From Dinochytrium kinnereticum (lineage: Eukaryota; Chytridiomycota; Chytridiomycetes; Chytridiales; Chytridiaceae), in NCBI GenBank assembly GCA_027604005.1, contig JADGJT010000111.1, forward strand, positions 12,179 through 62,116: 49,938 bases of DNA. The letters run 5' to 3'. Shown here piece by piece: positions 1 through 49,938 of this stretch. Under the pieces are notes generated by a model, which worked only from the letters and a program-made list of their open reading frames with translations, was not told the DNA's origin and made no database searches. A program made the translations under genes and the position numbers. How positions within the stretch are numbered: the first letter of the stretch is position 1; each line of letters begins with the position of its first letter.

Positions 1-3000
1 GGGGGCGCCAATCTCCCTCTACAACCATCTCGTCGTTTACCACCCCCCACCACTTCTGCAATTTCCTCTCCTCCGCCTGGAAAGCGAGAGAACGAGAGGA
101 ACCCCCCTTTCTTCCTTGACCAATCACTTTTCAAGCAGATTCCCATGAAGATATCTGCTCATATCAAAATTATGATAAAAAAAAAACAAAAAAAAAACAA
201 ACGGACGTTAACAAAGCTAACGGAAAGAAGAGAAGGAGAACCCCCACTACTCACACTTTTCTCAACGCCTTCACCTCTTTTGGCACAGTTCCCGTCAACC
301 GGTTGTTTTTGAGCGAGCTGTGATGGGAGAGAAGTTAGGGTTAAAGAAAAGGGGGGGGTGAGTCAACGTGCTGCCACCAGACCAAACAAGAATAAAAAAT
401 AAATAAAAATAAAGATAAAAAAACAGCCCAAAATAAAAATAAAGTAAACCAAACGTCCATGAAATGGTTTGGTTTCTCCGCTTCTTTTTTTTTTTCACAC
501 ATTCACCAAAAAAAAAACAACAAAGGAACCAAACTCGCTCAACAAAAACTCACAGGATTCGAAGGTGAGGAAGTTTTCCGAGATCAGGGGGGATGGGTCC
601 CGTCAACGCGTTGTTGGAGAGCTCGCTAAAGGTGGAGAGGACCAGGTTGTGTTTTTTGTTTTTGAAAAAAGGGATAGACAGACATGTGTTCGTTTTGGGT
701 TAGAAAATATTCGATGCGGGGAGGTTTTTGAGATGGTGTGAGCTTTGCAAGGAAAGGCTGGATGACTTTCTGGAGATGGAGGTTGGTTTGCTCTTTTTGG
801 GAAGGAGGTTTGGAGGTTGAAAGTGAGGAGGGATGGGGGGAATTGATACCACCAACGCCGCAAACCGCACACCAAACACCCTCTATTCCCTCAACAACAA
901 AACAAAAAAAATAATAATACAAAGTAACCGTCGTTCCCGACTCAACGGTTCGATCTAATCAAACGTGAAAAAAGAAAAGAAAAGAAAGAAATAAAACTCA
1001 CATCTGCTCAGCACAAGTCAACCCACCAAACTTTGGCACCCTCCCCGAGAACCTATTCCCACACAAGAACAAGAACCTCAACTCCCTCAACTCCCCAACC
1101 CCATCACCGATACCTCCCTCAAGTTGGTTCTCGCTCAAGTTCCTGTTTGCGCGTTAGTGATGAGAACAAGAGATGGAAGGAGAGAAACGGAAAGAAACCA
1201 AAAAATAAAAAATAAAAAAAAAATTAACGGGAGATAAAAAAGAGTTGCTTTGATTACAGGTAGGCTAGATTAGTCAAATGATTGATGGTTTTCGGAATCT
1301 CTCCAGTGAGTTTGTTGCATTCCATTGATCTACAGTCAGCCAGCGTGTCAGCTTAGGGGTACGTGGGCGGGAAGATAACTCACAGGTATTGTAGATTTTG
1401 AATGGTTGTAAGGGAATCAGGGATAAGTCCCTCCAAAGCGTTTCCGTCCATGCTCCTATTTTTCAAATAATAAAAAAAAGAACCATTTGTTTAGTTGCCT
1501 TTTTTTGGCTGTTCATTTTCGGATGGCTGTTGATTTTGAGAGGACGCGCTGGGGAAAACTTACAGGTATTGGAGGTTGGTTAACCCCTCTATTCTTTTTG
1601 GGATTTCGCCGGTGAGTTTGTTGTTGGAGATGTTTCTGATGCGACACAGGAAGGAAGGAATGGGTAAGGAAAAAGGCTCGGTCATTAATAATAATTAAAA
1701 AAAAAAATTTAAAAAAAAATAAGGAATTGGAAGAAGAACCGAAAGAATCTCAGTCAAGGATAACGAAGCAACCAACCAAGCAAAAAGGAATCGAAATAAT
1801 TTGAATCAAAGATGCTTTCGAAAGAAAGAAAAAAAGTAACAACAAAGAGCAAGAACTGAAATCTGGAGAATGGTTCACTTACAGGTATTTCAAAAATCTC
1901 AACACCCCAATCTCTTCCGGTAAATTCCCACTCAGAGCATTATCCTCCAAATGTCTAAACCCCCATTCGATCAAGAAAGAAAGAAAGAAGAAGAAGAAAA
2001 AAAAGAGTCAACAGAACCCCACAACACAAAACAAAAACAAAAATAAAAAAAAGCAAACTACACAACGTACAAAACTTCAAGCGATTCAAGCTGGCCAATC
2101 TCTTCAGGAATGTCTCCAGAGATTTTGTTTCCATTCAATCGTCTGGTGTATGAAGATATTTGATTAATGAAGCTACCGTTATTAACTTTCTTTGACGGAG
2201 GTTGGGACTAGGAGGAGAGGAGAGGGACTTACAGCTCTACTAGTCTTGATAGGCGACCAATATCAGAGGAAATGGACCCTGTGAGTTTGTTGTCGCTTAA
2301 CTTCCTGTTGAATGAAGATGTGGAAAGAAAGTTAGTTGCATTTAGTTTAGTTATTTTTAAGTTATTTTTTTTCGGGGGGGGGGAAGGGCGGGGGAGGGGG
2401 TTTAGAGGTTGAGGTGTGTGTATTTTTTTGTTATGAAGTTAAAAACAAGATCGTTTATGTTCGATCGAAATGGAATAAATGCTAACTTACAGAAACACTA
2501 GCCCTGAAAGACGGAAAAGGCTGTCTGGGATCGACCCCTTCAACCCGTTTTTCGATAAATCGCTGAGGGAAAGAGAAAAGTGAAACCAATCGTCAGCAGT
2601 CGCCAGTATTGAAAGCAAAATAGATAGATTCCCGAAATCCTGAGTGACAAAACGCAGAAAGGAAAGGAAAAACAGACGTGTGGGGGAGAGCAAACCCACA
2701 TGTAAGTCAAGTACTTTAACTTTGAGAGCCCTCTCGGAATCTTCTCAAAAGGCGTCTCCTCGTACATGGTCCTATATTCACATACCAAAAATAAAATAAA
2801 CAAATGATTAAAAAAAAAAGAAACAAAACCCCTCAGTTCACTCAGAGCGTTGATAAACATGAAACACGGGAAAGAAACTAAACTCACAGCTCTGATATTC
2901 TCCCATCCCCATTCACGCCAACGCAGTACACCTCCTCCTCTGTTTTTTCGAATATCGCAACTCGGGGCTTAATGGGACCCGATGTGGTGAAATTTTCGGG

Positions 3001-5197
3001 GGTAATGCCGTATCGGGTGGACCATGAGCTGAAGACTGCGGCGAAGTTTTTAAAGTCTGAGCAAGTTGGGGTTTGTTAGTGATGCGAGACTAGAAGACGG
3101 GGGAGAGCAGGGTTACCTTTTCCACGGCCTTGAAGCAGGAAAGAAGGAGAAGGAGGGAGGTAAGGTTCACATTATTACAAACAGAATGACAAGTTAATCA
3201 AGGCAGTAGTGCAGCGCAAGGATACAAAAAAGGATACAAAAAAGAGAAGCGAAAAAAAAGAAGTTATAATGGTCGTACCTTTTCCTTTGCTTCCCACAGT
3301 CGATGCAGACGAAACAACAGATCTCCTATCATACTCCTCAGGCTCCGGCTCCGGCTCTACCTCCTCTTCCTCTCGCCTCACAGCCTCCAAAAATGCCTTC
3401 AAAGGAGGAGCAGCCTCTATCAAAGCCCTCACAGTCTTCGGGTCATCCGATACCGGCAAAACCCCAGAATGAACGTACCTGACCAGGGTCTCATTCGCAC
3501 GATGATTCCCCTTTAAGATGGGATCGAGGAGCAGCTCAGTGGCTTTACTGCCATCTGCTTCTGTTCCAATGCCTTTGGCGTAGCAGGTGGCGAGATTAAG
3601 AAACGCCGAAGGTTCACCGCTAGAGACGGCGCTTGTGAAGCAGTTGAAAGCAGCTTTTGGATTTTGAGGTGTCCCAGTACCGGTTTGGTAGCAGACGCCT
3701 AGGTTGCTTAAGGCGACGGCGTTGCCTTGATCTGCGGACTTTTTGTAAAGTTTGAAAGCGATCTCGGGGTCACGTTCGACTCCCAACCCCCTTTCATAAC
3801 AGTAGGCCAAGGTGTTTTGTGCGAGAACGTTTCCGCGGACGGCAGAGTTTCCGTATAGTGCGACGGCTTTTGCTTCATTTTTCTCTACGCCGATTCCGTT
3901 TAGGTAGCAATCTCCAAGGAGGTTTTGTGCTTTGGGGTTGTTGGCTGATGCTGATTTCGTTAGGATGGTGACGGCTGCTTGTGGGTCTTTCTCTACACCG
4001 AAACCGTGGAGATACGCGATTCCAACGTTGAGCTCAGCGGAGGGGTCACCATTCTCAGAGGCAGTCTTAAAGTACTCGAAAGCCTTAGTGGGGTTCTTGT
4101 CAACACCTATCCCATTTTTGTAGCATCTCCCAAGATTTGTGATGGCCTTGACATTTCCAAAGTCAACGGCCATCTGATAGTACCTGAAGGCCTGCTCATA
4201 GTCGCAGTCAACCCCGATACCCTTCTCGTAGCAATACGCAAGATTGTTCATCGCGCCAGAATCGCCGAGAAGAACGGATTGCTTGTAGAGATCGGTGGCC
4301 GCTTTAAGGTCTTTCTTGACTCCAAACCCCTTTTCAAGACAGTAACCAAGGCATGTCATGGCTTTCGAGATACCCTTTTCAGAACCGATGCGGAGGCCCA
4401 TGATGATTCGCTTGATATCTTTCCCGGCCGACCCAAACGAAGCGAGGAACGCAGCGTACTCATAGGAGTTTGGCGCAGAGTTCTCTGGCTCTGGTTTCTT
4501 GCCATCCGGGGGAACCTTGATGGCCTCCTCTTCTCCTTCCACAGTGTCTCCATGATCTTCTTGAGAAGCCCTCTCCTCCTCCTCTTTCGCCTTTCGGGAT
4601 TCCTCCTCTGCAGCTTGCACTTCGGCCATCTTTGCTTTGATTTGACGAATCAACCCTTTCATGCGTGCTTCCCATACTGGACCAGAGAGAGACTTTACGT
4701 CAGACAGGTCAATGTAGAGAGTTCCTGCAGTGATGAGCCTGGACCATGTAAGAGGTCCCTTGTCAAGACGAACTGGGACAAGTGGTTTTTTCTCCTCGTC
4801 CGCAAAGTTCAGCTCCTTCTTGCAGTTATGTGAGGCCTGCAGGAGTGGGTGGCAAAGTGTTTGGTGGAGGGAGTTAACCAAAGCCGTTTGTTTATGATTT
4901 GGTTTACCTCGTATTTGACTGAGAGACATGGAACAATGATGGTGGAGTTCATGACGCCAGAAAACATTGAGTCGTTGATGTTTCCGTCCATCATATCCAG
5001 GTCCATCCACACCTTGAGCCCAGCCGCCTCCATTGACGCCTTCATCGCAATGGCATGATCCTGATGGCCCCATCTAGCAAAGACAATGCATCAAAAGTGT
5101 GAGTGAATCCAAGCACCATCTCTCTCATTTCATCAAACCGTGTAGAGGGTACTACTCACTGGTAGCTTATCATCACATCCGTCTTCTCGTCGGCCAT
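1..5197 (-). CDS. TIR-Sel1-LRR multidomain protein (partial, runs off left edge)
   Basis: No established name recognised. Translation starts at 5197, with an in-frame TAG just upstream. Exons read 5160-5197, 4908-5073, 3279-4836, 3117-3128, 2888-3056, then a run of short LRR exons down to 1-76, about 956 residues in the window. Residues 1-115 are a TIR domain: VMISYQWG, then VWMDLDMM, then CLSVKYE, then NCKKEL, whose Glu76 aligns with the catalytic Glu of NADase TIRs. An acidic coiled stretch (140-190) precedes about eight Sel1 repeats (225-510; motif YCYEKGIGV). An EPEPE-rich linker leads to an LRR cap with a Trp and a Cys, then about twelve 24-residue LRRs of the LxxNxLxGxIP type. No signal peptide or membrane segment is seen, so the protein is probably cytosolic. 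TIRs act as signalling adaptors or NAD-cleaving enzymes; Sel1 and LRR units bind proteins. The role is inferred to be sensing or signalling. The C-terminus is outside the window. Confidence 0.85.
257..2771 (-). repeat. Array of one-LRR-per-exon cassettes (72-nt, phase 2)
   Basis: Predicted exons at 2700-2771, 2491-2562, 2233-2304, 2071-2142, 1883-1954, 1564-1635, 1384-1455, 1258-1329 and 554-625 are each exactly 72 nt. Each begins and ends in phase 2 and encodes one 24-residue LRR, for example DLSKNGLKGSIPDSL and NISNNKLTGEIPKRI. Exon 1002-1142 (141 nt) carries almost two repeats, and 257-317 is a truncated last one. Every exon is flanked by AG/GTRAG-like signals, and the introns are A/T-rich and of unequal length. 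This is the coding repeat part of the TIR-Sel1-LRR gene, not a separate gene. The regularity points to growth by exon duplication. Confidence 0.85.
3117..3128 (-). other. 12-nt microexon joining Sel1 and LRR parts
   Basis: After the donor at 3278 (GGAAAAG/gtacg) the reading frame is in phase 1. A long pyrimidine tract followed by cttcaag leads to GCCGTGGAAAAG and a second donor, gtaacc. Twelve bases preserve phase 1 into the LRR-cap exon at 3056, adding the short basic link GRGK. Skipping it would also keep frame because 12 is a multiple of 3, so inclusion could be optional. Confidence 0.6.
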
Positions 5198-5586
5198 GAT
5201 GGGTCGAGCCGCCTAAACAGAGAACGGTCTGAAGCACAGAGGGGGCCGTATAGACGCTCTTCAGCCAAACGAACCGAGATAAAGACTCCGCCCATTCAAC
5301 AAGCATGATCCAATCCGATACCAATCCGCGCCTTGCTGCAAATAATGCGTGGAACATCAGCGTATCTAGCGCGCAATGATTGGGGGGGACGTTAGGTTGC
5401 CACTGTACCTCAGCGCGCATAGACCTTGACGCTGTTCGAGGGTCAGGATTCGGACGCACTTGTCCATTGCCTTGTGCTTTGGCAGTGACCACCACATAAA
5501 AAAAAAAAAAATAAAAAAAAAAAAAGGAGGGCAGGGCAGTCCCACCTCGGCATCTCCTCGGCTGAAATTAGAGTATCAAATCAACC
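5198..5586. other. Divergent intergenic region between TIR-Sel1-LRR gene and hydrolase
   Basis: No convincing gene is seen. The region separates two divergently transcribed start codons (5197 on the minus strand, 5587 on the plus strand) and must hold both promoters. Two long A tracts lie at about 5498-5525, close to the hydrolase start. Short overlapping frames on both strands lack recognisable protein character. Confidence 0.5.
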
Positions 5587-7549
5587 ATGAGCCGTTCGAT
5601 CGCCTCGCTATCGGCGGCTGTCGCCCTCTCGTCGCTCCAGGTGGCCTTCGCATCAATCCCGCTGCTCGCATGCCTTCCCCCTAAAGTGCTCATCCAGAGG
5701 TTGGGAGCCTGGGGAGCCACTGGCGTCGGGATGGTGGGCACAGAGCTTACGTCGATCTTCTTGATGGTGCACGCCGTGTCTCAGTACCTTGCATGGAGGG
5801 TCGGAGGAACTGGTTGGTATTGTTGCATTTGAGTTCTTTGAAAGCCATGGTTGAGATGAGGGTGGTTAAGGATTCCGCACCGCATGTTGACCGATCTTTT
5901 TGTTCTCCTTCAATGTCTTCCAGCGCTCATACCTTGGATCATATACCGACCTCTTACTCTCGCCGTCATACTCTCAAACTCTCTTGTCTTCTTATACGCC
6001 TCGACTGCCACTCGAAAGATCTGCGAGGATGCTGTCAACAGTTTCCGCGAACAGCTCTTTGACAAGATTGATAGGAATGGTCTTCATGTCGAAGAGCACA
6101 TTAGATCGCCTACACCATTCTCGTAAGGCAGTTTTCTTATTCATCTAGAGGAATTCGATATCTGATACCCTTTTTTTCAGGCTCTCGTTCTTTATTCAAT
6201 CGTTCATTCCGTTTTGGAAGCCTTGGAATGTGACTGAAATCAATGATAGTAAGTCTCACTTCCCTACCTTCTGATGGAATTGGTTGGAACACTAACCGCT
6301 TCCAGTCACCTACGTTACCCCGGAGGAACTTGTAGATATTGGGAAGTCTAATGAGCACTTTGTCCAGCTGGACGTCATAAGGAAGGATACGGGATACCGG
6401 AATCGCCCTGTTTTCGTAAGTATATTCTTTTGCTAAAATAAATGGTTCCGCATCTTTCAGCCTCACAATCTTACCGTCTATAACCGGCAGATGTACATTC
6501 ACGGTGGTGCATGGCAGTTTGGTGATAAGAGAAAGCCGCCGATGGGCTTGACGATGCCTATCTGTTGGCACATGGCCTCTTCTCAGAACTGGGTGGTCGT
6601 GAACGTGAACTACGTAAGGGTCCTTTCCAACTCTCGTCCCCTACTTAGTCTAAGACCGGCTGACCTCTTAAAATAGCGCATGGCTCCCAAGGCTTGCCTG
6701 GCAGACATGGTTGAAGATCTGGAAAAGGCTTTACGTTGGATTAAACAAAACGCCGCTATTCATGGCGGCGACCCCAACTACATTGTCGTAAGTGGAGGAT
6801 CTGCAGGGGGACATCTTTCTGCGGCTGTCGCCCTTAGGAACTCGGATGATGTCAAGGGCTACGTTGGGTTCTATCCTGTAACGAATCCGTTAAACAAGGG
6901 AGTGAAGGGTTTTAGTAACTGGTTTGAGACGAACCTGATTAGGGGGAAGAACTTGGGCGGTGTCCCATCGGAGCTTTGGGCGGATCCCTTGGTAATGGTT
7001 CAGGGTCGAACGGATGAGGAGAAGGCCGGGATTCCTCCCATGATTATTATTCAGTACGTTTCACCTTACGGGGATCCCAGCTCCCCATTTCTGTCATTCA
7101 CTAACAAGTAATTCACCTTAATTTTTTTTCCAATCTTACTTTAGCGGGGTATGATACACTTTTTACTTCTTTGCATTCCTCTCGTCAACTAACTCGGCCT
7201 TTAAAAAATCGCCCACTTTTATTTCTTTTCAGACCCATGACACCCTTGTGACTGTCGACACAGTCCGAACCTTTGTCAAGCAAGTTCAGAAAGGTGAATT
7301 GAATATCTCAACCTCCACTGTTGAAGGTTTATTGCAGACCGTGCCTTCATTTGTCTCCATTAAGTTAACATTTTTGCTCCACCTCTTTGTCGAACGGCAG
7401 ATAAAATCCCCACTGCATACATCGAGCTGCCTTATGCGCATCATGGGTTAGACGTTTTTTGGTCGCCTCGAAGCATCTATGCTTGCTGGGGTGTGGGGGC
7501 AATGCTTGACAGCCTACATGACCAGTCTTTTGCGAAGAAGCTCCAATAG
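5587..7549 (+). CDS. Membrane-anchored alpha/beta-hydrolase, HSL/Abhydrolase_3 type esterase
   Basis: A carboxylester or lipid ester hydrolase is predicted; the substrate is unknown. Nine exons keep frame: 5587-5812, 5924-6122, 6181-6248, 6306-6415, 6491-6613, 6677-7053, 7145-7148, 7233-7326 and 7401-7549, giving 449 residues. Residues 1-150 hold hydrophobic segments (PWIIYRPLTLAVILSNSLVFL), implying a membrane anchor. The oxyanion-hole motif HGGAW is at 205-209. The nucleophile elbow GGSAGG has Ser284, the acid is Asp372 in HGTHDTLV, and the base is His414 or His415 in AHHGLD, so the triad is complete. The VNYRMAP block and GGDP before the elbow are typical of the prenylcysteine-methylesterase/HSL branch. 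The donor of exon 1 (gttggt) is weak and could be misplaced. The gene is divergent from the TIR gene and convergent with the BRI3-like gene. Confidence 0.85.
7145..7148 (+). other. 4-nt microexon inside the hydrolase catalytic-Asp motif
   Basis: Upstream coding ends ...ATT ATT CA before gtacgt at 7054, and the next large exon starts ACC CAT GAC at 7233. Direct joining would break the frame and lose the conserved His-Gly of the HGTHD motif. A tag/CGGG/gtatga unit at 7145-7148 restores CAC GGG exactly and puts catalytic Asp372 in frame. It has canonical AG and GT flanks. Confidence 0.7.
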
Positions 7550-7795
7550 CCCTCAGAGTGCGCCTGCCTCGCGGCCACATCCTCACTCCAATCTCATATA
7601 CAAGTCTCATACATAATCAAGCCCCATCATCAATATCCTGCTGTACGTCATCACGAATCACGAAGCGTCAAAAAGTACTAGCTGCAGACAGTCTTCGGCT
7701 GGGCGAATCAAAGGCCGTAATATACATGAATAAAAATCCGTCAGCTTCAAGAGCCCCACAATTCTGGTAAAGCGGGACACTATGTCCTTCAACGG

Positions 7796-8199
7796 CTAAA
7801 CATTGATAGTTGTGGCCACCCCGACCGCAAAGCCAAGTCCGAAAGCCTGTGCCCGCCTCGGATCCTCCTGTTGCTGCTCAAACTCCCGTATAGGAATCTC
7901 CACTTGGCACACCTCACACCTGACCTCCTGCACATAAATGATGGTAGGATTCAGAAACATGCATCACTGAGACTGTGCTCACCTTCATCTTAAGGCAGCA
8001 TAGCAGACCAATGCTGCATTTATATCAATATCACTTCTTTAGATACGGCAGTGGAGAGGTGGGGGTCTTACGGGAAGCACAGGATCGCAATAATCCAGGC
8101 CGATCCTGGGTAGTAAGGCTTCGTCCACGTATGATTCCCGTCGACCTTGCAGTTCGGAGGACCTTGGCTGTATGGGGGGGGTGGTTGTGCCTCTTTCAT
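7796..8199 (-). CDS. BRI3/LITAF-like small membrane protein
   Basis: A 96-residue protein from three exons (8072-8199, 7983-8013, 7796-7927) joined in frame. Residues 1-20 are Pro-rich with a PPPY motif, a classic WW-domain ligand found in BRI3/LITAF-type proteins. A conserved block follows: WTKPYYPGSAWIIAILCFP, then IGLLCCLKMK, then CEVC. The hydrophobic stretch sits between a lone Cys (residue 17) and the CxxC, as in membrane-inserted zinc-binding BRI3 domains. The family localises to endosomal/lysosomal membranes; that placement is inference here. The C-terminal tail (GLGFAVGVATTINV) is hydrophobic. The frame stays open upstream of the chosen ATG, so an earlier start or an extra 5' exon is possible. 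It lies in tandem with the downstream end of the anoctamin gene. Confidence 0.75.
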
Positions 8200-8418
8200 C
8201 CCAAAAGTCGTGACACAAACGACCGCCACAAACTCAGACTCGTTAACGCATTGTCGTTTGGTTACTGCAAGTCTTGTCGCGTTCTGCGCCAGTAGTGGTT
8301 CGTTTGGGGAGAGACGAAGTTTTCACGTAAAAGGTAACAATTATGATTCTATTATGTGCAGGCGTATAAACACAATATTTGAAAAAAGGAAAAGAATAAT
8401 GAATAGAAACTAAAATAA

Positions 8419-11400
8419 TCATGGCACAGAAAAAAACCGAGGATCCTCCTTCTGGGTCGTCGCGGTCGATTCAAAGCGCCTATCTGATGACATGTTTCGT
8501 TCAGAGTAGAGGGATGGATTACTCAAAAACTCATCCTCCCCTTCAACATCCTGTTCGCTCTCAAGTCGATCCAGGTAGTTTGTGCGAGCCATTGCGAGCT
8601 GGACAGAACTCGGGATTTCAGGGATTAGCCATTGTAGGATGGCCGTGATGGAGTAAACAGCGTAGTGAAACAATATGATAAATCCAACTCTCACGGCCAT
8701 ACGGGACCCGACAGTTGGAAGCGGAGCCAAGAAAGCCGAATAGAATGCGGCGGATGTGAAAGCAATCTGAACAGAGTTCGTTGCGACGGACATGCGAGCT
8801 GTGAATCGCAGAATAGCCTCCCAGGATCCGATATCCTGAGCTCTCACGGGTATAGGTCGCTGGTTCATTATCAAGACCTTATAAGCGTCGGCACGGATCT
8901 CGTAAGTATTGTTAAGGAGGGCGAAGAAAGGCGCCAGCGGGTTGATACTGACAAACATTGCCACGAACCCAAACTGTACAACCTTTTGGGCGTACTCGTC
9001 CCGAACGCCAGTATATTCGGGTAGTTTGTCATCCCGATAGTATTGAGGAAGCCTGCTGGGTCGATCATCGAGGGCTGCACAACTGTCATTGCCCATAGTC
9101 GCACCTCCCGCAACGCTTTCAACGACCATCGCGGCCATGTTTTTAAGGCTGGTACCAAAAAGAAATGAGCCGCCGCTGCTTGTCTCCTTAGGTTTGGCGC
9201 GTTGCTGCAATGAAGGCCGCCCAGTGACCTCCAAATCACCTAAAGTCGATACCGAAAGTGCCATGGGCTTTGGTTCCGGAGATTGATCAAATGCTTTCTC
9301 TTCCGTAACCGATGCGGCGACGGCTCGTTTCCGTTGGCGCTTCTCAGCGTTCCTTATACGGTTTTTTATGCCTGCTTTAAGTTTAGCGAAACTCGCTGCA
9401 ATCCATGGGATGCAGATTTCCTGAAACCGATCCACAACTATTGCCACCAGGATTAGCACAGAAAAAACTTTTTTTTTTACCTTGACCACCAATAAAGAGC
9501 ACAAAAAGATTGATAGTAAATCCACTTGCACAGGTTGATCCGTTCTCTCCTTGAGGAACTATAAAACAGCTATCGTTTAGGTACTTCAGACCAAAAAGAT
9601 TTTGGCTAAGAAAAGCCGGCTTTACGATCGAATAGTACACTGGCTACGAATTATATAATAGTTGTACATGATTAAAAATCGACTAATCCACAATTGAGAC
9701 ACTTTACCTGTGAATAACTGTTTGCAAAGTCGAATATATAGGTTTTCAGGATAAAGGAGTCGTCGTATGTCGTGTCAGTCGGGCTTCAGAGACAGAACAG
9801 TAAAAGAGGGATTTTAGAAGCTATTTCCTCAACTTGTATAACTTACTAATTTTCCCAAGAATTAAGCATCTTCACAACTATACTAAATGGAACTTGCATG
9901 ATAATGATTGATGCCAGCCCTGGGGTGGAGAAAAAGAGGTAAAATTGTCAATATCATGAATAACTAAATCAGAGAAGATACACCCTGGAAGCAAACAAGA
10001 ATATTGCTCGAAACGAAACTATCATTTACCAAGAAATGAAGTAAAGCAGGCGATCCAAATATCATCATTTACAGAGGGAGAAACGTAGGCACCAAGAGAT
10101 ATTTGCAAAGATATAAAGACAGCCATAATCGCAACCCATATGCAAATGATAATGGAGGATACGACTTGGCGGCCATGTCTCTTAAGAGGGGGAAAGTAAA
10201 GCTCATTCTTGCCGGTGACTTCACTTCGCCTGTAGTCGAAGACGTAAAGGGTTAGCTTAAGAAGAGATATTTAAGTGGAATTGAAAGTACCTTGTCCCAG
10301 TCGGTTTGAATTCGGGCCGCTTTGACTCTTCCTTTTCGAAATCATGTGTAGACCATTTCCATGACAGGTAGTTGGCTTGCCGGTTCCAGACCGAAGGCAT
10401 AAGCATAGCCCACAATGAATTAAAGATGCCATACCACGGAGTCAACGTGTTGTCGAAGAGAACGGCCCAGCGAAACGACGCCCCTCTATACAACGTGTTA
10501 GAAAAGAATCCCTGGAAAGATTCCAACCTCCTAGCCTCTCCTAAACCGTAAAAACAAACAAAAAGCCCTGCAACGACTGCCCAAACCAGCCACAAATTGT
10601 AAAAACCGTTAAATGCAAAGTAGAGGGCGACCTTCTCTCCAAAGTATGCAGAGATTTTGTCAAGCGGTTGGTAGGAAAAGTATCTCTGGGCCCACTCGCG
10701 TTTCAGATCAAGACGAAGGTTATCAGTTGATCCAAGGTCGTCAAGGTCATCATGAAGATGAAACATAGCTGTGTAAATTCCCTCCGAGAGCAAGTATCTA
10801 ACACCTGGATTCAGAACGACGTTATGACTTTCATAACGGTGTGTTGAAATAAACCTTCTTTTCGAACTTTAGCTCCTACTGTCTTGACGGGTATTTCAAC
10901 ACTTGCAATCATTCGAAATGCCTATTTTCTGTAAGCCACCTTATGCCTAAACCACTCTTACCAGAAGTGACCGATGACTATCTCTAAAAAAATTCGTTTG
11001 AATATGGCGAGGGCTATACGCATTCGAATCTCCACCCTCAAAATTCTGAAGCTTATTCCGATTGAAAATAGCAGCTTGCATGTCTAATCTCAGGTCATCT
11101 TCAAAGACCGGCTTCAAATAAGACCAAATAAAAGAGAGAACAGGATGCTTCTTTTCGATTGAGGACCGTGATTGTGAAGTTACTTTCTGGATTTTATTGA
11201 GGTACGCCTAATAATGTAAGTCAAATGCACAAACTTACTCAAACCTCACCTCATCAATCTTTAGTGGCATCTTCAACTTCATCAATTGGGCCTCCGTGCA
11301 AAGGACATGAAATGGGCATAGAATCTTAACAAAAACTTCCGATGCATCCTCAAAAGAAGTTTCTCTTTCGACAAGAAGTCCTTTTTTCAGCAATTTCCCC

Positions 11401-12262
11401 TCGAATGCTTCTCGAAAATTCTCTCCCGCTGCTTCTGGCGTGAGTTTGAATTTTAGAATGTAGTCGTATCGCTTGACTCCATAAATAAATTGAATAATGC
11501 CGTCAACTGGCGTTAAACGACCGTTCATAGTATGGCTCGCTATACGAGGATTAGACGAAGTAATAGCCAGAAATAATTACCAAGTTCATCCCAGGCCTCT
11601 CCCATGGATTTTGAAGGATGTAACTTCTTCCATCTCGCAACTTTATCGAAAAGGATGACGTCGGACTCCTTAAAAAGATACACAGTCCTCCTCCCCTTCG
11701 CCCTTTGAACAATTGTATTCTTCTCATAGGGTGGGCCTTTCCATCCATCATGCGTAATCGGATCAATGTCTTTACCAGGAGTGTATCGAAGCGATACACT
11801 GTTATCGGAGCCTTGAACTGAATAAAAGCCTCTTTGTGATTCACTCGATGCGTGGTGTTCTTCCGCGAGGTAGCAGGTCCTCATAGATTTCGAGTGCAAG
11901 ATCCCATGCTGTGACTGCACACGAGAAGAGGCTAGAGAGCTTGGATTGCTCTGTTGACTTTTTGAAAGTTCTGGAGGGTTTGGTGAGTGATGGTCCGATA
12001 ACTCGGGAGGTCGGTCGGGTTCTGGTGATGTCGCATTCAGGGATATTCCAGACTTAATGAGTTCGAGGTTTCCCGGCACAAACAACCCAGTCCCAAAATG
12101 AGGCTTTGTCGAGCTTCCACTTGTGAGGAAAGACGCTGGCTTCAATGACGACGTCTCTGAAGACGTGTCATTGGCCGAGTTGATGGTGTCGATAGTTGGT
12201 GCCAAGTCGGTCTGTGAGCTTTTTCTGCTGCCAGGCTTTGAGGTTTTGGTAGCTTTATCCAT
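8419..12262 (-). CDS. Anoctamin (TMEM16) family membrane protein
   Basis: Anoctamins are ten-helix dimeric proteins acting as Ca2+-activated lipid scramblases or chloride channels. The first ATG at 12262 opens a Ser/Thr-rich cytosolic N-terminus (11581-12262). An anoctamin dimerisation region with KRYDYILKFKL follows (about 11250-11560). The transmembrane exons include GEKVALYFAFNGFYNLWLVW (about 10600-10650), ELYFPPLKRHGRQ, MLNSWEN and FANSYSQ. The diagnostic block QFGFVAMFVSINPLAPFF, then LLNNTYEIRADAYK, lies near 8880-8980. About ten exons; the one beginning near 9440 was placed by matching VVDRFQEICIPW to the family. The TM8-side Glu and Asp of the Ca2+ site are present (EIRAD), but in EYAQKVVQFG the second TM7 acidic ligand is Gln. 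Scramblase versus channel cannot be decided from sequence. Confidence 0.88.
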
Positions 12263-12507
12263 TCTCCATCACACCGCTTCCAGACGGGAGCCTTTTGCAT
12301 ACAAATCCTTCCAAGTATCTCAGTAATTGCTCCTTTACCAAGATTTACATCCCCGCACATCGCTGGTGACAAGATGAACGAAAAAAGGCACATTTCATGA
12401 TCACCCGCCACTCAAGTTGCCGAGTCCTTCCATCCACAGTACTGTAAAAACAAAGGCACCTCCCACCTCGAATTGGGAGGAAAGAAAAACGGTTGCGTCT
12501 GCCAGCA

Positions 12508-15473
12508 ATGCCGCAGGCAAGTTTCTCCTTCCAGAGAATTATCAAAACTAATGCTGCTTGGCGTATAAACGTAACTCAGAGCAAGGAGCTTTCAAATAAC
12601 CTCCTCCATGCTGTAAGGCACATTCTCGACGATGAGAGGAAGAGCCTAAATTTTACAACATCTCACCTTGTCGCGGACCTACAGTATAACTTGCTGGACA
12701 GCTTCAGCCTTTCCTTCAATCGAAGATCATCCGAAACTGCAAGATGCAAACATACCTCTGTTGCCGCATATGATTCCTGGAAGAAAGCAGCATTGGAATC
12801 CATTTGCGAATGCTATGGACGCAAAGCGGAAGGTTTCATCTAAAGTAAATAAGCTTAAACTTACGGGATGGCAGATGTTGAGCTTTTTGGTAGTGAACTG
12901 TCGTTAGACGCCGCTGTCGATTCTTTCCGAAAAACGATGGCTAACGAGATAGCTGAGAAGCCAAGGCCCGAAATAGCGGATGAGCTAGATAGCATGCTCT
13001 CATCTATTTTATCTTCCATTCTCAATGCTTCCATGATGCATTCAGCGGCATTAAAGAGAGAACTTCGATATGATGCTCGGCTTCGACAACTTATTCGAAA
13101 AATCATCCAGAATACGATACCACTCGTGGAGGAACAATCCGGCCTGCTGGGATATTCAGAAAAAAGTCAGAGTGAGGCTTTGAAAAGCCTAAGCCTCATG
13201 CTCCACAATGTCGAGGCTACTATTGCTATCCAGCTTGTCTCGCAGGTCGAGAGTGCTGATAAGGATAAGGATGAAAGTTCTGCAGGAAAGGCAAGCGCGG
13301 CTCTTGCTGAAGCAGATAAACAACATACAGGAGATTTCGATCATCAGGTCAAGAAGTGGATGACAATAGGGCTTGCTACTGTTGGTGGCGGTGTTGTTAT
13401 AGGAGTCACCGGTGGACTGGCGGCGCCGCTAATAGGTGCTGGCATGGGGACATTTTTAGCCAGTAAGTCGTTAGGAGAAGTCTCGTTTAATGAATTTTTA
13501 GGTTTAGGGGTAACTGGAACAGCGACGATGGTTGGGATAATGGGATCCTCAGCTGGAGCCGCCGTAATCGGTACCTTATTCGGTATTACTGGTGGAGGTG
13601 TGGCGGGTACGTTATAATTTGCTGTTTTGGTATAACCTGTTTCTCAGCTTTTAAGTTCAAAAAGAGGCTACAAGGTCTAGAAGAATGTTATTTCAAAACG
13701 ATAACATCTCAAGAATCTTCCATTCACGCTATTATATGCATATCTGGATGGCTGGAATCGCTGGACGACGCTACTGAGCCTTGGCAAGCGATCTCGAGCT
13801 TCGCACCCTTTTCCGAAATGTAGGGCCTCCTGTGACTATTTTAACTCATTGACTTTCAAAAGAGATGCTATGGTATTTGATTCAGATCATCTTATTGCTC
13901 TTGGAACGTCGATTCGAGACTTTCTAGGCTCTACAGCGGCATCATATGCAACCACTGAAGTGCTAAAGCACACCATTCTCGGAGGATTGGTTCTTGCTTT
14001 AGTCTGGCCTGTTGGACTTCTTAACCTTTCATACCTCGTCGATAATCCGTGGAGTATCGGATTAGACAGGTCGCGAAAGGCTGGAGAGCTTTTGGGGAAA
14101 GAAGTGCTTCTACCTCAAATACAAGGCAAGAGACCACTTACGCTAGTAGGATGGGGGCTAGGCGCCCGGACTATTTTTTATGCTCTATTAGAGTTGGCGA
14201 TAGCTGGAGACAATGGGAACCAAAGTGTTTACGGGTTTGTACCAGCTTTCGTATTGCCCTTGCATTTTCTTATGGAATGTTTCCTCTGATTGTTTCTTGT
14301 AGCATGGTAGATTCCGTTTATCTCTTTGGCGCACCCATTGAAGGTGATCCAGAGCTCTGGACTCGAGCGACCAGTGTTGTATCTGGACGTTTCGTTAACG
14401 GCTACTCAAGTAACGATTGGTTCCTATACTTTCTTTACCGAGCCGGCTCGCCAAACGACAGAGTAGCAGGTCTTCATCCTATGGTTACCATGGCAGATGC
14501 TGGAGCCACTTCTTGGTTTGGCTGGAATAAGCCAACGACCCTACCCACTCGACAGGAGTCATGGGTTAGATCCAGGATAGAGAACTTTGAATTGTCAAGC
14601 ATTGTATCAAGTCACGCAAAGTACAAGGACGCACTTCCAGATATCCTTGAGTTCGTCGGATTTGAGCGAGTACTCCCGGCAGTTAAGAAACCAATGGCCC
14701 CCTCTGCTCCACCTATTGAATCAACCCACGATCTTGCGGGCGTAGATCCTGAAGAAAAGCGCATGCAAATTCTTCAGTTGATGCCACGTAAAAGTTCATT
14801 GGCACATACCCTTCCCACGTCGATGGTCGCGGCACCCGCCCCTAGTGTAGTGACGACATCGGTTCGTCCAAGATTGAGTAGCCGGAACATTGAAAAACAA
14901 GAATTAAGCATCAAAGAAGCAACATCAGCCCCCAATACACGGCTTGAACAAGAATCTTCTGCGTCAAACGATAAGAAGCTACTAAGTCTTGAAGTTAGTA
15001 GAGGTGGTCGTCCGATAACCCCTGAACCCCCAACTATCAAGCCTCCCCCAATCCTAGTCATAGCCGAACCAACTCCCGTCTCTATTGACACGCTTTTTGA
15101 CTCAGACATAGAGTCTGGAGAAAAAGTTATAGGCGATTTGGGAACAGATACGTCTAATTTTGAGATATTGGATGTCCTTTCACAAAACGAAGACATGGAT
15201 TTTAAAAGCCATGTCTACTCCAGCAATCTCTCTTTGTCCTCACAAGGCGTCACGCCTGGCGGCCGGAGGAAATCACCCGTCGAGGCAGTGTTTGAGCCTA
15301 ACGCATTGGCGGTGGATCCTTTATCGCGAGGGCCCTCAAGTAATTCCTTAGGGGAAGACGAGGCGGATAGGAAAGAGGCGGACTCTTGGGTAGGGGCAGG
15401 AATTGACGAGCGGGTATACCTTGGCCCTGTGGCAGAGATGGTTAAGACGCCATTGTCTTCATTGCCTCAATAG
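12508..15473 (+). CDS. TMCO4/DUF726-family alpha/beta-hydrolase-fold protein (nucleophile Ser replaced)
   Basis: Five exons (12508-12832, 12875-13606, 13648-13819, 13863-14234, 14303-15473) keep frame and give 923 residues. An N-terminal helical region is followed by the DUF726 hydrophobic signature (KKWMTIGLATVGGGV, then TGGLAAPLIGAG). The hydrolase half has SGWLES, ATEPWQAISSF, LVDNPWSIGLDRS, then GKRPLTLVGWGLGAR. Next come FGAPIEG, SGRFVNGYSSNDW and AGLHP. In relatives the elbow reads GFSLGAR; here GGA TGG GGG CTA GGC gives Gly in place of Ser, so classical serine-hydrolase catalysis is not expected. The last ~300 residues are a low-complexity Ser/Pro/Glu tail. Start codon 12508 is the first ATG of the exon and is the least certain boundary. 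Divergent from the anoctamin gene across about 245 bp. Confidence 0.85.
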
Positions 15474-16210
15474 TCAACAGTTATATGGGGCGTTATCACT
15501 TTCTCTGCCACATACTCTTCCATTATATTTATTCTTTGGCCATTTGCCTTTAGCCATAATAAATTCAAAAGTATCATAATTCGGGCCAGTAGTCCCAGGA
15601 GTTCGCTGCTCCTTTCACATGGATTATGGGGACGAGAGGCCCTAGTGGGAGTGGGGTGTGCTTTGTCAAACAACAAATTTCTGAAAGATCGGAGTTTGAG
15701 TGCAACCAGATTTGCAAGGACATTTCGCCCGTCAAACACACTGTAAGGAGAAACATCTTCCCTCTTCTCCCTCGCCATCAATCCTCCTCGCAGCCCCTAG
15801 GGTCGCTCTGTTGCTCTTAGCTGGACGCCTTCACTCGCTGTATCCCGATTCTCCAGGAATCAGTTACGTCGTTGGCGCGCTTTCGTGCACACCCTCGCAG
15901 AACAACTGCTGTAAAGTACGTCGGAGACGAAAACAAACTTACGTTATCCCCAACCACCTCTTTCCCCTTTCAAAGAATCTCCTATCGAGAAGGTTCGTCA
16001 GCAAAGGGTGTTTAGATTGTCGCTGTCTGGAGCCTCGTGGCGTTTCTCAGCCTCAATCTTTCACTTCTCTTGAAAGCTGGATTCTAATGCCCAACCCTTG
16101 TTGGGATAGCTGGCCCTACCCTGACTACTTGAGCTCACCTGATCACTCTTTGGGATATTGATCAGCTGCACTAACCTTCCTTTCTTCTCCCCCTTTTTCT
16201 CACGACAGCC
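15474..16210. other. Intergenic region upstream of CBM19-like gene
   Basis: It lies between the TMCO4-like stop and the next start, both genes on the plus strand. Short open frames occur on both strands (for instance a minus-strand frame from 15781 and a plus-strand frame from 15700), but none shows a domain, signal peptide or convincing splice continuation. A C/T-rich stretch just before 16211 could be 5' UTR or promoter. Confidence 0.4.
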
Positions 16211-17949
16211 ATGCGTTTCATCACTTTGTCAATGGCCATGCTCGGCCTGGCGGCAAGCGCCTTGTCCCAAAACTGCTACAACGTTCCTGATGGGAATATT
16301 GTTTGCTCTGGCTCTGGGAACAACACCTTCAGGATTTGCAACCGGGGAGGTTAGCTATCCGTCCTCGCTCCTTCTCGTTCTCGTTTATATCATCTGACAA
16401 CCTGTTTCACATCAATCACCCTTAGTTCCCTCCACTGAGGTCCAGCAGTGTGCCGCGAACCTTGTTTGCTGTGGAAACAGCTGTGTGGCGCCTTCCGACA
16501 ATACCTGCTTTCCTCCTCTCTCCCCCACCTGCAAGGGTGTTGCCGACTACAAGACCGTTTGCACAACTCGTCAATCCTTCAACTACTGTCTGAAAGAGAG
16601 TGGGTGTTTCTCTCAATTAACTTATACACGATCCTAATTACTCTATTTTACAGAGATCTACGCTTTCTCGGCCGACCAGAACTGCGCTCCCGGAACTGTT
16701 TGCTGCCCTAGCACCGGTCTTTGTGGCTTTGAGTCTCAGTGCAACATCTTCAGCCAGCCGTCTCCTGTTGTTCCCGCGCCATCACCAGTCGTGACCAGCT
16801 ACCCCCCCATCAACGTCGGAAGCTGCAGCGGCGTTCCGGACTTTAGAACTACCTGCAACAGTGGCAGCACTTTCTTGTATTGTTTGAGGGGCGGTGAGTC
16901 TTTCCATCAATACATTTTAGCAAAAAATGCGAAAGGCATTCTTTTCTGATCTAACTACTCGCTCTTCTAGCCCCTTACCCCAACTCTGGACCGCAGGCCT
17001 GTGCTCCTGGAACTGTTTGCTGTGCTTCTAGCGGTGTTTGTGACTTCCCCGGCAACTGCAGGGCAGTTCCTTCTCCTACCGCGACCCCCGGCGTCCCCGC
17101 AAGTCCCCCATCCCCATCCCCAAGCCCCTCGCCTGTCGTTACTCCCCCTAGGAACTCGTGCGCTGGTACCCTTGATGGGGACATTGTCTGTGCCGGACCC
17201 GATACGTTCAACGTTTGCACCAGTGGAGGTATGTACTTTCTGTCTGAATACATGCAATCAGTTCTTAACATATTTTTTGCTCTAAATCTAGCGATTGCTG
17301 CTACCCGCAAGTGCGCTGAGGGAAGTGTTTGCTGCACAACTACCAACCGCTGTGACTTTGCCTCGAGATGTGGAGCTTCTGGTGTTGTAAACCCTCCGAT
17401 TTCCTCCCCCGCGCCTCTCCCAGCCAGCCCTTGCTCCGGTGTTCCCGATGGGTTTAAGGTTTGCGCCAGAGATGGATGGTCCGTCTTCACCTGCAAAAGC
17501 AACTGTAAGTTTATAGTGCAAATATTTCATAATTTTCTGAACCCTCTCTACATTAATTAGACATCTTGGCTACTGAGACTTGCTTGTACGGAGGCAGATG
17601 CTGCGACAACACGAAGACTTGCCTTGCTCCTGGATCGTGCCCTGGGCAGTGCGCCGGAAAGCCTGATGGCCACATTGCGTGCACTGGCACCTCGTTCGAC
17701 ATTTGCAGGGGTGGAGGTAAAAAATAGAAACTTACATCCATTTGTTAGACTATGTGACTTTTTAACTTAATAATTTTATTACTTCCTTTCCTGTTTTAGC
17801 TTCGGCCGGAAAGATCGCTTGTGCAGCTGGAACCGTTTGGTAAGATAGCCGTCTTAATTGCGAGGCTTTCAATGCTGACATTTCCCTTCTTCTCTGGTAT
17901 GTGTAGCTGCCAAGCCAAGCAGACCTGCGACTTTTTCAGCAACTGCTAA
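16211..17949 (+). CDS. Secreted Cys-rich multi-module protein, CBM19-like chitin-binding repeats
   Basis: Eight exons (16211-16349, 16426-16599, 16654-16893, 16971-17228, 17292-17504, 17561-17716, 17800-17839, 17907-17949) give 420 residues. The signal peptide is MRFITLSMAMLGLAASALS. Six similar modules follow. Each reads Cys-x-GxxDG-x-Cys, an aromatic, Cys, then Gly-rich, then CAxGTVCC and one or two further Cys, for example CAPGTVCCPSTGLCGF. This resembles the CBM19 chitin-binding pattern; the assignment rests on motif layout only. Pro/Ser-rich linkers (SPSPSPSP) separate modules in the middle. Five of the seven introns are phase 1 and sit at the same place in each module, and so is the first. 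No catalytic domain is present, so a wall- or chitin-binding surface or extracellular role is inferred. Confidence 0.8.
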
Positions 17950-18601
17950 AGATTTTGTTTTGAGATAACATACTGCGGAGAACTTTCAATTGGATGAAGG
18001 ATTGCCCCTCACTTCCTCCTCCGCGACCCCCCCATTCCGCGCGTTTGTTAAATATTTAATCGCCTGATTTCTTCTTAACTTCTATTTTTGTTTGCTTGTT
18101 TTTGCTCTTTCATTCAACTTCGGGCTGATTTTTTTATGTATGCTACTTTGATCTCTCCCGTCATACACCTCTTTGGAGTCTTGATCATACATTACCTGTT
18201 TAATTATAATATTTTTTTTCTTCCGATCCCTTTGTTCTCCCTGTGTGAGCCATTAATTTCTTCAGCGGATGTTTACAGATTCGCGATGATATTCTTTGGC
18301 TGACCTTCCGCATGATTCGATCACGAAATTGCTTCCCTTTTATTATTATTATTTATTGCTCGGTTTTGTTCTCCATTCACTATATATTTTCTTGCTTAAG
18401 ATGCTCACTGGTCGTTGCAGCACTGTTCTGTGCTGATACGTTTTTGAGTTGCTTATTCTTTTAACCTGTAAAATGCAGTTTTCTTCTCTTTTTCTTTGAA
18501 TTTCCTGTTATCTTTTTTCTTTGGTTATTTCTCTTTTGGTCAGCGCAATAAACAGACTTTTCAACCAGTTTGTCGTGTTTTTGAGATTTTTTTCAATTTG
18601 C
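17950..18601. other. Intergenic region, T-rich
   Basis: 3' flank of the CBM19-like gene and 5' flank of the next gene. It is strongly T-rich on the plus strand, with short frames only. No repeat, RNA gene or element recognised. Confidence 0.4.
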
Positions 18602-19478
18602 ATGCCTCAACCAGCAATGATCAAGACAAGTCTGAAGCATCTCTGCCGGTCATCTCGTCTCACAGCCACCACACCATCGCATCCCTCCATCCGTCTCCAT
18701 CGCTCAAACCCACTCCCGTCTCCTTTCCTCAGCATCTTCCGAACAAGCACCACCACCCCGATATCATCTGGTGACGCTCCACCTCCGAAGGCTCAAAGAC
18801 CATCACACCTTCAGCGAAAGAAACCTGATGGCGGGGAAGCTGGTACTAGGCCCAGCCCAAGAAATTTTGGGGGAAAGAAAGAGAAGGCTGCGATGGATGG
18901 AAGAAAAACGGGATTGACGATCACAGAGGTTGTGGAGTCGTTTTCAAAGTTGAATCCAAGGGTGAGACTTTGGCTTTCTTTGGGTTAGTTATCTGCGTTT
19001 AGCAAAAAGCCATTCTGATTATTCTATTATTCTCACACTATCTTTCATGGGATTCTGCTCATGTCGTTTGTTTGTTTGTTGTTGTTTTTTTGTTTGTTTA
19101 AATCTTATGGGGCAGGCAGTTTCGCGTGTTTGCACTTCGTTTGACCTAAGGCCTTCACCTCCTTTATTTTCATTTTCCTTTTTGGATTGGCCTACCCTTA
19201 ATGGCCATCGCATCACGTTTCGGTTCTATTATACCCCAGTTACTGAATCGCTACCTATAATCTAACAAACAAAAAAAACACCAATATTCACAGGTTTAAT
19301 GGCTTTCTCTCTCGTTGGCATCTATGGAACCTATAAGCTTGAAGAAAGTTTCCCAACCCCTAAAGCACCCACTGTCCCTCTGCCGAAGAACTCACCTGAT
19401 GGTCCAGATGCAGTGTTTGTTCCGAGATCAAAGCTTGATGAGATCTTGATGAAGGAAGTGCAGGATAACGATGAGTAG
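18602..19478 (+). CDS. Small single-pass membrane protein, probably mitochondrial; function unknown
   Basis: Two exons (18602-18983 and 19294-19478) join in phase 1 to give 188 residues; an in-frame ATG at 18617 would give 183. The N-terminal ~50 residues are rich in Ser, Thr, Arg and Pro and nearly free of acidic residues, as in mitochondrial presequences (HLCRSSRLTA, RLHRSNP). A Lys/Gly-rich stretch is followed by ITEVVESFSKLNPRVRLW and one hydrophobic helix across the splice junction (WLSLGLMAFSLVGIYGTY). The short C-terminal tail is acidic (MKEVQDNDE). The donor gttagt and the in-frame junction support the 310-nt intron, which is long for this window. The family was not recognised. An inner-membrane or assembly-factor role would be a guess. 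Confidence 0.6.
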
Positions 19479-19996
19479 ATAGATTTCTTTCGGAAGTTTA
19501 TCGGGAGGTAGGAGATTAGTTGTGGCGAAGGAGTGACGTGCCTGTAAAGAAGGAAGGATTCTTTTTGTTTTGCGCTTGCAATAAAAAGCAATAAAGTTAT
19601 AATAGAGATTGGCCGTAGTTACTGGCAATGTTATTTAAAAAAAAATTGGGTAAGTCATAATCACAATATGGATAATATCTTATATCCTACGGCTTGCAGA
19701 CAATTCTCACACGTTAAGTCGTTATGGGCTTCTAAGGGCCTATAAATGCACGGAAACTTTACGATACAGAAAAAGAAAATGGACAAGGGAGGAAAAAAGG
19801 GGGGAGGGGTACTATGCAACATACAGAACGAGAAAGAAAAAGATAAGAGTGCAAGTTTTAGCAGAAAAAATGGCATAAGTCGAATAACCGTTTCATGGTA
19901 GCCAAAAAAAAGTGTTTGCAGTATGTCAGGAAATGAACAAATAGAGAAAGAATAAGAAGAGACTTAAGAGTCACAGGGCTGTAGTGGCGCAACCCA
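19479..19996. other. Convergent intergenic region
   Basis: It holds the 3' ends of the small membrane protein gene (plus strand) and tyrosinase 1 (minus strand). An AATAAA-like site lies near 19580, consistent with polyadenylation of the plus-strand gene. No gene recognised. Confidence 0.4.
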
Positions 19997-22755
19997 TCAC
20001 AATCCTTGAGCCTTACTCTTGCATTTTTTCTTCGGAACATAAGCAACACTCTTCCCATCATCGCCAAGCACTCCCTTTCCATAAACCTCAAGGCCCTTGT
20101 TGAACGACAAATCCCTATCGTCCTTCCTCGCTTCCCTCAAAGCCGAGGGACTCTTACACTCAGGATCAGCATTACACTTATCAATAAGGTACTTAGCATT
20201 CCTTTCCCCAAGCCTGACACTGTAAAGGTCCATACCCATAGCCTTAATGTAAGACTCAGGAAGGGGAGGTGGATACCGAATGGCATCAAGATCAGAATCG
20301 TCGCCTGCTTTGGGTGGAGGACTAAGGTTTGCAGGCCGAATATACTCGGTCGCTCGTTTTAGTTCTTCTTGGGAGTGTGTAGGGCGGAGCATCCTGGGGC
20401 CTTCTCCTTCTTTTGGGGGAGGTGAATTTGGATCATGCTTGTATCCGGCTGGGATAATGACCACCATGTCCCGGTAAGCTCGGTAAAGTTCGTATCCTTC
20501 CGGAATGTAAATATCCTTTCCTTCGCACGTAACGATAGTCTTGTTAGTCTCAGCGTCAACGTAGATTGTTGGCATCTCATGTGCCTTTTTAGGGGCGGCG
20601 TAGATGGCATCTGGGCTAACGGGAGCCGCCGTGGCTGTCGAAATAGGGACATAACTGGCAGTGGAGTAGTGAGAGGGTTCAGTAGCTGTTGAAAAGTACG
20701 CCATGCCGGTTGACCCACTATCAGGATTGTAATAAACATATCCTTGTGCTAAAACGCGCATATTAACCGACTTTGTCGCAGGAAGAGTTGGCAAAGGCTC
20801 CGATAAGGTGATGGCCGTAGGAGAAGAAATGATTTTGGGGCTCTCAAGATCATAAAGATCATTTTGTGAACTTTTGAGCCCTTCCTCATCCCGCACGAAA
20901 AGTGGCCTAGCACCACGCACAACCGCTAAACTTGAAATAAGGTTCTGAAGCCATTGGTTTTGAGCCGGGGCACCAAAATTGATTTCAACCGTGTTGTTTG
21001 TTCCGCCCAAGGCTGGGTTTAACGTAGTGGTGATTGAAGCAGTAGGGATACTGGTAGAGACGGCTGAGGGAGCCGGGGCGTTTGTGATAGATGTGCTTCT
21101 TGAGCCTCCAGAATTTCCTCCTGAACCTCCTCCTGAACCTCCTCCTGAACCTCCCCCTGAATTTCCTCCAGATCCATTCTGTCTACATCCTGGATTCGGG
21201 CCGTGAGGGATATCTCCCGCTGACTTCGAGTAACTGTATTAGAAGAAGGTAAAATCGAGTTAATATGGCATAAATACGAATAAAATCGATTAATCATTTG
21301 AAACGAGCTCACGTATAGCATAACGTGCCGCCTTGAGTATCCAGCATTTGACCGGAAGTCCATGGCCACGAGCTTAAGCCCTGGTCTGGATTCGCTGCCT
21401 CACCATTTGCTAGGAATCCCTCATAAGCAGTTTTGAAGTTTGGGCACACATTCTGCCACTTCCAGTAGATTTTATCGACCATTGCATGGTGGACTAGCAG
21501 TCAAGAGAAGGAATTGTACGTATTTAGTCAAACACTTATTAAACGATGAGAAATATGTATCAAAGACTATATACACTTACGGTAAAAAATAGGGTCATTC
21601 GGGGAATAATAATAGTTACCCATGTCGCATTCACCGCCAACCTATTAGTCGCAAAGCATTATTTATAGTGATACTAGGACACAGCTACTAGCTTAGCCCG
21701 CTTACCACAACATGACCAAGACCATGAAAATTCTTAGAATCGTCCCCTCGGAAAGTGGTATAATCCGTCGCAAGCTCATAAACCGATTTCAATGTCGTGG
21801 CATCAGTAAGGGCTTGACCTGGGTTTCCACATCTTCTCAAGCACGTTGGGTTCCCCTCATAATCCCTAATCTGTCCCTTTCCAGTGGGAGGATCAGGTGA
21901 AACTCTGTACTGATTCCTGGAGAACATGCCGTTGTTGAGGCATTTATCATCTCCATTGCCTTGACTTCCAAACCAATTGAACACATCACTCTCCCACCAG
22001 TTCTGAGAGACCGCTGACCAATCCCAGTAGACTGCACCTTTTGTCCAGCCGACAGTAGCGAGCGCGCGCTCCCACATTGCAAGCATTGCACGGTGATAGA
22101 CATAAAATTGCGCGTTCTGATGAGCCCAAAACGCATTATTCGTGTGCCTGTGGTTTCTTTGTTAGCTCCATTGAAGGGGTCCAGGAGTTGGTCTTTTTTT
22201 TGGATTGCAGGGATGGCAATAATAATAACTAAAAAATTAAAGTGACAATTTGAAATTCCATTCCTCCAGTGCTATGACGGCAAATAGAAAGATGCTGAGA
22301 AGCCACGGGGAGGGAGGGATGAGGCAGAGTATGGCAAATGCATCAGGAAGGTAACTAAAAAATGCCAGGAGGGATGTGCTAAAAATGAAACGGAGAGGGA
22401 CTCACGTTGCCACAAAGTCACCGTATGAGATGCTATTGGGATCGGAGCTCTGCCTTGATAAAGGCCTGTCAGCAAGGCGCTTCACAGCAGCCACATCTGT
22501 TTTGAACATTTCCAGAGTCAGCGACATAAATATGAGGGAGGGTACGCAATCAAGGCACAATTGGCTTTAGGCGACTTCACATATGCTCGCCAAAACAGCC
22601 CACATACATTCAGGCCGAAATAGTTATGACTTACAAGCCTGCTTGTCGCTATTTGAAAGCTGATTCCACTCCATGCGAGTGATGGGATTAGAGCACTGTG
22701 CTGAAACTCCCAGAATGCCAGCAGTAGCCAGCAGTGCCGAGAAGAGCTTGACCAT
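19997..22755 (-). CDS. Tyrosinase 1, secreted, with long C-terminal extension
   Basis: A type-3 copper monophenol/o-diphenol oxidase (melanin or phenol chemistry). The start at 22755 opens a signal peptide (MVKLFSALLATAGILGVSA) followed by QCSNPITRMEW. The CuA site has three His in THTNNAFWAHQN and VYHRAML (about 22080-22150). The CuB site has HGLGH (about 21700) and HHAMVDK (about 21480). About six exons; the last, 19997 to about 21235, is long. After the core comes a Gly/Ser linker (21105-21180), then about 330 residues of unknown domain shared with the other two tyrosinases. That domain includes VLAQGYVYYNP, CEGKDIYIPEGYELYRAYRD and CNADPECKSPSALREARK. Tandem with tyrosinase 2 on the same strand. 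A 124-bp stretch (21957-22080) is identical to its neighbour. Confidence 0.9.
21105..21180 (-). repeat. In-frame 12-nt repeat encoding Gly/Ser linker in tyrosinase 1
   Basis: On the plus strand the sequence repeats cctcctgaacct-type units. On the coding strand it gives GGSGGGSGGG-like residues between the catalytic core and the C-terminal domain. Repeat-number change would change only linker length. Confidence 0.75.
21957..22101 (-). other. Near-identical tract shared with tyrosinase 2 (24972-25116)
   Basis: Positions 21957-22080 match 24972-25095 without a difference. After one mismatch (22081 against 25096) identity continues to 22101. Flanking coding sequence on both sides is clearly diverged, for instance the 36 bases before 21957 differ at about a third of sites. 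Third-codon positions are as identical as the rest, which is the pattern expected of recent gene conversion. Confidence 0.8.
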
Positions 22756-23099
22756 GATATCTTACAATACGGAATGCAGAAGCAGCAGCGGGCTGCGAGG
22801 TGATGTGATGCGATGTACAGTGAAGGCTGCGCTGATCACTGAGGGAATATTTACTTTGAAGTAGTTTTATTGTATCTATTAGTCTGGCCTTTTCAGTCGC
22901 GAAAACTGAGATTTGTAAGTGGCGTTATCCCTAACAAACCCCTGTTTCAAAAAATCAAAAAAAAGCATTGGAGAGACCAGGAACAGTCCAGTCAAAAAAG
23001 ACCTTCTGAAGTTAGAACTTTGCATCGACAATAGAGGGACCAAAGCCAGGATATCGAGTGTATATTGAGTGAAAATAAAAAAACTGGCAGCTGAAGAAT
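22756..23099. other. Intergenic region between tandem tyrosinases
   Basis: It holds the promoter of tyrosinase 1 and the 3' flank of tyrosinase 2, both on the minus strand. A frame at 22879-23118 on the minus strand is a read-through of the tyrosinase 2 end and has no support as a gene. Nothing else seen. Confidence 0.4.
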
Positions 23100-25652
23100 T
23101 TAAGACTGGTCTTTGCACGCTCCCACACCTTTTTCAACGCTCTTCCCGTCATCTCCGAGAATTCCCTTTCCATAAATCTCAAGTCCCTTATTAAATGACA
23201 GGTCCCTATTCTCCTTCCTCGCCTCCCTCAAAGCCGACGGGCTTTTACACTCCGGGTCCGAGTTGCATTTATCGATAGCGTACTTTGCATTCCTCTCCCC
23301 AAGTCGAACCTTAAAAAGATCCATCCCCATCCCCTCAATGTACGAATCGGGGATGGTTGGTGGGTATCGAATATTATCCAAGTCCGAGTCATCTCCAACC
23401 TTAGGTGGGGGTATAAAATTCTTGGGGCGAACGTACTCAACGACTGTCTTCAACTCATCATTCGAATGCTGAGGGCGTAATATCTTTGGTCTTTTCCCAT
23501 GCATTGGAGGAGGCCGTGAAGGGTCATGTGTCCATCCCTCTGGAAGAACAACCACCATATCACGATATGCGCGATAGATACGGTATCCCTTTGGCACGTA
23601 AATATCTTTCCCTTCACAATTCACTATGGTGCGGTTCGATTTCGGGTCAATATAGACGGTGGGGAGATTAGCAGCCTTCTGTGGGGCCCCGTACGCTATA
23701 GTGGGGAGCACGTCGGCAGCGGTTGTGGTGGATTTAGGAGTGTAAGACGTTCTGGTAGAGGGCAATGTCTCCCAGGTCCCGGTAACGGTGGCGAAATAAG
23801 CCGTATCAGTTGTACCGGCTTTGGGGTGGTAGTAGACGTACCCCTGAGCTAGGACACGCATATCCACTGGCTTGGTTGCAGGAAGCGTCGGCACCGATTC
23901 TGTAATGGCAGTCGCAGTGAGGGCGTCCGTTATCTGGAAACCTTTTTTATGGCTCGTCTCCATTGCCAACTCATTATCTACCTTCTCCGGCTCCGCGCTT
24001 TCAGGGTTGTAGGGCGAAATAGCCTCTGTATCTTTTCCATCAGAATCGCGGGCAAATAGTGGAGTTCGCCCTCTCAAAACCAGTAAGCTCATGGTCAAAT
24101 CCTGAAACCACAACGTCTGACTCCCAAAACTAATGTTGAACGCTGAATTATCTCCAAAAGCTGCATTTAAAACCGAGGTATTACGTGCTGATGTCGTGGT
24201 CGCTGGAGCCGTGGTCGAGCTTGGCCGATCAGACGTCGAGGTAGGCCCACGTGCGATCGATGAAGTGACAACAGACGTTGTGGTCGCAACAGTCCTGCAA
24301 CCTGGGTTTGGTCCATGTGGAATGTCTCCAGCAGATCTTGAATAGGTATAGCACAGAGGTCCTCCCGTGGTATCAAGCATTTGCCCAGAAGACCAAGGCC
24401 ATGAATCAAGTCGTTGATCAGGGCTGACGGCTTCGCCTGATGCGAGGAATCCTTCGTAGTCGGACTTAAAGTTTGGACATAGGTTTTGCCACTTCCACCA
24501 TACTTTATCGACAAATGCGTGATGGACTGTGATTGAAACAAGGTGGTTAACTTCATTTCGCAATCCATTCATAGCTTATGGAAGAATGAGTAGTGTAAAA
24601 CTCACGGTAGAAAAGAGGATCGTTTGGCGAGAAGTAGAAGTTTCCAAAGTCACAACCTATACCGCCAACCTGTTTATACATGAGTATTACACATATACCA
24701 TGACTGCTCAACCCACTCACCACAATATGGCCAATGGCATGAAAATTCCTAGAGTCATCTCCCCTAAAACTCGTATAATCTGTCGCCCCTTCAAAAATCG
24801 TAGTCAAAGCTGACGCATCCGTGATCGGTTGTCCCGGGCTCCCACATCTCCTCAAACAAGTCGGATTGCCCGTGTAGTCCCGAATCTGCCCAGGCCCTGT
24901 TGCGGGCTCCTTTGATACATTATAGACCCCCGCTCTAAATTCTCCGTTGGTAAGGCATCGGTCAATCCCAGTGCCTTGACTTCCAAACCAATTGAACACA
25001 TCACTCTCCCACCAGTTCTGAGAGACCGCTGACCAATCCCAGTAGACTGCACCTTTTGTCCAGCCGACAGTAGCGAGCGCGCGCTCCCACATTGCCAGCA
25101 TTGCACGGTGATAGACGTAGAACTGCGCATTGGCGTGCGCCCAGAACGCGTTGTTGGTGTGCCTGCATGGGACAGTTAGGTGGATTGGCCAATAGAAACC
25201 CATTCCAAAAAAAGTGTCCGAAATCACTTTGGCCAATCCGATGTTGAGCTAGTACGCGCCACATAGACGACAGGTGCTGATGCTCGAGCGATGGGGGGGA
25301 AGGGGGGAAGAAGACTGGGAGGGAAGAGGTGGGCTCGTGCACTCACGTTACAACAAAATCTCCATAGGAGATGCGGTTGGGATCTGTATACTGTCCGGAG
25401 ATGGGACGGGTCGCAAGGCGTTTGATCGCATCAATGACTTTGTTCAGTTACAGAAAGGGAGTGAGCAAAGCAACAGAGAGGAAACATTCACATCAGATAA
25501 ACAATAAAAAACGTACAAGCTTGCTTTTCAGAGTTAGAAAGCTGATTCCATTCCATGCGAGTAATGGGATTGGAGCATTGAGCAGAGACGCCAGTATGTA
25601 TAAGACCCGCTGTGAGCACTAAAAGAGCCGAGATCCCTGATAGCTTGACCAT
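23100..25652 (-). CDS. Tyrosinase 2, secreted, with long C-terminal extension
   Basis: Close paralogue of tyrosinase 1 with the same exon plan. The start at 25652 gives a signal peptide (MVKLSGISALLVLTAGLIH) and QCSNPITRMEW. CuA His residues are in HTNNAFWAHAN and VYHRAML (about 25085-25160). CuB has HAIGH (about 24740) and HHAFVDK (about 24520). The Thr/Ser-rich linker (TSSIARGPTSTSDRPSS) replaces the Gly/Ser linker of its neighbour. The extension repeats the shared motifs VLAQGYVYYHP, CEGKDIYVPKGYRIYRAYRD, and CNSDPECKSPSALREARK near the C-terminus. The protein ends EKGVGACKDQS. It is probably exported, acting on extracellular phenolics or in wall melanisation (inference). The TOR stop lies 244 bp upstream. 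Confidence 0.9.
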
Positions 25653-25896
25653 TTCTCAAGATTGAGAAAAAGGTAATGAGGTTCCAACTTGAAGGCAGCT
25701 TCTGGCGATTTGAGCTTATTTCGTAAGATTCTTAAGTTCTGCTTCTTTTTAACTCTTGGTTGCACCATGTTTATTTTTATACATGGAACAGGTTGAACGG
25801 TTTTTTATGAACCATAACCCTCTTAATGAAAACAACCAAACAAAAGGCAACAACTATAAACAAATGCGAACGAAAAGCAACCAGCTTGAAGTCAAT

Positions 25897-26000
25897 CTAC
25901 CAGAATGCGCACTGAATACGGGATTCAACGGATGAAGATTAGAAGCTATTTAACTAAAAGATCTGTACAAAGAGACGCGACTTACCCATCCAATGTAGCA
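25897..26000 (-). other. Two 15-nt exons completing the TOR FATC tail
   Basis: The upstream exon ends ...AAT TTG TGT CAG before gtacga. A cttgtag acceptor then frames TGC TAC ATT GGA TGG before gtaagt, and a gtattcag acceptor frames TGC GCA TTC TGG TAG. Together they give CYIGWCAFW, matching the invariant FATC ending (YIGWCPFW in relatives). Both are phase 0 and easily missed by gene finders. Confidence 0.85.
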
Positions 26001-29000
26001 CTACAAGTCGAGAAAGGAGGTGGTATAAGCAAGAAAGAGCAAATCGGTCAATACAAGCTGAATTGGGGAAAAGGCAATGCAGCAACAAATGAAAAGAAAC
26101 AAACAAAAAAAATCGTACCTGACACAAATTCTCAAGCGACGTCGCCTGCAAAATTAACTTCTGCACCTGTGAAGATACATCCAACGGATTTGTAGTCTTG
26201 AAATCACGACCTGAGAGCCAGCAGTAAAAAGAGTCACTTTAAATCCTCGCAGTCTACTTAAAAAATGATGTAATATTACCAGTAAGTTTGTTGGAAACGC
26301 GGCTAATGACAGAGAGAGCTCGCGTGTTCAAGCCTTCAGGTTTGATGCCATGATCTTCGTCTACAAAAAAATATGCAAGGAAACAAAACATATCAATGTT
26401 TATCCTTCTACAAACTAAGCAGATGACAGGAGGCAAATAAACGTTGACCCACCTCCTGTAATCAATTCGTTCTCGTTAGTTCTTTGCTTCCGGCTGGCTG
26501 GGAAGTTGCGGTTGTGAGAGGTATCTTCCAGCATATCTAGTGAAGAAAAGGTGACATTGTCAGCTGCAATGATGAATTAAATAAGCAAGTCATACCATTC
26601 TCAATTTTGTTGTTTGCCCGCGGGTTTGGCTTGCCCTCTTCAAGGTGGCATATTAGCTTCAGAGCATTTTAGAGAATAACACATACCAATTTTAGGACTG
26701 GGATTCGTCAACAGCCTCCAGTTGATCAATGGGTCGTAAACAAAGGCCTCAAGAACGGCCATCACGCTGTCTTTGTTCTCGCGGAGCACCCTCATAACGT
26801 GTTCGCAGGTGATCCGGAAGTTACCCTCAATACCGCTCACCTTGATAACGAAAGTGGAATCGGATAAGAACAACGCCAGGGTGAGACGAAAGGTAACTTC
26901 GACATTACCTCCATGGCGTTTATGAGCATCCGTGTTAAGCGGAACGGGATCTTTTCCGGGAATTTTTCTCTGTGCATCGCAACCTCAAAGCAATCCCCGA
27001 AATCAATATGCACTACCTTTCCAGTAAACCGATCCAGCATCAAGTTCGAAGGGTGACGATCTCCCAATCCAAGAATGTATCCTACCATCGACATTACAGC
27101 AAGAGAACGGGTATATGTGGTCCTCCTATCCAGCCAGACCTCAGAGTTCTTGCTCTTCAGCCAAAGCACTTTGTAAAGGTCCTGCCCAGTTGTGTTCTCA
27201 AGAGCGTACTCAAATACCTCCACTTTTTGAAGGAGAGTGAGGTTATCATAGTCCGGGGCCATCTTTAAGCGAGGATTAACACATGGTTTTAAGTAAACAA
27301 CCCACCTGAAGCATCAACCGATGCTCAATATTCAGCAGGATCTTTCTGCTTTCACGGTAATCTCGAATCAAGCTATGCAAAGTATCGCAATTCGGCACCC
27401 ACCCAATCAAGCCTGAATTGGGCGAGAGTGGGATAGCCGAGTACCTTTCAATATTTAGGTGGCGCTTGAATGTCTCGGGGTCGGTTCCAAGCAGTGTGTT
27501 GACTAGGCCAAAGAGCTGCATTACTCTTTCGTCTTGTCGAAGATCCTCATGACCTAGGTGCAAAAAGTTAAAATAAATAAACACATCGCCTGAAGGAAAA
27601 CATATTCAGGATATATACCCTTTAGGAGGAACTGGTACTCAGTCCCATTGCTGCCACGAATTGTTAAACGTCGTGGTCTCTGCTTAGAGGTGATAACGGA
27701 GAGGGTAGGGAAGAAGGACGTGATGCGGATAATAGGGTCTCCGGACTTATATGTGCCTGGAACAGCCAACTCTAAATCTCTCGCCGCGAGAAGCTTGGGA
27801 GAGACATACTGAAGCTCTAGCGTCGTGAGCTGAGGAAGCTGCTTGTTGATGCGGCGGAATACCTATAAGATAGAAAAGGAGGTATTGAACACATTAATAA
27901 GAACCCCTTCAAGAAGAAGCCGTTCGAAGGAAAAGCATACATGATAATACAGATCCCAGGCCTGGTTGAGATCATTGATGTTCTGAGTCCTCTTATATTT
28001 TTTGCACCAATCCAACGCTTCCTGAAGGTCCCTTCCAAAAGCTTGATTGAACGAGATCTCGCGAAGAGTTTCCGGGCCCTATTATGATTTAATATACCTA
28101 CACCCATGAAACACAAGAAAAAACAGTGGCCCCACCCGCTCAAGCATCTGATGCAAAGGCTCCAGGGTTGCAAACATGCCCTCAACGTTCTGGTCATTGA
28201 AGTAAAGCCGAGAAGCCTCCTCCAAACCCTCATGCCACATCTCATGCCAAAGAATAGCGACCCGGATAAGCTCCTGACTAACCAAGAGTGCCTATTTTAA
28301 AGGGAGCCCAAAGCGTAAGAAAATAATATAAAAATATTAAAAATAATATATCCGAACCTGCTCCACGAGCATAGCGCTATGAATTCTCATCTTATCCATG
28401 ATAGCTAAAGCTGCCCTCTTCCTGGCAACACTCTGCGATTTGGAAGCAACCGTAAGGGAATAAACGAGTGCCTGAGGGTGCTCCTTCCCAATGTCTGAGA
28501 GCAACTGGTGAATTAATCTTCGTACTTGTGGGTACGGTTCATGGATACGAGCGATCAGCTTTTCACCAAGAAAAGTCAGTTTAATGGGTATGCTCGCCAC
28601 AACAAACCTGCGGAATGACCTGCAACCAGGTATCGATGGTGACGCTATTGAAACCATCTGCAATCGCCGAATTCACCTCGGCTTGGTATCCAAATTTAAA
28701 CCATAAGGTCAGCAAACGGAGTGTGTCTTGTAGCGAGTTATCCTTTGACAAAGCTATGGATTGGAAAAAGCCTTCACGATAAAATGCATAAGTATTTCTA
28801 AGCATAATAGTTATCCAAACCTTGGATTGAGGGTACGACATGGGAGATGAGTATTTGAGTAGGAATCGTTTCGTGCTCCTTTTCGAAGTAGGAGAGCACT
28901 TCGAAGTTCGCAAGAGCCCAAGCGTGCCATGCTTTGTACCATTCCTTATCGCAATGGGTTGCAGCAAGATAGGATTTTAAGATTTCTGGAATGACGACCT

Positions 29001-32000
29001 AGAGGATCAATAATAATGTTAGATCCTACGAGTGAGGAATAAGGAAAGCGAAGAAATGACAGACATCATTTAGCTCCTCTTGAAGGGCAATCTGCCATTC
29101 CCCTAGCTTCAAGTAGCACCTCGCCAGCAGCTTAATAAGGTTTAACTTCCCAGGGTCGTTCTTGTTCTGCTCAACGTGGAAGTTGATATCATTCAATGTC
29201 AAGATCCCGAGCCTCTCCACAAGCGTCTTCGTAAAGTCCCTCATTTGCTTAAAGGCGTGGTCCCTTACCCCAGAAGCCCAAGTATGCTTTAAGCAAGCAT
29301 ATATGACATGCGGGGAATTATTTAGCATATCGAGAACTCCGAGATCTCGCGACTCAGTGTTTAAAAGGCTCGCAAGGGTTTTGTAGGAAAGGCCAAGGCG
29401 ACCGCTCTTCCTACAGAGGTTCGCAAACTTAATCCACATTTCTGTATCCTCCTTAGGGGAAATGACAAGGGCGCGAACACGAAGAATGCGTTGCCAGACT
29501 TCCACGTTCCTTTGACATCCTTTCAACCTAAGCACAAAAAAATTCAATAAGTGCTTGCCATAGGCTTGGGTCAGCAGTGAATGAAACAAACCTGGCCATC
29601 CAAGTCTTTCTAATTAAAGCCAGACGTTCCGGGTTATCAAGGCTCTGTTTGTAACTGATAATCTCCTCAAGCTCTACCAGCATCTGAATGCGAACAACCA
29701 CACTGAAAAAAAACCGTCAGAATGATTCGCACTTCGAATAACGTACGCATAGGCTCTGTTATAACTTTCACCAACCAAAGCCATAAGCTCCGTATCCAGA
29801 AGCTCTCTTGTCTTCTCGATATGGGCTGCAGATTGTGGGAATAGGTCTTTATGGAGAGTTAAGATCGCCCTGCAAAAAATTTGAAACCACCGATCATTAG
29901 GCTGCAAAACCATCTTTAAATAAAGATTACCTAAAGAAGGCGCTGTCCGGAGAATCCGGCTTCATCATATTGATGTAGTCGTTCATTATACCCCACTGTC
30001 CAAGACCCCACGCCGCACCAGCCGCTAGCGGTGCAATAGCCCTCTTAACGTCGTCCTTTGCAAGAGGCCACCTTTCTTGCGCTAGTTGAGATAAAGCCTC
30101 CCACTCGCCCAAGTTATGCAAACATCTCATACGACCAAGAGTTGCCTCAACAGAGTTAGGATCCTCCAACTGTTTTCTCTCATAAGCGGCAAGACCATCC
30201 TCCCACCTCTGAAGTTTTTCATACCAGGTCGAGATCAACTCTACCTCCTGAGTCTGTTGAGCATAGGTGAGGATACCGATGGCAGAATCAGGTTGCTGCA
30301 GCTGGTTGTTGATACTGATCAACGCCTCAATGGTCTGTGGTAGAGGCTCGGCAATAAATTCGAGCTCCTTATAATGAAGCGCCTTAGCATAGGCATGGCA
30401 TTTTGCCGCGTAAGATCCCAGGAGCCGGATATCAATAGGAAGCGCCTTGTCATCGTGCTCCATAAATTCCGCAAGATTCAACAAGGTCTGTAGAATCTCT
30501 GGTGAGATGTAATGCGACATAAGCGCAATCTCCAAAGATCTGACAAGTTCATCCTGGAACTGATCGTACAGTTCACCCCAGCAAGAAACAAACCCAGCGT
30601 TGAAGAGCTCCCGAGCCAAGGGGTAGTAGACACTAGCGAGACTGGCGCAGGCTCGCAGAGCGTGGGAAGGAGATTCCTTGAGAAGCTCAACGCTGAAGCG
30701 TCGGATCCACTCCGCCCAATCATCTTTAGTAGATCGTTGTGAGGCCTCCCAGGCTTTCTTCAGTTGCTGCTGATTGACAGGGAGCTTTTTAGCAGCTGTC
30801 TCGCTCAAGCTCTCTTCGGCAGTCATATTGTCAGCCCTGAAAGAGAATTGATCAGTCTTCGAATAGCCTAAGAAAAAAATGGCGAATAACTAACCTCTCA
30901 TCCGATTCACCAGAATCTTTTGGCAACGGTTCACCCTTCATCAACTTTGATATTAAAGCATCATATTTAGCATATTGAATATGATGTCTTGCTAGGGCCT
31001 ATAATACTTATTTAGAAAACACCGCAACCACATATTGTAGTCCACACCTTGTTTATCATCGGAACGAATACTATAAAATCCGACCCAAGCTGATACATCA
31101 GCGCACACAAAGTCTCTAGGGCAGTACTTCTCAGATCCGCCTGCCCACCTCCCAAAATCCTGACAAGAGGGTGGATAATCCTAGAAGATTGGTCCGCAAA
31201 CGCAATCTTCCCACATAGCTGTCCAGTAACCTGAATAGCTTGTCTCCTCAGGCTACTAGGAACATCCTGCTTCTCGAACAATCTCACAATGAAAGGAATA
31301 ATGAGGTGAAGATATTCCTCGAGGTTGGACCCAAAGATCAGCATGGCATGAAGTACCTTCTGGGTCGGTTGCCGGCGGTCGCTGGTATCGGCTTCGAAGA
31401 TTTGGAGCATTTGTGGGAGGAGCGTTGGAAGGTAAACCTTAAACTCGCCGTCCAAAGCCATAGCAATAGCTTCGACTAGAGAAAGGATAGTGATCTGAAT
31501 ATTTGAGTTGGGGCTCCAAAAGTCTTGGATTAGGGAAAATATCTCTGGCAAGTAGTTTCGGATATGCTGTTTTACAATCGAGACAAGAAGTCCCAATTGC
31601 TGGAAATGAAATTCGAGCATTCCAGGAGGACACGCCCGCATCATGCTAAGGAAAGGAGGCATGATCTGAAGAAAAAGGTTTGAAATACTTTTAGGAAAAG
31701 AAAATCATTGGCGTCTTACCCTAGGCAAAAACGGCACACACTTCAATCCCAACGTTTTAAAAATGTACATGACAGCTTGGATAACAGCTGTGTGATGAAC
31801 GCTAAGAGAAGTATCCCGCAAAATCTTCATCAAAGCATTAATGGCGACTAGGGAAATGGTTAAAAAAAACATACATTTCTGGAAAAAAGAATATACCTGT
31901 CGGATAATACTCCTCAGACGATGGACTTAATCCTAAAGGCATAGTGTTCAGCTCATTCCGAGATCCTCCTTGCTGCGCGTCCGGATCTGAGAGCTAAAAG

Positions 32001-35000
32001 TACGAGACATGTTTGAGTAACGACAAAGATGGGACCTAATGAAACTAACCTTGTGCCGATACGGATCTAAAGCTCCTAAGGTCCCAATTACCTTAACCGC
32101 CTCCCTCCTCAGCACTGCAGACTGCTCCGACTTCAAAATGCTGATGAGCAAATTCAATAAATTGGGGTATTTGACATAAGGATCAATCACAACGCCGGTA
32201 TTGGCAGCAAGCTGTCCCAAAGTCCTCAGTGCGGCTTCCCTCTTTGTAGAACTGCTCTGATCCTGCAAAGTCTCGATAATCATAGGTATAATGTCATCGG
32301 TGTAAGGGCAAAGGTCTTCTCCTCCAACTTGGCTTAGCTCGCCAAGGGCAGTTAGGACACGAGCGGCAACTCCAGGACTGGGGTCTTTAATTTTTGGAAG
32401 GAGGACTTTCAAGATAGGCTCTACGTAAGGCTTAACCAGGCGTTGAGCGCCGGCAATCAGGTGTCCTAGCAACTTAGAACTTTCCTCCTTTTGAAGACTA
32501 CATAAAAATAAGTCCATGAAAACGACTGACGCTTAAGACAAAAGACAAAACAAAAAAAAAAAACAGCAAGAAACAAACCTAACAGCCGAGTACTGTAGCT
32601 CGGTAAGCAACTGTATCAAGGTCTTGCGCAGAGACGGCATAACATACGCCGGATTTAAAGCCGAAAGTCGGCCAATAATCGTGACGGCAAGCTCCCTAAT
32701 TACAAACATCTCATCGTTTAATGCGATAAACAGCGCGCGGATATTCTCAGGATGGGCAAGGTGACGGTCGAATTGTACGTCAAGAGACGAAAGAACGGTC
32801 TGACGAATCGTAAAATCTAGTAGAAAAAAACACCACGTAAGCAAACAATATAGAAAGAAACAAGTTCATCGAGAATTGTGATAACTAACCAGCATCGGTG
32901 ATCCCAACCATTAGGAGCTTTTCCAATATCTCTCCGACAATCTCAATGGCCTGGCTGCTAGTCTAACACAATAGAAAAATCATTAACTTGAACATTAGAA
33001 TGTAGATGAAAGCGCGTACCTGATTGCACACAGGATCCTTCCCTAAAATATTACAGCAAGTGCTTACAGCCGCCTTTCGAATCCCAGAGTTCTCATCGTC
33101 CAAATACGTCAACGCGCATTGGCGGATAAGCTCATTCAGCATAAATCCTACAACAAAAAGCACAACAAACGTTTACCACAATACAAGTTAAAGAAAAAAG
33201 CCCGTAAAGATCACCTCAACTGTACCTTCAAACTTGAAGCTTTCACCAAGAGAATTCAATGCCAAAATAATGGTCTCGACGTCTCTCGTCTCGTACAACT
33301 ATAACCAATACAATAAGCATACTTCAACTTCAATGGATGCCAAAATAACGAAATCCGACAAAATAAACAAACTACCTGAGGATCCCTAAATGGCGCGTTG
33401 TATACCTGCAATACAGATCGAGGTGGTGCACCAGGATGTCTATACGGCTCTCCACAGAGAATCATCGAAAGCATATCAAGGAAACGCTCTGCAAGCACAA
33501 TCCGTTAAAATCACTACAAGCATGTACAAAAACTACCTTCAATAGTAGGTCTTAGTGGCTCAATACACCTCGCAACTTCAACTAATGCGCTTCGAAGCGC
33601 CTCACTCAACCCCGTAGCAAACATCTGATCGAGCAGCTCATGCATGTACTTTGTAAGCGCGGGTCCAACAGCGTTAGCAAGCATGCCAATACATTGAAAG
33701 ATCGGCGGCAGCTCATTGGTCATACGACCTCGTCTGTTGAAAATTAAAGCAATATAAATCAGCTATTGAAAAAAAAAACAACAATTAAAGTCGACTCATA
33801 CTTACCCTTTTGAAACCATGCACTCTTTAAAATTCTTCAAGATGGCGTCCAAGTACGGCGTAATATTACTCGCGACCTCTTTTGCTACTTTCCCAATAGC
33901 AATAAATGCTGAATAAACCAACAAAAAACAAAAAGCATTTGAAAAAACCCATTATTAGCATTTATAATTCTAACATGCCAGGAAAATCAAACACCTCGGA
34001 AGAAACAACAAACCTGCAGATCGATCCTTCTCCTTCTTCACCTGAGTAAGAAGATAATTCATAGTAGACCCAAGGTACAAGTTCACAAAAGTCTCAGGAT
34101 CAAATTCGGCGAGAGAGGAGCACAATGAAATGACGGTGCCACGAACAAGAGCGTCCTTGTGGTCCTTAAACCGCATTATAGTTTCGCTTACGTCCTTATA
34201 CTTTGAATCCATAAACTACATGAAAAAAATTAGAAAATCCATGAACGATTAGCGAGGAGTTCAACAACCCCACACCTCTACAAAAAAGGAACCAGTGATT
34301 CAAAAAAGAAAGAGAGAAAAAACTGAGCCTACCGATCCCGAATTCGACAAAAGCTCCCGAATAGCTAAAAGCGACCCATGAATCGACTCGGCTGAAGTAG
34401 ACCTCATCAGTCCCCTCTCCGCCTCGTCAAACAATTTCTTGTACCAATTTTTTTTATCCTGGGATTCTCGAGACTGAATCAACAGCAAACAAGCGCTCAA
34501 AGCCTCGGCTCCGGCCTCTCGAATGCCAACCTTTTTTTTTTTTTAAAAAAAAATTAAAAAATTAATTGTTGTTCATATTCCTTCAACTTTTCCAGCCAAA
34601 AAAAAAAAAAAGCAAACAATCCGCACCTTAGAGTCTCTTAGCGCTACCCAGATCAGATCCATTATTTGAAGAACGTAGGCGTAGAGAAGGGTTGGAGCGC
34701 TAATGGAGAGTTCCCGGAGGACAAGAACGGCCGCGTACCGTCTCGCTTCATTCCGATCGCCTATTCACAAAAACACACAGCAAGGTCATCAAAAACGCTG
34801 TCCCACAAATTCCAACACTTCAACTACCACCACATTATAGTAACGAAGCAAAACCAAAAACACTTCCACACCTTGCAACCACTCCAAAGCCCTCTTAACC
34901 TCAAATTCCACAAACTCAGCCGTCAACGTCCCACCAGGCAGCGCAAGCCTTCCCAACGCCTTTGCCGCCAGGATAGATATCTGTGGGTCATTTCCCGGCA

Positions 35001-35731
35001 AAACAATGCGAAGGTAATTTGCAAATCGAGTGATTTTTGTCGTGTTCTCTTCGCCATCAAAATCGATAAGATTGTCTAAAATTCAAGGAAGCGAAGCGAA
35101 GGATTGGCATATCGATTCAATTTGGAATGGGTTAGTAAAGGGATGAGCGACTTGAGCAAAGCCAAAGAATCCTCACCAATGGCAACGATACCCCCAATCT
35201 TATCGCTAGTGTCAGAGCTGTTTATAAGATCAAAAATGCGACGGTTGATATCATTCATAAATTTTGTGAATTGATCGCCTGAGATTTCTCTTGACACCAG
35301 GACAACCTTTATCCGAATAGAAAATACGGGGTAAGAAGCAACCCAAAGAGCCAAAACCCCCCAATAATAACTCACATGATCTTTCAATTCTTTGGCGATT
35401 TTTAGTCTCGCATGGTCAGATCTGTTGAGTTTTGAATTTCCAGAGAAAGAAAAAAATATTTAAACCTTGAGCCAAACAAAGAAAACAAAAACAACAAAAC
35501 AAAACCCAAAAAAAATGGTAATTTGGGGGAGACAAGATGCATCAAATACGACGAGATGATGGTAAAATATAAAAATGCGACTTGAAAAACATTCGCAATC
35601 CCCAAACCAAACCCCCCCACCCCCCAAAACCAAAATCCGGAAAAACATAAAATCAAAAGGCAGGAAGTTATGAAAGAAACAAACCTCGCAATCCTCAACG
35701 CCCCAAAAAACTGTTCATTCTTTTCATTCAT
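25897..35731 (-). CDS. TOR: Target of rapamycin (TOR) serine/threonine protein kinase
   Basis: Central growth kinase of TORC1/TORC2. Roughly 30 exons run from ATG 35731 ([16 protein letters not shown]) to TAG 25897. HEAT repeats fill 35.4-31.0 kb ([17 protein letters not shown], then KIGGIVAI near 35.2 kb). The FAT region spans about 30.8-28.4 kb. FRB lies at about 28.26-27.86 kb ([20 protein letters not shown], and [12 protein letters not shown]), including the Ser of VSQELIR and the Trp of QAWDLYY that contact FKBP-rapamycin in known TORs. The kinase domain holds [37 protein letters not shown] (catalytic loop) and HIDFGDCFE (metal-binding DFG). The FATC end is assembled from LENLCQ, a 15-nt exon CYIGW (25986-26000) and a last exon CAFW-stop (25897-25911). 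Predicted rapamycin-sensitive. The gene sits between tyrosinases on the same strand. Confidence 0.95.
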
Positions 35732-36644
35732 CCCTGCTTCATCCAACACCAATTCAACTCAAAAGGCGAGAAAAAAATCCAGAAAAAAATGCTCCGTAGT
35801 GTCTGCAGGAATCTGAAAAACAAATCCAGGTCGTCCAGTGTCAAACCGTCTCTGTCTCCGTGACGATCAGACGTGTGGTGGACGGAGTCACAACTACGGG
35901 TTCTTTCTTGCTAGGCGATGGTGGATGGTTACTGAAAATTTTTCACCTATTCAAATTGTTGGGATGCAATTCATTGATGATGTGTCTGTATAGACGGCCT
36001 AGATTTAACGACCCACTATTGATGAGGTCGTGGGTCAAAGAGCTCGAAACGATCCAAAGTTAGGCGTTAGGATCTGAAGGGCACTCTGCCGATTTGATTT
36101 TCTATATTTCAATTGACGAGCACCAGGCTCAAGAAATAATAATATATCTGAAACCACTGAAGGGAACAGAACGGATGAAAAAGATTAAGAAGACACAGAT
36201 TTAATCGCAAAAAAGAGACGGAAAACATTAATAGTGATTACAAAACAAAGAGAACAAAGTAGAAGAAGGGATGATGGAAGCAGCAAGAGCGTTCAAATAA
36301 ATTATAATGAACACTCTCGAATCTATACGCTAAGGAAGATAGAACAGTTATATCGAACCGAACATACAGAAGGGAAGAAGAGAGGACAGAAGTCCAGAAC
36401 GAGAAAACGAGAAAGGGAAATGCATTTTTGGACACATTGTGGAAAAGACTGAAAGAGTATCGTATAGCGAGAGCAAACGGCTGTGATGGAACGGCAAGTA
36501 TAGAAAGAGAAATGCGATAAGAAAAAGACTTCGCGCATAAAAAATATGCAGAGGCCCCTGCTTGATTGAAAACTTTAGAAAGGAGAGACAAAAAAAGAAC
36601 AGACAAGTACGTAACAGAAGTTAATTAAAGAAGAACCCGCTCCT
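35732..36644. other. Intergenic region upstream of TOR
   Basis: It contains the TOR promoter and the 3' flank of tyrosinase 3. Purine-rich on the plus strand from 36200 to 36600. Frames on both strands (36234-36452 plus, 36238-36606 minus) are low-complexity and carry no recognisable domain. Confidence 0.45.
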
Positions 36645-39061
36645 CTACAACCCCAATTTATCGTCCAACAACTGCAACCCTTTTCCACTCCTGAAAGCCC
36701 TAAACCTTGCAACGTCCATCATTCCCTTCACCTTTCTAACCTTACCAAGAACAGCGGGACTCTCACACTTTCCTCCATAATTACACTCATCAACAGCCCT
36801 CATCATCATAGCGTCCAACTCCCTCACATCCTCCAAATTCCATCCCATCATCGCAACAACAGCGTCGGATAAGACAGTCGCGTAACGCAACTTATCCTCG
36901 TCGTCTTTATCGTCAGCAAGAGGTGGAAGGGACATTGTCACTGGACGGCTGTAAAGAATACGACCGGTTCGAGAAACAGTAAGGGTACCAGTTCGTCGAA
37001 TCTCTTCGTCCAAAAGGTGATCAGCGACCATCTTTGCCTTATCGGCGATGGAGTTACTCGTCATACCCGACGAAATGCCGTTCATAGACCTCCTTCGAAG
37101 AAATTCAGGATGATTCACATCCACCACAGGCTTCGGAAACGACCCATACCCCGTTGGTGAGGTCGCGTTCGGTCTCGAAGAAGGTACGACAATCGGGCGT
37201 CCATTCCTACCCATAGCAACGTGATATCCTTTTGGCACGGGTACCTGAACATGTGGAAGATCTGGGTAGACAAATGACGATACTCCTGCGTATTCAGGTA
37301 ACGGCGGAAAAGGGTGAGGCATTTTCGCGCGATCAATATCCAACTCTTTCTGAGATTGAACAAGGAAAGAGTATTGATCCTCGTTCTCATCACGGCGTTC
37401 CAAACGAGTGGGGGCTGAGGCCCCGTACATAATAGGAGCGCCAAGCTTGACTACAACCCCGTTCGATTCCTGAACCTTCCTAACGCCAGCTACTCTGTTT
37501 CTCTCCATCCCCACAGAAACAAACCCACCCATTTTAAATCCAGGCGCAGGAACAGCAAGACTCCCAACAAGCGATTGCAACCACGTAGCCATGGGATCCG
37601 CACCAGCCACCGGTCCAGCAGAAGCCATAGGCGGCGCAACAGGCGGGACACCATCTGTCGCTATGTCGCCTGCAGGGCATTCTTTAGTGACAGGTAGATC
37701 GCCTCCTGATCGAGAATAGGTGTAACAGAGCATGCCTCCTTGTGTATCAAGCATGTCACGGACTCGCCAAGGCCAGGAATCGATAGCTTGAGAGGCGTCA
37801 GCGATACCTTCGGGATTGTCGGGACCAGCGATGGGGTCCGGGACGACCATGGGTAGGAGCCCGCCATAGCTTGTTTTGTACGAGGAGCAGACACTCTGCC
37901 AGCGGAACCAGAGTTTGTCGACCATACCGTGGTGCACTTATATGCAAATGGGTTATTTTTTTTGAGGTAACAATGTACATAATGTCGAAGTATGATGTTC
38001 GCAAGGGTAAAGATGAATGAAAACTCACGGAAAAATATAGGGTCATTGGTAGACCAGGCGCCATCCGCCATATCCCCACAAGTTGTCTGCTCAGCCGTCA
38101 ACCCTCCGACAACTTGATGAACGGTAGCATGAAATCCCAACCCATCCGATTCTGTTCTATACGCATCATAGTCATTCGCATTTACCATAGTCTCTCTGAT
38201 AGCCTCAGGAGGCCAAAGAACACCAGCCGTCCAATCGCTGCATCGACGAAGGCAGGTAGCCCCATAGGGATCAGAAGGATCAATGGGTAAAGCACGGAAA
38301 CTTTGGATCTGTTCAGGCTCGATGTCAGCCTTGTTTCTGGTTGGGGGGTACTGAGAGACGTTGAACTTGTCCTGGGAAAATTCACCATCTACCAGGCAGT
38401 TGTTGGGGCCTCTACCAATGGAACCAAAGTACGTGAAGATGTTGGATTCAATGAAAGACTGGGATGAAAGCGTCCTATTTGAATTCATAAAAAATTCAGC
38501 GTTTGCTTGCCTTGCCACTTTTCTTTATGGCATGAGTACCGCAAACTCACCAGTCCCAGTAGACAGGCCCGTACGTCCATCCAACAGTTCGAAGTGCTAG
38601 ATCCCACATGTGAAGCATCGCACGGTGGTAGACCAAAAATTGGGCCTTTGGGGAAAGGGGGAAAGAAGGAAGTCAGACGGGAGCAGATTAAACCCAACAA
38701 AATAACAGGCGGAAGCACATCAACGCACCGATTTATGGGCCCAATAAGCAAAAGTGGTGTGAGTATCAACAAAATCAGAGTAGGAGATTGTTCGGGGATC
38801 AGCCGTCTGTCCAGAGTGAGGTCTCGCAGCAAGAGCTTTGACAGCGGTAACATCTGTATGTTTGTCAGAGCATGAGGACCTCATATCATAATGCACGAGA
38901 GCATGATGCTTACATTGTCTCTTAAGATCTTCACTTAGCTCGCTCCATTCTCGCCTTATCTGCGGGTTTGTGCATTCCTGAGCGGCGACCGTGTTGATGA
39001 TCAGCGCAGATACGGCCAGCAGCAGCAGCACCAGCAGTGGTAGCCTCTGTCCAAAGGCCAT
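36645..39061 (-). CDS. Tyrosinase 3, secreted, divergent paralogue
   Basis: The start at 39061 gives a signal peptide (MAFGQRLPLLVLLLLAVSA, cleavage near VAAQ) and ECTNPQIRREW. CuA His residues are in THTTFAYWAHKS and VYHRAMLHMW (about 38600-38770). CuB has HATVHQVVGG (about 38120) and HHGMVDKLWFRW (about 37930). All six copper ligands appear present. About five exons. The core is followed by a Pro/Ala-rich linker and a C-terminal domain that keeps only the outline of that in tyrosinases 1 and 2 (VPVPKGYHVAMG, MGWNLEDVRELD, CNYGGKCESPAVLGKVRK). Codon-level similarity to the other two is low, so this is an older duplicate. It is separated from them by the whole TOR gene. Confidence 0.88.
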
Positions 39062-39930
39062 TATTAAGTGATGGGATAAATGGATGGATGGATGGATGGA
39101 GGGAGGGAGGGAGGGAATGCAAGGGTGGGGTGGTGTGAAGGGCGTGAACGGGAGGGTTTGGACAGACAGACTCTATAAATAAATAACAGGATTTAAAGCA
39201 TATAAGGAAACTGGTGACTCCCGATGCATGCACCACATTGAGTGACCAGACAATCGCAGTGTCTGTTTAACTATTACTGCAATACTCTTTATTTATTGCA
39301 CATTTTAATTAAACCATTCAAAACAGTCCAGAGGAGAGTTGTTGGTGCCAATGGCGATCAATGATCATGGTAGAAAAGATAGGATGAGTTAGTACATACC
39401 ATGTGGAATTGAAAATTGAGAATAAGATTTATACTCTCGCTTTCAAGGAAGGTGTGACTGACCCCATAACAAATGTGAACGGATGTCGGGATGTCATCCG
39501 TTCAGATAACCAACCCAATGCTCCCTTTGAAAAACAACTGAACAATGCAAAACGACACCTGACGCTGCCTCTCTCTGTTGACCACTGCTGCCAGATCTCC
39601 TTTCTCCCATGCCTTCTTCCCATTGCCTTTCTCCCATGCCTTCTTCCTCCACGCACACACTCTCCACACAACCAAAGAGTTATTTAAACAGGTGAATACT
39701 ACAATACACCTGACTGCTGCAAACCGGTTTATACTACATTCATGGCTTCTTATTGGTGTTTTTAGTCTCGCCAATGCTGCAAACTAAAATATTTAATTTC
39801 ATTATTTACATTTTATTTTAATTATTATCAACTGGTGTTCTTTTCTCCCTTCCTTTCTGCAAAGTGCAACAACAACAATCATAACCTCTGCTGGTCTTCA
39901 CACGCTTACATTGACAGGATCCACAATCAA
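39062..39930. other. Intergenic region with short simple repeats
   Basis: Immediately upstream of tyrosinase 3 are ggat and ggga microsatellite runs (about 39080-39114). At 39595-39650 a ~28-base unit (tctcccatgccttcttcc) is repeated twice. The frames seen across it are not protein-like. The right part adjoins the retrotransposon remnant. Confidence 0.45.
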
Positions 39931-40500
39931 CATAAGGGGTAGGTAGACAAAGCATTTCCCGACACATTGGCCAAAGGTTTTATAAGGATATCAGCCACAC
40001 CGTTCGAAGTCGGAATATGTTTTAAGACATCAATGACCCATCCGAAATTTCCTCCCAAACCATGAAGCTTTTGGTATCCAGTTTATCCAGATGCTTGACT
40101 ATTTCATGATGAGTGAGTCATGAGCCAAAGATATAGCTGCATCATTGTCGCAGTAAAAGACAGAGGGAGTAGGTTGAGGGCAGCCATAAAACGTCTCTCA
40201 CTTAAAAGTGAAGCGCACGAGTTAGGCGCCATAGTACTATCCGTAAGGATCGGTTGACGAGAAGATTTAAAGGTAATCAATGCACCAGATGCTATGTTCA
40301 CATATTCAGTCCTCTGCCCGCGCTTGACGGAAGCTTGACATGCTGTGCTGGTTGCCTTTGTCACGCGGATCGATAGTCTTGATATTCAAGCAGACGTTGC
40401 AATCTTGTTGGCTTCGAAACGAGGTCCACTGATCTCAATTGTTGGTTCAAAACGTTTCGGCGTGCGAGATCAAGGAAAGGCTTAACCAACAAAAGCCCGA
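39930..40500 (-). pseudogene. Degenerate Ty1/copia retrotransposon RNase H-end remnant
   Basis: Fragments of a copia RNase H/polyprotein end appear in order on the minus strand but in different frames. They are GALITFKSSRQPILTDST (the Gly-Ala-Ile-x-Trp-Lys-Ser, Ser-Thr-Glu-Ala region, around 40230-40300) and FYCDNDAAISLAHDSL (the asparagine-containing CDN motif, around 40110-40170). They are followed by KHLDKLDTKS and HIPTSNGVADILIKPLA (the AD-x-x-T-K-P-L motif, around 39960-40020). Stop codons and frame changes separate them, so the copy is dead. No LTRs or target-site duplication were recognised, and the rest of the element is absent or unrecognisable. Expression is not expected. Confidence 0.7.
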
Positions 40501-40559
40501 ACGGAGGCTTAGGATTTGCCGATCATCGATTATAAACGCCTGAGCGTTATAAGTAAGAC

Positions 40560-41331
40560 CGTGAAAAGAGACTGGGGACCGTGGAACAAGGCCGACAAGG
40601 CGACGAGTATTGCATTATTCGGCCACTCGCATCAATATAAATGTCAATAAACAAATAATAAATAATAATGATAATGTATACATACAAAAAAAATCAGTTG
40701 TTTCTTGTTGAACATATCTACGCGTTTTCGTGCAGCAAGACGCGTAGATGGGTGCTTGAACAGCAGCTGCTTCTTTTTCATCCACCTAAAAAAAAACGAG
40801 AAAACAACATGCACTCAACTTGGCCAGCATCAATGACAACAATGGATCCAATCAATCATCAAAAGAGAATCAATTGGGTCGAACTGTGGCAGCGTGCGGC
40901 TCGTGTGGTATTAAACAACAATGCTGGCACCGCTCTGGCTCCCCTACCTGCAGCGTTTATACTGTAAACAGAGCCAGAAAGAGAGCAATTGAACGCTGCC
41001 TGGTTGGGGAGTTCGAACAATGAGTGTCACGAGCGAAAAGAATATGGGTCGTCTTCTTCCACTTCCACTATTCTTTCTCAGAAGCAAAGAGGCTATTCAG
41101 AACCCATACTGATGCTGCTGCTGAAGTGATCAAAGGAGATAAATAATAAAAGTAGGTCATCGTCGTGAACAGCATCATCATTCATAACCAAAGATTAAAA
41201 GAGTTTAATTCCTTTACAGCAACGAGTGTTTTGGACATTTAGAATATTTGGAGGAAGCAACGCAGCAAAACCATCTGAAGGAGCCTTTCATTATTTTGGA
41301 AACCTTGCCTTTTCAGCAACGCGGTCAGCCC
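40560..41331. other. Intergenic region upstream of RasGEF gene
   Basis: A possible splice acceptor (tttacag) ends at 41219, and the RasGEF frame is open from there to 41332, so an upstream 5' exon may exist. Short plus-strand frames at 40668-41023 show no recognised domain. The left part may still be decayed retrotransposon sequence. Confidence 0.4.
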
Positions 41332-44300
41332 ATGTCAACCATCATAGCATCAGCCATGCCGGAACGACAGGGAATCGACGAAAGCGCGACAACTCTCACC
41401 ACGTCCACAATCACTCCACCAACATCCACCTCCCCATCCATCGTCAAGCAAATCAGCAGAAGCAACAGCATCGGCTCGTTCACCAGCGCTTCCAGCCTCA
41501 CCATACAAGCTGGGCCCTGCACCCCACTTCAGCTGCTCCAAAAAAAGGTGTCCATGGGAATCATCATAGGTGGGAACACCGTCTCGCGACAGCAATCGTT
41601 TTCTGTGCCTGACTTGAAAGCGGAAGACTCGCCCTCAAACCTTCCGGGGGCTCCAGGAACGGTCAGCTTTCTTTCACCTGGCCAGCCCCTCAAACCTCAT
41701 AACGACCACATTCAACGCAGCGATTCTGAAAAATTAGGCGAAGGACATCAAGAACGAGGAAAACCAGTCCTTGAGTCCAAGATCAGCGCAGAATTCCTCC
41801 AAGAAACCTTAGACTCCGTTGCGGATCTACTTCGCCCATCCACGAGGGGTGGTGGCGGCGCAATAGGGTCAGGGAGGGACTTGTTTTTCCGTCCAGCAAG
41901 TTTTCAGCTTGACCCCTCGCTGAAGCCCACCGATGTAGGGCTTTCAGCAACCTCCTTCTCAGAGCTCACAACCTCATCGTATAACGACGAGACCATGAAG
42001 CCAGCGGAGGAAACTGGCACATCGTCAAGATCCGAACTCCCCATCATCCCAGTATCAAAACGAGAAGGATTTATGGAGAATTCACATTCTTCCGGCCACC
42101 CCCGAAGTATCAGCGCCACTCTGAACCGTCTCGAATCAAACCTCAGTGGTTCAGACATCCTTAGTACATCCATAAGCAGCAGTTTCGCACCTACTTCAGG
42201 AAACCTTTCATCTCATCTCGCGACAGCGATGAGCAATGACGACTATGAAGAAGAAGAGGCTGCGTCAGCTTCTTATCGACCAGGAGCCTCATCCGGAAAG
42301 CACATCCATCACCGTCAAGAATCCCTCTCGCATCTCTCTACGGTCATAAGTCCAGGTACAGCCACCGTAATCTCCCTCTCCTCTCTAAGCGACCGTAAAG
42401 CCGGAGACCGCATGAGCACCTTTAGCACGGTGAGCAGCTGCAGCACGAACACGCGCAACTCCCTGAACCTCGACAAAGACTTCGATATGCTTGGCGGATC
42501 CATTCGGCCGCGAACAGCCAGCCTAAGTTCAAACAGTTCTTTGCGAACAGGCGTTGATCTCGTCGGCGTCAAGATTGCATGCAACGATACGATTAGAACT
42601 GTCTCACCTTCTTTAGAAGGGACTTACCCTCCAGAAATCGAAGACCGACCTCAGCATTCCTCCCACGCTGCAGTTCAAAGTTGCCCCTCCGCTGCAACAT
42701 GGAGATCAGTAGGATCTCTCTCCGACAACCAACCAGCCGGCACAACCGTTCCAGGAATCACCGGCCGCTCCCAGCAAACACCAAGACACGCAGCCCCGAC
42801 CCCTCCACCAGCCCACGTTAGAAGACAATCCGAAGGTGGTGTCCTTCCCTCTCCAGGTTCCTCAAGTCCGTTTGGAGGGAAAGCAATCCCACTGACAGCC
42901 GCCGCGTCGTCCCCGAATTTCGCGATCTCTTCTGTCAACGGGTCGACGTCGAGTTTGATTTCCAGTACAATGGGGTCGCTGCCTCACATCGAGTTACCGC
43001 AACGACCGAGATTGGGGCCGTTTTACCTGACGCAAGAGAGGTACAACTCTGTTCAATCATCTATGGATTCAGAGCTGTTTGCCCATTTTGGTTTCGCCGT
43101 TGGGCCGCGACCAACACAGAAAGATTTTGCACCACCCTCAGTCACCACAGCTCCACTGACGCAAATAGGAGGAGGCGATGGACCAGGTATGACCGTCGGT
43201 CGGCCAGACCTCCCAGTGCTCATGGAAGACTCAGAGGGGCGAAATGTGATTCGTGGAGGAACATTACCAACCCTCGTAAACCTTTTGTCAGCTCAAGGCG
43301 TGTCAACCGACGCTGATTTCATGATGGATTTCCTAAAAACCTACCGTTACTTTGCTGACGCATTGGACGTTGCGCGGCTTCTCATGCTTCGGTACATTGA
43401 GATAGGTTGGTTAATGGAAGGCTCTTCCACATCCGCATCGTCTTCAGCATCAGGACTAGAAAAAGATCACTCGGACAAAAAAGGAATATCAGCATGGTAC
43501 AGCAAGTCAACGTCATCGTCCACAGCATCGAGTAGGGGTAATATTTCCGCAACCGTTACAACAACCGGTAAAGAAATCGACGGATTCCTCCAGCTTCGAG
43601 TCCTCAACGTCTTCAAAAAATGGATTGAAGGTCATCCAGACGACTTTTCGCGAAACCCGCAGCTCCATGATCTCTCTCGACTCTTTCTGGACCGTCACGT
43701 AAAGTTGGACCCAAAACGAATCTTATTCGTCGCGAGTATTCTCAAGAATCTTGAAGAGCGTGCACCACTCATCCAAAGTCCCGCCGCATCAACCGTTTAT
43801 GGAAGATCCTCCTATCTCCCCTCAAAACTTAACATGGTGAGCACAGCTTCCTCTACTTCTATGATGCATACCTCATCAAGTCAAGCCCAAAGTCCTTTGC
43901 GAAGTCGAACAGCTTCGGAGGCATCTTCTATAGCCGTCCCACCTCAGTCTACTCCATTGACTGTCAGAAAGAGTGGAACGATCGGATCAACAGGATCTCT
44001 TTCAGATCACCGCCCGAGGTCTGGTACGATCATCACATCAGGTGACGAAGACGACACAAGTGGCGGACAGTCAGTGGGAATTGGTGGACTCAACCTCCGT
44101 CGTGGGTCAAGAACTTCAGCGCCCTCATCCATCTCCCTCAGTCTCGCTTTATCAATGCTTGAACCCCCGAAAATGTCAATGTCAGATCTCGATCCAACCC
44201 TTGTGGCCCAGCAACTGACTCTGATCGAGCACAATCAGTTCCGTCGAATCCGGATTGAAGAGTTTTACTGTCAAGCTTGGAACAATCAACCCGCCCCCTC

Positions 44301-45197
44301 CGCCAGTCACCTTCGACCAAAATCACGGTTAGGATCGTTAATTGCTTGGTTTAACCGAGTTGCATACGGTGTTGCAAGTGAGGTTGTTATGGCGGCGAAA
44401 GTGAAGGATCGCGTTGGGGTTTTGAAGAGGTTTATTTTTATTGCACATCTGTGTTTGAAGTGGAATAATTTTAATACTGTATTTGAGATTGTTGCGGGAC
44501 TAAATCTAGGGGCTATAACGAGGTTGAAGAAGACTGTAAGTTTTGATCATAATGCTTTAAAACTTTCTACATTATTTGTAATGTTTAGAATATTGATGTC
44601 CTATTTATTTTTCATATAGTGGAAAGCACTTCCTTCAAAATACTGGGATGTATGGAACACTTTAAACAGAACTGTATCCGATGAAGGTACACATCCCCGC
44701 CCTGCGCAGCCTCCTTATTTTCTCTTCAATTTACCGTCAACACTTCTACGTACCATTTATGTTCCCAAAGCCGATATGCTAACCCCTCAACCTACCGATT
44801 CCTCTTCGCAGGCTCTTATCGTGTCTACCGCCACCACATATCAGCCCTCAAAGACCGCAAACCCGAATCCCCTCTCCTTCCTTACCTCGGCGTGAACCTC
44901 AAAGACCTAACCTTTGCTGAGGATGGCAATCCCACCCACCTCTCTCTCGCGGAAGTCGCAACTACCTTAAGGATGCCACAACAATCCGTCTCAGACGAAA
45001 AAGTAATCAACTTTACGAAATTCCGCATGATCTCCAAATTGTTGGACTCAATTGTGGCTACTCAGAAGGGGTTATATGATTTTAAGGCAGATGAGAAGGT
45101 TCAAATGTGGTTGAAGGAGGATTGGGTTTGTTTGGAGACTGCAGAGCTGTATGAGCAGTCGAAGATTTGCGAACCAAGGGTACCAGTTTCGACTTGA
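41332..45197 (+). CDS. Ras-type guanine nucleotide exchange factor (RasGEF, CDC25 homology)
   Basis: It catalyses GDP/GTP exchange on a Ras-family GTPase. Three exons (41332-44535, 44620-44686, 44812-45197) give 1218 residues from the first good ATG; the frame is open upstream to 41219. The N-terminal ~600 residues are Ser/Thr/Pro-rich and probably disordered, with many potential phosphosites. The RasGEF N-terminal (REM) module runs from VIRGGTLPTLVNLLS through DFMMDFLKTYRYF to FKKWIEGHPDDF, interrupted by a Ser-rich insert. The catalytic domain begins DPTLVAQQLTLIEHNQFRRI and has NRVAYGVASEVV. FIFIAHLCLKWNNFNTVFEI follows, then GAITRLKKTWKALPSKYW across the first intron. It ends with PYLGVNLKDLTFAEDGNP, then INFTKFRMISKLLD. 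No SH3 or DH domain is visible. Which Ras it serves is unknown. Confidence 0.9.
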
Positions 45198-45956
45198 TGG
45201 TTAAATTAGGGGAAAGGTTTATATGTTTTACTTGGTTGACGATAGCGATCGTTTCATGGGTTTGCATTTATAATAAATTGTGTTTTACATACCCTGTTGC
45301 TTGGTGGGAAAAGTTCCATCACTTTCTGAGTTGTTTTGTAATATTTACGATCATCACATCGTTTTACCTTCGTTTTTTCTTGAATCCTACGATACCGTGT
45401 ACTTTATCAACCTCTTTCTACCTACGCGTCTGGCCAAAGTCTTCATTCCCAACAGGTTAGCTTTCACCATCCATGATCATGTAACCATTTTTTATTCAAC
45501 CATCTTTAATTTCATTTGAACTCATCAACCACCTCACCCACTCTTTATATATTCGCAGCTTCGACCAAAAAAAGGAACAAAGGGGTGTATGCCCATACCC
45601 TTGCGAGGGAACGACCAAAACAAAATAAATAAAAAAAGTTATTAAAATCAATGAAGGCGATCCCAGATTTCCCAACAGGGATGCCCGCCATACGCACATC
45701 CGCATCAGAGAAGAGACAGAGGGAAACCATTCAAGTTTTGAGCGTCCCCCATCGCGACCCCCATCGCGACCCCCCTGAGTGTTTGCGAGGATCAAAAACG
45801 CTTCTCCACGCAACACTCTCATAAGCAAGCACCAAATCGTTGCCTATCAGGAAGTAGACGATCTGCACGTCCAATCGAGCACAGATAGAAAGAAGAGCCC
45901 ACCAACCCCCCCCCCCCCCATTCCCCACATACCTCCCCGCTTCCCAACTTTCCAAC
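45198..45956. other. Intergenic region with short C-rich repeats
   Basis: 3' flank of the RasGEF gene and 5' flank of the next gene. A 13-base unit (catcgcgaccccc) is repeated in tandem at about 45749-45775, and a run of 14 C lies at 45906-45919, 38 bases before the downstream ATG. No gene recognised on either strand. Confidence 0.45.
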
Positions 45957-46769
45957 ATGCGCCTAGCAGCAAATAAGAACACTGGTGGTGGCCTCCAAGC
46001 CCGTCCTGGGGCCAACAAGCCCTTCATGACGGAGTACAAGCTAGCCTACCGAGATCCAAGCATGACAGCTGGCAGAAAAGGATATGGCAGCGTGATGGGC
46101 ACCATCCCCAGGCAACGTCGAGGCAAAGTTGGCGTCCCACCTCCCATCCTCCAACCGAAAGATCTTCCTCCTCCACCTCCCATCACAGCAGCAGTGGTTG
46201 CGGTCTTGGAAAAGCAACAACATAAAGAGGAGAAGCTACCATCTGTTCCCGGAGGTCTTGGAGGTGTTCAGCTACCGTTTATTGAGGACCGCAACACGAC
46301 GGCCAGAAAGCATGTTTCAAAACGTGATATTTGGGTGAGCCCTTGCGCAGGTTGACAATTCTCTAACTCTGAATCAGAACCCGCCACCCCCCAGCACCAA
46401 CTTCGAATCCACGTCGCTGACTCTCCCTGGAATGGTGGCTCATGGTACAAACCAGCCTGTTCAAGCTCATTTCCGCAGGCGGAGAATACTTGGTGGGACC
46501 ACGAAGACAGGGCACAGCTACACCGCGCGATATAACATTATCTCGGGGGCCGAGATAAATGGTGAACCGCATTCAGGGTATAAGGAGGGAAGAAGGGCAG
46601 TGATCCAATCTTTCGCTCACATCGATTCCACAACGAACGTAAGGGGGGGTTTTCTGAAGTTCTGTGCCGGGGGGTTTTCACTAATGGGTTGCTTCTTGTT
46701 ATTTTATATTAGGCGAGAACTCCCGGATACAACATCATCTCCAACACAGACTCGCGAAATGCAAAGTGA
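45957..46769 (+). CDS. Basic protein of unknown function with repeated YNIIS motif
   Basis: Three exons (45957-46334, 46378-46638, 46713-46769), all joined in phase 0, give 231 residues. No signal peptide or membrane segment. Residues 1-70 are basic and Gly-rich (FMTEYKLAYRDPS, then RKGYGSVMG). A Pro-rich stretch (DLPPPPPI) is followed by a second basic region (FRRRRILGGTTKTGHSYTARYNIISGAE). The C-terminus repeats the motif as GYNIISNTD. I do not recognise the family. Small basic proteins with repeated aromatic-Asn/Asp-Ile-Ile motifs occur among ciliary microtubule inner proteins, and the next gene encodes an axonemal dynein light chain, so a flagellar role is possible, but this is inference from neighbourhood and general look only. 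Confidence 0.7.
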
Positions 46770-47315
46770 TGACCTCTTTCGTTCAACAGTTGATTACACA
46801 ACAAACTCCATGCAAGACCAATACTGCGAGGGAGGAATAACATTATTGCTATTTCCCAATTTCATATTTACATATTCCTAACGAGATCCGAAAACCTATC
46901 TTATGTCAGGAAACACCCTAGCAATTCTCTTCGACCTTTCCCGTTCCCGTTTGTGTTGCTTTAAGCTCCTTAATCCCTATTCATCCTCTGAAGATGCATG
47001 TTTATTGGTTTTCCGGCCCTTTTCCTTCTCTTTCTCCTCTGTAAAAATGCCCAAAACCTCAACGAACACCCCAGATACTTGTTTAATAACTTTTTTTTTC
47101 GTTTTCATTTTATGAGATGTACTATACTTGACCCCCTACATCCACATTCTCTTGTCTCATCATCCTCTACAGAACAATCACAAATTTCGTTTTACTGCAA
47201 TCGTTTAAAGATGTAAGAGTTGAAAGTCTCTTCCATAAGAGCAGGTCAACCAACTGACTGAACTCCGAACGAACAAACATCAAAATTTTATTGACAATTA
47301 TTGTGCTGTAACAAC
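46770..47315. other. Intergenic region upstream of DNAL1
   Basis: T-rich sequence between two plus-strand genes. No domain-bearing frame on either strand. It must include the DNAL1 promoter, upstream of the ATG-only first exon at 47316. Confidence 0.4.
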
Positions 47316-48535
47316 ATGGTGAGGTCCCCCTAGCACTTACCCCACAGACTCCACTCACCACAACGTTCTCACCTCACCCAGTCAAAAGGAACAACCATCA
47401 AAGACGCCATCAAGCTATGGGTGAGCAGCAGCACTTAACCGCGTTTCATTTTCCTGTTGGGGATGACAAACGACACTCTAACTTGATATTGCGTCATCAG
47501 GAAGAGAAGACCTCCCAAAACGCAGCAGAGGCCACAGTCGTCAAGCTGATCACCCAGCAACCATTCATTCAAAAGATGGATGCATCTTTGGCACAATTGG
47601 CCAAGTGCGAGTGAGTATCATCTGCCTTTAGGATAAATTGTTTTGTTCTTGTTGTTGTTTTTTTTTTTGGCGAGACAGACCTCGAAAGAGGATTGGGAAA
47701 TCAAACGATGCTATGCGAGGGCTGTTGAATAGAAAGAATGATTTGATTGACTCATACCGTTTTCATACCGTTTTCAATTGTCTTTTCTGTGGTCGTGTGA
47801 TCAGACATCTAGGCCTCTCAACAAACCAGATCGAAAAAATCAGCAACCTCAACGGATTATGTAAGTTCTAACATATACTTTCAAACCAACAGCCTCATCG
47901 CCTCTCCAATTTCTTCACATTTTACTTCTTTCATCCTTTCATTATTCTTTCCTTACCCGTCGACTCACCCAAAACACCCCACAGCCTGCCTTAAAATACT
48001 CTCACTCGGCCGGAACAATATCAAAAAGATTGAAGGTCTGGATGCAGTCTCTGAAACGCTTGAGGAGCTCTGGATTTCTTACAACCAAATTGAGAGGCTG
48101 AACGGGATAGAATGTTGCAAGAAGCTAAAAGTCCTCTACGCATCCAACAACAAGATAAAGTTGTGGGAGGGTGTGACGCCGTTGGTGAGTTTCACTAATA
48201 ATGCCATGGCACTCTTTTCTTGCTTTGTAAACAGTTGAGTGTAGAACGAAGGATTGGTGGCCCGTGCTCAATTCACTTGTCCAGACCTTTTCCCCCAACC
48301 TTCTTATCTATTCTAAACGAAATCTTCGCCCACCCCCTTTTTTTTTCTTCGGCAGCAATCCCTACCACATCTCGTGGACCTCCTCCTCGTCGGCAACCCC
48401 ATTGAAGAAAAATGCACGGCAGAGGGGACCTGGATTACGGAGATTAGTAAAAAGTTCACAGGTCTAAAGAAGCTGGATGGGAAGCCCATCATTCGCGAGG
48501 ACGAGTTTGTGGATGATGATAAGGCAGCCGAGTAA
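47316..48535 (+). CDS. DNAL1: Axonemal dynein light chain 1 (LC1/DNAL1-type LRR protein)
   Basis: Outer-arm dynein light chain that binds the microtubule-binding region of an outer dynein heavy chain in motile flagella. Six exons (47316-47318, 47382-47420, 47501-47610, 47805-47860, 47985-48184, 48356-48535) give 195 residues; the family is about 190-200. The first exon is only ATG. The second codes [13 protein letters not shown], continuing into [16 protein letters not shown], as in animal homologues. Core motifs: [69 protein letters not shown] and [14 protein letters not shown]. Six or so 22-residue LRRs make up the protein. An ORF starting at 47417 would miss the true N-terminus. AATAAA overlaps the stop region (48535-48540). 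Its presence is strong evidence for a zoospore stage. Confidence 0.93.
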
Positions 48536-48657
48536 ATAAAAGTAATTTATACATAGCATGACAAAAAAAACAAAAAAAAAACACTTCGAACCAGACCTTC
48601 GTTTTCATGCATGCTGACGATGTTTTCATGAGGGAGAAATCACCGAATTGTACTTAC

Positions 48658-48911
48658 TTGCTGCTGATCGTCTTTTCCAGCGTCCTCATTGAGAAACTGT
48701 AGATTCTTACCCATCAACCCCCACACGTACAACTTCATCTCATCTAATTCACCCATAGCACATCAGAGTTAAAGTTAAGGATCCTTCCAAAACTCCTCAC
48801 CGCCCTCAACCTGCCGAAAAACATGAAACCAACGATCCAAAAATACAACAGCATATCCCAAAGGAATCGTGGCAAAGGACCATGCATGGGGTGACAGTTG
48901 AGATCAGACAT
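48658..48911 (-). pseudogene. Possible small minus-strand gene or fragment with a frame problem
   Basis: Protein-like text appears on the minus strand. One exon reads DEMKLYVWGLMGKNLQFLNED and ends at a good donor (gtaagtac, 48657). Upstream of it an intron (gtgagg...ttag) connects in frame to WSFATIPLGYAVVFLDRW, then FHVFRQVEG. That frame has no start codon: the natural one, ATG at 48911 (MSDLNCHP), is one base out of register at a run of four C. Either a 1-nt indel broke the gene, or the sequence has an error, or the reading is chance. No family recognised, and no terminal exon was identified downstream. Confidence 0.3.
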
Positions 48912-49180
48912 TATGGATTGACAAAAAAGATCTTCAGCATCTTTCTACTCGCACCCGCTCTTGGCGCTTGCATCTCATACCCCCACCCCCGCATCCGCTC
49001 CCACTCCATCAAAGGGTTCCAGCAAACATCCCATCAGTATTGAAAACTCAACCAACACGCGGCCGTCAATTCAAAGGTTTGAAGTGAGACCCTCGCTTCC
49101 AATCAAAATCAACACCAAACAAAACTCGCATCACAAATAACAATAAGAATAATCTTAATTTATTTTTCTTTTTTTTCCAC
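48912..49180. other. Intergenic region before tandem repeats
   Basis: No supported gene is seen. A minus-strand frame around 48914-49020 (with ERMRGWGYEMQAP) is protein-like but short and ends in a stop. It has no convincing splice link. Confidence 0.3.
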
Positions 49181-49755
49181 ATCATGTTTCAGAGGGGATC
49201 ACTTCTATCATATTTCAGATGGGGATTGATGATTCCAAACCTTCAAAAAAAACGATGAAAAACCAGAACGCGTGAACGCCTCTGACCCCTTGACATAAAT
49301 GAGACGCTGCCCCAAGACTTGGTTTCATTGATTCAAAGCAACCATCGGAAGAGGTTTTAACGTCTTTCATGTCTTCCTAGGTTTACTTCCATCATGTTTC
49401 AGAGGGGGATTGCTGATTCCCAACCTTCATAAAAACGATGAAAAACCAGAACGCGTGAACGCCTCTGACCCCTTGACATAAATGAGACGCGCCCCAAGAT
49501 TTGGTTTATTTGATTCAAAGCAACCGCCAGAAGAGGTTATAACGTCTTTCATGCCTTCCTAGGTTTACTTCCATCATGTTTCAGAGGGGGATTGCTGATT
49601 CCCAACCTTCAAAAAAACGATGAAAAATCAGAACGCGTGAACGCCTCTGTCCCCTTGACATAAATGAGACGCGCCCCAAGACTTGGTGTTTCATTGATTC
49701 AAAGCAACCGCCGGAAGAGGTTGTAACGTCTTTCATGTCTTCCTAGGCTTACTTC
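49181..49755. repeat. Tandem direct repeat, three ~182-bp copies plus partial unit
   Basis: A unit beginning atcatgtttcagaggggg and containing aaaaccagaacgcgtgaacg, cctctgaccccttgacataa and cgtctttcatgtcttcctag recurs. Alignment points at 49207, 49391 and 49573 give spacings of 184 and 182 bp. A partial copy of the unit start precedes it (49181-49206). Copies two and three are closest; copy one is more diverged (tatcatatttcagatgggg). The array ends at 49755, where sequence diverges after ggcttacttc. No open frame runs through it. Confidence 0.85.
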
Positions 49756-49938
49756 TTGCCGTCCCCCATAAAGTGAAGATGATCACTCCTCAACTGCTTA
49801 ATAAAACTACTTGCATTCAACCACCTCTCCCTTGAACCGCATCCAAAAAAAAAAAAAGATGATAAAATAAAAATTTAAAAAAAGTTTTTAAAAGGATCGC
49901 TTATACAAAACAACGATCCAAACTGTCACCCAATGGGT
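49756..49938. other. Right-edge sequence without recognised gene
   Basis: A/T-rich end of the window with several A tracts (about 49844-49885). No coding, RNA or repeat feature is supported. Confidence 0.4.

Follow-up and report, generated by a model that had tools for sequence, protein, structure and literature searches.

A predicted gene of the chytrid Dinochytrium kinnereticum appears to encode, along 941 residues, a TIR domain, an acidic linker, Sel1 repeats, a leucine-rich repeat (LRR) N-cap and LRRs, in that order. The gene lies at one end of the window, our term for the whole stretch of 49,938 nucleotides that was analysed. That one gene carries TIR, Sel1 and LRR domains, its splicing being predicted, is supported by the sequence. 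We put at roughly 55% the probability that it encodes a single-gene, likely cytosolic, STAND-free TIR–Sel1–LRR sensor with TIR NADase output.

Gene model and domain content

The splice model (Table 1) has GT–AG borders at all 16 introns, and under this predicted splicing its 941 codons run through 17 exons without a stop or frame break. The in-frame junctions proposed in an earlier note, from TIR through Sel1 and a microexon to the LRR cap and LRRs, are all present and keep the frame, and where that note counted at least ten LRR exons we count 12, plus the cap exon. The gene had also been thought to continue left of the window; instead, it is predicted to end within it, at an in-frame TGA at 126-124. 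Because a direct join of exon 3 to exon 5 also keeps the frame, the microexon is optional. By codon score, the model frame beats the other two in 14 of 17 exons (10 of 12 LRR exons), all but those of 12, 63 and 31 nt, and the margin is small in exon 5 (0.26 versus 0.21) and exon 7 (0.16 versus 0.15).

Table 1. Features of the predicted gene (window positions).
Feature	Position	Strand	Remark
Predicted gene	124..5197	-	17 exons, 941 aa + stop; in-frame splice model
TIR domain, to residue 114	4699..5197	-	Pfam TIR_2 match at residues 8-114
TIR coding parts	5197-5160, 5073-4908, start of 4836-3279	-	
Exons 1-3	5197-5160, 5073-4908, 4836-3279	-	
Introns 1 and 2	5159-5074, 4907-4837	-	exon 2 (166 nt) in between
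Exon 3	3279..4836	-	1558 nt; TIR end, acidic linker, Sel1 array, acidic tail
Intron 3	3129..3278	-	150 nt; joins Sel1 and LRR halves
Exon 4	3128-3117	-	12-nt predicted microexon; optional
Exon 5	3056-2888	-	LRR N-cap; no Met in model frame
LRR array, exons 6-17	124..2771	-	mostly 24-residue GxIP-type repeats
Exons 6-9	2771-2700, 2562-2491, 2304-2233, 2142-2071	-	
Exons 10-13	1954-1883, 1635-1564, 1455-1384, 1329-1258	-	
Exons 14-17	1142-1002, 625-554, 317-255, 154-124	-	

A domain search of the spliced protein bore out all three domains named in the earlier note, matching Pfam TIR_2 (E 4.3e-18; 66.4 bits versus a curated cut-off of 28), Sel1 (E 6.3e-70; 229.6 bits versus a cut-off of 30.7; 7 stretches, at about residues 207-520) and LRR_1 (E 1.7e-39). 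Among solved structures, the best matches to the exon 3 region come from Sel1 repeat proteins (6ok3, E 8.1e-71), and those to the LRR array from plant LRR receptor kinases. The tandem 24-residue repeats fit LxxLxLxxNxLxGxIP, which we take to be the plant-like GxIP class; nine exons of the array are exactly 72 nt long, and all 12 LRR exons start in phase 2. Since the 72-nt repeats have diverged to a mean DNA identity of 0.44 (ten repeats), the array is no product of recent duplication. A protein search with the LRR region yielded LRR proteins of a generic kind, mostly from plants and bacteria where a source was named, and in the Pfam column of the 120 matches listed, of 6713, no TIR or Sel1 was seen.

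No transmembrane-like segment was found in the spliced protein (best 19-residue mean hydropathy 1.14), and Pfam gave no NB-ARC or NACHT match in residues 1-587 (E 1e-3) or 586-941 (E 0.1). Pfam, the splice model and hydropathy thus favour the proposal of TIR, Sel1 and LRRs in a single, likely cytosolic protein without a recognisable nucleotide-binding switch; the accompanying labels "ligand-binding" and "sensor" are ones that we infer.

The TIR domain and its possible output

A PDB search with the TIR sequence alone returned just 3h16 (E 0.65). A profile of six aligned TIRs did better: its best matches among solved structures are Cat1 (E 1.8e-6) and SARM1 (E 1.4e-5), both ranking before animal Toll-like receptor TIRs. 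SARM1 is named as an NAD+ hydrolase in the match listing, and Cat1 is an NADase too. Both carry partner domains other than those of the window protein; in SARM1 these are ARM and SAM domains. Glu76, invariant in all six rows (the window's own included), lies opposite a Glu of both proteins in the profile alignments; we take these to be their catalytic residues, making Glu76 the putative catalytic residue here. From this we infer that the TIR domain is an active NADase. PADLOC returned no match for residues 1-587.

In the mechanism that we propose, the C-terminal LRR arm, held by the Sel1-repeat scaffold, would bind a target; binding would bring TIR domains together, and the N-terminal TIR would then cut NAD+. 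The switch would be protein clustering rather than nucleotide exchange, and the outcome may be defence or regulated cell death. The LRRs as sensor, clustering as switch and this outcome are all plausible assignments.

Of the other explanations, the one that survives best, though we consider it unlikely, is that the TIR domain serves for docking, as an adaptor that lacks NADase activity, in a scaffold that recruits TIR proteins of its own genome such as those with NACHT-type domains and WD40 repeats. Several TIR paralogues exist as possible partners, and Sel1 repeats often serve as scaffolds, but the putative catalytic Glu kept in six of six aligned TIRs, and the rank of Cat1 and the NAD+ hydrolase SARM1 before animal Toll-like receptor TIRs, argue for enzymatic output.

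Junction of the Sel1 and LRR parts

The model also has to be weighed against two adjacent genes, one for TIR–Sel1 that stops near 3175 and another for the LRRs. With intron 3 retained, the open frame continues for 34 codons to an in-frame stop (3177-3175). Splice-site scores at the join are weak, with donors of -1.2 and -0.4 (2.7 to 13.4 at the gene's other 14 introns) and acceptors of 4.2 and 2.0 (4.5 to 9.8), on a matrix that was built from those 14 introns and, in our reading, leans on LRR exon ends. Moreover, two Chytridium lagenaria homologues, BC829DRAFT_181199 (P0002) and BC829DRAFT_416679 (P0011), are TIR–Sel1 proteins with no LRRs in the Pfam columns of their deposited models. Their TIR domains are 61% and 59% identical to that of the window across 97% of residues 1-150. 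P0002 also matches the linker and Sel1 array, and its predicted structure, unused for the TIR domain, where it is poor (block means 24 to 42, residues 41-110), has a clear Sel1 solenoid. Homology to P0002 tails off around residue 575, close to where exon 3 ends, and the C-terminal tail of P0002 is unlike that of the window protein. The C. lagenaria models themselves look imperfect: some ten residues next to the site of TIR intron 2 are missing from P0011.

A separate LRR gene would have to find its own start. The sole ATG in 3278-3057, at 3172, is directly followed by a stop, and the cap exon holds no in-frame Met. The N-cap (residues 592-648) carries the motif YCVGVNGDGRISELTM, which spans the exon 5/6 junction and is rebuilt only when the two exons are joined. 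The strict motif occurs in 59 of 120 LRR homologues among the matches listed; in the window's cap a Cys replaces the aromatic first residue, and the motif as relaxed after we had seen that Cys matched none of 200,000 shuffles of the gene's 84-residue segment. An ATG at 2860 does give a frame that is open into exon 6 and hydrophobic at its beginning, but starting there loses the cap motif, the intron containing it scores below 0 in all three frames against the gene's own introns, and hydrophobic stretches with a mean of at least 1.6 occur in 19 of the gene's 48 intron frames. We set aside LRR genes starting at 2860 or 2767, both of which drop the cap exon and N-cap motif. With no usable ATG, no Met in the cap and a motif rebuilt across exons 5 and 6, the LRR half could hardly be a gene of its own. 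A transcript end near 3175 with a separate LRR start, the outcome that the earlier note saw as telling against one gene, thus appears unlikely, and we rate the two-gene reading as improbable.

A membrane-anchored form, in which the frame-keeping donor 3182 would place a hydrophobic insert between Sel1 and LRRs, was also set aside, because 19 of the 48 intron frames reach 1.6 and the hydropathy of the intron 3 read-through frame, 2.16, is reached by ten others, 11 of 48 counting this frame. Scored with the matrix from the gene's introns, donor 3182 outdoes donor 3278 (3.2 versus -1.2), which leaves this form some room on sequence alone.

That the gene is a decaying or unexpressed fusion, formed for example when LRR exons were recently shuffled in after a TIR–Sel1 gene, is very unlikely: no second copy was seen in the genome (best candidates scored) and no orthologue with LRRs was found, but the unbroken 941 codons, the coding-frame preference and the divergence of the 72-nt repeats all speak against decay.

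Relatives, receptor classes and shared introns

The proposed single-gene sensor can be compared with known receptor classes. Like animal Toll-like receptors, it has LRRs and a TIR domain in one protein, and ligand-driven clustering there would resemble the activation proposed here; unlike them, it has the reversed order TIR–Sel1–LRR, no transmembrane helix found between LRRs and TIR, inserted Sel1 repeats and GxIP-type LRRs. Plant TIR–NB–LRR receptors (TNLs) share its N-terminal TIR and C-terminal LRRs, but the NB-ARC or NACHT domain that defines NLR/STAND proteins, TNLs and fungal NLRs included, was not found, and Sel1 repeats stand in place of the switch. A TIR domain and LRRs in one frame of a fungal gene, and no nucleotide-binding switch, would mean that a TIR–LRR sensor was put together by early-branching fungi, their own such receptor in a kingdom thought nearly without LRR immune receptors, and would make fungal sensing of microbes a testable question. 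Excerpts of earlier surveys report no LRRs in fungal NLRs (PMC4986451) and list a few fungal exceptions, among them Batrachochytrium dendrobatidis, a chytrid, though with no TIR domain (PMC2939053).

The earlier note knew of no described family with this order, in agreement with our literature searches, in which the excerpts returned held no description of it. The partial precedents there are bacterial TIR-LRR and algal NB–Sel1–LRR proteins (PMC7145615). The KfNLRs of the green alga Klebsormidium, immune-type genes with Sel1-like repeats and LRR motifs, are, in the same excerpt, NB-based and homologous to plant R proteins in the TIR-NB region (PMC7145615), whereas the window gene has no recognisable NB domain. 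A second TIR–Sel1–LRR protein was not found (4 hits / 157 candidates). Five database proteins (P0073, P0003, P0013, P0044, P0063) have TIR with long Sel1 arrays and no LRRs among their Pfam matches, and in four of the five Sel1 precedes TIR (by best stretch). P0059 of Irineochytrium annulatum, another Chytridiales species, has Sel1 and LRRs in a single predicted protein. Apparent cap homologues in P0059, P0002 and P0011, tempting by eye, were rejected as not significant: BLAST of the cap against the P0059 segment gave no match, and shuffled sequences reached the score 318 times out of 500 for the whole of P0059, 140 times each for its linker and for the tail of P0002, and 405 times for that of P0011.

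The earlier statement that fungi rarely have TIRs has to be qualified, as the same genome holds six further TIR-like loci (four via TIR_2, two by additional search), four of which adjoin a NACHT-type domain, WD40 or both; Chytridiomycota NLRs with TIR have been mentioned before, in an excerpt of PMC9815663. Two chytrid proteins with a related TIR, one from D. kinnereticum contig C16 (45% TIR identity) and P0121 of Nowakowskiella sp. (49%), carry NPHP3_N/NACHT and WD40 in place of the Sel1 repeats and LRRs of the window gene; in C16 NACHT itself is under its cut-off, and for P0121 the assignment is by precomputed Pfam. We tentatively suggest, at somewhat less than even odds, that a chytrid lineage added to a body of Sel1 repeats and LRRs, by shuffling, the TIR exons that also serve its TIR–NACHT-type–WD40 genes, yielding a STAND-free, cytosolic, Toll-like receptor that is switched by clustering and destroys NAD+. 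The C16 paralogue has both TIR introns at matching position and phase, and likewise a 166-nt exon 2, which offers a concrete case of exons shuffled from one kind of receptor to another in a single genome.

Architecture of the predicted gene

The window is C111:12179-62116 in an assembly of 22.4 Mb and 558 contigs. The predicted gene occupies 5197-124 of its minus strand and comprises 17 exons separated by 16 GT–AG introns, giving one frame of 941 residues followed by TGA. Positions 1-6,000 of the window contain no ambiguous bases. The earlier note had proposed an unbroken frame from the TIR exons through the Sel1 exon, a microexon and a cap into at least ten LRR exons; our model bears this out, with twelve LRR exons. 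As a gene model, the TIR–Sel1–LRR architecture is real and unusual.

Exons of the window gene and other TIR loci of the same genome (C, contig; L, stretch on it)
Feature	Location	Strand	Size	Content
Exon 3	window	minus	1558 nt	TIR end and Sel1 repeats
Exon 4	window	minus	12 nt	microexon
Exon 5	window	minus		LRR cap
Exons 6-17 (n = 12)	window	minus	9 of 12 exactly 72 nt	LRR exons; phase 2 start in 12 of 12
C16	L037			TIR, NPHP3_N and WD40; NACHT itself under its cut-off
C74	L038			TIR end with NPHP3_N; TIR_2 under its cut-off; 43% identity to window TIR (tblastn)
C434	L045			TIR-like end with WD40; P-loop by eye; no NTPase family in 25 of 46 Pfam matches shown
C28	L039			TIR_2 above cut-off, in its own frame upstream of NPHP3_N and WD40
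C40	L040:2457-4776			TIR exon adjoining 592-codon ankyrin exon
C156	L041:4290-5447			TIR-like frame with acidic insertion

Within residues 1-587, Pfam assigns 8-114 to TIR_2 (E 4.3e-18) and also matches Sel1 (E 6.3e-70); the matches to residues 586-941 comprise LRR_1 (E 1.7e-39), LRR_14, LRR_8 and LRR_4. Neither set includes NB-ARC, NACHT or any other switch domain, as expected from the proposal that the protein lacks a nucleotide-binding switch. We took the Sel1 span (~207-520) from PDB matches (207-475 among the stretches listed) and from the helices of the predicted structure of P0002, a Chytridium lagenaria TIR–Sel1 protein. The top solved-structure relatives of exon 3 are Sel1 repeat proteins, and those of the LRR part are plant LRR receptor kinases. 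A six-sequence TIR profile, searched against solved structures (52 sequences to E 1, the weakest including non-TIR proteins), matched Cat1 (E 1.8e-6) and SARM1 (E 1.4e-5), followed by Roq1, TLR entry 7ylf, RPS4 and RPP1.

Elsewhere in the window, frames at 6677-7111, 8422-9558, 12859-15470, 29930-30889 and 41209-44616 match alpha/beta hydrolase, anoctamin, DUF726, a FAT-domain edge and RasGEF. These neighbours are ordinary and have no visible tie to the TIR gene.

The join between the Sel1 and LRR parts

We put the probability that TIR, Sel1 and LRRs form one gene at roughly 85%, with weak splice-site scores at the join counting against it. Exon 5 lacks a Met in the model frame, and the single ATG in 3278-3057 is directly followed by a stop. 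The exon 5/6 junction restores an LRR N-cap motif; the cap is therefore part of the LRRs and requires an upstream exon in the right phase. The strict motif, [WYFH]xGV…GR(V/I/L)xxLx(L/I/M/V), occurs in 59 of the 120 LRR homologues listed. In the window gene, Cys takes the first position of the motif, and that position was loosened only after this Cys was seen; when the 84-residue segment was shuffled 200,000 times, the relaxed motif matched in 0 cases. Codon scores trained on eight long window ORFs (3,896 codons, uncurated) rank the model frame first for 14 of the 17 exons, although exons 5 and 7 show a narrow margin; since the background came from the gene's own introns, these are no independent control.

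Donors at the join score -1.2 (3278) and -0.4 (3116), against 2.7 to 13.4 for the other 14 introns, and its acceptors 4.2 and 2.0, against 4.5 to 9.8, on a matrix built from those same 14 introns and, by our reading, mostly from LRR exon ends. An alternative frame-keeping donor at 3182 scores 3.2 on this matrix. The donor of TIR intron 2 in the C16 paralogue resembles those at the join (GAG before GTACCA).

With intron 3 retained, a TIR–Sel1 protein would end in a hydrophobic 34-residue tail and a stop (3278-3175, minus strand), and a tail-anchored isoform may arise in this way. The tail is likely a by-product of T-rich introns, because 19 of the gene's 48 intron frames reach a hydrophobic mean of at least 1.6.

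Relatives and a possible mode of action

Our full-protein search scored 7,997 candidates and gave 908 hits, with relatives taken from the best 120. The matches listed include P0002 and P0011, both C. lagenaria TIR–Sel1 proteins, and P0059 from Irineochytrium annulatum, with Sel1 and LRRs; both species belong to the Chytridiales, and it is through such relatives that the window is assigned to a chytrid. Homology of P0002 to the window protein extends from residue 1 to ~575 and fades beyond, indicating by sequence comparison a shared TIR–Sel1 body, with a tail in P0002 that is either different or unannotated. Some ten residues next to the site of intron 2 are missing from P0011, so its gene model may be faulty. 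A TIR-only search returned four proteins from 157 candidates: P0002, P0011, P0121 from Nowakowskiella (precomputed Pfam list including TIR_2, NPHP3_N, NACHT and WD40) and P0122 (TIR_2 and PF08477). Separately, four database proteins (P0003, P0013, P0044 and P0063) combine long Sel1 arrays with a TIR and also match a STAND-type NTPase, ordered Sel1–TIR–STAND in all four as judged by best stretch; the STAND match is above cut-off in two of them, P0003 and P0044.

The titles and abstracts listed in searches of open-licence literature yielded no description of the TIR–Sel1–LRR combination, consistent with the earlier note's statement that no family of this order is known to have been described. 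Excerpts of published work report five LRR receptors in fungi, the chytrid B. dendrobatidis being among the species, and four LRR-kinase genes in that chytrid (PMC2939053), an apparent absence of extracellular LRR receptors in fungi (PMC9119436), fungal NLRs without LRRs (Dyrka et al, PMC4986451), TIR in Chytridiomycota NLRs (PMC9815663), and bacterial TIR-LRR and Klebsormidium NLRs combining Sel1-like repeats with LRR motifs (PMC7145615); excerpts of PMC7075850 and PMC13142454 do not mention Sel1 in TIR proteins. By the features tested, the predicted protein is neither a TLR nor an NLR, and constitutes a new variant of TIR-based receptors.

The window protein is likely cytosolic, because its TIR begins at residue 8, its first residues are non-hydrophobic, and mean hydropathy over 19 residues peaks at 1.14, short of 1.6. 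Glu76, in an SxxCxxE motif, is invariant in six of six aligned TIRs (its own row included) and aligns in profile alignments with a glutamate of Cat1 and of SARM1, the catalytic residue in both enzymes. Given the absence of a nucleotide-binding switch, the simplest mechanism would be clustering, as for TIRs in general: the LRR arm would bind a ligand or guarded protein, the Sel1 array would set spacing or bind a partner, and the clustered TIRs would cut NAD+. We consider such an NADase sensor plausible, with odds slightly in its favor; that the TIR instead docks as an adaptor without catalysis is rather improbable.

TIR loci of the same genome

The TIR_2 profile matches five places in the genome, window gene included, and a protein search adds C74 and C434, giving six other loci. 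Among these loci, assembly of frames covered the C16 TIR exons and the first two C74 TIR exons. C16 shares both TIR introns with the window gene in place and phase, exon 2 being 166 nt in each; C74 shares the first, and its exon 2 likewise ends in phase 0. No second TIR–Sel1–LRR copy was seen among the best candidates scored. As predicted from their domains, with TIR or TIR-like pieces next to the NACHT-type NPHP3_N (C16, C28 and C74) and WD40 (C16, C28 and C434), these four contigs carry a set of TIR-type STAND-like receptors.

On C165 (L046:2361-3362, minus strand), GxIP-type LRRs are followed by a Ser-rich stretch and then a hydrophobic segment (VGIAVGVALFSVMSYVVYACVFL), an arrangement resembling that of a membrane LRR receptor-like protein. 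C469, C313 and C179 of this genome carry additional LRR frames.
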